Under the pieces are notes generated by a model. It was not told the DNA's origin and ran no database searches. It saw nothing but the letters and a program-made list of their open reading frames with translations. Shown here in pieces: positions 1-64,000 of a DNA stretch of 64,000 bases. Origin of the DNA: Armatimonadota bacterium (GTDB lineage: Bacteria > Armatimonadota > HRBIN16); contig BPGT01000004.1 in NCBI GenBank assembly GCA_026003175.1, forward strand, positions 139,570 through 203,569, given 5' to 3'. The position numbers and the translations under genes were made by a program. Within the stretch, counting starts at the first letter, position 1. Every line of letters starts with the position of its first letter.

Positions 1-2
1 AT

Positions 3-791
3 GCCAGCACGCCGGAGATTATCGACTGGGCGGTGAAGAGCAAAGAGGATTGGCTGCGCATCAAGGAACGCCTGCGCCCGGACTATACCCGTGTGGACTG
101 GGTATCTCTGCGCCAGCGCTACCAGCAAGCTCGCTCGGAGGACAAGTGCATTGTGCTGACCGCAGCTGTTGGATACGACCATCTGCAGTCCTACGTGAAG
201 AGCGAAGAACTGCTGGTTATCATGCATGACGACCCCGACTGGTTCCGCGATATGGTGCAGACCCACGCTCTGTTGGTGCTGGAGATGGCGCGGATGATTC
301 TCGATTCAGGCTACCCGTGCGACGCCGCCTTCCTGTTCAACGACATGGGCTACCGCAACGGACCGCTCTTCTCGCCGAAGATGTATCGCGAGTGCATTCT
401 GGAATCGGACAAGATGCTGTGCGATTTCTTCCACAGCCGGGGGATGCCGGTCATCTACCACACCGATGGCGACGTGCGCCTGCTTATCCCCGGCTTGATT
501 GAGGCGGGTGTTGATTGCCTGCAGCCCCTGGAGGCAAAGGCGAACATGGACGTGCGCGAGCTGAAGAGACAATACGGCGACCGCCTCGCCTTCATGGGCA
601 ACATCGATACGCGCAAAATGGCAGACCCCGACCCCAGCGTGATTGAGGAGGAGATACGCAGCAAGTTCGAGGTCGCCATGAAGGGAGGTGGTTACATCTA
701 CCACAGCGACCACTCTGTGCCGCCCAGTGTGAGCTTTGAGCAGTACTGCCGCACCATCGACCTGGTGCGCAAATATGGACAGTACGGATAA
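3..791 (+). CDS. Uroporphyrinogen decarboxylase (URO-D) family protein, 5' truncated by window edge
   Basis: The frame is already open at the first base, so the GTG at 33 is internal and the gene starts upstream of the window. The visible 260 residues form the C-terminal part of a URO-D/MtaA-type TIM barrel. They include a conserved FNDMGYRNGP stretch, VIYHTDGDVR with the active-site region His, and FMGNIDTR near the last strands. Members decarboxylate uroporphyrinogen or act as corrinoid methyltransferases. Many paralogs of this branch are of unknown substrate, so a heme role should not be assumed. A hairpin without a T-run follows the stop. Confidence 0.85.
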   Translation, partial: ASTPEIIDWAVKSKEDWLRIKERLRPDYTRVDWVSLRQRYQQARSEDKCIVLTAAVGYDHLQSYVKSEELLVIMHDDPDWFRDMVQTHALLVLEMARMILDSGYPCDAAFLFNDMGYRNGPLFSPKMYRECILESDKMLCDFFHSRGMPVIYHTDGDVRLLIPGLIEAGVDCLQPLEAKANMDVRELKRQYGDRLAFMGNIDTRKMADPDPSVIEEEIRSKFEVAMKGGGYIYHSDHSVPPSVSFEQYCRTIDLVRKYGQYG

Positions 792-816
792 TGGTCTCGG
801 GGGATGACGAGAGTAG

Positions 817-840
817 GGGGCAGACCTCTATGTCTGCCCC
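817..840 (+). terminator. Possible terminator hairpin after the URO-D-like gene
   Basis: GGGGCAGAC (817-825) pairs perfectly with GTCTGCCCC (832-840) around a 6-nt loop, 26 nt after the stop codon. No T-tract follows, so it may be a transcript-end hairpin rather than a classical intrinsic terminator. The stretch from 841 to 1024 holds no supported gene. Confidence 0.4.
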
Positions 841-1024
841 TGTAGTCTTGTGCTTCATCCCGCCCAAAATAGATTGGGCACAAGCACCTTCACTGTGCCA
901 GGGAAGGCAATCGCGGACTGGCGACGCTCACCTTTACCGATGGTCATGAAAACCTGCTCGACGGCTTCGATCCTGGCTCAGGGTCGGGCGCAAGCCTGCC
1001 GTAGCGCTTTCGCTAAGCGGGCAG

Positions 1025-1054
1025 TTGGCAACACGCGCAGTTTTATGGTATAAT
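1025..1054 (+). promoter_or_regulatory. Sigma-70-type promoter of tRNA-fMet
   Basis: TTGGCA (1025-1030), an 18-nt spacer and a perfect TATAAT (1049-1054) sit 12 nt before the first tRNA base, the normal distance for a tRNA promoter. Confidence 0.7.
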
Positions 1055-1066
1055 AAGAGACGATGG

Positions 1067-1142
1067 CGCGGGGTGGAGCAGCGGTCAGCTCGCCGGGCTC
1101 ATAACCCGGAGGTCGAGGGTTCAAATCCCTCCCCCGCACCCA
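1067..1142 (+). tRNA. Initiator tRNA-fMet (anticodon CAT), CCA encoded
   Basis: A complete cloverleaf can be folded. The acceptor stem CGCGGGG pairs with CCCCGCA with the C1-A72 mismatch typical of bacterial initiators. The anticodon stem has the three consecutive G-C pairs (GGG/CCC) flanking CTCATAA, the other initiator hallmark. The T arm is GAGGG-TTCAAAT-CCCTC. The discriminator base is C, and CCA is encoded at 1140-1142. The 3' part from tRNA base 11 onward is the left attachment site of the element that follows, so the integration reconstitutes the tRNA. Confidence 0.95.
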
Positions 1143-1150
1143 AGACCGCT
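1077..1150 (+). repeat. attL: 74-bp direct repeat covering the tRNA-fMet 3' part
   Basis: Starts at tRNA base 11, includes the anticodon and T arms and CCA, and extends 8 nt past CCA. It is identical to 8859-8932. The sequence on either side differs between the copies, which defines the repeat ends. Confidence 0.93.
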
Positions 1151-1202
1151 ATATGTTGTGTGCCTGACCTCTCAAACAGCAAAGACCCCACTACATGTTG
1201 TG
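1151..1202 (+). promoter_or_regulatory. Left integrase arm-type site pair (putative)
   Basis: ATATGTTGTGTGCC (1151-1164) and CCACTACATGTTGTG (1188-1202) both contain ATGTTGTG. Exact inverted copies of both occur next to attR (8835-8848 and 8807-8821). Such paired inner sites on both ends of an element are what lambda-type integrases bind with their N-terminal domain. Binding is inferred. Confidence 0.65.
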
Positions 1203-1235
1203 CCTCCACCCAAAACACAAACGGGAGGCAAAAAC

Positions 1236-2162
1236 ATGCAGACCGCCGGATTCGTCATCACTGACACAAACCTTCGGGCAGCATTGGAGGTATGGCTGGA
1301 GTCACTGCAAGCACGTAAACTGTCCACCCGCACCGTGCAAAGCTACCGCGAACACGTCACCCCCTTCGTGGCTTTCCTGCAACAGCAGGGTTGTGCAGAC
1401 TTTGACGACGTGCAACCCTTCCACATTCGCCGGTGGCTACTCTACCGCCAGCAGCAAGGCATCAGCACACACACGCTGTTTAATTGCTACCGCAACCCGC
1501 GAACATTCTGGAACTGGTGCATCCGTGAAGGCTTGACTACACACAACCCCTTCGCGAAGGTGGAACCGCCCAAGCGCGAACAGGTGCTTAAACCTGCCCT
1601 GACGCCTGAGGAGGTGGAGAAACTGCTGCAGGCGTGTGAAGGCAAGCACTGGCTGAATCTTCGCGACAGGGCGTTGATTCTGCTGCTGCTGGACACGGGA
1701 CTGCGCATCCACGAGTGTCACCAGTTGCGTGTGGGCGACGCCATGCAAAACACGCTGGTCATCAGGGGCAAGGGCGGTAAGCATCGCGTGGTGGTGCTGA
1801 GTGCAGAGGTGAGGCTTGCCCTGCACCGCTACCTGAAGGCTTATCAAGCACAGCGGGGAGTGAAACTGCAGGCAGACAGCCCGCTGTGGCAGGGGGACAG
1901 GGGTACACTCACCTTAGAGGGGCTGAAGGTAGCGGTGCGCAAGGCAGGCAAGCGTGCAGGCTTGCGGTTAGGTGCGCACCAGCTACGGCGCACCTTCGCC
2001 ACATGGTCTCTGCGCAACGGCATTACGCTGGAACACCTGAGGCTTCTCATGGGACACAGCGACCTCAAGACAACGCTGCAATACCTGGCGTTGGTGGAGG
2101 ACGACCTGAAGGCTGCCCACGAAGCGCATTCGCCGTTGAATCTTCTCAGGGGACGCAGGTAG
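1236..2162 (+). CDS. Tyrosine recombinase/integrase of the element
   Basis: A 308-residue site-specific recombinase of the XerD/phage integrase family that would integrate and excise the element at tRNA-fMet. The N-terminal SAM-like core-binding domain (about residues 10-110) is followed by the catalytic domain, which shows Arg in DTGLRIHE, Lys in GKGGKHR, HQLRRT (HxxR), LMGHSD and the nucleophile Tyr in TTLQYL. I chose ATG 1236 because GGGAGG lies 7 nt upstream; the frame is open upstream to 1158 but there is no ribosome site there. It reads inward from attL, and convergent with the next gene. Confidence 0.93.
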   Translation: MQTAGFVITDTNLRAALEVWLESLQARKLSTRTVQSYREHVTPFVAFLQQQGCADFDDVQPFHIRRWLLYRQQQGISTHTLFNCYRNPRTFWNWCIREGLTTHNPFAKVEPPKREQVLKPALTPEEVEKLLQACEGKHWLNLRDRALILLLLDTGLRIHECHQLRVGDAMQNTLVIRGKGGKHRVVVLSAEVRLALHRYLKAYQAQRGVKLQADSPLWQGDRGTLTLEGLKVAVRKAGKRAGLRLGAHQLRRTFATWSLRNGITLEHLRLLMGHSDLKTTLQYLALVEDDLKAAHEAHSPLNLLRGRR

Positions 2163-2177
2163 AGGAGGAGGCGGGCG

Positions 2178-2810
2178 TCACGACGCGCCCGCCTCGCCGT
2201 AAAAAGCGAAGACCAGTTCCAACACATAATCCGTCACGGCGACCCAACCGCCTCGCCCGTCGGGCAAGAGTCCTGCCACTGGTTCATCATCGTCTTCGGA
2301 CATCTCCCTCAATTCCGCCAGCATTTGACGCAGGGGAAACTGCGCAATGTAGCGTAGCCACCGCCAGACACGACGGCGCACCCGTGCTGGCGGTTCGCCA
2401 CGAAGGCGGGCGAACTCGCGGACTGCTTCCTCCAGCGTGCATCCTCGCGCCGACACAATGGCGCAAACCTGTTCAAAGTCAGCGAACCAGGCGATGCGCG
2501 GCGGGCGGTATTCGCGCGTTCCGCAATACGCCTGAAAGCAAGCCGCACCAGCATCAAGGCTACCCGTGTTTTGGAAAACGCGCAGTGCCATCTCAATCGC
2601 AGCCACAACGTCCTTGCCTGGGATGCGCGCGGACAGGGCGACTTTTCGCCTCAACCACGAGGTAGTCCGGGCTGCGAAGCGACGCGCTTCCTCTGGCGAC
2701 AAACTTCCCCAGATGAAATCCTCCGCCCTCTCAATCTGCTCGTAAAATTGCTTTCGTGTGTATTTCATTCCAGACCTGTGACGTTTCGAAAATGGTCGCA
2801 AAAAAGCCAT
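2178..2810 (-). CDS. Hypothetical protein of the element, divergent from the HTH gene
   Basis: A 210-residue basic, helix-rich protein on the minus strand. I recognise no family. It is the only leftward gene in the element and begins only 52 nt from the rightward HTH gene start, the usual place for a lysogeny-type repressor. That role is only inferred from position; no clear helix-turn-helix was seen. A start at 2768 (MKYTRKQF) is an alternative to 2810, and neither has a strong ribosome site. Several Trp-Arg-rich stretches (RRRVWRWLRY) would suit nucleic-acid contact. Confidence 0.6.
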   Translation of the reverse strand: MAFLRPFSKRHRSGMKYTRKQFYEQIERAEDFIWGSLSPEEARRFAARTTSWLRRKVALSARIPGKDVVAAIEMALRVFQNTGSLDAGAACFQAYCGTREYRPPRIAWFADFEQVCAIVSARGCTLEEAVREFARLRGEPPARVRRRVWRWLRYIAQFPLRQMLAELREMSEDDDEPVAGLLPDGRGGWVAVTDYVLELVFAFYGEAGAS

Positions 2811-2862
2811 CGCCCCATTGTAACATGAAAGTGGACTTCGGTCAATGGAGGGAGAACGACCT

Positions 2863-3069
2863 GTGAAGAACCTGCTTTCGTGCGGAGACGTTGCTGAAAT
2901 GTTGGGCGTGACGCGACAGCGCGTTCACATTTTGCGCCTGACCGGCAAGCTTCGTGGCACGCGACTACGGTCGGGCTGGGTTTACCGGCGCGATGAGGTG
3001 GAACGTTACCAGCAGCAACGCGAGGCGTGGCTGCGAAAGCGAGGGCGACGCAATGAGAACCGCCGTTGA
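2863..3069 (+). CDS. Helix-turn-helix AlpA/excisionase-like DNA-binding protein
   Basis: A 68-residue protein with a MerR/excisionase-type winged helix: SCGDVAEMLGVTRQRVH is the helix-turn-helix, and RLRSGWVYRRDEVERY is the wing plus following helix. Small proteins of this kind act as excisionases or as transcription activators (AlpA) of integrated elements. GTG 2863 is preferred because GGAGGGAG (2847-2854) lies at proper distance; ATG 2845 has no ribosome site. Its 3' end overlaps the start of the primase gene by 17 nt, so they are co-transcribed. Confidence 0.75.
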   Translation: MKNLLSCGDVAEMLGVTRQRVHILRLTGKLRGTRLRSGWVYRRDEVERYQQQREAWLRKRGRRNENRR

Positions 3070-4066
3070 CGCTGCTACCCAATATGCCTCGTTGGGCTAC
3101 CGCGTCCTCCCCCTGCACGGCACCCGCGACGGGCGTTGCACCTGCGGGAAAACAGACTGCCCGTCGCCGGGCAAACATCCGCGAACTGCGCACGGGGTAA
3201 AGGACGCCTCCGACGACCCAAACGTTATTCGGCACTGGTGGTCGCGCTACCCCGACGCGAATGTAGGCATCGCCGTGCCTCCCTGCGTGGTGGTGCTTGA
3301 CATCGACCGCGGCAAAAGAGGTTTGGACAGCATTCGCGGAAAAGCGCTGCCCGATGCCGCGCCATGTTGCCGAACCGGCGGTGGTGGTTGGCACTACTGG
3401 TTTCGGTCGCCGGACGGTGTCGCGACGAAGAACAGCGCCAACATCATGCGAGGCATTGACATCCGCACCGCCGGCGGCTACGTCGTAGCACCGCCAAGCC
3501 GACACCAGACGGGACGGAACTACGAGTGGGAACAGCCTCTGGTGCCACCGGACGAACTACCGCCAGCACCGGATTGGTTGGTGCAGCTACTTGCTGCGAA
3601 AAGCGAGACGGCAAAAACAATCAAGCAGGCTGCGGTTGCGTCGTGGGGCGAAGGAACACGGCATGAGACGGCGCTGGCGTTAGCGGGTGTGCTTCGCAAA
3701 CGAGGCGTGCCCCAACCGGAAGCAGAAGCAGTCATCACAGAGATTGCTTGCGAAGCGCGTGACCCCGAACTGGAAGACCGGCTTCGCGCTGTGCGGGACA
3801 CTTACGCGAAGCCACCGGAAGCTGTTGCTGGTTTCTCGCGTCTCCCGCAGCAGCTGCGCGAGGCTGTGGATGCGCACCTGCGCAACGGAAAAGACCACAT
3901 GCAGGTGATGACAAAGTTTGTGCCACGTCGGTTCGCAGAGAAGGTTCTGCACCAGCACCGATTCTACTCGTGCGGTGACCTGCGCACTGGCGACTTCTAC
4001 CGGTCACCACGAAGACGGTGTGTGGCGCGAAGACGGCGAAGCGTTTCTCGCCAATCTGCTTCGTGA
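3053..4066 (+). CDS. Bifunctional DNA primase/polymerase (PrimPol) domain, N-terminal fragment of a frameshifted replication protein
   Basis: Residues 1-180 form a PrimPol N-terminal domain: ASLGYRVLPLHG at the start, a Cys cluster (CTCGKTDCPSPGKHPR), VVVLDIDR with the metal-binding acidic pair, GGGGWHYWF and GIDIRTAGGYVVAPPS. This enzyme class makes primers for element replication. The frame loses family similarity at about 4003 (after GDFYR), and the following helicase sequence continues in another frame. A single extra base near 4004 accounts for this. As written, the product ends in an Arg-rich out-of-frame tail at 4066. Confidence 0.85.
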   Translation: MRTAVDAATQYASLGYRVLPLHGTRDGRCTCGKTDCPSPGKHPRTAHGVKDASDDPNVIRHWWSRYPDANVGIAVPPCVVVLDIDRGKRGLDSIRGKALPDAAPCCRTGGGGWHYWFRSPDGVATKNSANIMRGIDIRTAGGYVVAPPSRHQTGRNYEWEQPLVPPDELPPAPDWLVQLLAAKSETAKTIKQAAVASWGEGTRHETALALAGVLRKRGVPQPEAEAVITEIACEARDPELEDRLRAVRDTYAKPPEAVAGFSRLPQQLREAVDAHLRNGKDHMQVMTKFVPRRFAEKVLHQHRFYSCGDLRTGDFYRSPRRRCVARRRRSVSRQSAS

Positions 4067-4943
4067 AGGCAACATCTTGCCCGAAGAGTGGAAGCGCGAA
4101 AGCCACGTGCGCGAAATTGTGGCGGACATCCGCGAGTTGTGCTGGCATGAGGACCCGCTACCGACGCCACCCCCGACACTCATACCGTTTGCCAATGGCG
4201 TGTTCGACCTGCACACCGGCGTGCTGCGAGACTACACACCCGAAGACGGCTTCACCGCCAAACTGCCCTGGCGGTACGACCCTGACGCGCACAGCGAGTT
4301 GCTGGCAGTGCGTCTTGGCGCGTTCCCCGAAGCGGTTCGGACACACTTCTGGGAGTTCCTGGCTTATTGTCTGTGGCGCGGCTACCCCTTGCAACGCGCG
4401 TTCTTCTGGATTGGCAAGGGGAGTGCAGGCAAGTCGTATCTGCTGAAACTGTTGATGTCAGCATTAGGCGCGGAGAACGTGGCGAACGTGACGCTTCATG
4501 ATTTAAGCGAGAACCGGTTTGCCGTCGCGCAGTTGCACCGCAAGCTGCTGGCGTACTCCGGCGAACTTCGCTATGACGACCTGGCACAGACGGACGCGCT
4601 GAAGAGTTTGACCGGCGGTGACCTTTTGACTGCTGACCGGAAGTACCGAGACCCTGTCACATTCCGGAACTATGCGAAGTTACTCTTCACCGGCAACGCC
4701 CTACCAATGACACACGACCGGACGGACGCTTTCTACAGACGCGCCTTCATTGTGCGGTTTGAACACCAGTTCGCCGAAGACCCCAGAATTGAGACGGAAC
4801 TGGACCTGCTGCCACCGGACGTGAGAAGCACGCGAGTTCAGCTGGCTTCTCACACAAGCGGTGGCGGTGCTTCAGCGTCTGTTGGAAAATGGGTTCCAGA
4901 TGACCGGCGACGCGTCGGTTGCAGAGAAGCGCAGGATGTATGA
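4005..4943 (+). CDS. D5-like helicase-primase domain, middle fragment of the frameshifted replication protein
   Basis: Continues the PrimPol protein after a frameshift. HEDGVWREDGEAFL opens the D5-N region, and the superfamily 3 helicase core follows with Walker A FFWIGKGSAGKSYLLK, then LLAYSGELRYDD and LLFTGNALP (sensor/Walker C type). About residue 275 onward the frame degenerates. The expected continuation (FSWLLTQAVAVLQRLLENGF) is in a third frame from about 4830. In related elements PrimPol and D5 helicase are one polypeptide that unwinds and primes the origin. Confidence 0.85.
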   Translation, partial: HHEDGVWREDGEAFLANLLREGNILPEEWKRESHVREIVADIRELCWHEDPLPTPPPTLIPFANGVFDLHTGVLRDYTPEDGFTAKLPWRYDPDAHSELLAVRLGAFPEAVRTHFWEFLAYCLWRGYPLQRAFFWIGKGSAGKSYLLKLLMSALGAENVANVTLHDLSENRFAVAQLHRKLLAYSGELRYDDLAQTDALKSLTGGDLLTADRKYRDPVTFRNYAKLLFTGNALPMTHDRTDAFYRRAFIVRFEHQFAEDPRIETELDLLPPDVRSTRVQLASHTSGGGASASVGKWVPDDRRRVGCREAQDV

Positions 4944-5046
4944 ACAGCTGTCCGACCCCATACAGCAGTTCATCGAAGAATGCTGCGAACGGACACGCCG
5001 GACGGATGATTATATGTGTTCAAGTACGACTTCACCGCCCGCTTGA
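4861..5046 (+). CDS. Third fragment of the frameshifted helicase-primase (post-helicase segment)
   Basis: AVLQRLLENGFQM through CCERTRRTDDY is the segment that follows the SF3 helicase core in PrimPol-D5 proteins. It is readable from about 4832 in this frame, and the ATG at 4861 is not a real start. The sequence is picked up again by the 5016-5444 frame as VFKYDFTARLTEWL, which marks another indel near 5012. Confidence 0.65.
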   Translation: MAVLQRLLENGFQMTGDASVAEKRRMYEQLSDPIQQFIEECCERTRRTDDYMCSSTTSPPA

Positions 5047-5444
5047 CCGAGTGGCTACAATCACGCGGAATGAACCAATACCAGGCAAGGCGCCTGAATC
5101 AGAGAATGCGGGAACTCGGCTTTGAAGAAAGTCGCAAGGGACCCGAAAAATACTGGGCATGGATTGGCTTGAAATGGCGCGAAGTTCCAGAAGTTCCAGA
5201 AGTTCCAGATTCTATAAACCGCCTTAGACTTGCTTCTAATGAGGTTGTAAATATTGGAACTTCTGGAACTCTTGGAACTGAACCCCGCCAACCGGCAAGC
5301 ACACAGGCGAACGGACAGGTGGGCTGGTGTGGCGTGTGTGGCACGACGACCGTGCACCGCCCCTACCGGCTGATGACCGGCGACTGGCACTGGGAGTGCG
5401 TCGTGTGTGGCGGCATCCGTCCGGAGGTGTTGGACGATGGGTAG
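5016..5444 (+). CDS. C-terminal winged-helix region of the frameshifted helicase-primase
   Basis: FKYDFTARLTEWLQSRGMNQYQARRLNQRMRELGFEE has the look of the C-terminal winged-helix domain of phage/plasmid primases (KYDF is VFKYDF after the indel). It is followed by a linker with three direct GTTCCAGAA-type repeats (VPEVPEVPD) and a possible zinc ribbon, CGVCGTTTV through WECVVCGGI. The stop overlaps the RNase H start (ATGGGTAG at 5437-5444), so this frame is the true end of the gene begun at 3053. Confidence 0.75.
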   Translation: MFKYDFTARLTEWLQSRGMNQYQARRLNQRMRELGFEESRKGPEKYWAWIGLKWREVPEVPEVPDSINRLRLASNEVVNIGTSGTLGTEPRQPASTQANGQVGWCGVCGTTTVHRPYRLMTGDWHWECVVCGGIRPEVLDDG

Positions 5445-5899
5445 GAAGCTGGTGCTTTACACGGACGGCAGTGTGCGCAGTGGTGGGCGTGCTGGCGTCG
5501 GTGTGGTGGTGGCTACTGAAGACGGCTACCCGCTGAAGCGACTGGGCGAACCGCTGACGGAACCGGTGACCGTGAACGAGTGCGAGTATATTGCGCTGTT
5601 GACCGGACTGCGCGAAGCGTTGCGTCTGGGCGCGGACAGCGTAGAGGTGTGTCTGGACAGCGAGCTGGTGCGCCAGCAAGTGCTGGGGAACTGGCAGTGC
5701 AACCACGAACACTTGCGCCGACTGCGTGACGAAGCACGGGCACTGCTGGCGCAGTTTCAATCGTGGACGCTTCAGCGCGTGGAAAGCCGGTTCAATCCTC
5801 TGGCGCACACTTACGCCAACATTGCAAGCACGCAGAACAGACGACGGTTCTTTTGGCAACACCCGCGAAAACACGGCAAAGGAGGTAAACGAAGCATGA
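5437..5899 (+). pseudogene. RNase H-like protein with 3' frameshift
   Basis: Residues 1-130 match RNase HI: YTDGS with the first Asp, NECEY with the Glu, CLDSELV with the second Asp. The final catalytic Asp region reads NPLAHTYANI, with His where family members have AD, so activity is doubtful. In the starting frame no stop occurs before the next gene. A shift near 5822 leads to a tail (ENTAKEVNEA) ending in TGA at 5897-5899 that overlaps the next ATG (ATGA), as for other genes here. The enzyme would remove RNA primers during element replication. Confidence 0.75.
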
Positions 5900-6335
5900 T
5901 TATTGAGTTCGCAGAACACAGTCCCCTGCCCACTGGCAGCTACCCCGCCCGTGGTGGTGGGCGTGGAACCCAGGAGCGGACAGTACGGCGAACAGCTGCA
6001 ATTCACCTTAGAGGTGACCAACGGCGAACACGCTGGGCGTCGGTTGCGGGCGTGGTGCAACCCGTCCACCAGCACCAACGGCAAAGCTCTACCGCTGGGC
6101 GCGTGCCCTGCTGGGCGAAGCCCCCACGAGGTTGGACACTCGCGAGCTGGTAGGGCAAGCGAGTGTCTGGCGCAGGTCGTGCTGCAGCAGTCCGCCTACC
6201 GGCACCGTCTACTCGCGTGTGCAAGACCTGCTGCCCGCTGATGCGCGTACGACCCCTTCCTGGAAGAAGACTGAACCGGCACAGCGGACTGGTGGGCAGC
6301 ACCCCACCAGTCCCAAAAGGAGTTTCGGAACATGA
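5896..6335 (+). pseudogene. Frameshifted small element protein (unknown function)
   Basis: AGGAGG precedes ATG 5896. The coherent protein must be read across frames: MIIEFAEHSPLPTGSY, then VGVEPRSGQYGEQLQFTLEV with RAWCNPSTSTNGK (frame of 5903), then LYRWARALLG with LDTRELVGQ, then GTVYSRVQDLLP (frame of 6132). At least three indels are needed. The order Gly-x-Tyr-Gly-x-x-Leu-x-Phe-x-Leu-x-Val resembles small beta-rich phage proteins found near replication genes. A single-strand-binding role is possible but not shown. The true stop (6333-6335) overlaps the next ATG. Confidence 0.6.
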
Positions 6336-6439
6336 ACGCGATTCAACAGACCGGCACTGTGCACCTTCTGCTGGCTGACGGGCGTGCTGGAGCAGGGCAG
6401 GCTGTTCTGATTGACAAACCTCAGCGCGATTTCGTATAG
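6332..6439 (+). CDS. Short element protein, 35 residues
   Basis: ATG 6332 follows AAGGAG (6317-6322) with a 9-nt spacer and overlaps the preceding gene's stop as ATGA, the coupling used throughout this operon. The product has no recognised domain. Its short length leaves some doubt, but both signals support translation. Confidence 0.5.
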   Translation: MNAIQQTGTVHLLLADGRAGAGQAVLIDKPQRDFV

Positions 6440-6460
6440 TAAACCAGGAGGTAATCACCT

Positions 6461-6712
6461 ATGACGCTTGAACAGCAAATCCAGATTCTTCAGATGGTCG
6501 CCGACGCACAGCCCACCTTCAGTGCGGTGGTCAACGACGTGGCGATGGTGGTTTCGCGCATCGAGCTTGCCCTTCGCGAGATGGAGGGCAGCAGTGACCC
6601 CTTCACTCAGTGGCGTGCAGGCAAATTGCGCAGACGCTTCGCGGACACACTCGCCGCGTTGGCAGCAGCTGGCGTGTCCGTGCCTCTGCCGGTTGAGGGG
6701 GTGACGTTATGA
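6461..6712 (+). CDS. Hypothetical element protein, 83 residues
   Basis: Strong ribosome site (AGGAGGT) 8 nt before ATG 6461. The product is a helical small protein with no family I recognise. The stop overlaps the next start as ATGA, so it is translationally coupled to the coiled-coil gene. Confidence 0.7.
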   Translation: MTLEQQIQILQMVADAQPTFSAVVNDVAMVVSRIELALREMEGSSDPFTQWRAGKLRRRFADTLAALAAAGVSVPLPVEGVTL

Positions 6713-7200
6713 ACTACCAGCAAGCGGTAGAACGCGCGTCGGCACTCATTGCTTCGTGGCGCGAGCTGCTGCAAGATGAGGCGAGACTGCTTGCGAGTGG
6801 TGACCGCGAAACCGTGCTTGCCACAATCACACGAAAGCACTCGTTGCCCGCCCAGGTGCACTGTGCCATCCTGCAGGCAGCGGAGGCAGCAGCGCAATGG
6901 TACGCGCAGTTGGCGCAAGATGAAGAACAGCGCATCGCCGAGTTGGACGGCGAGTTGCAGCCTCTGCTTGACGAACTCCGCCAGTTGCAGCAGCGTGTGG
7001 ACGAACTCGTGCGCGAACGGCGTGGTCGCGAACACCGGCTGACCGTCCTGCAGACCTGCCAGCGTTCGGCTGCGCAGTTGACCTCGTTGTCCAGCGACCG
7101 TGTGACAACGCCAACCGACGCCGAAGCGTGGCTTGCCAAACTGCCACCCTGCGAGGAGCCACCACCAGCGGAGCCAGCGAAACGCCTCACGGAGGTTTAG
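6709..7200 (+). CDS. Coiled-coil hypothetical protein of the element
   Basis: 163 residues, mostly heptad-rich helix (about residues 50-115, Glu/Gln/Leu-rich with LQPLLDELRQLQQRVDELV), with a Pro-rich tail (PPCEEPPPAEPAK). No enzymatic motif. Its place just before the terminase-like gene could suggest a packaging or scaffolding helper, but that is speculation. Confidence 0.7.
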   Translation: MNYQQAVERASALIASWRELLQDEARLLASGDRETVLATITRKHSLPAQVHCAILQAAEAAAQWYAQLAQDEEQRIAELDGELQPLLDELRQLQQRVDELVRERRGREHRLTVLQTCQRSAAQLTSLSSDRVTTPTDAEAWLAKLPPCEEPPPAEPAKRLTEV

Positions 7201-7208
7201 CGACAAAG

Positions 7209-8021
7209 GTGACACTTAAAAAAGGGCGCGATTGGCGTGAGAAGTTTCTGGCTGCCCTCGCGCGTGGTTGCAGCGTCAGCCAGGCAGCCAGGCTGGCAGG
7301 CGTTTCCAGACAGCACGCCTACCGGTGCAGGCAGCGCAGCAATACCTTCGCCCAGCAGTGGGAGGACGCTTGGGAACAGGGCACAGACGCGCTGGAGGAC
7401 GAAGCCGTGCGCCGCGCACTTGCCGGCAGCGACACGTTGCTGATGTTCCTGCTGAAGGCACGACGCCCAGAGAAGTACCGCGACAACGTTCGCGTGGAAC
7501 ACGACACTGGGCAGGCGATGCTTGATGCGTTGGAAGAAGCAATACGCGTGTCAAGGCTAGCTGCCAATAGTGTGGGTTGTTCGCCTGACCCCTCCGATGA
7601 CGAAGGTCGAGCGTCATCGTGGGGGGATTTTTTTCTCCACCACGACTGGTTCCCTGTATGCAGCCTTCGCCGTGTGGTGGTGCACAGCGCGCCCGTGTGC
7701 GAACCCCTTGACGACCTGCTGCCGTGCTACCATTTTCTGATTGCCAGGTCAGGCGCAGTAGCACGCGGGCTGTTCACCCTGGGTGACAACGCCTCACCAG
7801 CAACGAGGACAGGGCTACGCGAGGCACACAAGGAGATTCAACATCGGCAGCGCAGGCGTGCTGGTGGTGGGCACACAGCCCAACGAACGCCAATGGAACA
7901 GTCTGGTGCACCTGTGTCGGCGTGCTGTGTTCGCGCTACCAGCTGGATGTTCGCGACGTGCAGACACACGGCGAACTGGAACCCGACACGAACGACCTTG
8001 TGGGGTGGGGCGACCGCTTGA
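7209..8021 (+). CDS. Terminase small-subunit-like HTH protein, running into the amidase frame
   Basis: From GTG 7209 the first about 125 residues match the small terminase/HTH family: WREKFLAALARGCSVSQAARLAGVSRQHAYRCR is a helix-turn-helix, then FAQQWEDAWEQGTDALEDEAVRRAL and TLLMFLLKARRPEKYRD, all typical. These proteins recognise DNA for packaging, and in satellites they redirect helper-phage packaging. After about residue 130 the same frame enters a different protein (amidase-like, HHDWF onward) without a stop, so the original stop has been lost by an indel. No strong ribosome site was seen for GTG; an upstream in-frame start inside the previous gene is possible. Confidence 0.7.
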   Translation: MTLKKGRDWREKFLAALARGCSVSQAARLAGVSRQHAYRCRQRSNTFAQQWEDAWEQGTDALEDEAVRRALAGSDTLLMFLLKARRPEKYRDNVRVEHDTGQAMLDALEEAIRVSRLAANSVGCSPDPSDDEGRASSWGDFFLHHDWFPVCSLRRVVVHSAPVCEPLDDLLPCYHFLIARSGAVARGLFTLGDNASPATRTGLREAHKEIQHRQRRRAGGGHTAQRTPMEQSGAPVSACCVRATSWMFATCRHTANWNPTRTTLWGGATA

Positions 8022-8323
8022 GGGAAGCCATCGCCAGCGCACCGCTGCCAGAGTGTGAACCCGAAGAACCGCCAGCCTACGTCAACGTGTTCGTGGGCGA
8101 CACGAAGCTGCTGGCGAGGCAGGACGGAGGCGACCTGTGGGTTCCCCGAGCGCAGTTGCGAAGCAGGTCGGCTTGGCTTCCTGAGTTGCCGATGGAGAAG
8201 CACGTCATTTACGGCATGGAGTTGGTTTGCGTACCTTTGCGGTTGGTGCTGTCATCGCTGCACCGGCACGTTGTGTGGGACACCCGCCTTCGCGCCTTGA
8301 AACTGGAACCCCTTGAGGAATAA
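7597..8323 (+). pseudogene. N-acetylmuramoyl-L-alanine amidase (PGRP/amidase-2-like), frameshifted
   Basis: Read across three frames, the sequence follows the amidase-2 fold: RRVVVHSAPV (zinc His), YHFLIARSGAVARG, then FNIGSAGVLVVGTQPNERQW (frame of 7783), then YQLDVRDVQTHGELEPDTND (second zinc His and a possible Asp ligand, frame of 7922). A C-terminal segment with YVNVFVGDTKLLARQ follows and may bind the cell wall. A run of six G and seven T at 7620-7635 is a likely indel site. If intact it would be an endolysin that cuts peptidoglycan stem peptides. The last frame ends at 8323. Confidence 0.6.
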
Positions 8324-8352
8324 AAAAACCGCTTGCCGTCCACACCGATGCT

Positions 8353-8620
8353 GTCTTGCGATTGTTGCATCAGGTCGCCGAAATTTCGCCGACCTGATGC
8401 AAGTTTTGCAATCCAATTGTCTTGCAATTGTAGCATGAGGTCGCAAATTTTTGCGACCTGACGCAATTTTTGCAATCCAATTGTCTTGCGATTGTGGCAT
8501 GAGGTCGGCGATTTCGCCGACCTGATGCAACTTTTGCAATCCAGGCCAATCAGAACTGTCTCGCAATTGTTGCATCAGGTTACAAAAATTTGTGACCTGA
8601 CGCAATTTTTGCAATCTAAC
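8353..8620. repeat. Array of four tandem hairpin repeats, 64-75 bp period
   Basis: Units begin at 8353, 8419, 8483 and 8558 with GTCTTGC(G/A)ATTGT or a close form and end with TTTTGCAATC. Each contains an inverted repeat of 17 or more bp around (T/A)GCAT(C/G)AGGT and ACCTGA(T/C)GC. The inner stem sequence differs between units while pairing is mostly kept: GGTCGCAAA/TTTGCGACC, GGTCGGCGA/TCGCCGACC, GGTTACAAA/TTTGTGACC. No coding frame fits. Position between the last gene and attR suggests an origin, packaging or regulatory role. Confidence 0.85.
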
Positions 8621-8627
8621 TGGTCGC

Positions 8628-8692
8628 TTGACACACTTTGCTAGAGAATGCTAAGATGAAAATGACGGCGCGTAGCCGGAACTACCGCCGTC
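8628..8692 (+). promoter_or_regulatory. Possible promoter with downstream hairpin before attR
   Basis: TTGACA (8628-8633), an 18-nt spacer and TAAGAT (8652-8657) are followed at 8664-8692 by a GACGGCG/CGCCGTC hairpin. No open reading frame of note lies downstream before attR, so it could drive a short RNA, or be fortuitous. The remainder from 8693 to 8806 shows nothing I can identify. Confidence 0.3.
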
Positions 8693-8806
8693 GTGGCGTC
8701 CAGCAGGGGCGGTGCTGAACGCGGTTAGATTGTAGCACCCACTTTTAACCGCTGTCAAGCCCCCTGTTGAGACCGCCGGATTCCTGAAAATTGTCAGTCT
8801 GTGGAA

Positions 8807-8848
8807 CACAACATGTAGTGGTTCACGTTCAGCGGGCACACAACATAT
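8807..8848 (-). promoter_or_regulatory. Right integrase arm-type site pair (putative)
   Basis: CACAACATGTAGTGG (8807-8821) and GGCACACAACATAT (8835-8848) are exact reverse complements of the two left sites, at matching order from the element end. Confidence 0.65.
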
Positions 8849-8858
8849 TGTGTTTTGA

Positions 8859-8932
8859 AGCAGCGGTCAGCTCGCCGGGCTCATAACCCGGAGGTCGAGG
8901 GTTCAAATCCCTCCCCCGCACCCAAGACCGCT
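8859..8932 (+). repeat. attR: 74-bp direct repeat, tRNA-fMet 3' remnant
   Basis: Identical to attL but lacks the acceptor 5' strand and D-arm start, so it cannot be a functional tRNA. 8933-9121 beyond it is chromosomal flank with no supported gene. Confidence 0.92.
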
Positions 8933-9121
8933 GGATTGCCCCCTGAAACCGCAGAATCACTCCAGCATCCTGTGCCTCTACCGACCTTGCAATGACACGG
9001 GGTTACTGACGTCATCGAAAGTCTCGTCGTTCGCCATTCATCCGCTTGTCGCGGAACGCTCTTTGCTGGAGGAAGAGGTGGTGAATCAGGTATTTTCAAG
9101 AGATTTCTCGAAAGACCTTCA

Positions 9122-9130
9122 TTTCCCTCT
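9122..9130. repeat. 9-bp target duplication, left copy
   Basis: TTTCCCTCT directly before the MITE; the same nine bases follow the IS at 10315-10323. Confidence 0.8.
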
Positions 9131-9316
9131 GAGGGTGTTCGAAATTGCTGGTTGAATGGATAGATAACCTAACCCCCTTGCCCCCTTCCCTGCAAGGGAA
9201 GGGGGAACGCCCCTCTCCTCGTAGGAGAGGGGACGGGGGTGAGGTAAGGCAGGGATAGCAAGAACGCCTCTCTCCTTGCGCTACAACCAACTTCTCAACA
9301 ATTCTCGAACACCCTC
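9131..9316. mobile_element. MITE copy 1 (186 bp)
   Basis: Ends in inverted GAGGGTGTTCGA repeats and carries two internal C/G-rich hairpins. Two further 186-bp copies lie at 33462-33647 and 33657-33842 in the opposite orientation and differ by a few bases. There is no coding capacity. The termini match those of the neighbouring IS, which therefore probably supplies the transposase. Confidence 0.85.
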
Positions 9317-9325
9317 TCGAGCTCT

Positions 9326-10314
9326 GAGGGTGTTCAAAAAATCGGTTAGTATCGGGTATACCGATTCCATGAAACGACGATACCTACCACAAAGCAGACT
9401 CACTACCCTGTCGGTGAAGGTCATCTTCACCATCGTCCAACGCTTCTGCCAAATCCATCCTCTGCCCCCACGCCGCGGGCGACCCTACAAATACCCCGAA
9501 GCGCTCATCCTCACCCTCCTCTTGCTGGGAGTGCGCGAAAACGCCTCCTACCGACGCCTACTGTTCGCCCTCGCCCCAGAACTGCTGCCCGACCAACCCC
9601 TGCCTGTTGCAGCATCTTGCAGACGAACGCCTGCACCAACTGCTCACTTGGCTTGCCCAGCAGGGCATCGCGTCAGAGACACCGACCCGTGAAACGCCGT
9701 GTGTGTTTGTGGATGGCACGGGCGTGGGGTATGCCTCACCGTTTTTGGCGCAGTATTTGCGTGGGGCACAGGTACGTCAGCAGCGGTCGCATGTGAAGGT
9801 GGTGGCGTTGGGGTGTTGGCAGGGGGGTCGGGTGTGGGTGATGGGGTTATCGTGTGGGGGGGCATATGCGGATGAGGGGCGTCTGTTGTGGGAGTGGGTG
9901 GAGCGTCATGGGCTTGGTGGTTTGTCGTGTGGCACTTTATTAGTTGGGGACGGGTTGTATGGTTATCGGGCGCAGTTATTGGTTGCGTTGGAGCGTGCGG
10001 GTTGGTTGCCTGTGGCAGTGGTTCGGGATGGCGTGTGGCAGCAGGTGCGTGCGGATGCGCGGTTGCGTGCGCGTGCACGTGCGCAGACATATGGTTGGGC
10101 GTTGCGGGAGCGTTATCGGATAGAGCAGGTGTTTGGTAGTGTGAAGGGAGCTTATGGGAGTGTGTGGCGAGCGCGTTCGTGGGTGGTTGCACGGGTGTGG
10201 GTGTGGGGCATGTTTGTGTTGTGGAACATGGTGGGTGTGGTGCAGGTGGCTGGTAGCGGTTGTTTTGTGTGTTGGTGGTGGGTGTGGGGTCTATGCGATT
10301 TTTCGAACACCCTC
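9326..10314 (+). mobile_element. Insertion sequence, 989 bp, DDE transposase
   Basis: Left end GAGGGTGTTCAAAAAATCG and the inverted right end differ at one of 19 positions. It encodes a frameshifted DDE transposase. It is separated from MITE copy 1 by nine bases (TCGAGCTCT), and the pair shares one outer 9-bp target duplication. The family could not be named with certainty; the 9-bp duplication and DDE_Tnp_1-like motifs are the usable clues. Confidence 0.85.
9369..9692 (+). CDS. IS transposase, N-terminal fragment
   Basis: MKRRYLPQSRL start inside the IS. A helix-rich N-terminal domain follows with GRPYKYPEALILTLLLLG and NASYRRLLFAL, the usual DNA-binding/dimerising part of DDE_Tnp_1 enzymes. 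Similarity stops at about 9600 (DQPLP), and the catalytic part continues in another frame. Codon third positions here are rich in C, unlike the second half. Confidence 0.75.
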   Translation: MKRRYLPQSRLTTLSVKVIFTIVQRFCQIHPLPPRRGRPYKYPEALILTLLLLGVRENASYRRLLFALAPELLPDQPLPVAASCRRTPAPTAHLACPAGHRVRDTDP

Positions 10315-10326
10315 TTTCCCTCTTGA
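9607..10326 (+). CDS. IS transposase, catalytic C-terminal fragment (DDE)
   Basis: LQHLADERLHQLLTWL joins the N-terminal fragment after a frameshift. The catalytic triad is visible as FVDGTG (Asp), LLVGDGLYGYRAQLL (Asp) and RYRIEQVFGSVK (Glu with downstream Lys). The frame runs through the right inverted repeat and stops at TGA 10324-10326, beyond the element and inside the katG -35 box. The coding strand here is strikingly poor in C and A. Confidence 0.8.
   Translation: MQHLADERLHQLLTWLAQQGIASETPTRETPCVFVDGTGVGYASPFLAQYLRGAQVRQQRSHVKVVALGCWQGGRVWVMGLSCGGAYADEGRLLWEWVERHGLGGLSCGTLLVGDGLYGYRAQLLVALERAGWLPVAVVRDGVWQQVRADARLRARARAQTYGWALRERYRIEQVFGSVKGAYGSVWRARSWVVARVWVWGMFVLWNMVGVVQVAGSGCFVCWWWVWGLCDFSNTLFPS
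10315..10323. repeat. 9-bp target duplication, right copy
   Basis: TTTCCCTCT following the IS right end. Its last T is the first base of the katG -35 hexamer. Confidence 0.8.
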
Positions 10327-10352
10327 CAAAATAATCTGATAAAGATTATCAT
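10323..10352 (+). promoter_or_regulatory. katG promoter with overlapping Fur/PerR-type operator
   Basis: TTGACA (10323-10328), an 18-nt spacer and TATCAT (10347-10352). A 7-1-7 inverted repeat TGATAAAGATTATCA (10337-10351) covers the spacer and -10. It matches the TGATAATnATTATCA form of Fur-family boxes at all but one position. Repression by a peroxide- or iron-sensing Fur protein is inferred. Confidence 0.65.
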
Positions 10353-10381
10353 TATTAAAAAGTTGTACGAAGGAGGAGTAG

Positions 10382-12583
<2,202 letters not shown>

Positions 12584-12611
12584 ACGCCTGTGTGCGTCTG
12601 GAAGACAGGAT

Positions 12612-12645
12612 CACGGCAGGAAGCGCTTCCTGCCGTGGACTTTTT
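12612..12645 (+). terminator. Intrinsic terminator of katG
   Basis: A perfect 26-bp palindrome CACGGCAGGAAGC/GCTTCCTGCCGTG (12612-12637) is followed by TTTTT at 12641-12645. The reverse strand lacks a good T-run. Confidence 0.85.
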
Positions 12646-12730
12646 CAAGACTGAGTTCGCTGAGTAATAGATGAAACCCCTCTATGCTCTCGGCGTCCTC
12701 GGCGGTTTGTTTTTCACAGCGGGCTACAAA

Positions 12731-13009
12731 TCACGCTATCCTGTCGATTTGCTGAGCCAGCTCAAAATCCTTTTCGGTGAGTCCCCCTTCCGAATGGGTG
12801 CTCAGGTTGAGCACGACCGTCTTATAGTGGATGGCGATGTAGGGATGATGGTTCATTCTCTCTGCCAGCAGAGCCACCTGCACTACGAATCCGACCGCTT
12901 CGCGGAAGCTGTTGAAGTTTATCGTTCGGGTAATCTCCTTGCCCAGCCGCTTCCACTGGGGAGTTTTTTGCAACATCTGGGCGATTTGCTCGTCGCTCAA
13001 CAGAGCCAT
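12731..13009 (-). CDS. Pterin-4a-carbinolamine dehydratase
   Basis: 92 residues from ATG 13009, chosen over the upstream GTG/ATG frame because AGGAGGTG sits just before it. The dehydratase signature is complete: ERMNHHPYIAIHYKTVVLNL and STHSEGGLTEKD. The enzyme dehydrates 4a-hydroxytetrahydropterin formed by aromatic amino-acid hydroxylases. No such hydroxylase is in the window, and bacterial homologs may also act in molybdopterin or other pterin recycling. It starts 20 nt after the MscS stop and is probably in its operon. Confidence 0.9.
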   Translation of the reverse strand: MALLSDEQIAQMLQKTPQWKRLGKEITRTINFNSFREAVGFVVQVALLAERMNHHPYIAIHYKTVVLNLSTHSEGGLTEKDFELAQQIDRIA

Positions 13010-13028
13010 CTCAGTACACCTCCTTTTG

Positions 13029-13820
13029 CTATACCAGTGGCACGTTCGCCTCACGTAGACGCTGCAGGAGCAATGCCTTCATCCGCAGTTCACGCGCCTC
13101 GCGCTCGTGTGCTGGCACCTCGCCGGTCAGGCGGAGGGTGATGGAGGCGGCATCGAAGGCTGCTACTCCCACTATCACCTGCTTTATGCCTGCCTCGCTT
13201 GCGGCAGCTTGCAGCACATCTGTTACCACCTGCTGGTCAGCGGTGGAAGCAACGCGCACCTCCACGCTCAGCCGTACACCCCCAGCACGCGAGTGGTTAA
13301 TCACCAGATTGACATCGCCGTTGGCGATAATTACCATCCGCCCCTGTTCGTCTCGCAGACGAGTGGTGCGCATCCCCACCTCTTCCACGACGCCGTTAAT
13401 GCCACTGATAGTCACCACCTCGCCTACCGCGAACTGGTTCTCCGCCAGCAGGAAAAAACCCGAAATCATATCCCTAACCAGCCTCTGTGCCCCAAAGCCC
13501 ACAGCCAAGCCTGCTACTCCCGCCGTTGCCAGCAGAGGGGTAATGTCCATTCCCACTGCGCGCAGTGCCATCAGGATAGCGACAATCAGCACAGTATATT
13601 CCACGATACTGCGTATGAGGTTGCCCAGCGTACGAATGCGCGGTTTTTGCGCAGCAATGCGCTCCATACTTTCCAGGCGATTCACCGTTGAACGCCCTAG
13701 CCGCGCAACCAGAAAACGCACGACGAAGTAGAGCAGCGCAATTTTGAACAGCTGCAATCCCGCGTCCACGCTGCGCTGCAAATGTTCCTCCAGCCTTATT
13801 GCGTTCCACCAGCCATGCAT
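13029..13820 (-). CDS. Small-conductance mechanosensitive channel (MscS family)
   Basis: 263 residues. There are three hydrophobic helices (about 22-42, 72-90 and 95-115). The pore-lining Gly/Ala-rich helix VAGLAVGFGAQRLVRDMISGFFLLAENQF and the beta domain with VGEVVTISGINGVVEEVGMRTTRLR then follow. These channels open under membrane tension during hypo-osmotic shock. GAGAGGTGAA precedes ATG 13820. Divergent from the Crp/Fnr gene. Confidence 0.93.
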   Translation of the reverse strand: MHGWWNAIRLEEHLQRSVDAGLQLFKIALLYFVVRFLVARLGRSTVNRLESMERIAAQKPRIRTLGNLIRSIVEYTVLIVAILMALRAVGMDITPLLATAGVAGLAVGFGAQRLVRDMISGFFLLAENQFAVGEVVTISGINGVVEEVGMRTTRLRDEQGRMVIIANGDVNLVINHSRAGGVRLSVEVRVASTADQQVVTDVLQAAASEAGIKQVIVGVAAFDAASITLRLTGEVPAHEREARELRMKALLLQRLREANVPLV

Positions 13821-13888
13821 GATTTCACCTCTCGTGCATAGAATATCAGCTCGAATACCACCTGCGCAAGATGCAGGCTCAGGTGCGT

Positions 13889-13902
13889 GTGATTTGAGTC
13901 AC
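13889..13902 (+). promoter_or_regulatory. CRP-like operator upstream of the Crp/Fnr gene
   Basis: GTGATTTGAGTCAC, a GTGA-N6-TCAC palindrome. TACAAT at 13933-13938 is a likely -10. The box centre is about 49 nt before the expected start, so its role here may differ from that at the ferredoxin genes (perhaps autoregulation). Confidence 0.6.
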
Positions 13903-13969
13903 CATACGGCGCGCCTACCTGCCTGGAGCAGGTACAATAGGGGCAGGTATCACTGGCACGGGAGAGGTA

Positions 13970-14641
13970 ATGGAGGCACTGGAAGCGCTCAGGCGCGTAC
14001 TGTTCTTGCGCGATGCGGACGAGCAGGTTCTGCGCAGTTTGCTCGCTCGCGCTCGCACAATCAACGTTGGGCGTGGCGAGGTACTGTTCCTGCGCGGCGA
14101 GCCGTGTCATGGGCTGTACGTCGTCCTGCAGGGCGCGATTCGCCTGTACAATAGCAGCTCCAGCGGCAGGGAACAAGTTATCGGTGTAGAGCGCAGTGGC
14201 TCGCTCATCGGCGAATTGCCACTGTTCGATGGGGGGAATCAGCCTTGCTCGGCAGAAGCGATGATACCCTCCCGCCTGCTCTTCATCCCCCGCGAGCACT
14301 TTCTTGCCATACTCCATGCACACCCCGAGCTGATGCAGGCTGCACTGCGTGCGCTGGCTATTCGAGTGCGCCGATTGCTTCATCTGGTAGAAGAGCTTTC
14401 CCTGCACGAGGTACCCGAGCGAATCGCCCGCTACCTGCTCACACAGGCAAAAGAAAGAGGCGCGTGCTTCACCCTCGACTACACCCATGCCGAGCTGGCG
14501 GCACAACTGGGCACAGTGCGTGAGGTAGTCACGCGCACTCTGAATCGCTTCCGCAAAGCGGGCTGGATTACCATACAGAACGGGCAGATTACCGTCACAG
14601 ACCCGGAAGCCCTGCAAGCGCTAGCTTGTAGCGATAGCTAG
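13970..14641 (+). CDS. Crp/Fnr family transcriptional regulator
   Basis: 223 residues. The cyclic-nucleotide-binding-fold beta roll (about 15-120) includes [25 protein letters not shown] and [13 protein letters not shown] long dimer helix follows, then the winged helix with [23 protein letters not shown]. The recognition helix keeps the Arg-Glu-x-x-x-Arg arrangement (REVVTR) that in E. coli CRP reads GTGA half-sites, which fits the operators found next to it. There is no N-terminal FNR-type cysteine cluster, so it is not an FNR-type iron-sulfur sensor. The effector is unknown. Converges with ferredoxin 1, with a 4-nt 3' overlap. Confidence 0.92.
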
Positions 14642-14916
14642 CCCCCCACCTGCCCGCTCGTGAACGCCTCGCGGTTGATGCGGATAAAGTGCTGCCACTG
14701 GCTGGGCACGTCCGTCTCCGCGAAAATCGCGCTAACGGGGCACTCCGGCTCGCACAGCCCGCAGTCGATACACTCATCCGGGTTGATGAACAGCATGTCG
14801 TAGCTGGTACCGTCGTTGTCAGTGAAAACGCCTTCCTTGATGCAATCTACCGGACACACTGCGACGCACGCTTTGTCTTTCACGCCAATACAGGGTTCGG
14901 CAATCACGTATGCCAT
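14638..14916 (-). CDS. Ferredoxin 1 (two-cluster, 3Fe-4S/4Fe-4S FdxA-like)
   Basis: 92 residues with C-x7-C-x3-CPVDC near the N terminus and [12 protein letters not shown] in the second half, the cysteine pattern of seven/eight-iron ferredoxins. INREAF and SGQ near the C terminus recur in the paralog. AGGAGG lies 13 nt before ATG 14916. A CRP-like box and a -10 element lie upstream at class-II spacing. An electron carrier of the cytoplasm; partner unknown. Confidence 0.93.
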
Positions 14917-14971
14917 CTTGAGTTCTCAACCTCCTTTGGAAAGCTCGTGGAGTGCTTGTGGCACTGCTTTT

Positions 14972-15013
14972 ATCCTATCCGACGCGGGCGGAAAGTGCCG
15001 TGATTTAAGTCAC
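14972..15013 (-). promoter_or_regulatory. Ferredoxin 1 promoter with CRP-like operator
   Basis: GTGATTTAAGTCAC (15000-15013). On the minus strand TAGGAT (14977-14972) lies 30-35 nt from the box centre, which places the centre about 41.5 nt before the start, the class II activator position. Confidence 0.65.
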
Positions 15014-15067
15014 AGTGGATAGAAGGAGGCAACGGGGGCAGATTTATCTGCCCCCCTTCTGGCAGCG

Positions 15068-15337
15068 TTACCCAACTTGCCCACTGGCAAAGGCTTCGCG
15101 GTTGATGCGGGCGAAGTGCTTGAGATCATCAGGCAGGTTCGTTTCGGCGAAGATGGAGCTCGTGGGGCACTCCGGCTCGCATACACCGCAGTCGATGCAC
15201 TCGTCCGGGTTGATGAACAGCATATCGTAAACTTTACCGTCGCCGTCGGTAAAGACACCTTCCTTGATGCAGTCTACAGGGCAGATATCAACACAGACCC
15301 GATCTTTGGTGCAGGTGTCCACAATGACGTATGCCAT
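15068..15337 (-). CDS. Ferredoxin 2, paralog of ferredoxin 1
   Basis: 89 residues, closely similar to ferredoxin 1 over its whole length ([32 protein letters not shown]). The first cysteine spacing is shorter (C-x5-C-x3-C versus C-x7-C-x3-C), so the first cluster may differ. TGGAGGT precedes ATG 15337. A tandem duplication, each copy with its own promoter and operator. Confidence 0.93.
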   Translation of the reverse strand: MAYVIVDTCTKDRVCVDICPVDCIKEGVFTDGDGKVYDMLFINPDECIDCGVCEPECPTSSIFAETNLPDDLKHFARINREAFASGQVG

Positions 15338-15386
15338 CGCTAACCTCCAATGGTGAGATTGAGATCTCTGCTAAATCAGCAATTTT

Positions 15387-15428
15387 ATTGTATTTGATGA
15401 ACCTATCAAGTGCAGTGACTTAAGTCAC
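15387..15428 (-). promoter_or_regulatory. Ferredoxin 2 promoter with perfect CRP-like operator
   Basis: GTGACTTAAGTCAC (15415-15428) is a perfect 14-bp palindrome. TACAAT on the minus strand (15392-15387) has the same 30-35 nt offset from the box centre as at ferredoxin 1. Confidence 0.7.
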
Positions 15429-15477
15429 AAAAAATGATACAAAAACACACACGGAGTTAGAGTCCCCCTGCAACTTC

Positions 15478-17658
15478 CTAACGAAATGTTCTGACCACGG
15501 CGTTCAATACCAGCAGCACAGCAAAGGCGATGCCCAGTGGGAGGAAGGTAGCTACCCACGTCCACTTTGCGCTCTTGGTCTCGCGCCATATCGTCAGGAT
15601 GGTTGTGGAGCACGGGTTGTGCAGCAGAGAGAAGAGCATCAGGCTGATGGCGGTCATGGTTGTCCAGCCGTGTTGTTCCACCAGCAGGCGACGCAGGTCG
15701 TTCAGGCTCTCCAGCTCGGTTATCATGCCCGCGCCCATGTAGGTCATGATGATCGTAGGCACAACAATCTCGTTGGCGGGGATAGCGATAATGTACGCCA
15801 GCAATACCACACCATCCAGCCCGATAGCACGTCCAACCGGGTCCAGCCAGCCGGAAATCCATTGCGACAGGCTCTGCCCGCCCGCGTGGATATTCGCTAG
15901 CAACCAGATAACTCCTCCTGCCGGTGCTGCCATGACCACCGCCCGCCACAATACCAGCAAGGTACGGTCGATCAGCGAGGTATACAGCACCGCCAACACA
16001 TTGGGCTTGCGATATGGGGGTAGCTCCAGCGTAAAGCTGCTGGCTTCGCCTTTCAGCACGGTACGCGATAGCACTGCGGATACGATGAAGGTGGTCAATA
16101 CACCGATTAACACCACAGCAACCAGGGCGCCGGCTGCCACTGCTGCGGCAAACGCGGGCGGAAACGCTGCCGCCACAAACAACGCGCTCATAGTAATCAA
16201 CAGCGGCCACCGCCCGTTGCAGGGCATGAAGTTATTGGTGAGAATAGCTATCAGTCGCTCGCGCGGCGAGTTAATAATGCGCGTTGCCACCACGCCCGCA
16301 GCGTTACAACCCAAGCCCATCGCCATTGTCAGCGCCTGCTTGCCGTGCGCGCCTGCCTTCTTGAAGAAGCGGTCCATGTTGAACGCCACACGCGGCAGAT
16401 AGCCCATGTCCTCCAGAATGGTGAATATCGGGAAGAAGATTGCCATCGGCGGTAACATCACGGAGACCACCCATGCCAGCCCTCGATACACACCATGCCA
16501 CAGAAAGCCGGTGAGCCACCATGGCATGCCCAGCGTATTGAAGAGTGCACTACCCTTCGCCTCTATCCAGAATAATCCTGTAGCGATGAATTCGGAAATC
16601 ACGTTTGCGCCCTGGATGGTGACCCAGAAAACGCCCATCAACAGCAATCCCATAATGGGCAGTCCCCATACGCGCGAGGTAAGGATGCTGTCCAACCGCT
16701 GGTCCCAGTCCCAGCGGCGGTCACCCTTCCGGTGCACTACTTTGCGGGCGATGGCTTCCGCTTCAGCATATAGCGATTCTACCATGCGGTCACGGAAGGA
16801 ACCCTCCAGATGACGCTGTAGCATCTCGGCGTGTGAGAGGATATGGCTGGCGTACGTGCGCGCTCGTTCTACCTCTTCCTCGCTGGCGTCATTTCTGGCG
16901 AGGCGTAGCAGATCGCCGTTTTCCAGCGACCGACGCACGTTGTAGTCGCCGTCCAGCAAGCGCATGGCTACCCAGCGTGCGTTCGGGAGGTCAGGATAGG
17001 CTTGCCGTATCACGGGTATCAGTTCCCCTAGAGCCTGCTCTACCTTTTCATCCACCTTCACCCGGCGCGGCGAAGTGCGGAGCCTGCCCTGCACCAGTTC
17101 CGCTACCGTTTGCATGAGCAATCCCAGCCCAACGCCCTGACGCGCCGCCGTCGGCACGACAGGCACACCCAGCTCGCGTGACAGAGCACGATGGTCTATC
17201 TCGATACCCTTACGCTCTGCTTCGTCCATAAGGTTCAGGCACACCACCACGCGGTCGGTAATTTCCAGCACCTGAAGCACAAGGTTCAGGTTGCGCTCCA
17301 GAGCGGTCGCATCCACTACCACCACGACCGCATCGGGTTTGGTAAACAGCACGAAATCACGAGCGACCTCTTCATCTACCGAAGCGGAGAGCAGGGAGTA
17401 GGTGCCCGGTAGGTCAACGATTTTGTATCGCTTGCCGTTAAACTCGAACGCGCCCTCCATGCGAGTGACCGTCTTGCCGGGCCAGTTGCCGGTGTGCTGG
17501 CGCAAACCGGTGAGCGCATTGAACACGGTGCTTTTGCCGGTGTTCGGATTGCCCGCCAGCGCCAGCACGTAGTCGAACGAGTCCACCCGTACGCCCATCT
17601 GCACCAGGTGCTCACGTAAAGCGCACGATTCACAGGCGTGACCGGCTGCTTTTCTCAT
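15478..17658 (-). CDS. feoB: Ferrous iron transporter FeoB
   Basis: 726 residues. A short N-terminal Cys motif (CESCALREH) precedes the G domain (about 30-190): G1 GNPNTGKST, G2 region HTGNWPGKTV, G3 DLPGTYSL, G4 NLMD. A helical GDI-like spacer and a membrane domain with two Gate segments follow (TNNFMPCNGRWPLL carries the conserved Cys), and the end is hydrophobic. It imports Fe(II) across the inner membrane. It lies 30 nt downstream of the DtxR-FeoA gene and shares its operator. Full length, no frameshift. Confidence 0.96.
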   Translation of the reverse strand: MRKAAGHACESCALREHLVQMGVRVDSFDYVLALAGNPNTGKSTVFNALTGLRQHTGNWPGKTVTRMEGAFEFNGKRYKIVDLPGTYSLLSASVDEEVARDFVLFTKPDAVVVVVDATALERNLNLVLQVLEITDRVVVCLNLMDEAERKGIEIDHRALSRELGVPVVPTAARQGVGLGLLMQTVAELVQGRLRTSPRRVKVDEKVEQALGELIPVIRQAYPDLPNARWVAMRLLDGDYNVRRSLENGDLLRLARNDASEEEVERARTYASHILSHAEMLQRHLEGSFRDRMVESLYAEAEAIARKVVHRKGDRRWDWDQRLDSILTSRVWGLPIMGLLLMGVFWVTIQGANVISEFIATGLFWIEAKGSALFNTLGMPWWLTGFLWHGVYRGLAWVVSVMLPPMAIFFPIFTILEDMGYLPRVAFNMDRFFKKAGAHGKQALTMAMGLGCNAAGVVATRIINSPRERLIAILTNNFMPCNGRWPLLITMSALFVAAAFPPAFAAAVAAGALVAVVLIGVLTTFIVSAVLSRTVLKGEASSFTLELPPYRKPNVLAVLYTSLIDRTLLVLWRAVVMAAPAGGVIWLLANIHAGGQSLSQWISGWLDPVGRAIGLDGVVLLAYIIAIPANEIVVPTIIMTYMGAGMITELESLNDLRRLLVEQHGWTTMTAISLMLFSLLHNPCSTTILTIWRETKSAKWTWVATFLPLGIAFAVLLVLNAVVRTFR

Positions 17659-17688
17659 CCTGTTCCTCCTGTCGTGGTGCTTTAACCA

Positions 17689-18744
17689 CTACGCCGTCCG
17701 TTGTTCGACGCTATCCCGCTCCCCTTGTGAGGTAGCTTCATGTCCATCGCGTCTCACCCATATCCAGTCTGCCTGCTCACGCCGCAGGGCGATCAGGGTA
17801 TCACGTACCCGATACGCCACAGGGTCGCCAAACGCCGAGCGCATAACCACCTCGATTTCCGCACCGGGAGTAATTCCCAGGTCCAGGAACCGGCGGCGCG
17901 TAAGTCCCTGGCAGGCATCGTCGATACGTAACACGGTTGCCTTCTCGCCCGGTTCCAGCGAGCCTAACCGTTCCCCCAGGGCAATGCGCGCCGCAGGCAG
18001 GGCTTCGCGTACGGTGATGTTCGCTGCAACCACCGGCGCGAGCACATGCTCATCGGTATCGCTCTCCAGCACGATTCGCGTCGGCGAGCGTTCAACAACC
18101 CGCACCACCATGCCCGGGCGCAGCCCTTCTGCCACAATCTGTGCGTACACATGCGGAGGCTCATCCTCTACGTGTACGATTTGCGCGGGCTTGTCCAGCG
18201 GAAACTCCACCAGCGACTGTCCCTCTATCTTCGGCATCTCACCGCTGGCAGAAGGGATGGGGTCGCCATGCGGATCTAAGGTAGGATGTCCCATGTAGGC
18301 GTCCAGCTGCTCTATCTGCTGGGGCGTAAGGGAGTGTTCCATACGGTGCGCAAAATCGTGCACCTCAGCCGGCGCAACGGAAGTTTCATAGGCAAGATAA
18401 CGCTCGAACAGACGATGTGCCCGCACCACCTGAATTGCTAGACGATGTCCTTCTGGGGTCAAACTTAAGCCGTTTGCCGTGGCACGTAACAGCCCTTGGT
18501 TTTCCATCCGCTGCACCAGCATCGCCGCTAGACGTGTGGGTACTCCCAACGCACCCGCCAGAGATTCCACCGATGCCAACCGTCCGTTGTGCTCACGCTG
18601 GTGCAGGTGCATCAGGGCATCTTCAATCGCCTCGCGGGACCGCAGCCACTGCTTTCGCCTCCAACGGGAAACCGCTCCCCACTGTGGCGCGAACAACAAC
18701 AGCATTGCGACAACCAGCGCAACCAGATAACCGTTTTCAAACAT
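17689..18744 (-). CDS. Membrane-anchored DtxR-like regulator fused to FeoA domains
   Basis: 351 residues. A hydrophobic N-terminal helix (about 5-24) is followed by a DtxR/MntR winged helix (about 38-100, ESLAGALGVPTRLAAMLVQRM). The metal-binding/dimer domain follows with RAHRLFERYLAYE, AHRMEHSLTP and GHPTLDPHGDPIP, then two SH3-like FeoA-type domains (about 185-255 and 265-335, the second with RRRFLDLGITPGAEIEV). It could sense iron and assist FeoB, as separate FeoA does. The N-terminal membrane helix on a DNA-binding protein is unusual. A Fur-type box lies 15 nt upstream of the start. Confidence 0.88.
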   Translation of the reverse strand: MFENGYLVALVVAMLLLFAPQWGAVSRWRRKQWLRSREAIEDALMHLHQREHNGRLASVESLAGALGVPTRLAAMLVQRMENQGLLRATANGLSLTPEGHRLAIQVVRAHRLFERYLAYETSVAPAEVHDFAHRMEHSLTPQQIEQLDAYMGHPTLDPHGDPIPSASGEMPKIEGQSLVEFPLDKPAQIVHVEDEPPHVYAQIVAEGLRPGMVVRVVERSPTRIVLESDTDEHVLAPVVAANITVREALPAARIALGERLGSLEPGEKATVLRIDDACQGLTRRRFLDLGITPGAEIEVVMRSAFGDPVAYRVRDTLIALRREQADWIWVRRDGHEATSQGERDSVEQRTA

Positions 18745-18758
18745 ACTCTATACCTTTC

Positions 18759-18773
18759 TGAGAATCATTCTCA
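18759..18773 (-). promoter_or_regulatory. Fur-type operator of the dtxR-feoA/feoB operon
   Basis: TGAGAATCATTCTCA is a perfect 7-1-7 inverted repeat of the Fur-box form, 15 nt before ATG 18744, and would block transcription or translation initiation when bound. Confidence 0.75.
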
Positions 18774-18814
18774 ATAACATTATACCTGTCAGGTGCATCT
18801 TCTATCAAGCAAGA

Positions 18815-18830
18815 TGAGAAAAGATTCTCA
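18815..18830 (-). promoter_or_regulatory. Second Fur-like box upstream
   Basis: TGAGAAAAGATTCTCA, with TGAGAA/TTCTCA arms spaced by 4 nt, lies 41 nt upstream of the first box. The non-canonical spacing makes it weaker. Confidence 0.4.
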
Positions 18831-18896
18831 CCGACTGCGCCTCCTCTCCTGCATGAACAGGCAATGGATGCGCACCCACGCACTGTCAAGGTACAT

Positions 18897-18932
18897 ACAA
18901 AAAAGTGGGCTGAGGAACCCCTCAGCCCACTT
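18897..18932 (-). terminator. Intrinsic terminator of the CHRD gene pair
   Basis: AAGTGGGCTGAGG/CCTCAGCCCACTT (18903-18932) forms a 13-bp stem with a 4-nt loop. On the minus strand it is followed by a T-run (complement of 18899-18904). Confidence 0.88.
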
Positions 18933-18949
18933 GCTTCGCGAAATCTCGG

Positions 18950-19483
18950 CTAGATTCGCCGCCGTCGGAGCGCTAGCAGTCCCACACCGATGCCCAACCC
19001 AGCCATCGTAGCGGGCTCCGGCACCACCGGCAAAGCGGTAATCTGTCCGCGAATCTCACCGCCCGGATAAGCGGTAGTGTGGATATTGATGTACGTGTTA
19101 CCGCTCAGCAGGTTTGCCTCTTCAGCTGCGGGGAACGACGCGCCATTGATTACCTTGATAAGCTGGCTGCCGAGCGAGGCGTAGCTGCTCCCGCCACCAA
19201 TGGGGAAGATGACAGGTCCGTTGACACCCACAGGGGCGCGGTGGATGTGTGAAGCGGTAAGGTCGCTTTGCAGGATGCCGTTCACTGTGATAGCCAAGTT
19301 GATGGTCTTGGTGACATCATCATAGCTGCCGAAGAGCACGCCATTAGCACTGGTAGAGACCGGTGGTACCTCTTGCGAACCAGTCAAGGTCGCTTGCAGG
19401 TACCACAATCCTGCGCTGGATGGCAATGCTACCGCTGCTACCAGTACCGCCAGCAAAGCGAAGCGCAATCCAAATCTGCTCAA
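18950..19483 (-). CDS. CHRD-domain PEP-CTERM secreted protein 1
   Basis: 177 residues from TTG 19483, favoured because AAAGGAGGG sits 6 nt upstream; the GTG at 19525 overlaps its own ribosome site. A signal peptide (FALLAVLVAAVALPSSA) is followed by a CHRD domain (LTGSQEVPPVSTSANG, ASHIHRAPVGVNGPV, NTYINIHTTAYPGGEIRGQI). The C terminus is VPEPATMAGLGIGVGLLALRRRR, the PEP-CTERM sorting signal (PEP motif, hydrophobic helix, Arg cluster). Such proteins are processed by the exosortase encoded at 37543 and delivered to the surface/exopolysaccharide. Confidence 0.9.
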   Translation of the reverse strand: MSRFGLRFALLAVLVAAVALPSSAGLWYLQATLTGSQEVPPVSTSANGVLFGSYDDVTKTINLAITVNGILQSDLTASHIHRAPVGVNGPVIFPIGGGSSYASLGSQLIKVINGASFPAAEEANLLSGNTYINIHTTAYPGGEIRGQITALPVVPEPATMAGLGIGVGLLALRRRRI

Positions 19484-19537
19484 AAGACTGTCCCTCCTTT
19501 CAATGGGCGAACTGTGCGCATGCACCCTCCTTGCATT

Positions 19538-20062
19538 CTACACCTTGCGTCGGCGCAACAGGAGCAACCCCAGTCCTGCAGACAAGCCAGCTAGCGACAT
19601 GGGTTCGGGCACGGGGATGAGCTGCCCTCGGATTTCGCCGCCGGGATGAGCAGGGGTGTGGATGTTGATGTAGGTGTTGCCCGCCAGCAAGTCGGCTTCA
19701 TATGCGGTGGGGAATAACGCTCCCGTGATGAACCGCGAGAAAATCACTCCGCTGCCGCTCCACGAAGCGCCGCCGTCCAGATTGTAAATGACGGGCCCGT
19801 TTACACCCGGTGCGCCGACGTGGATATGAGCGCCTACGATATCGCTTTGCGAGATTCCAACCTCGTACACCGCCAGATTGAACAGCTTGGACACGTCATC
19901 GTAGCTCATGATCGCTTGTCCATATGCGGACGTACTAACAGGTGGAACCTCCTGACTGCCGGTGAGGCTTGCAGTCAGTACCCAAACTGTAGCGCTGGAA
20001 GGCAGAGCTACCGCTACGAGCAATGCTGCAAACAGCCCGAACCGTAGCGTTATTCGGTACAT
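19538..20062 (-). CDS. CHRD-domain PEP-CTERM secreted protein 2
   Basis: 174 residues from ATG 20062 (AAAGGAGGAAGGAG upstream). Signal peptide FGLFAALLVAVALPSSA, CHRD domain (LTGSQEVPPVSTSAYG, GAHIHVGAPGVNGPV, NTYINIHTPAHPGGEIRGQL) and PEP-CTERM tail VPEPMSLAGLSAGLGLLLLRRR. A tandem paralog of the downstream gene, expressed from a consensus promoter. The function of CHRD domains is not established; the name comes from chordin. Confidence 0.92.
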   Translation of the reverse strand: MYRITLRFGLFAALLVAVALPSSATVWVLTASLTGSQEVPPVSTSAYGQAIMSYDDVSKLFNLAVYEVGISQSDIVGAHIHVGAPGVNGPVIYNLDGGASWSGSGVIFSRFITGALFPTAYEADLLAGNTYINIHTPAHPGGEIRGQLIPVPEPMSLAGLSAGLGLLLLRRRKV

Positions 20063-20136
20063 ACTCCTTCCTCCTTTCATCGTCATGGACGTGTACAAAA
20101 CACCTTTCGTGTGAGCTGAGCTCCCACTGTGCTTTT

Positions 20137-20165
20137 AGTATACACCTCACGTGCAGGGCTGTCAA
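20137..20165 (-). promoter_or_regulatory. Consensus sigma-70-type promoter for the CHRD pair
   Basis: On the minus strand TTGACA (20165-20160), exactly 17 nt, TATACT (20142-20137), about 75 nt before ATG 20062. Confidence 0.75.
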
Positions 20166-20253
20166 GCGTTTTTACGGGGCAAGGAAAGATTTTTTTCGGA
20201 AAAGTTGCTTTTTTGCGGTCCATCCTCGGGATCGGAGTATACCCAGACCGGTA

Positions 20254-21015
20254 TTATCCCTGAAAATACTTCTCCAGCAACCCCTGTGCCCGGGCGATTT
20301 CGGCGTCGCTCAGCCGCGCCTGCTGCCACTGTATACCAAACTCGGCGGCGAAGCCTTCTACCAGCGCACCAGTCAGTTCACCTCGCGAAACCCCCTGCAG
20401 AGGCGAGGGGGCAGGCTCGTTCCACGGTTGCAAGCAACCGTGCAGCACGTCAGGCAATGGCTCGATGGGGATGCTCACCTGTTCCATCACCGTATCCGCC
20501 CGCCGGTACTGCGCACCGCCTGCCAGTTTGACCCCTTCGGGCGTTGCCAGGTCGCCGGGTAGGGCATACTCGAAACAACCGGCGTGCGAACCTCGCAGGG
20601 TGCGGGCGTCGGTGCGAGAGACAGGGCGTGCGTCGATGCCCAGAAGCCGAAAGCCCTTCGCCAGAGCGTGCACCAGCTGAAGATGCACCTCCAGCACGCG
20701 ATGTGCCGGGGCGAAAAAGCGCAGAGGGACCACTACACACAGCGTCAGATCGTGTCCGTGTAGCACCGCCTTACCACCGGTTAACCTCTGCACCAGCTGG
20801 ATACCTCGTTCGCGGCACAAAGCGAGGTGCAGCACTCTCTCCCTCTGCTGAAAACGCCCCAGCGACACGGAGGGTTTTGCCCAGTGATAAAACCGCAGGG
20901 TAGGGGGCTGTTCGCCTGCTATGACGGACTCCAGAACCGCCTCGTCCACTGCCATATTCCATGCTGCATCGCCTGCTTCGTCGCGAATCAATCGCCAGGT
21001 TGCCAGCACACGCAC
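20254..21015 (-). CDS. Lipoate-protein ligase A/LipM family protein
   Basis: 253 residues of the biotin/lipoate ligase fold: [11 protein letters not shown] start, [16 protein letters not shown], the nucleotide/lipoyl loop [16 protein letters not shown], the Cys-containing [12 protein letters not shown], and conserved Lys in [13 protein letters not shown] Cys at this position is seen in octanoyltransferases of the LipM type, so octanoyl transfer from ACP is as likely as lipoate ligation. It overlaps the end of gcvPB by 28 nt, consistent with lipoylation of the glycine-cleavage H protein. Confidence 0.88.
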
Positions 21016-22445
21016 AGCTCCTTCGCCGCCTTTGCTTCGTCCAGCCGGCGCACTGGGGTGTGATGTGGCGCATCATGGAGCAGTTCAGGGTTGTCGCGTG
21101 CCTCTTCGGCAATGCGGTACAGGGCGTCTACGAAAGCGTCCAGCGTCTGCATGCTCTCGGTCTCCGTGGGCTCAATCATCAGCGCCTCGGGCACGATCAA
21201 CGGGAAGTACATGGTGGGCGGATGAAAGCCGTAATCTATCAGTCGTTTGGCGATGTCTAGCGCACGCACGCCGTACTCCGCTTTGTAACGCTGGGCGGTT
21301 AATACGCACTCATGCATGCATGCCCGGTCATACGCGGCGGGGAAGATGCCCTGCAGTCTGACACGTAGATAGTTGGCATTGAGCACGGCGTGCTCGGCGA
21401 CGGCACGCAGTCCATCCGGTCCAAGCGTGCGGATGTAGGCGTAGGCGCGTAGCGCATTCAAGAAGTTGCCATAAAACGAGTGAATGCGCCCGATGCTGTG
21501 CGGACGGTCGTACTGCAGTGCGAAACTGCCGTCAGTGCGGCGGGTGACCACCGGCACGGGCAAGAACGGCTCCAAAAAGGCTTTGACCGCAATGGCGCCT
21601 GCGCCCGGGCCGCCTCCGCCATGTGGTGTGGAGAAGGTCTTGTGGAGATTGAAGTGCACGGCATCGAAGCCCATATCGCCCGGTCGCGCGATGCCCAGCA
21701 AGGCGTTCATGTTCGCGCCGTCGCAGTACACCAGCCCGCCTGCCTGGTGCACTGCCTCGCACACCTCACGCACCTGCGTCTCGAACAGCCCCAGCGTGTT
21801 GGGGTTGGTCAGCATCAACCCGACGGTATCCGGTCCCACCGCCTCGCGCAACGCTTTCAGGTCGATGCATCCACGCTCGTCGGAGGGAAGAGTCCGCACC
21901 GTAAAGCCGCAGGATGCCGCGGACGCCGGGTTCGTGCCGTGTGCCGAATCGGGCACCAGCACCACTTTACGTTGCGTCGCCTCGCCTCGGCTGGCATGGT
22001 ACGCCTTGAAAATCATCAGGCTGAGGATTTCGCCATGTGCGCCCGCCGCGGGTTGCAGGGTAACTGCCTCCATGCCCGCGATCTCGCCCAGATACTGTTG
22101 CAATTCCCACAGCAGTTGCAAAGCGCCCTGCACGGTGGACTCGGGTTGCAGCGGGTGCAGCTGGGTGAAGTTCGGTAGGGAAGCCACCTTTTCGTGCACA
22201 CGCGGATTGTACTTCATGGTGCACGAGCCGAGCGGATAGAACCCCACCTCGATACCGTAATTACGCTGAGAAAGACGCACGAAGTGCCGAACGACATCCA
22301 GTTCGCTCACTTCAGGAAGGGGCAGGTCTTCGCGCAGGTTTTCTGCACCCAGCAACTCCTGCACCGGGCGTTCCGGTACGTCACACTCTGGCAGGTTCAC
22401 CCCACACCTGCCCGGTGAGGAGATTTCATATATCAGAGGTTCCAT
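20988..22445 (-). CDS. gcvPB: Glycine dehydrogenase (decarboxylating) subunit 2
   Basis: 485 residues, the PLP-binding half of a split P protein. The PLP lysine lies in [20 protein letters not shown], and [17 protein letters not shown] and [11 protein letters not shown] are typical of the family. It decarboxylates glycine and passes the aminomethyl group to the lipoyl H protein. Subunit 1, T and H proteins are not in this window, so the system is dispersed. Followed by the lipoate ligase/transferase gene in the same operon. Confidence 0.96.
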
Positions 22446-22513
22446 TGCCTGCTCCGTTGATGCAAGATGCTACCGCTTTATGATAACACAGTGCACACGG
22501 AGAAGGCAACGGT

Positions 22514-22903
22514 TTACGGCTCGAACGGTGGCGGTGGAGGTGAAATGCGCGTCTCCTCCGTCTGTGCCACGTTGCCTGCACGGTCTTGCGCTTTTACTTG
22601 CACCCGCGCGGTAGGGTCGGCGATGGTGATGCGATAGGTGCTGGTGCCTGAGACCGGCTGCATCTCCACCTCGCTCTGCGAAGCGTTCAACCCCTTGCGC
22701 ACCACCCATGCCCGCAGCACGCCCGTGTCGGCATCCACGATATCCGCCTGCACCACCAGCACATCGCCCTCGTAGCGCGTTTGCAGGTTGCTGATGGCAG
22801 GAGGCGTGTTGTCCGATACGCCGCCGCCTCCACCCCCGCCACATGCGGCAAGCAGGCAGGTTGCCAGCACACACAGCCCGAAAAACGCCCTCAACCTTTG
22901 CAT
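22514..22903 (-). CDS. Small lipoprotein with a single Ig-like domain
   Basis: 129 residues from ATG 22903 (AAGGAGGA upstream). The signal ends in a lipobox LLAAC followed by seven Gly, the pattern of a lipid-anchored protein. The mature part resembles a bacterial Ig-like/cadherin-type domain (TPPAISNLQTRYEGDVLVVQADIVD, and VKAQDRAGNVAQTEE). It begins 12 nt after the stop of the large secreted protein, so probably the last gene of that operon. Function unknown. Confidence 0.8.
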   Translation of the reverse strand: MQRLRAFFGLCVLATCLLAACGGGGGGGVSDNTPPAISNLQTRYEGDVLVVQADIVDADTGVLRAWVVRKGLNASQSEVEMQPVSGTSTYRITIADPTARVQVKAQDRAGNVAQTEETRISPPPPPFEP

Positions 22904-22915
22904 TGCCACTCCTCC

Positions 22916-24511
22916 TTACCGCGTCAGTACGATGGGCACGCTCACCCGTGCTACCTGACCGTCCGCACCCATTGCCTTCACTTCCACCATGTATGCCCCG
23001 GCGGGCAAAGCCACACCGCTGGCGTCGCGACCGTCCCAGCTCACCTGTTGCACGCCTGCGGAGCGCGTCACCGTCTGCATCAGCTTGCGCACAGGTCTGC
23101 CTGCAGCCAGCACGGTGACCTCTACCTGCGCACCCGCGTTCACGTTGAAGGCTATGGTGTAGCTACCCTGCGACCGCCCGCCGCTCACGCGCACGCCCGT
23201 GATGCGCAGCAGGTCACCTGCGGGCAGCAGTTCCACGCGGAAGCGGTACACGCCGCCTTGCCTGCTCACGGCGAAGGTATACGAGCTGGTGTGGCGCAGG
23301 AACTTGCGCTCGCCCGTTTGCAGATCGACCAGCACCGGGTTCACCCCTCGTGGTGCGCGGTGCACGTCCTGCCACCAGAGAGTAGCGCGTTCGTCTTCGC
23401 CGGGCGGTACACGCACCTCGATATCCCACACCTCGCCGGCGATGCGCGCGCCGCTGCGCAGGTCTGCAGCCAGAGGCTGTCCGTTACGAACCGCCACTAT
23501 CTGTACACCCTCCACTGCGCCGGGTGGTAGAGGTGGTATGCCCACGCTCAAGCCTCGCCCATTGGGCATAGAGCCGATAATCGCCTCACTGGTGCTGCCG
23601 TTTACCCTAGCTCGCAACGCGAGGCTCCACGATCCGGCAGGTATAGTGCCCCGCTTGCGGGTAATCTCGGCGGCGATACCTTGAGGCACAGGCAAAATCA
23701 GCTCGCATGGCTGATATGCGAACACCCACGCGCCCGACCATGCTGGTAGCGTCTCGTCCACATTGGGTAGCGGCACACCTGCACTGTAAACCAGTCGGTA
23801 AGCGCTACCATCCCATCGCCAAGCGTAACTTTCCACCCACCCCTGTGTCTCCGCCTGCGCCAGAGGCAGCTCCACATTGTCTTTGCGCACGCGAACCGCA
23901 TTAACATCCCACAGCACCGGCTCAGTGTAGGGGTTGCCTATCATATTCCAGCCGGGACGTAGGGTAATTGCGTAAGGTTGGAACTCCACAGCGGGCACAT
24001 CGAGGGTAACAGGTGTGCTGCGTTGCAGCTTCATCCAGTATCCCGCGCCGCGCCGTGCTGTACTGGCGTATGGGTAAGGGAATAGCTCATACTTGCTGTT
24101 GCCCGGCTTATCAGGGTTCCAGCGAGCAGCTTGCCCTTGTTCCAGCAACGTTGCCATCGGCGTCTCCTGACTCATCACAGGCAGCGCCACTAGCTGCAAG
24201 CCTGCTGGCAGTACCGCAGACCGTATCTGGCTGATAGATTGGGTAGACGCTGCCAGAACCTGCTGACTGTTGGTGTCAGGATATACCGTGTTCCCGTTAG
24301 CATCCTGTAAGGCGGGGACGTTGCCGGTCGGGTCTATTTGCAAAGTGGCTTGCCCTCCTCCCTGCCGCCCGAAGGAGGTTACTTGCACATCCTTGTAAAA
24401 CACTAGGTGTCCTCTGCCTTCCGAATCCCTCCAGCTGACGAACAGGTCTGTCGTGGTTACATCGGGGTAAAGGGGGTACCAGCTGGATCCGGTAGCTACG
24501 AGGTGTATCAC
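22916..24511 (-). CDS. C-terminal fragment of the giant secreted protein (FlgD-like end)
   Basis: 531 codons continuing the upstream fragment after a frameshift near 24505; the first in-frame GTG is not a genuine start. The last about 100 residues form a FlgD-type Ig domain (VNAGAQVEVTVLAAGRPVRKL, VSWDGRDASGVALPAGAYMVEVKA), common at the C terminus of large secreted proteins. The middle holds a beta-rich segment (TLRPGWNMIGNPYTEPV) seen in secreted proteins with similar architecture. It lacks a sorting signal of its own. Confidence 0.8.
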   Translation of the reverse strand: MIHLVATGSSWYPLYPDVTTTDLFVSWRDSEGRGHLVFYKDVQVTSFGRQGGGQATLQIDPTGNVPALQDANGNTVYPDTNSQQVLAASTQSISQIRSAVLPAGLQLVALPVMSQETPMATLLEQGQAARWNPDKPGNSKYELFPYPYASTARRGAGYWMKLQRSTPVTLDVPAVEFQPYAITLRPGWNMIGNPYTEPVLWDVNAVRVRKDNVELPLAQAETQGWVESYAWRWDGSAYRLVYSAGVPLPNVDETLPAWSGAWVFAYQPCELILPVPQGIAAEITRKRGTIPAGSWSLALRARVNGSTSEAIIGSMPNGRGLSVGIPPLPPGAVEGVQIVAVRNGQPLAADLRSGARIAGEVWDIEVRVPPGEDERATLWWQDVHRAPRGVNPVLVDLQTGERKFLRHTSSYTFAVSRQGGVYRFRVELLPAGDLLRITGVRVSGGRSQGSYTIAFNVNAGAQVEVTVLAAGRPVRKLMQTVTRSAGVQQVSWDGRDASGVALPAGAYMVEVKAMGADGQVARVSVPIVLTR

Positions 24512-27500
24512 CTAGCATACCAACGTAGCATACGCGACTGCTGGTTCCCGGTTTACCCAAGGTCAGATTCGCATATAGACCAAAGTCGTTGACTACTTCA
24601 CGCGGGCTGAGGAAACCTGCTCTTCGACCACTTTCATCAGATAGCAAGATGCCTACCCCACTTGTGGCTACAGCGACGAAGTGGAATCGTGAGGTGAGAT
24701 ATGGATTATTATTACTCGGCTGTTGACGTATCTTAGGAGGTATCCAGTAGGAAGGTCTTCCGTTTTCGAAATCCCACCGATCACCATGAGCCGAGTAGTC
24801 AAATTCGCCCAGATTGGCGGCTCTCCACTGTTGCAGGTCGAAAGTGCGCATATCCTGGTCATACCATGGGTCAATGACTATACCGTTAATGTCGGGACGA
24901 ATGGACAGGTCATCCCTAAATGGTGTGGCTGCCCCCACACGTTCTAACTCGCTTCTGTCGATTACCATCACAGCGTGATGCCCAAAACTAAAACCCTGAA
25001 CAGGATAATATAGCAGCCTGGGTTTTCCGTTCTCATCTAGCAAACATTTTGACAGAGCAGGGTCCTTTTTTTCCAGTTCGAGTAAGTAATCAATAACCCT
25101 CTTCTGGTATCCGCCGCAAGTATATGCACCTATTTCATCAGACTGAAGCAAAGTTAACAAGTCAGAAGCATTGACAATGGTTCCAGGCACTGAATAAACG
25201 TCCTGTATGGGTGCCTCTTCTATAGGTACTCCTATCTTGGAAGCAGCCCATGGGTTGGTTGTAACAGTCGCCGGGTTGTACCAAGGTCGCCCATCATTAT
25301 CGGTAGTACTGGATAGCAAAGCTTGCTCGAGTTTTCCTAGACAAGGGTCGTTGTGCTGCTTAAAGAAAGGTTGGTTTTGGGCGATACGTAGAGCCTCTTC
25401 CTCGCTTTCAGCAGCGACATACTGCACCATCCGCTTAGCAAAGATGACCAGCTTGACGTTTGCCACCTGCAGAAAGTGTCCGCCATTGGGCAGATTCCAG
25501 CTCATCGTCACGGTGTTCACTGTCGGGAAATCACCCAGCTTCAAATACTTCGCTGGCACATCAAAGGTATACAGCCCGTTGGGTACCGTATTCTCCAGTT
25601 TACCCACCAGATAACCATTCACGTAGAAGTAAGCACTCTGGGGGGCGATCTGATCCCAGGACCATCCCTTAGCAGGACGCATATCCACCAGCAGGAAGGG
25701 ATCGCCCGGCTCGTTGGGCTGCACCGAGAAGGGGATGTCAATGCGTCCCTGATTGCTGCAAGATGCCACCTGGTTCAGGTATTCCAGGATGCGGTTGTCC
25801 AGTTGCACGGCATACAGCTGCTTGCCCGCTGGCGGGGTGAAGTCTACGTTGAATAGCTCCGCCCGAACCCGATTGGCGTTGTCCACTACGCGCACGCTGC
25901 CTTGTCGCTGCCGATGCAGTTGCTGGCGCGCCTCAGGGATATCCAACAACACCGCTCGTCCAGGAGCAAGGCGCGATTGAATCTCCGGATAACGGCTAAT
26001 CTGGATAGCAAAGGTTGGTTGAATGTGCACCGTTATCGACTCGTAGGGTCTGAGACGGAAACCCTGCAGTTCTTTATCCAGCGCCACCTGACCCTGTAGC
26101 GACTCACTCAATTGCAGCGTGAGCCCTGCTACTGGCTTATTGCGCCGATTGACAACACGGATGGTCTTCTGGAGCGTGACGGGGTCAGTGCCCAGGTCCT
26201 GCACCTCAATGTCTACCGTGTCGTCTACAGTAACCTGCACAGGCACCTCATCTATGGAAGCATCCGCACCTTCCCCGCTATGCAGGCGGGCAACGAAGGT
26301 GTACTGGTTTCGCGTAGCGGTCTGAAAGTGCAGAGCGAGGGTTACATCGCGCGTACTGTTCGCGTCCAGATTTATCGGCACATCTCCACCTGCGCCGATG
26401 AAGCCTGCGGGAACGTCCTCGTATGGATTAACCAGCTCCACCCGAGCTGTTTGCGGATTACTAGACAGGTTGCGCACTTGCAGCCGCACTCGCTGATCAA
26501 AGTCCTTGTCGACAGTGAACCGGTATTCTCTCTGTGCAAAGGCCACTGCTTCGGTAACGCTAAGCCCACGCTCTTCGCTCTGGGCGGTACCCTGCGGCGT
26601 ACGGCTCACCACATAAAAGCGATAGGTTTTGCCGCGCTGCAATCCGTCTACCCGCACCTGATGTTCGGTGCCGTCTGCTCCCGTGAAGGAACGGTAGCTT
26701 GTTTCGTCCTCTGCACGCAAAAACACCTCGCTGCTGGAGAACACATCGGTACGCCATGTGAACACCACGCTGGTGTTGCCCGTGCGCGTGCCACTAGCAG
26801 GCAACAAGTCCTCAATCTGTGGCTCGCGGGTAACCTCTAGCGAGGCAGAGCGTTCCGTCACCACGGTGTCATCTTCGTTGGTAAGACGCAGGGTAAACTC
26901 GTGTACGCCAGCGGAGGAGTCGGCGGGTACCTGCACTTGCAGAACATGCTGCGAACTTGCCCACGGTTGCAGGGTTACTGCTGCAGGCTGCAAGGATATC
27001 TGCAAGCCGTCCAATCCCAACACCTGCAGACGCAAGGCACGTGACTGGTTACTGCGGTTGCGCACCGTAATGCGGTATGACGCGGTTGCACCAACTGCCA
27101 CACGCAGGCTCAATGGCTGTATCTGTGGTTGCACCTCGGAACGAACAACAACGCGCACAGGCATCTCGCGCGAGAGCGCATTGTTGGTTTCGTCCGATTC
27201 GGGTACGTTGTCTGTGGAGTCCACTGCCGCCCGAACAGTGAGGCTGTCGGCACGGAAGGCGTTCCAGGTGAAGTCCAGGTCGCGGCTCTGTCCGGCTGCC
27301 AGGCTATCTATCTGCCGTTGACCGACCCAAACGTCGTTGACAAAGAGAGTAACCTCGACTGGCAGGTGCACGTCTCCGCTGCCGACATTGCGCACGCGCA
27401 CCCGTGTCGTTACCGAGTCACCCTCTATCAGCTGCGAGGGCAAGGAATCACTGATTTGCTCCACCACAAGGTCTACAGGTTGCACCTGCATCGGCACGGT

Positions 27501-27890
27501 TACCTGCATCGTATTGTTTTGTTCATTTACCTCCCAGGGATGCTTTGCCAGTCTAATACGGACAACGTGCGCCGCACCGGGCAAAGCTTGCCATGTGAAC
27601 TCCGCCTGTTTCTCCTCTCCAGAACGCAGACTGACCGTTTGAACGCCAATGTACCGACCATCCACGTAGGCTGCAACCTGCAGATCGGTCAACCCATCAT
27701 ATACACCGCCCACGCTGGCCACCGAGGTGCGAATAGTGACCGGGTCCCCTACGTTCAAATTGGTTGTCGGCGATACCTGGATATCGGTAACCGCAAAGTC
27801 TGGGGCAGATAAGCGTGTAGCCATCGGCTTGCGCAGGGTGTTGTTGCTCTCGTTCGATTCGGGCAGCCAGTCCGCTGAGTCGACCGTCAC
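24297..27890 (-). CDS. Central fragment of the giant secreted protein (CARDB, Ig-like, papain/transglutaminase-like)
   Basis: 1197 codons. In order: the end of CARDB 6, CARDB 7 and 8 (each ending in an ESNESNN, VNEQNN or ESDETNN-type motif), an alpha-galactosidase-NEW3-like segment and a fibronectin-III-like domain (GKTYRFYVVSRTPQG). More beta domains follow, then a segment with Cys in GAYTCGGYQKRVIDYLL, His in FSFGHHAVMVID and Asp in GIVIDPWYDQ, the order and spacing of a papain/transglutaminase-fold enzyme. The N-terminal join to the next fragment is frameshifted near 27945. The out-of-frame tail after 24505 is not real. Confidence 0.8.
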   Translation of the reverse strand: MTVDSADWLPESNESNNTLRKPMATRLSAPDFAVTDIQVSPTTNLNVGDPVTIRTSVASVGGVYDGLTDLQVAAYVDGRYIGVQTVSLRSGEEKQAEFTWQALPGAAHVVRIRLAKHPWEVNEQNNTMQVTVPMQVQPVDLVVEQISDSLPSQLIEGDSVTTRVRVRNVGSGDVHLPVEVTLFVNDVWVGQRQIDSLAAGQSRDLDFTWNAFRADSLTVRAAVDSTDNVPESDETNNALSREMPVRVVVRSEVQPQIQPLSLRVAVGATASYRITVRNRSNQSRALRLQVLGLDGLQISLQPAAVTLQPWASSQHVLQVQVPADSSAGVHEFTLRLTNEDDTVVTERSASLEVTREPQIEDLLPASGTRTGNTSVVFTWRTDVFSSSEVFLRAEDETSYRSFTGADGTEHQVRVDGLQRGKTYRFYVVSRTPQGTAQSEERGLSVTEAVAFAQREYRFTVDKDFDQRVRLQVRNLSSNPQTARVELVNPYEDVPAGFIGAGGDVPINLDANSTRDVTLALHFQTATRNQYTFVARLHSGEGADASIDEVPVQVTVDDTVDIEVQDLGTDPVTLQKTIRVVNRRNKPVAGLTLQLSESLQGQVALDKELQGFRLRPYESITVHIQPTFAIQISRYPEIQSRLAPGRAVLLDIPEARQQLHRQRQGSVRVVDNANRVRAELFNVDFTPPAGKQLYAVQLDNRILEYLNQVASCSNQGRIDIPFSVQPNEPGDPFLLVDMRPAKGWSWDQIAPQSAYFYVNGYLVGKLENTVPNGLYTFDVPAKYLKLGDFPTVNTVTMSWNLPNGGHFLQVANVKLVIFAKRMVQYVAAESEEEALRIAQNQPFFKQHNDPCLGKLEQALLSSTTDNDGRPWYNPATVTTNPWAASKIGVPIEEAPIQDVYSVPGTIVNASDLLTLLQSDEIGAYTCGGYQKRVIDYLLELEKKDPALSKCLLDENGKPRLLYYPVQGFSFGHHAVMVIDRSELERVGAATPFRDDLSIRPDINGIVIDPWYDQDMRTFDLQQWRAANLGEFDYSAHGDRWDFENGRPSYWIPPKIRQQPSNNNPYLTSRFHFVAVATSGVGILLSDESGRRAGFLSPREVVNDFGLYANLTLGKPGTSSRVCYVGMLGDTPRSYRIQLVPPLPRCNHDRPVRQLEGFGRQRTPSVLQGCASNLLRAAGRRASHFANRPDRQRPRLTGC

Positions 27891-27903
27891 CGTTACTTCC
27901 GGA

Positions 27904-29223
27904 TTATCTATCGGGTGAGCCGCCCAGGGTATCTGTACCGTCTGTGACGCGCCTCGGCTGCAGTACGCCCACCAGCTGCTGAACTGCTACTATCTCACTG
28001 CCGATGGATAGGGATACAGGTATTCGCTGTTGCTGTCCGCCCCACGCTACAATGCCATACCGTCCCTCACCACGGTTGCGCACAGTGACGTTGAAGGTAA
28101 CCGTCTGCCCCACGCGAAACTCCTGTGGCGTCCAGGTAACATCTACCACCTCTAGGTCCGGTAACCTCCATTGAGGAATAGGAGCCGTTTTCTCATTGTC
28201 CTGTTCATTAGGCTCCAGCAATGCATTATTGACGTCTGCTACCACGCGTAGCTGCGATCTGCCAATGAGATTGCGTAAGGGAGTATATACCTCTATCTGC
28301 TGCTGCTCGCGCCCGGCAAGTGCAATGGTACTCCCTGCTATATAACTTCCGTCGGCAAAGATTCCGACAGCGATGATTCCGGTTCCTACATCGCTGTTGT
28401 TGCGCACGGACACGCGCACGGGTACTTGTCCCGTCAAAGGATATTCGCCTACGACCAGGTCAAGATCCGCAGCCGAGGGTAGCTGAACCGATTCGACAGC
28501 CACATCTGCCGTGGGCACGTCCACTGCCACAGAACGAACGTTGTTGTCCCGCTGCGGATCAGCAGTTTGCTCATCGGGATCTACCACCACCTTCACCTCG
28601 CGCGTCCCCGCACGCACTTCCCAGCTCGCTTGTACCACGACAGGCGCTGAGCGACTAATTCGGGCGACAGTCTGGGTACTAATCAGGGTACCGTTCACCA
28701 AGAACTGCACCTTGACATTGCGTGCAGTGCCGCCGTTGTTTGCAAGTTCGGCAAGTGCTGTTTGCCAAGTGCCTGCCTGCATGGGCTGGGCGAAGGTAAG
28801 ACTGCGTACCTCTAGTTCCGGCGCGAGCGGCTGAGGCAAAGGTACAGCACGTGTGTTGTTATCTTCGTTATTCTCGAGTATCTGGTTTGCAGGGTCTACC
28901 ACCGCTCGCAGCTGGCTCGATCCGGGGGTAAAGGTAAAGTGTTGGCTCACTTCCATCTCCTCGCCAGTACCCAAATTGGGCAGAGGCGAAGGCTCGTTGT
29001 AAATGAGGCGGTCATCCACATAGAACGCTACTACGAAATTGCCCTTGAGGGGTGCCCCGTTATTGCGCACTTTGGCGGTGGCGCGTACGGTATCGCCCTC
29101 ATCAGGTTGCGCCGGGGCGAAGGTAAGGTCTACTATTTCCAGGTCGGGTACCCGCGATGGAAGGTGTGTTCTGGACGACTTCGTTGTTGTCCTCCGCGCT
29201 TTCCTGGATGCTGTTATCCGCAT
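27904..29223 (-). CDS. CARDB-repeat fragment of the giant secreted protein
   Basis: 439 codons, real from about 29160 down. Contains CARDB domains 3 to 6, each starting with a DLEIVDLTF-like strand and ending in a D/N-rich motif (ENNEDNN, PQRDNN, EPNEQDN). CARDB domains are extracellular adhesion or spacer modules. The first 25 codons are out of frame; the frame joins the LVIVD fragment through an indel near 29160 (QNTPS then RVPDLEIVDL). Confidence 0.8.
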   Translation of the reverse strand: MRITASRKARRTTTKSSRTHLPSRVPDLEIVDLTFAPAQPDEGDTVRATAKVRNNGAPLKGNFVVAFYVDDRLIYNEPSPLPNLGTGEEMEVSQHFTFTPGSSQLRAVVDPANQILENNEDNNTRAVPLPQPLAPELEVRSLTFAQPMQAGTWQTALAELANNGGTARNVKVQFLVNGTLISTQTVARISRSAPVVVQASWEVRAGTREVKVVVDPDEQTADPQRDNNVRSVAVDVPTADVAVESVQLPSAADLDLVVGEYPLTGQVPVRVSVRNNSDVGTGIIAVGIFADGSYIAGSTIALAGREQQQIEVYTPLRNLIGRSQLRVVADVNNALLEPNEQDNEKTAPIPQWRLPDLEVVDVTWTPQEFRVGQTVTFNVTVRNRGEGRYGIVAWGGQQQRIPVSLSIGSEIVAVQQLVGVLQPRRVTDGTDTLGGSPDR

Positions 29224-31714
29224 CTACCTTAACTCGCACCTGTGTCTGTCCTGACACAGCAGTGAAGGTCGCGGCAACCGTCTCCTGCGCCCCCGCGCGT
29301 AAACCATTGATGGTGCTACGGACAGTCTGGCCCGCGTACTCCATTAGGACGCTGAATGGACGAGCTACTCCTCCTCCCACGTTGCGCACCAAACCACGTA
29401 CGCTAAACTCCTCACCGTGTACCAGACCCGTCTGCGGTTGAACCTGCACCTCTGCCACCGCGAGGTCGGGAAGACTGAGATCAGGGAAGGGAACGGTCAT
29501 GGTGTTGTTGGTACGGATAGGATCGTTGATCTGTTGTCCCGGGTCTATCGTTGCTTGCAACACACGTCCACTACCAGCGTGCGCCACGAGTCGGGCTACT
29601 GCCGTTGACGATTCGCCGGAAGCGAGGCTTAAACGCCTCACAGACGCATCTACACTTTGGTCTCCAAGTATGAAACGTACCACAGGAGCTACTGTCGAGG
29701 CGGGTCCAGCGTTGAACACTTCTGCTTCTACTTGTAATGTGACACCTTCCATCAGGTCCTCAGGTGCTGAGGGGCTAAAGCGCAATGAGCGAATCTGAAG
29801 GTCAGAGCTACCTTCCGGCAGACTGTGTATCATCGTATACAACCCACCTACACCAGCTGCCACGTACACAATATCTCCGGAGGCGACCGCTTCGCGGGCA
29901 GGTCCTTCCCACACCGCGACGGGAGCGAAAGCCGGCAGACGCGACAGGTCAAACGCCGTCAGGGACTGCCCATCGCTGACGTACGCCATGTTGCCGCTGA
30001 TGCGCACGCGCGGAGAAGCCATCGCGGTGCGAGGATTGTCCCAATTGGCCACAACGCGCGGCTGCGATGGGTCGGAAATATCTACCACCACCGCATCGCC
30101 GCTACTGAGCATCACGATAGCCACACTGCCCGAAGCATCTACGTCGGCGACATACGAAGAAGAAGCCACACTAACCTGCCCGCGAAGGACAGGTGCAGCC
30201 GGATTCGAGAAGTCGTACACCCGCAGCACCCGGTCATAATCGGCACTTAACAGTAAGCCTCCAGTCACAGCCACTCCCACAGGATAGTCTGACCAGCTGC
30301 TGCTCTTACGGTATACCCGAACCGGCGCCAGACGATTGCTGATGTCCACCACATCGAAACCACCCAGATGCGCTACCACCAGCCAGCTACCTTGCAAAGC
30401 GATGCCAGATACGTTGGTGTTGGGTGTATAGTGGCTGAGAATGGAAGGATAACGAGGGTTACTCACGTCAAGGAGTGTCACCATGCCGATATAATAAGAG
30501 ACCACCGCCAAACCACTCTGCACCCGCACGCGAGGACCGTTGCTCGGGGCGTCAGGCAGAGGTAAAGTGGCTACCCCCATGATGTTGGAGGGGTTGTTCA
30601 CATCGTACACGCCAAACAACCCCTCTTCTGCAGTGAAAGCAAACCCCGAGCCATACGCTACCGCCTGAGGCACTCTTTCCAGAAACGCCACCACCGATGT
30701 GGGGTGGGTGCGGTTCGTAATATCCCAGATGTCGAGGCGGGCAAGCCTGTAGCTGACCGCACGGTTCGCGCCGATATTTGCGCCCCCTATCATACCATCC
30801 AGCGAGCCGCGGATACCGGGAGAAGCGGGATTGGAGATGTCGATGACGAGGCTATAACCCGAGAAGTCCATAATGGGCATATACAGGTAGTTGTCTACCC
30901 GGACAAGCGGAAAGGTGGGATTATTTCCCTCGGACACCTCGGCGACGACGTTCATGCTGGCAGGATTAGAGATGTCGATAACGCGCATACCCCCCTGAAT
31001 ACCACCAACCCACTCTCCTGCAGCCACAAAGGCGTAGTTACCGGATACATGCACGGAACGTACCACGCCCAGATTACCCAGGATGCCCAATCGCTGCGGA
31101 TTATCGGGCTGTGAGATGTCCCAGACGCTCAACCCCGACGGACCCTCGCAGAGGTACAGGCGATTGCCTACCACAGTGCCTCCGTCGCCAGCCAGAGGGC
31201 TTGTCAAAGAAACGGTACGAATCAACCGGGGAGAGGCAGGATTGCTTAGATCCAACACCTGCAGCTGTTCTCCACTGCTCACATAGCCGAGGTTGCCATG
31301 CACGATGAGCCCGTCGTAGCTGGTGTTGCCATAACTACCTACCACGCGCAAGGATGCAGGATTGGAAACATCCAGGATCTTTATCGCACCCCCGGGCAAG
31401 CCTTTGCGTGCGGTTAACACGTAGGCGTAGTTGCCCGCTAACACCACCTGATAGCCGAATACGTCCGGTGAATCCGTCCGGATGCGTCCCACTGGTTGCC
31501 CGTTGGTCATGTCGAACACGGATAGCAGGTATCCTTCGCCTGTAGCATAAACGTAGTTGTCGCGCACTGCCACGGCATCGAAAGAGCCACCCGGCAACTG
31601 CCCCAGAGTTTGAAAGTTGATCTGCGCTTGCACCGGAACAAGGCAACAGGTGAAGAGTAACAAGAGTACCCCGTACGTGAACCCTGCAGATAGTTTGTGC
31701 ACTTTCCCAAGCAC
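29102..31714 (-). CDS. N-terminal fragment of the giant secreted protein (signal peptide, LVIVD beta-propeller repeats, CARDB)
   Basis: Starts at GTG 31714, preferred since AGGAGG lies 6 nt upstream; the GTG at 31732 overlaps the ribosome site. A signal peptide (FTYGVLLLLFTCCLVPVQA) precedes about twelve LVIVD-type repeats (IKILDVSNPASLRVVGSY, LQVLDLSNPASPRLI, MRVIDISNPASMNVV), which fold as a beta propeller. CARDB domains 1 and 2 follow. The in-frame product ends shortly after QESAEDNNEVVQN. With all fragments joined the protein would be about 2,930 residues. It is secreted and probably surface-associated. Confidence 0.85.
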   Translation of the reverse strand: MLGKVHKLSAGFTYGVLLLLFTCCLVPVQAQINFQTLGQLPGGSFDAVAVRDNYVYATGEGYLLSVFDMTNGQPVGRIRTDSPDVFGYQVVLAGNYAYVLTARKGLPGGAIKILDVSNPASLRVVGSYGNTSYDGLIVHGNLGYVSSGEQLQVLDLSNPASPRLIRTVSLTSPLAGDGGTVVGNRLYLCEGPSGLSVWDISQPDNPQRLGILGNLGVVRSVHVSGNYAFVAAGEWVGGIQGGMRVIDISNPASMNVVAEVSEGNNPTFPLVRVDNYLYMPIMDFSGYSLVIDISNPASPGIRGSLDGMIGGANIGANRAVSYRLARLDIWDITNRTHPTSVVAFLERVPQAVAYGSGFAFTAEEGLFGVYDVNNPSNIMGVATLPLPDAPSNGPRVRVQSGLAVVSYYIGMVTLLDVSNPRYPSILSHYTPNTNVSGIALQGSWLVVAHLGGFDVVDISNRLAPVRVYRKSSSWSDYPVGVAVTGGLLLSADYDRVLRVYDFSNPAAPVLRGQVSVASSSYVADVDASGSVAIVMLSSGDAVVVDISDPSQPRVVANWDNPRTAMASPRVRISGNMAYVSDGQSLTAFDLSRLPAFAPVAVWEGPAREAVASGDIVYVAAGVGGLYTMIHSLPEGSSDLQIRSLRFSPSAPEDLMEGVTLQVEAEVFNAGPASTVAPVVRFILGDQSVDASVRRLSLASGESSTAVARLVAHAGSGRVLQATIDPGQQINDPIRTNNTMTVPFPDLSLPDLAVAEVQVQPQTGLVHGEEFSVRGLVRNVGGGVARPFSVLMEYAGQTVRSTINGLRAGAQETVAATFTAVSGQTQVRVKVDADNSIQESAEDNNEVVQNTPSIAGTRPGNSRPYLRPGAT

Positions 31715-31789
31715 TGGCAACCTCCTAAACACGGTTTTGTGGCTTGATTGAACCTTCTTGTTTTAATACAGACCTATGTACACCGCCGG

Positions 31790-33382
31790 CTATTTGTTGG
31801 GAAAACCTTCCAGGGATTCTTGCATGCGTCGCCAGCCCTCGGTTTTCAGCAACTCTTCCAACTTGCTTCCCTCACGCACCCCGCCCAGCAGCACATCGCC
31901 GAAAACAGGCTCTCTCCAGAAACCTCCCGTCTCCCACGACTGCTTGTACACGCGCGAGATTTCGCTGGTCTGAGGGTCTTTGACGTAGGTCTGGTCACTG
32001 AGCAGGTTGCTCCAGGTAGCAGCCATCTTGCTATTGAACTCGCGATGCTCCTGAGTCATCTGGCGCACCAGGTCGTTCAGCTGCTTGTTCTCGATGGTCC
32101 AGCGTTCCAGGGCAGAGAGGACTTGAGCGGGGTTACCCCGCCAGCTGTTCTGAATCCCTACAAAGAGGGCAAAAGAGGATTCGAACTCCGAAATCGGAGC
32201 CTGCCACAGGTGCACTATGAGGGACACATGCCCCATCTGGCTACTTGCTACCCAGTCCGAGCGTCCCGAAGCACCAAAACTGCCCTGAATCATCGCCCAA
32301 CGCCTCAGTGAGCCGTTTTCCGCCGTGATGACGAGCTTGAGTGGGGTGGATACCGTCTGTGCGCCCATTGCTGCCATTGTCTGCGCACCCATCTGCTGTA
32401 CTTGAGCAAACTGCTGCGCCTCCTCCTGAGTCAAAGGCACCTGTTTTTTCTCCTTCAGCGTCCAGCTCTGCCCCGTTTCACCCTGCCAGATCGCCAGCAG
32501 CAGTTGCACGACGTCATCCTCGGACTGCGCAAAAACAGGCTGCTGTATTTGCATACTCTGCTCATTTATCGTAATCAGGCTGGAACCACTGCCGCCAAAA
32601 CCTGTCTGCAGCGCCAAACTCTGCACGGCGATGTGGTCTATACGCCCCATCGTATCCCCTTTTTGGAGCATCATCACCGGTAATCGCTTGGTGCCCTGGC
32701 GGATGACCGTGCCTTGGAATTGAAAACCTTCGGGCACATGCAGGGTTGCCGCCTCCATACCCACTTCGGGGTCGATGATACGCTCCGTACGCCACTTCAC
32801 CATCTGCTGCGGAGGCAGGAAGCGCAGGGAACGCAACAAAGCGGTCATTTCATCCAGCTTGGATTTAGGAGTGCCATCGGGGAAGAGGAAGGTCACCACC
32901 AGCGCGAACTTCTCGCCGGGCAGGATAGAGGTCACTTCGCGATAGTTGCTGGGAGGCGTCTTTTGCAGCAAGCCAAAGTTTACCGCCATCATCGGCAGTA
33001 GTGCGTATGGATAATCCAGCCCTTCGCCCACCAGCACAATGCCTTTACCCACCTTCTTGTAGGCATATCGGCTTGCGTTGAAGCGCGTCTCCGTCGCTTT
33101 GCGCTCCTCTATCCACGACTTCGCCGCTTTTTGCAGGTTGCCATCATGACGCACCGCACGGATGAGCACAAAATGGTAGATATCGTGAAACAGGATGGCG
33201 TTTCCCAGAGCTACAGCACTCCAGCCCTCTCGGGGCATGCAGGCAAAGCCGTGCAGGCGGTCTACCACTTCCTTCTCGTTCGCTGCCCACGCGGGGCGAA
33301 TTATACCGCTGCTCAGCAGGATGACCAGCAATAAGAGCTGCAGTACACCAAAGAGAAACGTTATCCGAGATGGCTTTCGCAT
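31790..33382 (-). CDS. Exported protein of unknown function
   Basis: 530 residues from ATG 33382 (AAGGAGAG upstream); the frame extends upstream into the MITE, which is not coding. The N-terminal signal/anchor is LFGVLQLLLLVILLSSGIIRPAWA. The rest is soluble, with several Gln/Met-rich stretches (QQMGAQTMAAMGAQ), and I recognise no domain. First gene of the operon leading to the giant protein (75-nt gap), read from a consensus promoter. A helper in secretion or assembly of the large protein is possible but unproven. Confidence 0.75.
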   Translation of the reverse strand: MRKPSRITFLFGVLQLLLLVILLSSGIIRPAWAANEKEVVDRLHGFACMPREGWSAVALGNAILFHDIYHFVLIRAVRHDGNLQKAAKSWIEERKATETRFNASRYAYKKVGKGIVLVGEGLDYPYALLPMMAVNFGLLQKTPPSNYREVTSILPGEKFALVVTFLFPDGTPKSKLDEMTALLRSLRFLPPQQMVKWRTERIIDPEVGMEAATLHVPEGFQFQGTVIRQGTKRLPVMMLQKGDTMGRIDHIAVQSLALQTGFGGSGSSLITINEQSMQIQQPVFAQSEDDVVQLLLAIWQGETGQSWTLKEKKQVPLTQEEAQQFAQVQQMGAQTMAAMGAQTVSTPLKLVITAENGSLRRWAMIQGSFGASGRSDWVASSQMGHVSLIVHLWQAPISEFESSFALFVGIQNSWRGNPAQVLSALERWTIENKQLNDLVRQMTQEHREFNSKMAATWSNLLSDQTYVKDPQTSEISRVYKQSWETGGFWREPVFGDVLLGGVREGSKLEELLKTEGWRRMQESLEGFPNK

Positions 33383-33424
33383 AGCATCTCTCCTTGGGTG
33401 GACAAGGTAATTTAACTTGTATAA

Positions 33425-33453
33425 ATTATATTCGGAATGTTCATTGTTGTCAA
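33425..33453 (-). promoter_or_regulatory. Perfect consensus sigma-70 promoter abutting the MITE pair
   Basis: On the minus strand TTGACA (33453-33448), 17 nt, TATAAT (33430-33425), about 43 nt before ATG 33382. The first T of TTGACA is the edge of the MITE target duplication. Confidence 0.85.
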
Positions 33454-33461
33454 GAAGGGTA

Positions 33462-33647
33462 GAGGGTGTTCGAGAATTGTTGAGAAGTTGGTTGTAGCGC
33501 AAGGAGAGAGGCGTTCTTGCTACCCCTGCCTTACCTCACCCCCGTCCCCTCTCCTACGAGGAGAGGGGCGTTCCCCCTTCCCTTGCAGGGAAGGGGGCAA
33601 GGGGGTTAGGTTATCTATCCATTCAACCAGCAATTTCGAACACCCTC
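33462..33647. mobile_element. MITE copy 2 (186 bp)
   Basis: GAGGGTGTTCGAGAATTG left end and TTTCGAACACCCTC right end; internal hairpins CCTCTCCTACGAGGAGAGG and CCCTTCCCTTGCAGGGAAGGG. Near-identical to copies 1 and 3. A long frame across copies 2 and 3 is a by-product of the repeat. Confidence 0.85.
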
Positions 33648-33656
33648 AGAAGGGTA

Positions 33657-33842
33657 GAGGGTGTTCGAGAATTGTTGAGAAGTTGGTTGTAGCGCAAGGA
33701 GAGAGGCGTTCTTGCTACCCCTGCCTTACCTCACCCCCGTCCCCTCTCCTGCGAGGAGAGGGGCGTTCCCCCTTCCCTTGCAGGGAAGGGGGCAAGGGGG
33801 TTAGGTTATCTATCCATTCAACCAGCAATTTCGAACACCCTC
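33657..33842. mobile_element. MITE copy 3 (186 bp)
   Basis: Direct tandem of copy 2; I found one base difference (CCTGCGAGG for CCTACGAGG). Confidence 0.85.
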
Positions 33843-33926
33843 AGAAGGGTAGAAGCCAAATTGGTAGGCGTGCATGAAGGTATCAGGCGCTTCAAAGATT
33901 GGTACATATGTGGTAGCTACGCCATA

Positions 33927-34739
33927 TTATGCCTCTACTCTGTCCACCTGATTGTACTCATCCGGTGGATGCCTATGCAGGAACTCGACTTTGTCGATGG
34001 CGGGAGCAGGCGATGGTTTCTGCTCCTCATCCTCTGTCGGAGGGGGAGGTAGCAGGTCGTTCTTGTTTACTTCGGCGTAACCGTGCTCCCTGCGCAAGGT
34101 GTTTAGTCGAGCCAGCAAGTCGTTGACCAGCTTGTCGGGCACGCCTGCCTGGATGTCCAGCTTCACCGCCGTCTCCAGTGCCTGCAGGATAGCGTCGGCA
34201 TCCCCCGCGTGTTTCAGCAGTTCACGTTCTATTTGCTCAGCAAGGTGATCTCGCCATGACCATACTTTATGGATGGGAACCAGTACCACAAGGTGAAAGA
34301 GCCAGCGGTGCGCTTCTTTAGAGAACCGCTCGCCCACAATGTAAGCTATAGGCGAGACGACAAGGATAATAGCTACCGTCAGCAGGATGGATTGTACGGT
34401 GTATCTCCTGCTCGTGACCGCTTCTATATAATTGCGTACAGCCAGCAAGGCGAGGGGACGTGGTGGAATTACCTCCAGCACGTGCTGAGGCAAGAGCAGA
34501 TGTGTTCCTTTCCAGCGCAATTGCTTCAACACAGGCTCTCGGGCGGGAGGCGAGTGAGCAGAGGTGCGGATAATCTCTACCGTCGGTGTAATCACCGTGT
34601 GCGTGTACAGCATGTAAGTGCATAGCCACTGGTAAAACTGTGCAAGGTCACTATGCATCGCTACCTGTTGCAGATGGTCTGTCAGCCGTTCCATTTTGAC
34701 CAAAAAGGGCGAGCAGCGGAGCCACTCGCCCTGTGTCAT
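33927..34739 (-). CDS. Membrane protein of unknown function downstream of hppA
   Basis: 270 residues. A soluble N-terminal half is followed by two membrane helices (about 120-140, SILLTVAIILVVSPIAYIV, and about 147-162, WLFHLVVLVPIHKVW). The charged C-terminal half is mostly helical, with a Pro-rich segment (LLPPPPTEDEEQ). No family recognised. ATG 34739 is 7 nt after the hppA stop without a clear ribosome site, so translation is likely coupled to hppA; an internal start at 34694 (MERLTDHL) is possible. Confidence 0.65.
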   Translation of the reverse strand: MTQGEWLRCSPFLVKMERLTDHLQQVAMHSDLAQFYQWLCTYMLYTHTVITPTVEIIRTSAHSPPAREPVLKQLRWKGTHLLLPQHVLEVIPPRPLALLAVRNYIEAVTSRRYTVQSILLTVAIILVVSPIAYIVGERFSKEAHRWLFHLVVLVPIHKVWSWRDHLAEQIERELLKHAGDADAILQALETAVKLDIQAGVPDKLVNDLLARLNTLRREHGYAEVNKNDLLPPPPTEDEEQKPSPAPAIDKVEFLHRHPPDEYNQVDRVEA

Positions 34740-34746
34740 CGGGGTT

Positions 34747-37176
34747 TTAGCGGTCGCCTTTGCCGGCAGGTACCGGTTCGGCGGTAGCGGTTGTCAGCTC
34801 CACCTGGTCTACGATGGAGCCTCGCTTGCTCCAGTAAACAGCGAAAGCCAGTGCCGCCAGCGCAACCAGCACAATCGCCAGACGGGCAGCAGGAGCAATC
34901 GGCTGGATTACCACCGGTGCGATCAAGATGCCCACTAGGTTCATCACCTTGATGAGCGGGTTCAGCGCGGGACCGGCGGTGTCCTTGAACGGGTCGCCAA
35001 CGGTATCGCAGATGACGCCTGCCTTGTGATACTCGGTGCCCTTACCGCCGAACAAACCGTCCTCTATCTTTTTCTTGGCATTATCCCACGCACCGCCGGA
35101 GTTTGCCAGCAGCACCGCCATCAGCTGTCCGGTGAGAATGGCTCCTGCTAGATAGCCGCCCAGAGCCTGTGCGCCCTTCACTGGGTCGCTGAAGCCCATA
35201 CCGAAGCCTACCAGCACCGGCAAAGCGATTGCCAGCACACCTGGTCCCAGCAGCTCCTTCTGCGCGGCAGCGGTAACGATAGCCACGCTGCGTCCGTAAT
35301 CGGGCTTTTCGGTGCCTGCCATGATACCCGGACGCTCGCGGAACTGTCGGCGCACCTCTTCAATCAGCTGGAACGCGGCACGCCCTACCGCCTTGATGGA
35401 GAACGCCGAGAACAGGAACGGCGCTGCACCACCGATCAGCAAGCCGATGAAGATTTCCGGCACATCCAGGGGCAATCCTTTGCCTACCAGCTTTGCGTCC
35501 TCCACGAAGGAGTGGAACAGCGCGGTTGCTGCTACTACTGCAGTCGCGATGGCAAACCCCTTCGTCAACGCCTTGGTGGTATTGCCCACCGAGTCGAGAC
35601 GGTGCACGATGCGGTCGCCGCTCAATTGACCCGGCACCACCTTTTGCTCCTTCAATGCGCCAGACATCTCAAAGATGCCATTAGCGTTGTCGGAGATAGG
35701 ACCGAACGTATCCATCGCCAGGATGAAGCCTGTGGTGGCGAGCAGTCCCAAGCCCGTCAGCGCGATGCCGTAGAACGAAAGGATAGCACCGCCGAACTGC
35801 TCGGGCGGGAAAATGAACAGCGGCGTCAGCAGAGCTACCACGATTGCGCCCACCGCCCACACACTGCTCTCCAGACCGGTTGCGAAGCCTTCGATAATCA
35901 TCGTGGCGGGACCGGTCTTGGAGGAGTAGGCGATTTCGGTGACGGGTTTCTTCTCGGTAGAAGTAAAGTACTCGGTGAGGCGTTCGATGAGCATCGCCAT
36001 CACCAATCCGGCCGCGTTGGCAAGGAAGAACCTCCACCACTCCACCTGACGTCCGCCATGTTCTGGCTTCAGAGTGATGTCGTTCATCAGGAAATAGCTG
36101 ACCGCGGCGAAACCTGCCAGCGCCACCCACCACGAGATATTGAACCCCACGGTGATGGGGCGCATGGGGTCAAGGTCTTCACGGTCGGCTCCACGCACGC
36201 CCAGCACGCCGATAATGGAGGCGATAACACCCACCGCACGCACCAGCAGAGCGTACACGATGAGCTTCAACACAGCCGCGCCCGTTAAAACACTGGCGGT
36301 AGCTGCGCCAAGGATAATCGCCGCAACCAGCGTGACCTCGTAGGACTCGAACACGTCCGCCGCCATGCCAGCGCAGTCGCCTACGTTATCGCCCACGTTA
36401 TCGGCGATGGTGGCAGGGTTGCGTGGGTCGTCTTCGGGGATACCGGCTTCCACCTTACCGACGAGGTCCGCACCCACATCGGCGGCTTTGGTGTAGATGC
36501 CACCGCCTACACGCATGAACAGCGCGGCAAGGCTACCACCGAACCCGAAGCCTACCAGGACCTTCATCGCATCTTCCTTAAAAAGCAGGAAGATGGTGAT
36601 GGCTCCCAGCAATCCCAGACCGACGGTTGCCATTCCCGACACCGCGCCCGCGCGGAAGGCGGTTTCCAGCGCGCCCTTAAAGGTGGTAAGCGCCTGATTG
36701 GCGGTGCGCATGTTGCCCTTGACCGCCATATCCATACCCACCACGCCGGCGAAGTAAGACGCGGCGACGCCCATGAAGAACGCTATCGCCACGCCAACGG
36801 CAAGAACGGGTTTATCCGAGTAGACGGGTGTGTACAGCAACCACAGACCGACCGTGATGAGTAGCACGAACCATATCATAGTCTTCGCCTGCCGCTTCAG
36901 GTAGGCGTACGCGCCGTCCTGAATAGCACGCCCGACCTCTTGCATCTTTTCGCTTCCAGGGCTTTGCTTCAACGTCCACGCGCGCAGCCACAAACCGAAT
37001 CCCACCGCCAACAGTGCGAACAGCAGCACCACCCACAGCACCATGCGCTCGGTAGGACCGAATGGGGGGAGTTCGATGGCTTCGGCGGCATGCGCCCGTG
37101 AGACGCCCAGCAACGCAAACAGCATGAACGCAAGCAACACGAAACTGCCGCGCCCTGCCTGTTTTATCAAAAGCAT
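34747..37176 (-). CDS. hppA: Membrane-bound H+-translocating pyrophosphatase, K+-independent type
   Basis: 809 residues with about 16 membrane helices. The substrate site shows GKVEAGIPEDDPRNPATIAD and DNVGDNVGDCAGMAADVFES. GNTTKALTKGF has Lys at the position that is Ala in K+-dependent enzymes (A/K460 switch) and Thr three residues on, both marks of the K+-independent proton-pumping class. It couples pyrophosphate hydrolysis to proton export. The longer N terminus begins with a signal-like helix (GSFVLLAFMLFALLGVSRAHA). Confidence 0.96.
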   Translation of the reverse strand: MLLIKQAGRGSFVLLAFMLFALLGVSRAHAAEAIELPPFGPTERMVLWVVLLFALLAVGFGLWLRAWTLKQSPGSEKMQEVGRAIQDGAYAYLKRQAKTMIWFVLLITVGLWLLYTPVYSDKPVLAVGVAIAFFMGVAASYFAGVVGMDMAVKGNMRTANQALTTFKGALETAFRAGAVSGMATVGLGLLGAITIFLLFKEDAMKVLVGFGFGGSLAALFMRVGGGIYTKAADVGADLVGKVEAGIPEDDPRNPATIADNVGDNVGDCAGMAADVFESYEVTLVAAIILGAATASVLTGAAVLKLIVYALLVRAVGVIASIIGVLGVRGADREDLDPMRPITVGFNISWWVALAGFAAVSYFLMNDITLKPEHGGRQVEWWRFFLANAAGLVMAMLIERLTEYFTSTEKKPVTEIAYSSKTGPATMIIEGFATGLESSVWAVGAIVVALLTPLFIFPPEQFGGAILSFYGIALTGLGLLATTGFILAMDTFGPISDNANGIFEMSGALKEQKVVPGQLSGDRIVHRLDSVGNTTKALTKGFAIATAVVAATALFHSFVEDAKLVGKGLPLDVPEIFIGLLIGGAAPFLFSAFSIKAVGRAAFQLIEEVRRQFRERPGIMAGTEKPDYGRSVAIVTAAAQKELLGPGVLAIALPVLVGFGMGFSDPVKGAQALGGYLAGAILTGQLMAVLLANSGGAWDNAKKKIEDGLFGGKGTEYHKAGVICDTVGDPFKDTAGPALNPLIKVMNLVGILIAPVVIQPIAPAARLAIVLVALAALAFAVYWSKRGSIVDQVELTTATAEPVPAGKGDR

Positions 37177-37273
37177 CGCTGCCTCCTATCCTCCTGTGTC
37201 TCTCAACGAAGTGATACCTTGTTGGAAAAGGGGTGAGTTTGTGGCTGTGGCAGGCAAACAAACTCACGATGTT

Positions 37274-37302
37274 ATTATATGCCCAGTTTGGCTGGATGTC
37301 AA
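37274..37302 (-). promoter_or_regulatory. Consensus sigma-70 promoter of hppA
   Basis: On the minus strand TTGACA (37302-37297), 17 nt, TATAAT (37279-37274), about 100 nt before ATG 37176. The rest of 37177-37419 shows no gene. Confidence 0.8.
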
Positions 37303-37419
37303 GCAGGCATAACAAATAGGACAAGAGAAGGCAAACAACGCCAACTCCCCGTGATTTTACCTGTTTTCACCGAAAAATTTGCAAAATTCTCCATTCAAAA
37401 AGATGTGTACCTTTAGAAG

Positions 37420-37435
37420 TGGTACGATTCTTGCA
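37420..37435 (+). promoter_or_regulatory. Sigma-54-type promoter of the exosortase/EPS locus
   Basis: TGGTACGATTCTTGCA keeps the invariant GG-N10-GC of -24/-12 promoters, about 108 nt before the exosortase start. Exosortase/PEP-CTERM systems in proteobacteria are known to be linked to RpoN and the PrsK/PrsR pair; that link here is inference. Confidence 0.6.
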
Positions 37436-37542
37436 TTATATACAAGTGGGGGGACGAAACGAGGCGGTAGACCTCGTGTGGAATAAAAAGGTAGACTTAT
37501 GGGGGTTCGCTCGTCCATGATGCGAATGAAGGAGTGAAGTAT

Positions 37543-38403
37543 ATGGAAGTAGAGATGGCTACTCAACAGCAGGCGGCGTCTTCGGTAGACCGTCGACAGG
37601 TGGTGTTACTTTTTGCCTCGGTCGTTCTTTTCATTGCCTTTTTTGCACCCAGCTTTGCTTTTCTGGTTGACCGATGGTCGCACAGCGATGAGTTCTCGCA
37701 TGGGTTTTTAGTGCCGCTGGTTAGCTTGTTCTTACTCTGGCAAAAGCGGGAGGTGATTCGCCGCACGCCTTTGCAGGTATGCTCTTGGGGATTGCCAGTT
37801 CTGGCTCTGGGCTTGCTGATGCAGGTTGCCAGCGAATGGGCGTCGGTCACGTTTCTTAAGGCGCTGGCAGTTCCGGTGGCGATAGGAGGGCTGGCGTGGT
37901 ATCTGGTCGGCACGCGTATGATGCGGGTGGTGTTCTTTCCGTATCTCTTCCTCTATTTCGCGGTGCCATGGCCCGACTTTGCTATCGAGATGCTCAGCGT
38001 GCCATTGCAGCACTTCAGCGCGGCGGCATCCACGATGTTGCTTGGGCTGGCTGGCGTGCCCATCGAGCGGGAAGGGGTGCACATGTGGACACCTCGCTTC
38101 GATGTGGAGGTCGCGGTGCCGTGCAGCGGCATCCGCTCGATGGTGGCGATACTGGGTATTGCTGCTCTGGTAGGCTACTTGACGCAGGGCAAGTTGTGGG
38201 CGAAAGGCGTGGTGTTTCTTTCGGGCATACCGATAACAATGCTGGCGAACGTCTTACGTATTGCCGCCATCGTGGTGATGGGGCATTATGTGAGCCATGA
38301 TTTCGCGATGACCTTTTTCCATGACTACTCCTCACCGTTTCTGTTTTTTATCTCGGCGTTAAGCCTTTTAGGCGTCAAAAAACTGGTGGAGAAGGTACAA
38401 TGA
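37543..38403 (+). CDS. Exosortase (PEP-CTERM protein-processing transpeptidase)
   Basis: 286 residues, about eight membrane helices. The active site is complete: Cys in VAVPCSGIRSM, Arg in MLANVLRIAAIV and His in FFHDYSSPF. Exosortase cleaves PEP-CTERM proteins at the membrane, probably transferring them to a surface carrier; the two CHRD proteins at 18.9-20.1 kb are its candidate substrates. ATG 37543 is favoured over GTG 37534 by AAGGAG at 8 nt. Overlaps epsI as ATGA. Confidence 0.94.
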   Translation: MEVEMATQQQAASSVDRRQVVLLFASVVLFIAFFAPSFAFLVDRWSHSDEFSHGFLVPLVSLFLLWQKREVIRRTPLQVCSWGLPVLALGLLMQVASEWASVTFLKALAVPVAIGGLAWYLVGTRMMRVVFFPYLFLYFAVPWPDFAIEMLSVPLQHFSAAASTMLLGLAGVPIEREGVHMWTPRFDVEVAVPCSGIRSMVAILGIAALVGYLTQGKLWAKGVVFLSGIPITMLANVLRIAAIVVMGHYVSHDFAMTFFHDYSSPFLFFISALSLLGVKKLVEKVQ

Positions 38404-39086
38404 GAAGAGACTATCGTCCCAACTACTGGGTAGTGATCGCGATGCTGCTGCTGGCATGGGGCATGGTAGTGTATGCCCGGCAGGCGGAGAACCACGTCAT
38501 CACGTTCCCGATAAATACGAATCAAGTACCTGAGACCATCGCTGGCTTTCGGATGGTGGAACAACAGGATTTGGATGATCTGTCTAAACAGATGCTAACG
38601 CCTGACGCCTACATCGTGCGCAACTACGCGAATGAGGCAGGGTATCCTGTTAACGTTCTGGTGATATACGGGCATCAGAAGAACACTTTCCACTCGCCAG
38701 GTTATTGTCTGCCGGGCGGCGGCTGGGCAATACAAAAGAAAGAGATCGAGAAAGTACCCGTAGTTGCACCGGATGACAGACAGTATGAGGCGGAAATGAA
38801 CCGCTTTCTACTGCAGAAAAACGAGCAGAAGCAGGTGGTGTTGTATTGCTTTATCGAGGGTGGGCGTGTGACGCCGAGCATCTTTCGGCATAACTGGTAT
38901 CTTCTGCAGGACAGGTTACTGCATCGTCCCGCGATGGGTGCGCTGCTGCGAATCATCGTGCCTGTTGCCGATAATGAGGAACAGGCAGCGGGAATCGCGC
39001 GGTCATTCGCGCGCGAACTGGTGCCCATCGTGCAGCACCAGCTGGTCGGGAAGCAAGCGAACGAAAGCAAACGAAGGAGTGAGTGA
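38400..39086 (+). CDS. EpsI family exosortase-associated protein
   Basis: 228 residues with an N-terminal anchor (WVVIAMLLLAWGMVVYA) and the EpsI/DUF3485 hallmark HSPGYCLPGGGW, then an alternating strand/helix region. EpsI genes accompany or are fused to exosortase and are needed for exopolysaccharide production; biochemical role unknown. Overlaps both neighbours by 4 nt or less. Confidence 0.92.
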   Translation: MRRDYRPNYWVVIAMLLLAWGMVVYARQAENHVITFPINTNQVPETIAGFRMVEQQDLDDLSKQMLTPDAYIVRNYANEAGYPVNVLVIYGHQKNTFHSPGYCLPGGGWAIQKKEIEKVPVVAPDDRQYEAEMNRFLLQKNEQKQVVLYCFIEGGRVTPSIFRHNWYLLQDRLLHRPAMGALLRIIVPVADNEEQAAGIARSFARELVPIVQHQLVGKQANESKRRSE

Positions 39087-39091
39087 GGCGT

Positions 39092-41494
39092 ATGAATTCG
39101 GTCATCATGAGCGAAGCGAACCAGAATCAGTGGGATTTCTGGCGGATATATCGCATCCTGCGCAAGCGAATCTGGTTGATACTGGCGGCTGTCATCATCA
39201 CCGTCGGCACGGCGGCGATTGGCTTGCAGTTCTTCGGGAAGCAATACGTTGCCTACCGCTACGTGCAGCCGTCGGAGAGTATTTTACGTCCTCCTGGCGA
39301 TACGAAGTCATCCGAAGAACGTGGAGCACGTGACCGCAAGCTGGCAACACTACTGCAGCTGGCGAATTCGCCGGGTGTGGTGGAGATGGCGATGGCTCAG
39401 ACCTACGCAGACGTCGCCATGCCTGGTGAAACAGTGTCTCCGGAAAAGGCAAGTGTCAGCGTCCTGAGCGATGTAGGTATCACTCGCGAGGAAATTGCTC
39501 AGATGCGCCAGAAGGGGCAAATTGAGGCACAGATCAACAGCGCTCCTGGCGAAGGCGGGCGCGTCAACACCGATCTCATCGTGTTCACTGCCAAAGCCCC
39601 GAAAGCAGAGCAAGCGAAGGCAATCGTCGATACTTTCACTGTCGCTTTCAAAAAGTTCTACGAGGAGTACAGCCGTCAGAGTCTGCGTAGTAATGTGAAC
39701 TTCCTCCAACGCGAGATGGAGAACGCTCGTAAGCAGCTGGAAGCGAAAGAGAGAGCGCTGAAGGAGTTGCGAAAGCAGAAGGGGATTGTGGATTTGCAAT
39801 CGGCTGTACAGGGTGACTATTCTGTACTCACTCCGCTTCGCCAAAAGGTGGAGGAGCTGCAGACTCAGCTTGCCTCTACCCGTTCACTCCTGGCGGAAAA
39901 GCGCAGGCAGTTTGCTCAGACACCGGAGACGCTTCCCGACCCCGTGGCGAAGACCGCTGCTGCTCAGGCACTGGAGAAGGAGCATGCCGACCTCTTAGCC
40001 CAGTATTACAGTTTCAAAGGCACCTACACGGAAGAGAACCCGATCATGCAGCAGCTGCAGCGGCGCATCCGCGAGGTGGAGCGCAAACTGCAAGAGGAAG
40101 AACAAAAGCGTCCGCGTATCGCGAATGCGGCTTATGTCTCATTACGGGACGAGATTCGAACGCTCGAGGCAAAGGAGCGAGAGCTGGCAACTGCATTAGC
40201 AGAGGCGAACGCACAGGTTGCCAAATACGAGCAACGCCTGTCGAACTACCAGGGTTTGGACGTGGATCTGCAGGCGGCGACGGCAGATTATCAGCTGGCT
40301 CTGGATAGCTACAACCGCTTGTTCAATCAGTATCAAGCTGCGTTGCTCAACCTCAACGCGAACACGGAGAGCTTTATTACCCTGATGGGGGAAACCGCTG
40401 TCGAAGGACCCGTTCGCGCCGGACCGAACCCGATGCAGGTGATCATTGCGGCGATACTGCTGAGCCTGTTCCTGGGCATCGGTATCGCGGTGGGTCTGGA
40501 GGTGGTGGATAACACCGTCAAGACCACCCACGATGCGCAGCAACTAATCGGCTTGCCGGTGACGGGTGTCATCCCGCGTCTGGAGAGCGGAGACAGGAAC
40601 CTGTTGCCCAAGATTACGCATGTGGAACCCGCCTCGCCACACGCGGAGTCGTACCGCTTCGTCGGCGAAGACCTGTTGCTGACCCTGGAGGAGCACCCGG
40701 ATATCCGTTCCATCATGGTCGCCACGGTGCGACCGGGGCAGGGCGGTACGTCCACTATCACTAACCTTGCCATCACCCTGGCGCAGGGCGGCAAGCGGGT
40801 GATTCTGGTGGACGGTGATATGCGTCGCCCTTCCCTGCACAAGGTGTTCAACGTGAGCAACGACATCGGTCTCAGCTCGGTGCTGGCGAACGGGTTGCAG
40901 ATAGCAGAGGTGCTTCGCCCAACGGAGGTAGACAATCTGGTGCTGGTGCCTGCGGGTCCCGCGCCGAAGAACCCCTGGCAGTTACTGCGCTCGCAGAAGA
41001 TGCAGGAGGTAGTAGAAGCGTTAGAACAGAGCTGCGACATTGTGCTCTTTGACACGCCCAGTGCAGCGGTGTTTGCGGACGCTTCGGTGATGGCATCGCT
41101 GGTGGACGGTGTAGTGGTGGTTGTTCGCGCCAACCACATCCCGCGTGGCAGCGAGCTGCAGGTAAGGCATCTGCTCAACAAGGCGAAGGTCAAGCTACTC
41201 GGGGTCGTTCTCAACGACGCCGCGCCGGAGATGGTGGACAGCTATTATTACCACAGCCACTACTACCACCACACCAACGGCAAAGGCGAGTTGCCTCCGC
41301 CCAACGCGGCTAAGCCGTCCGGTGCGAAGCCAGTGGCGGTGCGTCCATCCAGAAGCAAGGGTACGAGCACTCCGAAAGGCGCTCAGGCGAAGGAGGCGGA
41401 AAAGACCCACATCGTGCCTGTAGACCCCAACGCGCGCGTGGAAGTGCGTCGGGAAGATGTGCTGGGGAAGGGAGATAGCGGAGGTAACGGATGA
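39092..41494 (+). CDS. Polysaccharide chain-length determinant/tyrosine-kinase-like protein with altered Walker A
   Basis: 800 residues from ATG 39092 (AAGGAG upstream). Wzz domain with a first membrane helix (about 27-48), a long periplasmic coiled coil (about 190-400), a second membrane helix (MQVIIAAILLSLFLGIGIAV) and a cytoplasmic BY-kinase domain (about 500-720). Walker A reads RPGQGGTST, with Gly in place of the catalytic Lys of GEGKST, while A' VILVDGDMRRPS and B VLFDTPS are kept. The Tyr-rich tail DSYYYHSHYYHH is present. It would control export and chain length; kinase activity is doubtful. Confidence 0.9.
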   Translation: MNSVIMSEANQNQWDFWRIYRILRKRIWLILAAVIITVGTAAIGLQFFGKQYVAYRYVQPSESILRPPGDTKSSEERGARDRKLATLLQLANSPGVVEMAMAQTYADVAMPGETVSPEKASVSVLSDVGITREEIAQMRQKGQIEAQINSAPGEGGRVNTDLIVFTAKAPKAEQAKAIVDTFTVAFKKFYEEYSRQSLRSNVNFLQREMENARKQLEAKERALKELRKQKGIVDLQSAVQGDYSVLTPLRQKVEELQTQLASTRSLLAEKRRQFAQTPETLPDPVAKTAAAQALEKEHADLLAQYYSFKGTYTEENPIMQQLQRRIREVERKLQEEEQKRPRIANAAYVSLRDEIRTLEAKERELATALAEANAQVAKYEQRLSNYQGLDVDLQAATADYQLALDSYNRLFNQYQAALLNLNANTESFITLMGETAVEGPVRAGPNPMQVIIAAILLSLFLGIGIAVGLEVVDNTVKTTHDAQQLIGLPVTGVIPRLESGDRNLLPKITHVEPASPHAESYRFVGEDLLLTLEEHPDIRSIMVATVRPGQGGTSTITNLAITLAQGGKRVILVDGDMRRPSLHKVFNVSNDIGLSSVLANGLQIAEVLRPTEVDNLVLVPAGPAPKNPWQLLRSQKMQEVVEALEQSCDIVLFDTPSAAVFADASVMASLVDGVVVVVRANHIPRGSELQVRHLLNKAKVKLLGVVLNDAAPEMVDSYYYHSHYYHHTNGKGELPPPNAAKPSGAKPVAVRPSRSKGTSTPKGAQAKEAEKTHIVPVDPNARVEVRREDVLGKGDSGGNG

Positions 41495-42540
41495 GAGAAA
41501 CCCGTGCGGAGGCGGCAGTCTGGAAGCAGCAACCCTTGACGGAGGAGGAGCGACTGCTTTCTGTGCAATCACAGGAGAGCGACATGGTGCGCAAGCGAAG
41601 AGTGCTTATCGTGGGGGCTGGTGAAGTGGGACACATGCTCGCTCGCAACCTGCAGGAGGCTGGCTACGAGGTTATCGGCTTCGTAGATGATGAGATAGAA
41701 GCCTCTGTTACTGGATTGCGAGTGCTGGGTTCGCGTGCGGATATAGAGCGCATCGTGGATAAGTATCAGGTGGACGAAGTGATGATTGCCTATGCTCCCA
41801 CATGGCAGCAGCGTCTTGCGGAGATGCTGGTGAGCAACGGACATCGGCATGTGAAGATAAAAGTGGTGCCGAACATTGTGGAAGTGGTGCTGAGCGGTCC
41901 CGTTGCAGACAGGGTGGGGGATGTTCCAGTAGTGGATATTACCCCGCGCCTTCCTTCCGGGCGCTTGCTTATTGCGAAGCGAGTGTTTGACATCGTGTTT
42001 GCCTCGCTTGGACTACTAGTCAGTTTTCCGTTTCTACTGCTCGCGGCAGCAGCGATTAAGTTGACGTCGCCGGGGCCGATTATCTACAAGCAAGAGCGCG
42101 TGGGTAAAGACGGTAAGGTGTTCTATATCTTCAAGCTACGTACGATGGTACGCGATGCGGAGAAAATCACGGGTCCGGTGCTGGCAAGCAAAGGAGACCC
42201 GCGCATTACCACAGTGGGACGTATTTTACGCGCCACGAAACTGGACGAAGTGCCGCAGTTTATCAACGTACTATGGGGACACATGAGCATTGTGGGACCA
42301 CGCCCCGAGCGTCCGAATTTTGTGGAAGAGTACAGGGAGCGCATCCCACACTACGATGAGCGACACCGTATTAAACCGGGCATCACGGGTTGGGCGCAGG
42401 TGATGGGCGGGTATCACACCACCGTTTACGACAAGCTGCGCTACGACCTGATGTACCTGTATCACATGTCGCTGTGGCTGGATCTGAAGATTATCTTATT
42501 GACCATCTGGACGGTGCTTAAGCGTCGGGAGGGATGTTGA
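41491..42540 (+). CDS. Exopolysaccharide initiating sugar transferase (WbaP/EpsB type)
   Basis: 349 residues. A nucleotide-binding-like CoA/Rossmann segment (VLIVGAGEVGHMLARNL) is followed by one membrane helix and the polyisoprenyl-phosphate sugar-1-phosphate transferase domain: KRVFDIVFASLGLL, SPGPIIYKQERVGKDGK, FKLRTM, KLDEVPQFINVLWG, SIVGPRPERP. It transfers the first sugar phosphate to undecaprenyl phosphate. The N-terminal membrane helices typical of full-length homologs are absent. Coupled by ATGA to the gene before. Confidence 0.93.
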   Translation: MRETRAEAAVWKQQPLTEEERLLSVQSQESDMVRKRRVLIVGAGEVGHMLARNLQEAGYEVIGFVDDEIEASVTGLRVLGSRADIERIVDKYQVDEVMIAYAPTWQQRLAEMLVSNGHRHVKIKVVPNIVEVVLSGPVADRVGDVPVVDITPRLPSGRLLIAKRVFDIVFASLGLLVSFPFLLLAAAAIKLTSPGPIIYKQERVGKDGKVFYIFKLRTMVRDAEKITGPVLASKGDPRITTVGRILRATKLDEVPQFINVLWGHMSIVGPRPERPNFVEEYRERIPHYDERHRIKPGITGWAQVMGGYHTTVYDKLRYDLMYLYHMSLWLDLKIILLTIWTVLKRREGC

Positions 42541-43886
42541 TGGAAGTGCAGGCAGGCGTCTCCACAGTACGCCGAGATGCACTGGTGTGGACTGTTACTG
42601 CGGGCGTTGCGCTGACAGCGGGGATCGCCCTACTGTTAGTGCCTGCTGAAATGGTCTTTGGTGCGGTAATAGCGCTGCTGGCTGCAAGCGTTTTCCTTGT
42701 AAGCCCATATGCTGGGGCTCTGGCGTTTATTGCCCTGTACTACATGCGCCCGATGGACTTCTTTCCTCAACTGGCACTCTTGCGTATCCCCTTGTTTATC
42801 GCCAGCATCACCTCGACCGGGTTGTTTGTGCGCTTGATGCTTACCAGGCAAAAGTTGATAGAAGGCTGGTATGTGAAGTGGTTTCTGGCGCTGTGGGGGG
42901 TCATATTGCTTTCGGTGCCTTTATCGCTCTATCGCTCGCAGTCTTTTTCTGGAGCACAGGACTTCTTGAAGAGTGTTGCTATGGTGTGGATGATCTATAT
43001 GGCTGTGCGCAGCGAGAAGCAAATCACCTTCGCTGTGCGAATGCTGGGTTGGATGGCACTCTGGTTAGCAGTATCTACTATCTATAACTACAAAACGGGT
43101 AATGTGGAAGTGAGCGGTCAGTTGCAGCGCGCCGGAGCAGAGTCTTCCATGCTCGGCGACCCCAACGATCTGGCGGCGTATGTTTTGATGCTCTTCCCGC
43201 TGTGCTACTACCTGTTTTTTAACGACCCGAAAAAGTGGCTGAAGATAGTGTATGGCTCCGCAATGGTTATGATTTTGGTGGCGGTAGTGTTGACCGGGTC
43301 GCGTGGTGGGTTCTTAGGGCTGGTCTTTCTACTCTTCCTGCTATGGCTGTTCTCCAAGAGGAAGGTGCTGGGGGCTCTGATCGGTCTGGCGGTGTTTGGT
43401 GCTCTGTGGTTTACTGCGCCTGCGGAGTATCGGGAGCGTATCCGTTCCATTACGAACTACGAGCAAGATGAGTCCGCGATGAATCGCGTGGAGTATCGCA
43501 AGGCGGCGGTGCGTATGTTCAAGCACAATCCTTTTACAGGTATTGGCTTCAAGAACTATGCAGATTTTGCCCGCGAGTTCGGGGCGCCTGCATCTCAAAC
43601 GGCACACAACATGTATTACCTCGTGCTGGCTGAGCTGGGAGGACTGGGGCTTATTGTCTTTCTAACCATCTGGCTGAAAAGCCTAAAAGCAGCAAGACAG
43701 CTGGCTCGCGCTCCGAACTGGTTGTTGCATGCGCTGGGGATGGGAGCATTTATCGGCCTACTTGACCTAATGTTAACGGGGTATTTTCTTTCTATCTCCT
43801 ACTATCCCTACCATTATATTCTGATGGCTCTGGTAGCAGCAGCGCAAGCGCACCTGCTGCCGCAAGTGCGGGAGGCAAGGGCTTGA
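42540..43886 (+). CDS. O-antigen ligase/Wzy-type polymerase
   Basis: 448 residues, at least ten membrane helices, with the Wzy_C signature region TGSRGGFLGLVFLL and a periplasmic loop. Likely polymerises repeat units or ligates the finished chain. ATG 42540 has GGGAGGG 6 nt upstream and overlaps the previous stop (TGATG), better than 42534. Confidence 0.87.
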   Translation: MEVQAGVSTVRRDALVWTVTAGVALTAGIALLLVPAEMVFGAVIALLAASVFLVSPYAGALAFIALYYMRPMDFFPQLALLRIPLFIASITSTGLFVRLMLTRQKLIEGWYVKWFLALWGVILLSVPLSLYRSQSFSGAQDFLKSVAMVWMIYMAVRSEKQITFAVRMLGWMALWLAVSTIYNYKTGNVEVSGQLQRAGAESSMLGDPNDLAAYVLMLFPLCYYLFFNDPKKWLKIVYGSAMVMILVAVVLTGSRGGFLGLVFLLFLLWLFSKRKVLGALIGLAVFGALWFTAPAEYRERIRSITNYEQDESAMNRVEYRKAAVRMFKHNPFTGIGFKNYADFAREFGAPASQTAHNMYYLVLAELGGLGLIVFLTIWLKSLKAARQLARAPNWLLHALGMGAFIGLLDLMLTGYFLSISYYPYHYILMALVAAAQAHLLPQVREARA

Positions 43887-45073
43887 TGTGGTGGGTGGTA
43901 GCCGGTTGCCTCGCGTTTGTCGTTTACACCTACGCAGGTTATCCGCTTCTGTTGAAGTTGTTGGCGAAGCGGCGTTGCGGGCGGTACACCATGCGGGCTA
44001 CTCGCTCATCAGAAGACCTACCGTCTGTCAGCGTGTTGATAGCTGCACATAACGAGGAAGCGAATATCCGCAGGCGCATTCAGAATCTGCTTGCCTGCGA
44101 TTATCCGGCTAACAGGATGTCCGTTGTGGTCTCTTGTGATGGGTGCACCGATCGAACCGCGGATATCGCACGAGGATACGAAGGCGTTCGGGTAGTGGAG
44201 GTCTTTCCACAGCGGGGTAAGGCGTTTGCTCTAAACAGAGGTGTTGAGGTCGCTGAGGGCGAGGTGCTCGTGTTTACTGATGCGCGGCAACAATTTGCTC
44301 CAGATGCCATCTATCAGTTAGTGCAGGCATTGTACACTGAGGGCGTTGGGGTTGCTGGAGGCGAACTTGTACTGCTGGATGATCGGGGCGCCCCTAGAGA
44401 AATAGGCGCATACTGGCGATATGAAAAGTGGTTGAGGCATCTGGAGGCAAAGGTGGATTCACCTCTGCAGTGCAGCGGAGCTATTTATGCTATCCGCCGT
44501 GAACATTTCACTCCTATGCCCGAAGGATTAATACTGGACGACATGTGGATTCCTTTGCACATTATGCGCAAAGGCTACCGTATCGCTTTCGTTAGCGAGG
44601 CGAAAGCGTACGACACGGTGACCCCTTCCTACGACAGGGAGTTCAAGCGCAAGGTGCGCACGCTGGCGGGCAACTACCAGCTTATCTGGGCGGCGCCCTG
44701 GCTGCTGGTGCCGTGGAAGAATCGTCTCTGGTGGCAGTTCATGTCGCACAAAGTGTGTCGGCTGCTGGTGCCGTATGCGCTGATAAGCATGTATGGGGCA
44801 TCGTGGATGCTACTGCACCAGCCTTACGGCGCCGCGCTGGTGGTGGCGCAAACAGGCTACTACTTGTTAGGCGTGCTGGCGTGGGCGCTACCTGCACTGG
44901 CGCGGCGGTTCCGCCTCGCGGGGCTGGCGGGTTCGTTCCTTAGCCTGAATGCGGCGGCGGCGGTAGCACCGATTGCTTTTATCCGGGGCAGGGGACGTGT
45001 GCGCTGGGATCGCTCGCCCATGCTTTCCCCGCAGGCAGCCGGTGACGAAGGACAGAAGGTGAGGACGTACTGA
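43886..45073 (+). CDS. Glycosyltransferase family 2 with membrane helices
   Basis: 395 residues. An N-terminal helix is followed by the GT-A domain: SVSVLIAAHNEEANI, VVSCDGCTDRTAD, RGKAFALNRG, EVLVFTDARQQF (DxD equivalent), LILDDMWIPL (ED catalytic region) and a Gln/Arg motif region. Two or three C-terminal helices follow, as in processive or membrane GT2 enzymes. Starts at ATG 43886 overlapping the previous stop. Confidence 0.9.
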   Translation: MWWVVAGCLAFVVYTYAGYPLLLKLLAKRRCGRYTMRATRSSEDLPSVSVLIAAHNEEANIRRRIQNLLACDYPANRMSVVVSCDGCTDRTADIARGYEGVRVVEVFPQRGKAFALNRGVEVAEGEVLVFTDARQQFAPDAIYQLVQALYTEGVGVAGGELVLLDDRGAPREIGAYWRYEKWLRHLEAKVDSPLQCSGAIYAIRREHFTPMPEGLILDDMWIPLHIMRKGYRIAFVSEAKAYDTVTPSYDREFKRKVRTLAGNYQLIWAAPWLLVPWKNRLWWQFMSHKVCRLLVPYALISMYGASWMLLHQPYGAALVVAQTGYYLLGVLAWALPALARRFRLAGLAGSFLSLNAAAAVAPIAFIRGRGRVRWDRSPMLSPQAAGDEGQKVRTY

Positions 45074-45075
45074 TT

Positions 45076-46527
45076 ATGCTCAGGAGCCTCGTGAAAGACT
45101 CCGCGGTGTATGCCGTCGGCACTATCGCCAGCAGGTTGGTGGGGTTCATCATGATACCCGTGTACACACGGGTGCTGACGCCAGCAGACTACGGTATCAT
45201 TGAAACCATCGTTCGCCTTGTGGACATTATCGGTCTATTTCTGGCTCTTGGTTTGGCTGAAGCACTGTTGCGTCATTACTACCTGGCGAAGGACGAGGAG
45301 GAGCGCCGGCGTCTGATTGGTACGGTGTTCAACATCAACCTGATGGTGGTCATCCTGGGCAGCCTGTTCACTTTACCTGCTTCGCCGTATCTAGCACGTC
45401 TTGCTTTCGGGCATGAGCGATACACCCATTATGTGATCATTTCACTCATCAGTATGCTCGTGGGGAACCTGATAGAACTGCCACTGACACTATGGCGTGC
45501 AGAGGGCAAAGCATGGCGGTTTACAGCCGTTTCGCTGAGTAAGCTCTTCTCGCAACTGATGTTAAATATCGTTTTGGTCGTCTGGCTCCGCTGGGGCGTA
45601 TGGGGAGTAGTGCTGAGTGGACTCATTAACGCGAGTGTCTGGTCCCTTGTACTCGGAGTGCTGGTGCGGCTGCGGTATGGCGGTGCGTTCGACATGCGGT
45701 GGGTGAAACCTGTGTTGCGCTACGGGTTGCCACTGGTTCCTGCCAGCCTTTCACAATTCATCCTGCACTTCAGTGACCGCTTTTTTCTCACTCGCTATGC
45801 TACCGAGAGCGAACTGGGCTTATATTCGTTAGCGTATCGGTTTGGGATGCTGGTCAGTGTGTTCTTTGGAGTGTTGAGCAGGGCATGGTGGCCCTGGGTG
45901 TTCCGAGTGGCGGAGGAGGAAGAGGGCACCAGACATCTACGTCGAGGAGGGGCATTGATCCTGTTATCGGGAGCAGCGTTTTGTAGCGCTGTCATACTTC
46001 TGTCATCGCCCGTGATTCGAGTAATTGCGAGCCCCACCTTCTGGGACGCAAGCTACTACGTTACTCCTATTGCGATTGCCTACTGGTTCTTCATCTCTAG
46101 TTCATCGTTGCGGATAGGTGCGTTGATTGCTCATCGGACGTCTTTGTTTGCCATAGCCAACGTTGTCTCTGCAGTCCTCTGCCTTGTCCTGAACGCATGG
46201 CTGATTCCAAACTACTCTGCTTGGGGAGCGGCGTACGCCACAGCTACCTCCTTCGCGGTTTTCGCTATCCTCGTCTGGTTTGCCTCACAACGAGTCAATC
46301 CGCTGCCACATGACTACGGGGCGATTGTCCTATCTTTCGTGGTAATCTTGGTGGCGAGCTGGTTGGACCGGCATCTGCGTTTTGCGCTGTGGATAGACTT
46401 GTTTGCTCGGGTGTGGATATGGATGGGATTGGGTGTTGTGCTACTGTTGTTCTTTGCCTGGAATCACAAGGTACGCCTACCTGTACTATCTACCTGGTGT
46501 AAGAGAGAATGGACACGGGGGTCTTGA
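45076..46527 (+). CDS. Polysaccharide flippase (Wzx/MOP superfamily)
   Basis: 483 residues with about 12-14 membrane helices, typical start LVKDSAVYAVGTIASRLVGFIMIPVYTRVLTPADYGI. It would flip lipid-linked repeat units across the inner membrane. Starts 3 nt after the GT2 stop and overlaps the next gene by 19 nt. Confidence 0.92.
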   Translation: MLRSLVKDSAVYAVGTIASRLVGFIMIPVYTRVLTPADYGIIETIVRLVDIIGLFLALGLAEALLRHYYLAKDEEERRRLIGTVFNINLMVVILGSLFTLPASPYLARLAFGHERYTHYVIISLISMLVGNLIELPLTLWRAEGKAWRFTAVSLSKLFSQLMLNIVLVVWLRWGVWGVVLSGLINASVWSLVLGVLVRLRYGGAFDMRWVKPVLRYGLPLVPASLSQFILHFSDRFFLTRYATESELGLYSLAYRFGMLVSVFFGVLSRAWWPWVFRVAEEEEGTRHLRRGGALILLSGAAFCSAVILLSSPVIRVIASPTFWDASYYVTPIAIAYWFFISSSSLRIGALIAHRTSLFAIANVVSAVLCLVLNAWLIPNYSAWGAAYATATSFAVFAILVWFASQRVNPLPHDYGAIVLSFVVILVASWLDRHLRFALWIDLFARVWIWMGLGVVLLLFFAWNHKVRLPVLSTWCKREWTRGS

Positions 46528-48071
46528 AGAGGGCGAGCCTAATATTTCCTGCCACTACAGCTGCGGGATATGTGCTGGTGGCAACGTATCCGCACGGCGC
46601 TGGTATTACTTCCGACTCAATACACTACCTTACCGCAGCACGCCACTTAATAGATGGGGGCACATTGACAACCTACACAGGCGAACCTCTTGTTTCGTAT
46701 GCGCCTCTGCTGTCGGTAGTATATGCGTTGTTGGGGCTGACGGGGATCGGCTTGCAGCTGGGCGCGCGGCTGGTTAGTGCATTCTCTTTCGCAGCGGTTG
46801 TGTGGGTTACGTGGCACTGGCTAGGTGAGATGCAGGCAGGCTCCAGAGTAGTTTGGGTGGCGACGATATTGGTCCTGTTTGCGCGTCCCTTAATGTGGTA
46901 TGCTCCGTATGCGCTGAGCGAGTTGCCGTTTGTTGCGCTGACTATGTGTGCGTTGTGGCAGGCGTGGCATTACGTCAAGGAGGGGGGACAAATACACCTT
47001 GTTGCCTCTGGTGTTTGCACTGGACTGTCGGCGCTAATGCGCTGGATAGGAGTCACGACAGCAGGTACGATAGCGATTTTTATATTGCTAGCTTGTCACC
47101 GGTCATGCAAAAAGAGATTTGCGCTGGCGGCAGGGTATGTCCTGGTAACGCTGATGCCGTTTGTATTATGGATATCGCGCAACCGCCTTCTGACAGGTAC
47201 CTTCTTTGGCGTACGTGAGCCTTCAGACTATCCGCTACGCCAGATGGTGTTCGATACCCTGTGGAGCTTGCATCGCTGGATGATCCCTGTCACTTTTGAA
47301 AACAGTGTGCCTTTGTTTGGTGTGTTGGCAGCACTCTGTATACTACTATTGGTTGCGGCGCTTCGCCTGCAATGGCGTCACGGTGATACAGATTGGAAAA
47401 GAGGAGTGCTTTTGCTGTTCCTCTATATCGGGTTGTATGCCTTTGCGCTGGTCATCATGACCAGGGGGGCGAAGTTCGAAGCGTTATCGGAGCGTCTATG
47501 GAGCCCTATCGCGGTTCCTCTGGTATTGTGTCTGGTTCTGATGTGGACTCTATTGCAATCTTCGAGTTACCTCATGCGGCTCGCAAGAGGGGCCTTGATT
47601 CTTGTCGGCATCGGATGGTGTCTTTCAGGATCCGCGTTCGGGGTGGAAATGCTGGGCAAATGTTTCCGAGACGGCCCCGGCGTCTTTAACACCTCTGCAT
47701 GGCGTGATTCGGATACACTGCACTGGCTTCGTGGGCATCCCTTAAAAGGGCGAGTATACACCAATTTCCCAGAACCCCTCTACTACTTCACCGGTATCGT
47801 TAGCGAGCACACGCCGCACAAAGGACCGATGCGCGTGGCGTCCGAAACCCATCCACGAAACCTGCAACAGTTTCTGCAGGAGTTGCAGGATGATTGGAAG
47901 AGAGGACATCAAGTGTACATCGTTTGGCTGCACGACCAGTCTCGTTCCGAGTACCTGTATAGCCTATACGAACTCAAAGAGCGTCTATCTCTGCGCCCGG
48001 TGAAGAAATCATCGGACGGTGCTGTTTTCGAGGTGTATCCGCATACTACGAGTGGTAGTGGTGGGCAATAG
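46509..48071 (+). CDS. Membrane glycosyltransferase of the GT39/PMT-like (GT-C) type
   Basis: 520 residues with about 10 membrane helices. The first loop has GITSDSIHYLTAARHL, matching the acidic catalytic loop (Asp) of GT-C enzymes, and a periplasmic tail follows the last helix. It likely uses a lipid-linked sugar donor to modify the polymer or a protein. Acceptor unknown. Confidence 0.78.
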   Translation: MDTGVLKRASLIFPATTAAGYVLVATYPHGAGITSDSIHYLTAARHLIDGGTLTTYTGEPLVSYAPLLSVVYALLGLTGIGLQLGARLVSAFSFAAVVWVTWHWLGEMQAGSRVVWVATILVLFARPLMWYAPYALSELPFVALTMCALWQAWHYVKEGGQIHLVASGVCTGLSALMRWIGVTTAGTIAIFILLACHRSCKKRFALAAGYVLVTLMPFVLWISRNRLLTGTFFGVREPSDYPLRQMVFDTLWSLHRWMIPVTFENSVPLFGVLAALCILLLVAALRLQWRHGDTDWKRGVLLLFLYIGLYAFALVIMTRGAKFEALSERLWSPIAVPLVLCLVLMWTLLQSSSYLMRLARGALILVGIGWCLSGSAFGVEMLGKCFRDGPGVFNTSAWRDSDTLHWLRGHPLKGRVYTNFPEPLYYFTGIVSEHTPHKGPMRVASETHPRNLQQFLQELQDDWKRGHQVYIVWLHDQSRSEYLYSLYELKERLSLRPVKKSSDGAVFEVYPHTTSGSGGQ

Positions 48072-48085
48072 GAGGAAGGGCTACA

Positions 48086-49261
48086 TTGAGGCAGCCTTAC
48101 GCTATCATCCCAGCACGTGGAGGTTCTAAAGGCATCACGCGCAAAAACCTCCAGCCGGTGGGCGGGGTACCGCTGATTGGGCGGGCGATACTGGCGGCAC
48201 GAGGAAGTCAGCACGTGCAGGGTGTTTTTGTCTCCACGGACGACGCAGAGATCGCAGAAGCGGCGAAGCGATATGGTGCGGAAGTCATCTGGCGACCTGC
48301 TGAACTGGCTACCGATACTGCCAGCTCGGAAGCTGCCCTGCTTCATGCATTACACTATTTGCGCGAAGAACGCTCGCTGCGGGTGGACCTGCTGGTATTC
48401 ATCCAGTGCACTTCCCCCTTCATCGAGTCAAAGGATATCGATGCGATGATAGAGAAGTTAGAAGATGGGAATGGCGATTGTATCTTCACGGTCACGCGCT
48501 TTCACGGCTTCGTATGGAAAGTGGATAGCCAGCTGGGAGCAGTTGGTGTGAATCACGATCGCAATGTACGCCTGCGAAGGCAGGAGAGGGAACCGCAGTT
48601 CCTGGAAACGGGAGCGGTGTACATCATGCGAGCGGATGGCTTTCTCCAGTATAAACATCGTTTCTTCGGCAAGGTGTTGATGTATGAGGTCCCTTCGGAG
48701 CGCAGTCTGGAAATTGACGAGCCGGCTGATCTGCTTCTCGCGAATATGCTATGGCAGAGGATGTACAGAGAAAATCAGCGGCGTACTTTGCCCGACAAAG
48801 TGGAGGCTATTGTCATGGACTTCGACGGTGTGTTTACAGACAACAGGGTGCTGGTTTTACAAGATGGGAGCGAGGGCGTGCTTTGCAGTCGCAGTGATGG
48901 CTGGGGTATCGCGCGTTTGAAGGAGCGAGGTATCCCTATAGTGGTTATCTCCAGTGAGACCAACCCGGTGGTGGAGGCGCGATGTCGAAAGCTGGGTATC
49001 GAATGTCTCACAGGTGTTGCCGATAAGCTATCGGTAATGTGGGAATGGCTTCAGAGGCGTGGAGTTTCTTCCGAAAATAATGTCGTCTACATCGGTAACG
49101 ACGTCAACGACCTTGCCTGCATGCAGGCAGTGGGCTGTGCGGTGGCTCCTTCCGATGCGCACCCGCAGGTGCTGGAAGCGGCGGACGTGGTATTACAGGC
49201 GAAAGGGGGGCAGGGAGCACTGCGGGAGCTGGCGGAGATGGTTTTACAACAAAGGGAGTAA
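48086..49261 (+). CDS. Acylneuraminate cytidylyltransferase fused to a HAD phosphatase
   Basis: 391 residues from TTG 48086 (AGGAGGAAGG upstream). The N-terminal 225 residues are CMP-sialate synthetase-like: IIPARGGSKGITRKNL, FVSTDDAEIAE, LVFIQCTSPF, ETGAVYIM, EIDEPADL. The C-terminal 160 residues are a KdsC-type HAD: VMDFDGVFTDN, VISSETNPVV and YIGNDVNDLACM. The fusion suggests dephosphorylation of a nonulosonate 9-phosphate and its CMP activation in one protein. The sugar (KDN, Neu5Ac or a relative) is not determined. Confidence 0.9.
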   Translation: MRQPYAIIPARGGSKGITRKNLQPVGGVPLIGRAILAARGSQHVQGVFVSTDDAEIAEAAKRYGAEVIWRPAELATDTASSEAALLHALHYLREERSLRVDLLVFIQCTSPFIESKDIDAMIEKLEDGNGDCIFTVTRFHGFVWKVDSQLGAVGVNHDRNVRLRRQEREPQFLETGAVYIMRADGFLQYKHRFFGKVLMYEVPSERSLEIDEPADLLLANMLWQRMYRENQRRTLPDKVEAIVMDFDGVFTDNRVLVLQDGSEGVLCSRSDGWGIARLKERGIPIVVISSETNPVVEARCRKLGIECLTGVADKLSVMWEWLQRRGVSSENNVVYIGNDVNDLACMQAVGCAVAPSDAHPQVLEAADVVLQAKGGQGALRELAEMVLQQRE

Positions 49262-49294
49262 GTCATTTACAGCAATATTCAGGAGGCGAAACAG

Positions 49295-50176
49295 ATGGCG
49301 CAAACGGTGCAAATTGGCGATAGACTGGTAGGTGAAGGACAGCCGGTGTACATCGTGGCGGAAATAGGTATCAACCACAATGGCGATGTGGATATCGCGA
49401 AGCGACTGATTGACGCCGCGAAGCTGGCAGGATGCGACGCCGTGAAGTTTCAGAAGCGTACGCCGGAGCTATGCGTACCACCGGAACAGCGCAACATTCC
49501 CCGCGAGACGCCATGGGGACTGATTACCTACATGGAGTATCGCTACAAGGTGGAGTTCGGTTACGAGCAGTATGCCGAAATAGACCGCTACTGCAAGCAG
49601 CAGGGTATCACATGGTTTGCATCCTGCTGGGACATTCCTTCTGTGGATTTCATCGAGCAGTTCGCCCCACCCTGCTATAAAGTGGCTTCCGCATCGCTAA
49701 CGGATGATGAACTGTTGTTGCGATTGAAAGCGACGGGCAAACCCATCCTGCTGTCTACCGGAATGTCCACGATGGACGAAATCCGCCACGCAGTGTCTCT
49801 GTTAGACCAGGACCGCCTGATTATTATGCACAGCACCAGCACCTATCCCTGTCCGCCTAACGAGCTGAACCTGCGCATGATTCAGACGTTGAAACACGAG
49901 TTCGGTTTGCCCGTAGGTTACTCTGGACACGAGGTTGGTTTGCAGACCACCTATGCGGCGGTGGTGCTGGGGGCGTGTGTAGTAGAGCGCCATATCACCT
50001 TAGACCGCGCCATGTGGGGTAGCGATCAAGCAGCTTCTGTGGAGCCGGGTGGTTTCATGCGTCTGGTGCGCGACATCCGCGTGATTGAGCAGGCGCTGGG
50101 CGACGGGGTAAAGCGCGTGTACGAGAGCGAATTAGCAGCGCGTGCCAAGCTGCGCCGTGTACCCTCGGCGGAGTAG
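49295..50176 (+). CDS. NeuB-family nonulosonate synthase lacking the SAF domain
   Basis: 293 residues of the TIM barrel: VYIVAEIGINHNGD, AVKFQKRTPE, FASCWDIPSVDF, KVASASLTDDEL, PILLSTGMSTMDEI, MHSTSTYPCPP, GYSGHEVG and VERHITLDRAMWGSDQAAS. It condenses phosphoenolpyruvate with a mannosamine-type sugar or its phosphate. NeuB proteins usually have about 340-350 residues with a C-terminal antifreeze-like SAF domain; this one stops right after the barrel. AGGAGG precedes ATG 49295. Confidence 0.92.
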   Translation: MAQTVQIGDRLVGEGQPVYIVAEIGINHNGDVDIAKRLIDAAKLAGCDAVKFQKRTPELCVPPEQRNIPRETPWGLITYMEYRYKVEFGYEQYAEIDRYCKQQGITWFASCWDIPSVDFIEQFAPPCYKVASASLTDDELLLRLKATGKPILLSTGMSTMDEIRHAVSLLDQDRLIIMHSTSTYPCPPNELNLRMIQTLKHEFGLPVGYSGHEVGLQTTYAAVVLGACVVERHITLDRAMWGSDQAASVEPGGFMRLVRDIRVIEQALGDGVKRVYESELAARAKLRRVPSAE

Positions 50177-50184
50177 GTGCACAG

Positions 50185-51141
50185 ATGGTGGAGACCGCTA
50201 TCCAGAAAAAGCTGCCCGATACCATCGTATACGGCAAAGGGGCGATTGCCTGGAAGACGGATGTGGCGCGTCTCAAAATCTGGTCGTCGTCTCAGCGCTA
50301 CGAATGGGTACAGTATCTGGATGCAGTGCGGAATTGCTATCAGGCAGAGGGCAGCTGGAAACAGATCCCTTACCGATACTATTTGCAAATGACCTCGTCC
50401 CTTGCCGGTCGTTGGCTACGCGAGAATAAGCCTGACATCCCACGCCAGCGATTCGACTGGCTGATATACGGCGGCTGTGAACGCGCTACCGAGCGTCAGA
50501 TGATGGTACGTCTGACCGACGCGCTACTGCAAAGCGGGGCTACCGTGGGCTACCTGGTGCGCTTCGGCACGGAGGAACATCAGCAGATACTCTCCCTGCA
50601 GGAGAAATACAGACAACAGCTAACACCTGTTGACCTCTACTCAGGCGTTCACGGTCAGCGACGTCGCCTTGCTGCCTGTGCTGCTCCTCGCGCGTGGCGG
50701 GATTTTCAGCAAATCAATCAGCTACTGGACAACAGAGACCTGCGCATTCCTCCAACAACCTTTTCCTTCTTTTTGGGGGGAATGGCGCAACGCTTGCTCT
50801 GGGAGCGGGTAAGCCCATACCTGGAATACGATAACGTGATCGTGCGCAACCATTTTGGCTCTATCGACTCGGTTATCGCGCTGCGACAGTCTACTTCGCG
50901 GCAAGCACGTGGTCACCCTGCAGCATGGGGTGATTTCCTCCATCGGGTTTCTTTCCTATTCTGGCAGATACGGTGTTTACCTTCGGCGAGGCGTCAGCGC
51001 AGTTTCTGCGAAGAATGGATACCTCGTTCGGGCAACAAACGGGTACTCTGCCTTTTGCTCGAAGGTTCGTACCTGCAGGCTCGCTGTTCGACGAGATCGA
51101 GGAAGTCGGCGATACTTTCCACCACCGCACCTTGCTGGTGA
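50185..51141 (+). CDS. 5' fragment of a frameshifted polysaccharide-biosynthesis protein (family unknown)
   Basis: Coherent from ATG 50185 to about 50880 (KTDVARLKIWSS, YGGCERATERQMMVRLTDALL, YLEYDNVIVRNHFGS). A weaker stretch at 50640-50700 may itself be a double shift. The frame then turns Arg/Ser-rich and loses sense. The continuation lies in other frames: KHVVTLQHGVISSIGFLSYSG (about 50893-50955), then FGEASAQFLRRMDT (from about 50973). Sits in the nonulosonate gene run, so a glycosyltransferase using the CMP-sugar is a guess from context. Confidence 0.55.
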   Translation: MVETAIQKKLPDTIVYGKGAIAWKTDVARLKIWSSSQRYEWVQYLDAVRNCYQAEGSWKQIPYRYYLQMTSSLAGRWLRENKPDIPRQRFDWLIYGGCERATERQMMVRLTDALLQSGATVGYLVRFGTEEHQQILSLQEKYRQQLTPVDLYSGVHGQRRRLAACAAPRAWRDFQQINQLLDNRDLRIPPTTFSFFLGGMAQRLLWERVSPYLEYDNVIVRNHFGSIDSVIALRQSTSRQARGHPAAWGDFLHRVSFLFWQIRCLPSARRQRSFCEEWIPRSGNKRVLCLLLEGSYLQARCSTRSRKSAILSTTAPCW

Positions 51142-51323
51142 TTGATCAGGATAATCCTGCTGCGAGGCGCTACTACGGCCTGGATGATGCCCTATCTGGC
51201 TTGCGCGAAGTGGTAGATCGGTGTGCGCGAGAGATGCGTGGTCATCACCATTATATATCGCCTGCACCCCTCCGCCCAGCGCGTGCCCGAGTGGGTGCAA
51301 AGGATACAGAGCGAATGTGGTAA
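50973..51323 (+). CDS. Middle fragment of the frameshifted polysaccharide-biosynthesis protein
   Basis: Coherent through FGEASAQFLRRMDT, RFVPAGSLFDEIEEVG and LLVIDQDNPAARRYYG to about 51230, then out of frame. The ATG is internal. It joins the 5' fragment via a short third-frame piece and joins the 3' fragment at about 51235. Confidence 0.5.
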   Translation: MFTFGEASAQFLRRMDTSFGQQTGTLPFARRFVPAGSLFDEIEEVGDTFHHRTLLVIDQDNPAARRYYGLDDALSGLREVVDRCAREMRGHHHYISPAPLRPARARVGAKDTERMW

Positions 51324-51645
51324 CGTGCAAATTTCCCAGGGGGTACCTTTGCTGGAAGACCTGAAACGCAGCACAGTGGCTCTGGGGCTATTTAGTGGAG
51401 CGTTAACTGTTGCCGCCGCATGTGGCGTGCCCACGTTTTTGCTGTGGGAAGATGGGTGGTTTTATACGCCGGATTTAGAATGCTACGAAGAGGTGTTTGT
51501 AGACAGGACTGAGGCAGCAGGACAAATCACTGCGGCGGTAGTCTGGCGACAGCACTATACTCTGTGGCAAACGAGGAGCATATGCGCCAGTGAGCAGTAC
51601 TACAGAGGACGAAAAGAGTGCTCTTTTGAGGGGGTGTTCTCATAG
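51223..51645 (+). CDS. 3' fragment of the frameshifted polysaccharide-biosynthesis protein
   Basis: VVITIIYRLHPSAQRVPEWVQ, LLEDLKRSTVALGLFSGALTVAAACGVPTFLLW and ECYEEVFVDRTEAAGQI. The Arg-x-His-Pro motif and the SG-x(n)-A-x-GVP region resemble the donor-binding half of GT-B type capsule transferases. The stop at 51645 is likely the genuine end. 51646-51823 contains no supported gene. Confidence 0.55.
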   Translation: MRERCVVITIIYRLHPSAQRVPEWVQRIQSECGNVQISQGVPLLEDLKRSTVALGLFSGALTVAAACGVPTFLLWEDGWFYTPDLECYEEVFVDRTEAAGQITAAVVWRQHYTLWQTRSICASEQYYRGRKECSFEGVFS

Positions 51646-51823
51646 TCCAGAACGAACTGTTCGATTTGCGGGGATCCTTAGACAGCCAATCGGGAACAAC
51701 CTTCATGGACAGTCTACCGGTGTGGAAGGTGCTTCATGAGACCTCTATGGCTACTATCGGTGTCGTTGCCTGTATGCTTCTATCGATGTCGGTAAGGAGA
51801 TCTGAAGGAGGTTGGATGTTCGT

Positions 51824-52981
51824 ATGCACAAGACAGTTCTCGCTTGTCTGTCACTACTGCTCTTGTTCGTTTCTGGAGCGTGGTCTCAGTATCAGCTTCC
51901 GCCGAACCGGCGTTACCCTTCGTCGCTGGTGGCTATTGTCGGTGGTGGTAGTTGGGAGGCTCCGACAGACCAGGACACGATCAATCAGTTTCTCTCGATG
52001 TATGGTTCTGCGACGGCGAATGAAGTGAAGCGCTGGGAGTTCGAGAATACAGACCTGTTCTGCTCTGCGGATTTCGGTCCGTCCTGGAACCAGCAGAAGA
52101 CTGTGTTAGGTTATATCTATGTTCACACGGTATTAGAGCCTAAATCATCAGATGGCCTCAAGAAGCGTGCCATACTCAGAGGCTTGAACTATGAGGACTT
52201 CTCTCTGCACTATAGTGTGGATACCATCATCAACACGACCAGCATCAGTGTCACAGACACCTTCTGGAGTGGTGTGTTGGAGGCTGGAGTAACGGACTCG
52301 AGTATCCATTCAGGAAACAAGCTCTCCAGTACTGGTGATGATGTATTTCGCGGAGTGAACAACGGAGGGGCGTTCTTCGTCTGGGCACCGTTGCCTTTCG
52401 TGGATATTCATGTGACCCTGTCGCGCAATGGCGTGGGCGGTTCGGGTCTGGTGATAGAGTACCCTTCGCAGGTGGATATGAACAACGGTTTCATTGTGAC
52501 ACAGTGGTCTCAGGCGACGATTCTGGAGGATACCACGAACAACTTCTCGCAGAGCGGTACTATTCGCATCGCCTTCCCTGCTGACTGGAAGTATGCGGCG
52601 CTGTATCCCCCATACAGGTTCGTTGACCCTTATTTTTTTGGCGGTGGCGGCTCTTACGCGTTACGCATCAAATGCTTTAACTTCAGCACTCGTCCTCTCG
52701 TCTCGAAGGTGACAACCACTCCGGCGCTGGAGTATCTGGACGGGGAGCCGTATGTGGGGGTGCTCCATGAGGGTACCGCGCAGGCAGGTGGTACGAACAC
52801 GATCACGCTGGCATCCTCCGCTTCCAGCAGCAACGATACGTATAAGAGTATGCTGGTGAAGATCACGGGCGGCACCGGAGCCGGTCAGGTACGGGTAATT
52901 ACCGCATATAGTGGTTCCACGAGGGTAGCGACGGTGGACCAGAACTGGAACACGGTTCCCGATAGTACCCTCGCAGTATAA
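51824..52981 (+). CDS. N-terminal part of a secreted glycosidase-like protein (frameshifted)
   Basis: 385 residues. A signal peptide (TVLACLSLLLLFVSGAWS) is followed by a beta-rich region without a family I know. GGTGAGQVRVITAYSGSTRVATVDQNW is a short module seen in phage tail-like and secreted proteins. The frame stops at TAA 52979-52981, and the same protein continues one frame over as QYKIVRRVVRIRGWDP. AAGGAGG lies 12 nt before ATG 51824; TTG 51812 is an alternative start. Confidence 0.7.
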   Translation: MHKTVLACLSLLLLFVSGAWSQYQLPPNRRYPSSLVAIVGGGSWEAPTDQDTINQFLSMYGSATANEVKRWEFENTDLFCSADFGPSWNQQKTVLGYIYVHTVLEPKSSDGLKKRAILRGLNYEDFSLHYSVDTIINTTSISVTDTFWSGVLEAGVTDSSIHSGNKLSSTGDDVFRGVNNGGAFFVWAPLPFVDIHVTLSRNGVGGSGLVIEYPSQVDMNNGFIVTQWSQATILEDTTNNFSQSGTIRIAFPADWKYAALYPPYRFVDPYFFGGGGSYALRIKCFNFSTRPLVSKVTTTPALEYLDGEPYVGVLHEGTAQAGGTNTITLASSASSSNDTYKSMLVKITGGTGAGQVRVITAYSGSTRVATVDQNWNTVPDSTLAV

Positions 52982-52985
52982 GATT

Positions 52986-54617
52986 GTGCGGCGTGTGGTG
53001 CGTATTCGGGGCTGGGACCCTGCGAACGACCGTAATGGGGACGGTTGGGTGGACGATAGCGAGTATGCGAATCTGGCGAATCCGAACGCGACTGCTCGGT
53101 TCCGGCACTACGCACGGTTGATATATACCAATGCGTGGGCTGCCAGTAGTGCGTGGAACGTGGCGAACGTATGGAACCCAACCTATCGGCAGATTCTGGC
53201 GGAGCAGATACGTGATAGCTGGCAATCTGCTGGATTGCGTGGTGCATATATTGATGATGCGGTCGGGAATGGGTTAGGTAGTCAGTGGGTGAACCGTCAC
53301 AAGGCGGTCTCGCCTGCAGTCATTCAGGGCGGATACATTGCCGAATACAGCGGTGGGCGTGTGGACCAGGACAGTCCCACCAATGAAGCATGGTATCAGG
53401 GCTATGCGCAGCTGGTCCAGACCATCAAGCAGGTGACGGGTTCCACATGGGTTGGCGCGAACATTTCGAACAGTGACCCTTTCACTAATCGGTGGTTGCT
53501 GGATTACCTGGACCCTGTATTGGACTGGTATCTCTGTGAGGATACGCTCCGTCCTGGCTGGGCGGCAGACGGGTGGGGTGGCATCTCACTGAGACCGGGG
53601 CGTATCTATCCGGGGCTGTCGTATCGTCGCAAGAAGCATGTGTTGATGGGGCATGTCACAGAGGTCACTACAAGCACGAATACACAGGAGACATGGGAGA
53701 GGAAGCTCGCTACGCTGACAGCGCTGTACTATTTGATACAGGTGCCCGGCGAGACCTACATGCAGTGGTGGAACTCTTCGTTCTACTACGGTAGTGGCAA
53801 TACCATAGTGAACACCGGTTACAATGGTTTCTGGAAGGCAGGAGTGCCAAGGAACTACGCTTACCGACCGCATGGACTACTCTCTACAGATATCGGAGTA
53901 CCGGAGAACACGATTCCCGCGGGTAAGCGCCCGATAGACATTCTGGACTATGCTGCTAGCACCATAATGAAAGTTGGTGATAGCACCTCCACCGTTTTCG
54001 TACACCCTGATAAGGGTAACATTCCAACCGTTCCAACATACATCTACATCTTGCAGCAGATAGACTCGAGGAACTACCGATATGCCAACGGCGGTTTGAT
54101 ACCCTATGACGCGGTATACGCGCGTAACTACACGAAGGGCATTGTGCTGTATCGCACACTGGCGCAGTATTCCGGTTTGCGGTCTGGGTACGACGGTGGC
54201 AACCCTGTGACGGTTCAGTTGCCCGACACCTATCGCAGGGTGAACTATGACGGCACGCTGGGACCTCCGGTTACAGAGGTACAGATACGCGGTTTCGAGG
54301 GCATCATTCTGGTGAAAGCGGTGCAGACCAGTAACCCGAACATCCAGCTATCTCTGTCGGTAGACAAGACCAACCCGAAACCGCTGGAGGTGGTGACGGT
54401 GACGGTGGTGTTGAGGAACGCGGGCACTGCAGAAGCATCTAATGTAGAGATCCGGATGCCCCTTTCGAACATGGCCTACGAACAGGGCTCCCTGTCGCCG
54501 CAGGAGTACACGGTGGACACGTCGGACTCTTCTATCCTGAAGATTACTGTTCCATCCCTTGCAGCGGGAGCGGAAGCCACCCTGCGATTTCGGCTGATAC
54601 AACAGCGGGGTAGCTAG
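52986..54617 (+). CDS. C-terminal part of the secreted glycosidase-like protein with a DUF11-type domain
   Basis: 543 codons; the GTG start is likely not genuine. Residues 1-330 read as a TIM-barrel-like putative glycoside hydrolase (YRQILAEQIRDSWQSAGLRG, AYIDDAVGNG with an acidic pair, WVGANISNSDP, DWYLCEDTLRPG). A beta domain follows, and then a C-terminal DUF11/conserved-repeat domain (IQLSLSVDKTNPKPLEVVTV, VLRNAGTAEASNVEIRMPL). Inside a polymer locus it may trim or cleave the secreted polysaccharide. Catalytic residues are not proven. Confidence 0.7.
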   Translation: MRRVVRIRGWDPANDRNGDGWVDDSEYANLANPNATARFRHYARLIYTNAWAASSAWNVANVWNPTYRQILAEQIRDSWQSAGLRGAYIDDAVGNGLGSQWVNRHKAVSPAVIQGGYIAEYSGGRVDQDSPTNEAWYQGYAQLVQTIKQVTGSTWVGANISNSDPFTNRWLLDYLDPVLDWYLCEDTLRPGWAADGWGGISLRPGRIYPGLSYRRKKHVLMGHVTEVTTSTNTQETWERKLATLTALYYLIQVPGETYMQWWNSSFYYGSGNTIVNTGYNGFWKAGVPRNYAYRPHGLLSTDIGVPENTIPAGKRPIDILDYAASTIMKVGDSTSTVFVHPDKGNIPTVPTYIYILQQIDSRNYRYANGGLIPYDAVYARNYTKGIVLYRTLAQYSGLRSGYDGGNPVTVQLPDTYRRVNYDGTLGPPVTEVQIRGFEGIILVKAVQTSNPNIQLSLSVDKTNPKPLEVVTVTVVLRNAGTAEASNVEIRMPLSNMAYEQGSLSPQEYTVDTSDSSILKITVPSLAAGAEATLRFRLIQQRGS

Positions 54618-54619
54618 CG

Positions 54620-55723
54620 ATGCGTGTTACTCAGGTAGTCGCAGGTCTTGGCTCCGGAGGAGCAGAGCGTTTGGTACTCAACCTGAGTTCCTGGTTTCAA
54701 CAGGTGGGGCATCAGGTGGAGGTGGTGAACATTTACCGCGATACAACTCTATTGCCACAGTTCGAGCAGGCGAGTATCCGCGTGCACAACCTGCGCTTGA
54801 CGCCATACTTGTCCCAGTGGTATCCAGTGGCTTTGGTACGATACCTGAGGCATTTTCACCCGGATGTGGTGCACTGCCACGACACCGCCTGGCGCAAGAC
54901 CGTGCGGGCATGCCAGCTGGCAGGGATACCCTGCGTATGGACGATGCACGGCTACCTGCAGGATTGGGTGAAGGCAGGGGCGAGATGGATGCGGCAGTGC
55001 GCACGCGATACCGCTTTTCTGGTGGGAGTGGAAATGACGGTGCGGGATTTGATATTGCGTGAGGTGTGTGCCGATGAACACAAGGTGCTCTATGTACCCA
55101 ACGGCGTGCCTGACCTCTATAACGAGCATCTGTCACCGGTGCACTGGGGGGCGCCGATACCTGCAGATGCCGTGTTGATGGGGATGGTTTCACGATTGGA
55201 GCCGCCCAAAGACCCCTTTACCCTGGTAGAGGCGTTCGCGCTGGTGAAGCAAAAGGTGGAGCAAGCCCATTTGCTGTTTGTGGGGGAAGGGAGCCTGTCC
55301 GAAGAGGTTCGGCGGTTCGCCATCGAGCGTGATCTGGCGCAAAGCGTACATTTGCTGGGCAGGCGGACAGATGTCGCGGCGATTCTGCATTATCTGCATG
55401 TCTTCGTGCTCAGCTCCGGGAGCGAGGGACAGTCTCTGGCGATTTTGGAAGCCATGTCCGCCCAGCGACCGATAGTGGCGACCGATGTGGGTGGTAACTC
55501 CATTTTACTGGACGGGGGACGGTGCGGTATTCTGGTACCGCCGCGCGACCCGCACGCGCTGGCAGAGGCGATTCTGGAACTATTGACGAATCGGGAAAAG
55601 GCACAGCAGCTTGCCCGAAACGCCCGCCAACGGTTCTTGGAGCATTTTACTATCGATGCGATGGGCAAGCGTTATCTGGAGATATACGAGCGGGCGATAG
55701 CGCAGCACAGGGGGAAGACCTAA
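54620..55723 (+). CDS. Glycosyltransferase family 4 (GT-B)
   Basis: 367 residues. N-terminal GLGSGGAERLVLNLS loop, acceptor half with HCHDTAWRKTV, donor half with GMVSRLEPPKDPFTLVEAF, FVGEGSLSEEVRRFA, LLGRRTDV and the E-x7-E motif region GSEGQSLAILEAMSAQRPIVATDVGG. It would add a nucleotide-sugar-derived residue to the repeat unit. ATG 54620 is 2 nt after the preceding stop. Confidence 0.92.
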   Translation: MRVTQVVAGLGSGGAERLVLNLSSWFQQVGHQVEVVNIYRDTTLLPQFEQASIRVHNLRLTPYLSQWYPVALVRYLRHFHPDVVHCHDTAWRKTVRACQLAGIPCVWTMHGYLQDWVKAGARWMRQCARDTAFLVGVEMTVRDLILREVCADEHKVLYVPNGVPDLYNEHLSPVHWGAPIPADAVLMGMVSRLEPPKDPFTLVEAFALVKQKVEQAHLLFVGEGSLSEEVRRFAIERDLAQSVHLLGRRTDVAAILHYLHVFVLSSGSEGQSLAILEAMSAQRPIVATDVGGNSILLDGGRCGILVPPRDPHALAEAILELLTNREKAQQLARNARQRFLEHFTIDAMGKRYLEIYERAIAQHRGKT

Positions 55724-55726
55724 CCC

Positions 55727-55800
55727 CCTTTCCCCCTTCCCTGCGAGGGAAGGGGGTATACACCCCTCTCCCTGTGGGAGAGGGGCATGGGGAGAGGTTA
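55727..55800. repeat. Intergenic C/G-rich hairpin repeat
   Basis: Two hairpins, CCCTTCCCTGCGAGGGAAGGG and CCCCTCTCCCTGTGGGAGAGGGG, of the same style as the MITE interior and the 58-kb array, without MITE ends. Confidence 0.6.
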
Positions 55801-55809
55801 AGACACACG

Positions 55810-57015
55810 ATGAAAACACTTGGCATCTATTACGCAACAGCCTGTTATCGCGACGAGTCAGGGAAATACTATACCAGCAACGGGCTGGGGCGCTACCTGC
55901 AGGAGATGCACCGCCTTTTCCCCTTTGAGGTGGTGCTGGCGGCTCCTGTCACCACACAGCCTCTGGTACACCTGCAATATCCCTTGCCTGCGGAGCGTGT
56001 GGTAGTGTATGAACTACCCTACTTCGAAACTTTTTTGGGTGCGGTTCAGGTGCGAGGTGAGTTGCGCGGTCGGTTGCGAAAGTTTCTAGACGCCCATCGA
56101 GTGGATGCAGTGTGGCTCCGCTATCCGGGAGCATACGCGCCGGTGTTGTGGCGGGAGTGTCGGCGCAGGGGTGTGCCCTGTTTTTTTCAGCTGGTAGGTG
56201 ATCCTGTGTCTCTTTTGAAAGCGTCGCCGACCGGCTCTCGGCTGAGAAGGTGGGTGCAGGTTCAAGTAGCCTCAATACATGAACGCGCGATGCAGCGTAT
56301 ACTGCAAAACACTCCAGCTATAGCTATTTCGCAGTCGCTGGAAGCAAAGTTTCATGGCCCATGTGTAGACCGCATCGCAGTGAGTACTCTGATCGAATCT
56401 GATTTTTACCTGCGCAGAGATACCTGTCTATCTTCACCTCTGCGCGTGCTGTTTGTGGGGGCATTGAGGCACGAAAAGTCCGTAGATACGCTGATAGAAT
56501 CGGTCGGTTTGCTGCAAGCAAAAGGATATGAGATAGTGCTGGATATTGTGGGCGATGGCGACCAACGACCGTTTCTGGAAAATTGTGCCAGGCGCTACTT
56601 GAACGAAGGCACCTGCCATTTTCACGGTTTTCAGACCGATCCGGCGGTTCTGCATCGTTTTTACAGCACGGCTGACCTGTTTGTGTTGCCGTCGGTATCG
56701 GAGGGTTTAGGTAGGGTTGTTCTGGAGGCGATGGCGCGAGGCGTGCCAGTGGTGGCTTCTGCAGTGGGGGGCATTCCCGACCTGGTGCAACATAAGCGCA
56801 CGGGACTGCTGGTGCCGCCGCGTGAGCCGAAGCATCTGGCTGATGCACTGGAACGTCTGGTGAAAGACGGTGATCTGCGACGTCGAGTGATTGCTGAGGG
56901 TTATGCGCTTGCGCAACAACATGCTGCAGAAGCCTTTTTACGCAAGGTGGTGGATTTCATCCGCGAGCAGGTGGGTGTAGACCTGCTGGAGCAAGGAGCG
57001 GAGGCTGCTGTATGA
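55810..57015 (+). CDS. Glycosyltransferase family 4
   Basis: 401 residues from ATG 55810; the open frame further upstream crosses the repeat and is not coding. Acceptor half with YTSNGLGRYLQEMHRLFP, donor half with VLFVGALRHEKSVDTLIESV, IVGDGDQRPFLE, FHGFQTDP and SVSEGLGRVVLEAMARGVPVVASAVGG (E-x7-E). Likely builds the repeat unit. Its stop overlaps the next start (ATGA). Confidence 0.92.
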   Translation: MKTLGIYYATACYRDESGKYYTSNGLGRYLQEMHRLFPFEVVLAAPVTTQPLVHLQYPLPAERVVVYELPYFETFLGAVQVRGELRGRLRKFLDAHRVDAVWLRYPGAYAPVLWRECRRRGVPCFFQLVGDPVSLLKASPTGSRLRRWVQVQVASIHERAMQRILQNTPAIAISQSLEAKFHGPCVDRIAVSTLIESDFYLRRDTCLSSPLRVLFVGALRHEKSVDTLIESVGLLQAKGYEIVLDIVGDGDQRPFLENCARRYLNEGTCHFHGFQTDPAVLHRFYSTADLFVLPSVSEGLGRVVLEAMARGVPVVASAVGGIPDLVQHKRTGLLVPPREPKHLADALERLVKDGDLRRRVIAEGYALAQQHAAEAFLRKVVDFIREQVGVDLLEQGAEAAV

Positions 57016-58166
57016 GGGTGCTTTTCTGTCAGCCCAGCTCCGCCAAGCCGGCTATCAGCGGTCCGGAGCGTCAGACCGTTCAGATTGGCAGAGCGCTTCA
57101 AGCACGTGGACATGAGGTAACCATTGGCGTGATCCTGGTGCATTCATACGAGGATGTACACTCCACTACTCTGGCGCAACATGCTGGGCAGTACGGTATC
57201 CCCACGGTTCCGCTCTACTTACCCGAAAAGTATAACCTGCGGCGTTCGGTGCGCCGCTTCGCTACGTTGATAGAGGAGTGGAGACCGGATGTGGTATGCA
57301 CGGCGGGGTATAAGGCAGATGTGATTGCGGCATCGTATGGCAAGGTACCCACCCTGGCTCTGACTCCAGGATGGACGGCGAAGGATTGGAAGACACGCTT
57401 GTTCGAATGGCTGGATAAGCGAACCCTGCACAGACATTCTGCAGTAGGTGTTGTCTCCCCGGTACAAAGGAGTGAAGTGATTCGTTACGGGGTCAATACA
57501 GAGAAGGTTTTCTTTTTGCCAACAGCTTTGGACGTGTCTGCTTTACCGACCGCTTACAGCCGTGCAGAGATGAAAAACATGCTACAATCATATCAGTCAG
57601 GATACTTAGTGGGTTACGTTGGGCGTTTGAGCGTAGAAAAGGGCGGGCGGTTTCTGCTGGAATCTATGCCATCGGTGCTGCAACAAATGAAGGATGTGCT
57701 TTTGCTGATGGTAGGCGAGGGCGACCAGCGCGCTGCGTTACAGGCTCAGGCGCAAACGCTGGGGATACAGGAGGCAGTTCTCTTTCTGGGAGAGCGGGCA
57801 GATGCGCGGCAGATAATTGGTGCACTGGACCTGCTGGTGTTACCCTCCCGTACCGAAGGACTACCCAACGTCATCCTCGAAGCCTTCGCTTATAAAACAC
57901 CCGTAGTCGCGACTGCGGTGGGGGGCGTGCCCGAGCTGGTGAAAAATGGCGAAACGGGCTGGCTGGTTCCGCCGCGCAACCCATACGCGCTGGCGCAAGC
58001 CATCGTAGAGGCGCTGTCCAACCCTGAGGAAGCGCGACGCCGTGCCGAAAATGCGTATAGACACCTGCTGCAGCACTTCACGGTGGAGAAGCAGGTGGAC
58101 GCCTGGGAGCAGGCATTGCATGCGGCGGTGGAGAATTGGAAGAGGAGGAATCGGTTGGGGGGTTAG
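57012..58166 (+). CDS. Glycosyltransferase family 4
   Basis: 384 residues. N-terminal SGPERQTVQIGRALQARGHEV, donor half YVGRLSVEKGGRFLLESM, MVGEGDQRAAL, LFLGERADARQI, SRTEGLPNVILEAFAYKTPVVATAVGG. The second half is closely related to the preceding GT4. Coupled by ATGA to the preceding GT4 gene. Confidence 0.93.
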   Translation: MRVLFCQPSSAKPAISGPERQTVQIGRALQARGHEVTIGVILVHSYEDVHSTTLAQHAGQYGIPTVPLYLPEKYNLRRSVRRFATLIEEWRPDVVCTAGYKADVIAASYGKVPTLALTPGWTAKDWKTRLFEWLDKRTLHRHSAVGVVSPVQRSEVIRYGVNTEKVFFLPTALDVSALPTAYSRAEMKNMLQSYQSGYLVGYVGRLSVEKGGRFLLESMPSVLQQMKDVLLLMVGEGDQRAALQAQAQTLGIQEAVLFLGERADARQIIGALDLLVLPSRTEGLPNVILEAFAYKTPVVATAVGGVPELVKNGETGWLVPPRNPYALAQAIVEALSNPEEARRRAENAYRHLLQHFTVEKQVDAWEQALHAAVENWKRRNRLGG

Positions 58167-58180
58167 GTAGTTGGAGTTAG

Positions 58181-58705
58181 ACCTCTCCCCCATCCCCTCT
58201 CCTAGGAGGAGAGGGGAGCAGGTGCACTACCGTGCGCCGCTACAAGCGGAGGTAGGTGTTTGTGGTGAAGCACGTGAGTGCTTCCATTCCCCTTCCCTCG
58301 TAGGGAAGGGGGGTAAGGGGGTTAGGTTAACAAGCATCCACCTCTCCCCCATCCCCTCTCCTAAGAGGAGAGGGGAGCAGGTGCACTACCGTGCGCCTCT
58401 ACAAGCGGAGGTAGGTGTTTGTGGTGAAGCACGTGAGTGCTTCCATTCCCCTTCCCTCGTAGGGAAGGGGGTAAGGGGGTTAGGTTAACAAGCATCCACC
58501 TCTCCCCCATCCCCTCCCCTAAGAGGAGAGGGGAGCAGGTGCACTACCGTGCGCCTCTACAAGCGGAGGTAGGTGTTTGTAGTGAAGCACGTAAGTGCTT
58601 CCATTCCCCTTCCCTCGTAGGGAAGGGGGTAAGGGGGTTAGGTTAACAAGCTTTACCTCTCCCCCTTCCCTCGTAGGGAAGGGGGCAAGGGGGTTAGGTT
58701 TCTCA
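58181..58705. repeat. Tandem repeat array, three 157-159-bp units plus a partial fourth
   Basis: Units start at 58181, 58340, 58498 and 58655 (truncated) with ACCTCTCCCCCATCCCCT or a close form. Each has three hairpins: CCTCTCCTA/TAGGAGAGG-like, GAAGCACGTGAGTGCTTC, and CCCTTCCCTCGTAGGGAAGGG. The GGGGGTTAGGTTA tail is shared with the MITE interior. Open frames across it (58171-58646) are repeat by-products. Confidence 0.9.
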
Positions 58706-58726
58706 TCCTGTCAAGGAGGTATCGTC

Positions 58727-59659
58727 TTGCGTATTCTGGTCACCGGCGGGGCGGGCTTCATCGGCTCGCACATCGTGGAAAAACTGGTAGGTCTGGGGCA
58801 CGAGGTCATCGTGCTGGATGACCTCTCCACCGGGCGCGAGGAGAACATCGCGCATCTTCAGGACAGCGTCACTTTCATCAAGGGTTCTATTACTGCTCGC
58901 GCGCTGTTGAGCCGGTTGATGGAGGGAGTGCAGGTGGTGTTCCATCAAGCCGCGCTGGGTTCGGTGCCGCGCTCGGTGGAGGACCCCGCCACCACGCATG
59001 AGGTGAACATCACAGGCACTTTCAACGTGTTGCTGGCAGCACGGGACGCTGGCGTGAAGCGAGTGGTTTATGCAGCTTCCTCTTCCGCATATGGCGACAC
59101 GCCCACCCTGCCCAAAGTGGAGACGATGTTGCCTAACCCGCTGTCGCCCTACGCGGTAAGCAAGCTGGTGGGCGAATACTACTGCCAGGTGTTCACGCGC
59201 GTGTATGGGTTAGAGACAGTAAGCCTGCGCTACTTCAATGTGTTCGGACCGCGCCAGAACCCGCATTCGCAGTACGCCGCGGTGATACCGAAGTTCATCA
59301 CCGCAGCGCTCAAAGGCGAGCCGTTGACCGTGTTCGGCGATGGGGAGCAGTCGCGCGATTTCACCTACATCGACAACGTGGTGCAGGCGAACCTGCTGGC
59401 GATGGAGTCGCCCCATGCGGTGGGCAAGGTGTATAACGTAGCGTGTGGTGGTCGCTACACGCTGAACGAGCTCATCCGCCAGCTGGAGACGATCTTTGGG
59501 CGCAAGCTGGAGGTACAGTATCTGCCTCCGCGCGCGGGCGACGTGAAGCACTCCGAAGCGTCCATCGCCGAGGCACAGAGGGACCTGGGATACCGGGTAT
59601 TGGTGTCGTTTGAAGAGGGATTGAGGCGCACGGTGCAGTGGTACAGGGAGCAGATTTGA
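58727..59659 (+). CDS. NAD-dependent epimerase/dehydratase (UDP-sugar 4-epimerase-like)
   Basis: 310 residues from TTG 58727, preceded by AAGGAGGT at 6 nt; the frame upstream lies in the repeat array. An extended SDR: Rossmann TGGAGFIGSHIVEKL, DDLSTG, AASSSAYGDTP, catalytic YAVSK with the Ser before it, RYFNVFGPRQNP, and GDGEQSRDFTYIDNVV. Probably interconverts UDP-glucose/galactose or their N-acetyl forms to supply a polymer sugar. Stop overlaps the next ATG (TGATG). Confidence 0.92.
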   Translation: MRILVTGGAGFIGSHIVEKLVGLGHEVIVLDDLSTGREENIAHLQDSVTFIKGSITARALLSRLMEGVQVVFHQAALGSVPRSVEDPATTHEVNITGTFNVLLAARDAGVKRVVYAASSSAYGDTPTLPKVETMLPNPLSPYAVSKLVGEYYCQVFTRVYGLETVSLRYFNVFGPRQNPHSQYAAVIPKFITAALKGEPLTVFGDGEQSRDFTYIDNVVQANLLAMESPHAVGKVYNVACGGRYTLNELIRQLETIFGRKLEVQYLPPRAGDVKHSEASIAEAQRDLGYRVLVSFEEGLRRTVQWYREQI

Positions 59660-60951
59660 TGCGAGCGTACTCCGCCTTGTTCAGGCGTAAGGTGTTTGAC
59701 TGGTCATTTCACCCTGCGGTGCGATGGGGAGTTTCTGCAGGGCTATACATCCGCTACCTGCTGCACGGAGGCGGAGCAAGCCCTATCGGTTTTGAGTATC
59801 TGCTCAGAGCACACCGCTACTCAGCAGGTAAGCTGGGTAGCCGAACATACGAGAAGCAGATAGCCAGAGGGTTACCCAGATGGCTGCAGCATGACCTGCC
59901 CGTAAGACAATATCCACTGCCTGAAGGGAAGATGCGCTCCTTTCGTGCGCGCACTTTGGTACTCAAACCGCCACGCCGGGAGGGCGGTACAGCAGTGGAG
60001 CGTGGTGTTCTTTTTACCAAAACCTTCTGGGAACTGGCAGTGTTGACCGATTTGGAAAGATTGCTACGCGATTACTGGTTGGTGATTGAGCCGGGCTGGT
60101 CGGGGTATGCAGATGCGCATTTACTGTACTACTGCCGGTTTCCACACCCCGTGCTCGTCTGCTCGCCAGAAATCACTGACTACCAGTTCCTGCAAAATCT
60201 GCACACTAACCTGATACCTGTCCCCATCGGCGCCAGCGACTGGGCGCACCCTGAGATTTTCCACCCTATCGAAGGCGTCGAGAAAGTATATGACGCGGTG
60301 ATGGTTGCTGGATGGGCTGTCTACAAGAGGCACCATGCCCTGTTTCGGGCTTTGAAGCAACTGCGCCGTACCGACATCAAGGTCGCCATAGTGGGGTTCG
60401 AGTGGGAAGGTAGTCGCGAGGAGATCGAAAGACTAATTGACCTTTATGGGGTGCGTAAGCATTTGGATATTTACCAAAGCCTATCACCGCCGGAGGTAAA
60501 CAGAGTACTGAATCAGAGCAAAGTAAACCTGATCCTTACCTTACGCGAAGGTGCAAACAAGAGCATCTTTGAGGGTTTCTTTGCAGATGTGCCCGGCATC
60601 GTATTACGGAACAACATTGGCATCAATAAGAGCTATATCAACCAGTACACTGGTAGGTTGATCGACGAGCACGAACTACCGCAGGTAATCCTGTGGTTTC
60701 GTGAGCACCACAGAGATTTCCGACCGCGCGAGTGGGCGATGCAGAATATCTCTCCGCAAGCTACTACCGCGAAGCTGAACGCTATCTTGCGAAAGATCGC
60801 CTGCGAGCATGGCGAACCGTGGACCCGTGACATCGTAGCAAAAAGCAACTGTCCTGCCCCGACATATTATCCGGACAATTCGGTAGCTGCCGGCTTTCCC
60901 ACTGTGGATGATATCCTGAAGCAGTACGGGCGTGGTGCAGAACATCGATGA
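59659..60951 (+). CDS. Glycosyltransferase-like protein of unknown family
   Basis: 430 residues. The C-terminal half (VMVAGWAVYKRHHALFRAL, KVAIVGFEWEG, VNLILTLREGANKSIFEGFFADVPGIVL) has the layout of a GT-B donor domain with a variant E-x7-E region, while the N-terminal half is not familiar. Conserved as part of EPS loci by context. Start ATG 59659 overlaps the epimerase stop, and it overlaps the deacetylase start as ATGA. Confidence 0.75.
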   Translation: MRAYSALFRRKVFDWSFHPAVRWGVSAGLYIRYLLHGGGASPIGFEYLLRAHRYSAGKLGSRTYEKQIARGLPRWLQHDLPVRQYPLPEGKMRSFRARTLVLKPPRREGGTAVERGVLFTKTFWELAVLTDLERLLRDYWLVIEPGWSGYADAHLLYYCRFPHPVLVCSPEITDYQFLQNLHTNLIPVPIGASDWAHPEIFHPIEGVEKVYDAVMVAGWAVYKRHHALFRALKQLRRTDIKVAIVGFEWEGSREEIERLIDLYGVRKHLDIYQSLSPPEVNRVLNQSKVNLILTLREGANKSIFEGFFADVPGIVLRNNIGINKSYINQYTGRLIDEHELPQVILWFREHHRDFRPREWAMQNISPQATTAKLNAILRKIACEHGEPWTRDIVAKSNCPAPTYYPDNSVAAGFPTVDDILKQYGRGAEHR

Positions 60952-61856
60952 GAACGCTTAAACATTTTCTCAAGAGCCTCATCACCCTGCGGTTGTACCA
61001 ACGGTATGGTGACGGTTTGTGGGAGACACGACAAGGAATCCTAATCCTCATGTACTACGAAGTGGTTGCGAAGAGAGACGAACGCTTTCGCCTGTTTCCG
61101 GTATTGTGCACGACGCCCGAAACTTTCCGCCAGCAGGTGGAGTGGCTGCAGAAGCATTGGGAAGTCATCAGCATGGACGAGGCGGAGAGACGGTTGCGCC
61201 AGGGTGCCGCAGCCGACAGCCGAGCGGTGGTCATCACCAGCGACGATGGGTGGACGGGCTTTTATAAAGAGGCGGTGTCTTTGGGGATCGCAGCGACCGT
61301 GTATGTCACTACCTGTGCGCTAAATGGACGATTACCCTGGTACGTTCGATGGCGATTGCTGCTGAAGCATGACCCGTATCTGTTGAAACCTCTGGCACAT
61401 GAACTGGGAGATTTTGAGCCGTTCCCCGATGCAGATACCGCCATTGACAGGTTGAAGAAGCTGGATATCGCCCGCATCGAAAGGCTGTGGGAGAGTATGG
61501 CGAAGGAGTCTGGCTTTCGAGAAGAGAGGTTGCCCAGAGACTGGTTGATGAACCGCGAGCAGGTGCGGCAAGCAACGTCCGGCGCAATCACTCTGGGAGC
61601 GCATACGGTGAACCATCCGTTGCTCACCCACGAACGTTCGGAAGTCGCGCTGGACGAGCTGAGGGAAAGCAAAAGGGTGCTGGAGAGCCTGAGCGGCCAA
61701 CCGGTGAGGCACTTTGCCTATCCTAACGGCGACCACGATGACAGGATCGCTGCGCTGGTAGCGGAAGCGGGATATGCTACCGCAGTCACCACTCAGCTCG
61801 GGCTGGAACCTTCCGGGCGAGCACCTTTATCGATTGAAGCGGGTGGACGTGCATGA
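60948..61856 (+). CDS. Polysaccharide deacetylase (NodB homology), 3' end frameshifted
   Basis: 302 codons as written. NodB motifs: VITSDDGWTGFY (Asp-Asp pair; the family has TFDDG) and GAHTVNHPLLT (H-x3-H zinc ligands), then FAYPNGDHDD. After about 61812 the meaningful sequence continues in another frame (GEHLYRLKRVDVHEAACVDHRG through RLRFLS) to TGA 61960-61962, which overlaps the next ATG (ATGA). The natural product is thus about 337 residues. Likely N- or O-deacetylates the exopolysaccharide. Confidence 0.85.
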   Translation: MRTLKHFLKSLITLRLYQRYGDGLWETRQGILILMYYEVVAKRDERFRLFPVLCTTPETFRQQVEWLQKHWEVISMDEAERRLRQGAAADSRAVVITSDDGWTGFYKEAVSLGIAATVYVTTCALNGRLPWYVRWRLLLKHDPYLLKPLAHELGDFEPFPDADTAIDRLKKLDIARIERLWESMAKESGFREERLPRDWLMNREQVRQATSGAITLGAHTVNHPLLTHERSEVALDELRESKRVLESLSGQPVRHFAYPNGDHDDRIAALVAEAGYATAVTTQLGLEPSGRAPLSIEAGGRA

Positions 61857-61958
61857 AGCGGCGTGCGTAGACCATCGTGGGCGCTTCAGCGAGGCGATGT
61901 TCGCGCTGTGGATTACGGGCGAATGGGAGCGGGTGAGGAGCAGGCTGAGGTTTCTCTC

Positions 61959-62576
61959 ATGACCGCACGCATCGGCTTCGTCCATTTCGGCACATACCCC
62001 GACATCCGCGTGGTGAAGATGACCGACACGCTGGCGAAGGCTGGCTTCGAGGTCATCGTGCTGGCGCGCAACATCAAGGGAGTGAACGAGCCGGGCGCGG
62101 CGCATCCTTACGCTCATCTGCTGGGGCAGAAGGGCGAGGAGTGGAGGAGCCGACTGCAGGTTCGCCGCCTTCTGGACGACACACCCGAAAGGTGGCGAGG
62201 TGCCCTGACACTGCCATACCATGTCAACCCGATATGGCGCAGGGCGATACGCGACCTGGTGGTGAAGGATGGCTGTCAGTTGCTCATCGTGCGCGACATG
62301 CCGCTGGTGCTGGCAGCGACGACGGTAGGCAAGAAGATACGGAGTGCCAGTGATTTTCGATATGGCGGAGAACTACCCGGCGGTGATGGCGGTGTGGCGC
62401 CGCTGGGAAGGGCGCAAGCGGGCGGTGGTGAACTTCTTCGCCCGCAACATCGCGCTGGCGCGTATGGTGGAAAGAGCGGGTATCCGCGCCGCCGACCAGA
62501 TATTCGTGGTGGTTCCGGAACATGTGGAGCGCGTGGCGCAACTGCGAGGGACAGCCAGCGGCATCGAGGTCCTTGA
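61959..62576 (+). CDS. 5' fragment of a frameshifted glycosyltransferase family 4
   Basis: ATG 61959 overlaps the true stop of the deacetylase. Coherent through TARIGFVHFGTYPDIRVVKM, LAKAGFEVIVLARN and LLIVRDMPLVLAATTVGKKI to about 62345, then Gly/Arg-rich and out of frame. The rest of the acceptor domain follows in the 62344 frame. Confidence 0.75.
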   Translation: MTARIGFVHFGTYPDIRVVKMTDTLAKAGFEVIVLARNIKGVNEPGAAHPYAHLLGQKGEEWRSRLQVRRLLDDTPERWRGALTLPYHVNPIWRRAIRDLVVKDGCQLLIVRDMPLVLAATTVGKKIRSASDFRYGGELPGGDGGVAPLGRAQAGGGELLRPQHRAGAYGGKSGYPRRRPDIRGGSGTCGARGATARDSQRHRGP

Positions 62577-62664
62577 GAACACGCCTGTGCTGGAGGAACT
62601 GGATGCGCTTTATGCCTGCTATGCCAGCCGCCCCGAGTGGCAGCCTGCGTCGCAGGGGATGTAG
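62344..62664 (+). CDS. Middle fragment of the frameshifted GT4
   Basis: PVIFDMAENYPAVMAVWRRWEG, RMVERAGIRAADQIFVVVPEHVERV and the linker to the donor half. The ATG is internal. A second shift near 62645 moves the reading to the 62637 frame. Confidence 0.7.
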   Translation: MPVIFDMAENYPAVMAVWRRWEGRKRAVVNFFARNIALARMVERAGIRAADQIFVVVPEHVERVAQLRGTASGIEVLENTPVLEELDALYACYASRPEWQPASQGM

Positions 62665-63215
62665 AGGTGGTGTATGGGGGCAATGTGCACTTCTATCGCG
62701 GTATTGATACGCTGATCGAAGCGGCAGCCCTGCTGCGGCACAGGCAGGTGCATGAGATACGCTGGACGGTTGTGGGTACGGGTAAGGTGATGGACAGGCT
62801 GCAGAAGCTGGCGGAGGAAAAGGGGATTGCAGATAGTGTGTGCTTCATGGGCTGGCAGCCAGACCTGATGGCTTTCGTGTATCGGGCACACGTGGGCTAC
62901 GATGGTTCACACGCTTCAGAGCATACGCACAACACGATGCCCAACAAGCTATATGACTACATGGCGTTCCGTAAGCCGGTACTGGTATCCGATTGTCGCC
63001 CGATGAAGCGAGTGGTGGAAACTTATCAATGCGGTCTTGTCTTTCGCTCGCAGGATGCCGAAGATTTAGCGGAGAAGGTAATGATGCTGCGTGACCCTGA
63101 CCTGCGCGCCCAGATGGGCGCAAACGGACGCAGGGCAGTGGAGGAGCGCTACCACTGGGGCGTGGATGGGAAAAGGCTGGTGGAAGTGGTGCAACAAATG
63201 CTGAGCCGGGTATGA
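62637..63215 (+). CDS. 3' fragment (donor domain) of the frameshifted GT4
   Basis: VVYGGNVHFYRGIDTLIEA, TVVGTGKVMDRLQKL, CFMGWQPDLMAFVYRAHVG, then HNTMPNKLYDYMAFRKPVLVSDCRPMK, the nucleotide-sugar-binding end of GT4 enzymes. The stop at 63215 is the genuine end. Confidence 0.8.
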   Translation: MAACVAGDVEVVYGGNVHFYRGIDTLIEAAALLRHRQVHEIRWTVVGTGKVMDRLQKLAEEKGIADSVCFMGWQPDLMAFVYRAHVGYDGSHASEHTHNTMPNKLYDYMAFRKPVLVSDCRPMKRVVETYQCGLVFRSQDAEDLAEKVMMLRDPDLRAQMGANGRRAVEERYHWGVDGKRLVEVVQQMLSRV

Positions 63216-63227
63216 GCAGGAAGTTCC

Positions 63228-63470
63228 ATGGGAACAGGTTCTAGATCGGCGGTTTGGGGCTTCGGGATACTCTGTTTTCTGGTATCACTGGCGTATACTG
63301 GCTATGATTCTATTGCAGACAATCGCGCTGTGTCTCTGGCAGTAGTGGAGTGGCTGCGCGATCCTACCCTTTACCCCTCCGATCCTATCCGTGAGACGTT
63401 TCCCCGTTACGTCTCCGTCTACGTTTGCCCCAGCGGGCAAACGGGCTATGGGTGCGGCAACGATTTCTGA
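63228..63470 (+). CDS. N-terminal fragment of a multi-pass membrane protein
   Basis: 80 codons: a first membrane helix (AVWGFGILCFLVSLAYT) and VVEWLRDPTLYPSDPIRETFP, the start of large EPS-locus membrane proteins. The frame ends at 63470 right where the C-terminal frame begins. The many helices expected between are missing, which points to an internal deletion or a collapse in the sequence. Confidence 0.5.
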   Translation: MGTGSRSAVWGFGILCFLVSLAYTGYDSIADNRAVSLAVVEWLRDPTLYPSDPIRETFPRYVSVYVCPSGQTGYGCGNDF

Positions 63471-64000
63471 TGGCTGCGCTGGGGCTGGTGCTTGTGGTGG
63501 GGTTTGCTCGGCAGGTTCAGACAGAAGGCATACGTTGGCGGTTAGCTTGCGAATCGCCGCAGTATCCGTTCGCACAGTGGGCTTTGCGGAACACCTCCAA
63601 GGATGCCGTCTTTCTTGTGCCGCCAGGCTTGCAAGAGGACTGGCAGAGCTTTCGCGCCATCTCCCGACGAGGGGTGTTCGTCACGTGGAAGGACGGCACG
63701 CATGTGCTCTTTGACCCTCGTTACACGGAAGAATGGGTAGATCGTATCGCTGAGATCGGCTTCGACATCCGCCAGCATGTTCTGGGACTCCGGGGGCGCT
63801 CCCCAGTGGATGGGGAAAACATCAACAAATTGTATTTCAAACTGCAAGACAGTGACGTGCTGCGCATCGCTGCTCGATATCGGGTGGACTACTGGATCGT
63901 GCCCGTGGATAAACCTTCTCACTTCCACGAGGTGTTTCGGCATGGTCAGTGGAAGGTGCTTCAGGTAAGAACTCCTGCGGAGAGAGGAACTACCCCCACA
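63470..64000 (+). CDS. C-terminal soluble domain of the same membrane protein, runs off the window
   Basis: Open from ATG 63470 to the window end. One membrane helix (MAALGLVLVVGFA) precedes a soluble domain (PFAQWALRNTSKDAVFLVPPG, SRRGVFVTWKDGTHVLFD, ARYRVDYWIVPVDKPS), typical of the periplasmic end of GT-C-like or DUF6798-like membrane proteins. The ATG is probably not the natural start. Confidence 0.6.
   Translation, partial: MAALGLVLVVGFARQVQTEGIRWRLACESPQYPFAQWALRNTSKDAVFLVPPGLQEDWQSFRAISRRGVFVTWKDGTHVLFDPRYTEEWVDRIAEIGFDIRQHVLGLRGRSPVDGENINKLYFKLQDSDVLRIAARYRVDYWIVPVDKPSHFHEVFRHGQWKVLQVRTPAERGTTPT

What the first reader, a model, noticed from the sequence alone, without database searches (positions are those of the whole stretch)
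1077..8932. PICI-like phage satellite integrated in the initiator tRNA of a non-model lineage
Seen: 74-bp direct repeats at both ends, integrase next to attL, HTH (AlpA/Xis-like) gene, PrimPol-D5 helicase, RNase H, TerS-like protein, amidase, and no structural, large-terminase or conjugation gene in 7.8 kb. Known: PICIs/SaPIs carry integrase, excisionase/AlpA, primase-helicase and often TerS, and depend on a helper phage. Inference: this is a satellite of a new family, and the use of tRNA-fMet as target is itself notable.
Basis: partly seen in the sequence, partly recalled or inferred. Interest (0 to 1): 0.82.

Follow-up and report, generated by a model that had tools for sequence, protein, structure and literature searches.

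The report
Decayed PICI-like satellite in initiator tRNA
This 7.8-kb stretch is a worn-out copy of a mobile element that probably hitchhikes inside bacterial viruses; sister copies, many of them intact, sit in many tRNA genes of hot-spring Armatimonadota bacteria, a group for which I found no earlier description of such virus parasites, and they share a previously uncatalogued structured RNA.

Summary
A 74-bp identical repeat (1077-1150, 8859-8932) bounds a 7.8-kb element in an intact tRNA-fMet gene. It carries an integrase, AlpA-type HTH, PrimPol-D5 primase-helicase, RNase H, small terminase and an amidase remnant, and no structural gene.

It is one of a family. I found 14 complete elements of 5.5-8.4 kb in the host genus (Armatimonadota), five kinds in this genome, each in a tRNA gene; 12 carry a recognisable TerS. 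They are mosaics, some 94-99% identical between species whose core gene is 79% identical, and empty fMet sites exist. So they move.

They share the PICI-type origin: two iteron sets flanking AT-rich DNA, here inside the primase gene. They also share a covarying structured RNA absent from Rfam, with a consensus promoter, always 33-298 nt upstream of int in the excised circle.

Best reading: a TerS-bearing, PICI-like satellite family that replicates itself and redirects helper-phage packaging. Excision, packaging and a helper are not shown, and this genome has no prophage. Strict PICI membership fails on size and the amidase. The window copy is decayed: primase, SSB and amidase are frameshifted. 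The fMet target is not special.

The parts
1067..1142 (+). intact tRNA-fMet(cat), the integration target, rebuilt by the element end
   Evidence: ARAGORN; only intact initiator tRNA gene seen in this genome
1077..1150 (+). att core next to the integrase (74 bp identical to the other copy)
1189..1202 (.). 14-bp palindrome CACTACATGTTGTG, left arm/accessory site
   Evidence: such sites lie near one or both ends of all 14 genus elements, 0-1 hits in their interiors
1236..2162 (+). tyrosine recombinase (XerC/D-like, 308 aa), intact
   Evidence: PF00589 3.8e-28; NCBIfam XerC 1.1e-53, below its cut-off; dN/dS 0.34 against the G004 fMet copy
2178..2810 (-). conserved reverse ORF, unknown function
   Evidence: 99% identical in E2; homologues in S4G and S3R; no Pfam, PHROG, PADLOC or NCBIfam hit
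2845..3069 (+). AlpA/Xis-type HTH_17 protein
   Evidence: PF12728 5.2e-9
3053..4066 (+). PrimPol half of the primase-helicase, cut off by a frameshift
   Evidence: PF09250 2.7e-39; the E2 homologue is one 829-aa ORF
4009..4943 (+). D5_N/DUF5906 helicase half, second frame
4861..5444 (+). C-terminal fragments of the primase-helicase in two further frames
   Evidence: phmmer to the E2 primase: 1e-24 and 3e-51
5181..5279 (.). putative replication origin: three direct 9-bp iterons GAAGTTCCA, AT-rich 5209-5254, inverted iterons
   Evidence: 0/500 dinucleotide shuffles
5437..6153 (+). RNase H-like protein (domain ends near 5900)
   Evidence: RVT_3 8.4e-16; fused to the SSB domain in E2
5897..6241 (+). 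frameshifted remnant of a DUF669-type SSB
   Evidence: phmmer 6e-11 to the E4 SSB; PF05037 on the E5 homologue
6461..6712 (+). small protein of the TerS_A module
   Evidence: 95% identical in E5
6709..7200 (+). coiled-coil-like protein of the TerS_A module
   Evidence: 80% identical in E5
7209..7566 (+). terminase small subunit (TerS_A); the frame runs on to 8021 because the stop is lost
   Evidence: PHROG 4044 6.7e-21 on the E3 homologue; Foldseek top five hits Sf6 TerS, probability 0.96-0.99; dN/dS 0.12-0.37
7560..8323 (+). frameshifted amidase_2 remnant
   Evidence: intact in E3, E5, S4M (260-268 aa), PF01510 26.5-27.2 bits, cut-off 26
8351..8622 (.). four 64-75-nt repeats, each a long palindrome (TTGCATCAGGT..ACCTGATGCAA); candidate packaging site
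8628..8657 (+). promoter TTGACA-N18-TAAGAT
   Evidence: read from the sequence; aligned
8624..8775 (+). structured RNA region (two covarying hairpins), inferred leader of int in the circle
8807..8820 (.). 14-bp palindrome, right arm/accessory site
8839..8852 (.). 14-bp palindrome, right arm/accessory site
8859..8932 (+). displaced tRNA-fMet 3' part, att core at the far end

Best explanation
The locus is a decayed member of a family of small tRNA-integrating phage satellites of Armatimonadota. In an intact member a tyrosine recombinase, with an AlpA-type factor, excises the element from a tRNA gene. In the circle the right-end promoter and its structured leader RNA lie just upstream of int, so int is read from the circle. 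The primase-helicase fires at two iteron sets inside its own 3' end. The element's TerS marks its concatemers for the large terminase and heads of an infecting helper phage; an amidase in one subgroup may aid release. Shown: boundaries, empty and occupied sites, shared gene set, origin architecture, RNA covariation and position, TerS homology, recent movement between tRNAs and between species. Inferred: excision, int control, replication, packaging, helper. The window copy has an intact int but a broken primase, so it would need a primase from elsewhere.
For: Fourteen two-ended elements, all in tRNA genes, 5.5-8.4 kb, no structural genes in their ORF lists. TerS_A: PHROG 4044 6.7e-21; 89 IMG/VR loci encode relatives; of the 80 kept, 69 have a large ORF starting within 1 kb downstream, and 32 of 40 such ORFs scanned match PHROG 2 TerL; the top Foldseek hits are Sf6 TerS. 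TerS_B has the same helix layout, best hit a phage protein 2AO9. Two-sided iteron origin in nine of nine elements, 0/500 shuffles, the published PICI layout (PMC6092414). fMet site empty in G002, G001 and G005 and occupied in G004. Element DNA 94-99% identical across species against 79% for a core gene. E5 sits in two tRNAs of this genome at 99.7-99.9% identity. RNA: 8 of 21 pairs with two-sided changes in 12 sequences, 0-2 of 500 shuffles; same strand as int and just upstream of it in the circle in 15 of 15 elements.
Against: No excision, particle or transfer data. This genome and eight of nine relatives have no prophage by TerL or portal search, so no helper is identified; the candidate phages in G004 carry TerS genes without detectable similarity to the satellite TerS. 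None of the elements was found among viral contigs. Two of 14 elements (L181, L182) have no recognised TerS. TerS_C (E4) rests on position only.
Confidence: 0.8

Rival explanations
1. Integrative plasmid: an int-rep element that excises and replicates but spreads by natural transformation or as cargo, the TerS being a leftover.
For: Distant plasmids carry the same primase type. No helper prophage in this genome. L181 and L182 lack a recognised TerS.
Against: TerS recurs in 12 of 14 elements in unrelated types, and TerS_A is under purifying selection. The closest short plasmid match (Thermaerobacter, 33% identity) itself carries a TerS and an integrase. The PICI-type origin is said to occur in no other known replicon (PMC6092414).
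Confidence: 0.12
2. Decayed prophage: a phage remnant that lost its structural genes.
For: TerS and amidase are phage genes. A G004 phage contig (L149) has a related integrase and primase, and then a TerL.
Against: All 14 elements lack structural genes and stay at 5.5-8.4 kb, with intact int, primase and TerS in many; the same-site relative S4M also lacks them. Shared int, RNA and origin define an own lineage.
Confidence: 0.04
3. IME mobilised by conjugation.
For: Size and tRNA target are common in IMEs (own knowledge).
Against: No relaxase among the window ORFs or among the family genes identified in relatives.
Confidence: 0.02
4. The right-end hairpins act as DNA (recombinase or replication structure) rather than as RNA.
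For: Always next to att or int; hairpins can also form in single-stranded DNA.
Against: A TTGACA-N17/18-TATGAT promoter is aligned in front of them in most members; strand and distance to int are kept even when int lies on the other side of att (E5, S4T).
Confidence: 0.25

Closest known systems
PICI (SaPI and Gram-negative PICIs)
   Same: int, HTH regulator/AlpA, primase-rep, then origin with two iteron sets around AT-rich DNA, then terS; no structural genes; mostly rightward order as in Gram-negative PICIs
   Different: 5.5-8.4 kb instead of 12-15; amidase in the TerS_A subgroup; tRNA targets; iterons inside the primase reading frame; structured int-leader RNA; other host phylum; induction and helper untested
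PICMI (Vibrionaceae)
   Same: minimal size; int + AlpA (PF12728) + DUF5906 primase, the same Pfam markers used for PICMIs (PMC10803314)
   Different: PICMIs sit at fis and lack terS; these use tRNAs and most carry TerS
P4-like satellites
   Same: P4-family primase-helicase; P4 itself uses a tRNA site (own knowledge)
   Different: no sid, psu or delta found; TerS present; PICI-type origin
Tycheposons / VEIMEs
   Same: small integrative elements, tRNA targets in tycheposons (own knowledge), proposed phage-borne transfer
   Different: marine; gene content not compared here
Thermaerobacter sp. FW80 'plasmid' NZ_CP037897
   Same: int, MerR, HTH, P4-type primase (33% identity), TerS (PHROG 6299 1.2e-14)
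   Different: recorded as a circle in Bacillota; no two-sided iterons found

Membership tests
PICI | integrase + replication module + master regulator in conserved order | tested here: met
   whether HTH_17 is the master regulator is not tested
PICI | origin: two iteron sets flanking AT-rich DNA at the 3' end of rep | tested here: met
   against PMC6092414
PICI | no phage structural genes | tested here: met
   14 of 14 elements
PICI | no lytic genes | tested here: not met
   amidase_2 in all seven TerS_A elements
PICI | size about 12-15 kb | tested here: not met
   5.5-8.4 kb
PICI | att sites never used by prophages | tested here: inconclusive
   no tRNA near the examined G004 phage loci, but phage ends were not mapped
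PICI | phage-dependent induction and packaging | not testable with these tools
   needs a culture and a helper
PICMI | integration at fis, no terS | tested here: not met
   tRNA targets and TerS
P4-like | capsid-size and helper-control genes sid, psu, delta | tested here: not met
   none among Pfam/PHROG hits
cf-PICI | own capsid genes | tested here: not met
   none in 14 elements
IME | relaxase or oriT | tested here: not met
   no relaxase hit in Pfam scans; oriT not searched
phage satellite, generic | transfer in particles of a helper phage | not testable with these tools
   TerS homology only

The most novel reading that the evidence does not exclude
A previously undescribed structured RNA defines a clade of tRNA-integrating satellites and controls the integrase: it is the leader of a promoter joined to int only in the excised circle, so integrase is made after entry or excision and shut off by integration itself.
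Probability: 0.4. Interest if true: 0.72.

Novelty: new variant of a known kind. Interest (0 to 1): 0.6.

Why it matters
Characterised phage satellites come mainly from Firmicutes, Gammaproteobacteria including Vibrio, marine cyanobacteria and Actinobacteria (PMC10803314, PMC11389934). A family in hot-spring Armatimonadota with a PICI-type origin bears directly on whether PICIs are co-ancestral or convergent. The int-leader RNA gives a search handle (it found elements in a second family of the phylum by RNA alone) and a testable control circuit. Five kinds in one genome, with cross-species copies, make this a natural system for satellite exchange.

Tried and rejected
Viral contigs searched with the primase alignment, the RNA pattern and the amidase: no relatives. 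Genome contigs with the primase: none. PDB search by TerS sequence: nothing relevant. Literature: no paper on Armatimonadota satellites found in the held library; subscription papers are missing. Rejected: sequencing error as the cause of the E1 frameshifts, because E2-E5 in the same assembly are intact over the same genes, although reads were not seen. Rejected: the palindrome array as a replication origin, because it travels with one TerS_A subgroup (E1, E5, S4T, S4M, S4G) across three primase types, and the iterons fit better. The PHROG scan failed on a coordinate slip and was repeated in part. The E2 row of the 'rev' gene was read on the wrong strand and is not used.
Full report
OBSERVATION. 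The repeats, the genes and the absence of structural genes are as described. The 74 identical bases are 1077-1150 and 8859-8932; tRNA-fMet at 1067-1142 is intact. In element E2 of the same genome the primase-helicase is one 829-aa ORF; here it is spread over several frames. The SSB and amidase are also frameshifted and the TerS frame runs on into the amidase. Integrase, HTH, RNase H and the TerS core are open.

HOST AND FAMILY. A core gene of the host finds, by record title, genomes such as HRbin16, an Armatimonadetes MAG and a Chthonomonadia MAG, so the host is an Armatimonadota. Searching the host genome with the element gave related DNA at several places. Four are complete elements bounded by direct repeats in tRNA genes: E2 Gly(gcc) 6.9 kb, E3 Leu(cag) 6.9 kb, E4 Gly(tcc) 8.2 kb, and E5 8.4 kb. 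In genus relatives I found nine more complete ones: G004 Thr(cgt) (S4T), fMet (S4M), Gly(gcc) (S4G), Arg(cct), Arg(tcg); G003 Arg(tcg) (S3R); G002 Gly(ccc) and one more (L184); G007 Leu(cag). All lack structural genes. The fMet target is therefore one choice among many.

GENE MODULES. The usual order is int, reverse ORF or regulator, HTH, primase, RNase H/SSB, VRR nuclease, small proteins, TerS, and amidase in the TerS_A group. Three primase types (PrimPol-D5, PrimPol-AAA25, DnaG-AAA25) and at least two TerS types are shuffled between elements. TerS_A is in seven elements, TerS_B in four; E4 has a third, weakly supported candidate; L181 and L182 have none recognised.

TERS. The E3 homologue hits PHROG 4044 at 6.7e-21. 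Relatives are encoded in 89 IMG/VR loci; of the 80 kept, 69 have a large ORF starting within 1 kb downstream, and of 40 such ORFs scanned 32 match PHROG 2 TerL, with other TerL families matching more. In a phage contig of the same phylum (L037) the homologue precedes, with one small ORF between, a gene related to viral TerLs and portal-like genes. The predicted fold has Sf6 TerS as its top five hits (probability 0.96-0.99, E-values 0.17-0.68). dN/dS is 0.12-0.37.

ORIGIN. In nine of nine elements tested, a 9-bp iteron set, AT-rich DNA and an inverted set lie inside the 3' end of the primase gene. The iteron sequence differs between elements (GAAGTTCCA here, GTAACAGAA in E2, E3 and S4M, others elsewhere), and none of 500 shuffles matched any of them. 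Similar arrays occur in several of the second-family loci. Fillol-Salom et al. [quoted passage not shown]

RIGHT END. Beyond the amidase lie four 64-75-nt palindromic repeats, present only in one TerS_A subgroup. Next come a consensus promoter and two hairpins. In 12 elements 97% of cells pair, and 8 of 21 pairs show two-sided changes (27 cells against 9.1 in shuffles). No Rfam family fits. In the genus all 19 genome hits lie in or at the end of tRNA-associated elements where I could check them; some on short contigs of G009 were not followed in full. In a second family of the phylum the model alone led to tRNA-bounded elements with int and DnaG-type primases. An alignment of 27 matches, one of them a weak antisense hit, has 16 covarying pairs, but it was fitted to the model. 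In 15 of 15 two-ended elements the RNA is on the int strand and 33-298 nt upstream of int in the circle. In 13 of them att lies between, so the two are joined only after excision; in E5 and S4T int follows the RNA directly. I infer an int leader; function is untested.

MOBILITY. The fMet site is empty in G002, with katG directly behind the tRNA as on the right flank of the window; it is also empty in G001 and G005. G004 carries another element there with a 94.6% identical left end, G009 shows att and int sequence of one, and G003 and G006 keep scars. E5 has near-identical copies whose junctions show tRNA-Lys(ctt) and tRNA-Thr(cgt); because these lie at contig ends, two copies is the simplest but not the only reading. 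E4 and its G004 counterpart are 97% identical over 7 kb, and the D5 half of the E3 and G004 fMet-element primases differs by about one silent change, although a core gene of the two species is 79% identical in DNA.

HELPER. None is known. This genome has a single TerL, a solitary conserved gene, and no portal hit. G004 has six further TerLs on phage-like loci with TerS candidates unlike those of the satellites. An infecting phage is the likely helper; this is inference.

VERDICT. A TerS-bearing PICI-like satellite family in Armatimonadota, of which the window shows a decayed member. It works like a PICI in design; it is not filed as a PICI because size and the lytic gene fail the published criteria and induction is untested.

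Noticed in passing
own genome C6:140230-141564 (L030:1381-2715): A solitary large-terminase gene (Terminase_6N + 6C, catalytic motifs conserved) occurs once in all 10 genus genomes, 71-85% identical, with a conserved ~580-aa neighbour in four relatives and no phage genes nearby: a possibly domesticated TerL.
   Followed up: partly
own genome C2:52780-53041 (L201): Degenerate second fMet tRNA locus followed by remnants of an element left end, suggesting an older integration and a rearrangement of the fMet locus.
   Followed up: partly
L227:3881-9609 (G231): Cargo-only element: att repeats at tRNA-Met and the structured RNA, but no integrase; genes read like a branched-chain amino-acid ABC transporter.
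   Followed up: no
L155 (NZ_CP037897, Thermaerobacter sp. FW80): An 8.5-kb 'plasmid' record with overlapping ends (about 6.9-kb circle) carrying int, MerR, HTH, P4-type primase and TerS looks like a satellite circle.
   Followed up: partly
L231:1790-15102 (G004): 13.3-kb element in tRNA-Leu with a UvrD-type helicase cargo and the structured RNA in its middle, perhaps two elements in tandem.
   Followed up: no
window 9131-10326: Insertion-sequence-like region between the element and katG; a 170-bp end (9131-9300) recurs at 99-100% identity in C1, C2 and C5.
   Followed up: no
L149 (G004:C14): Phage contig with an integrase and primase related to those of the satellites, then an HTH gene directly before TerL: a candidate helper or ancestor.
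   Followed up: partly
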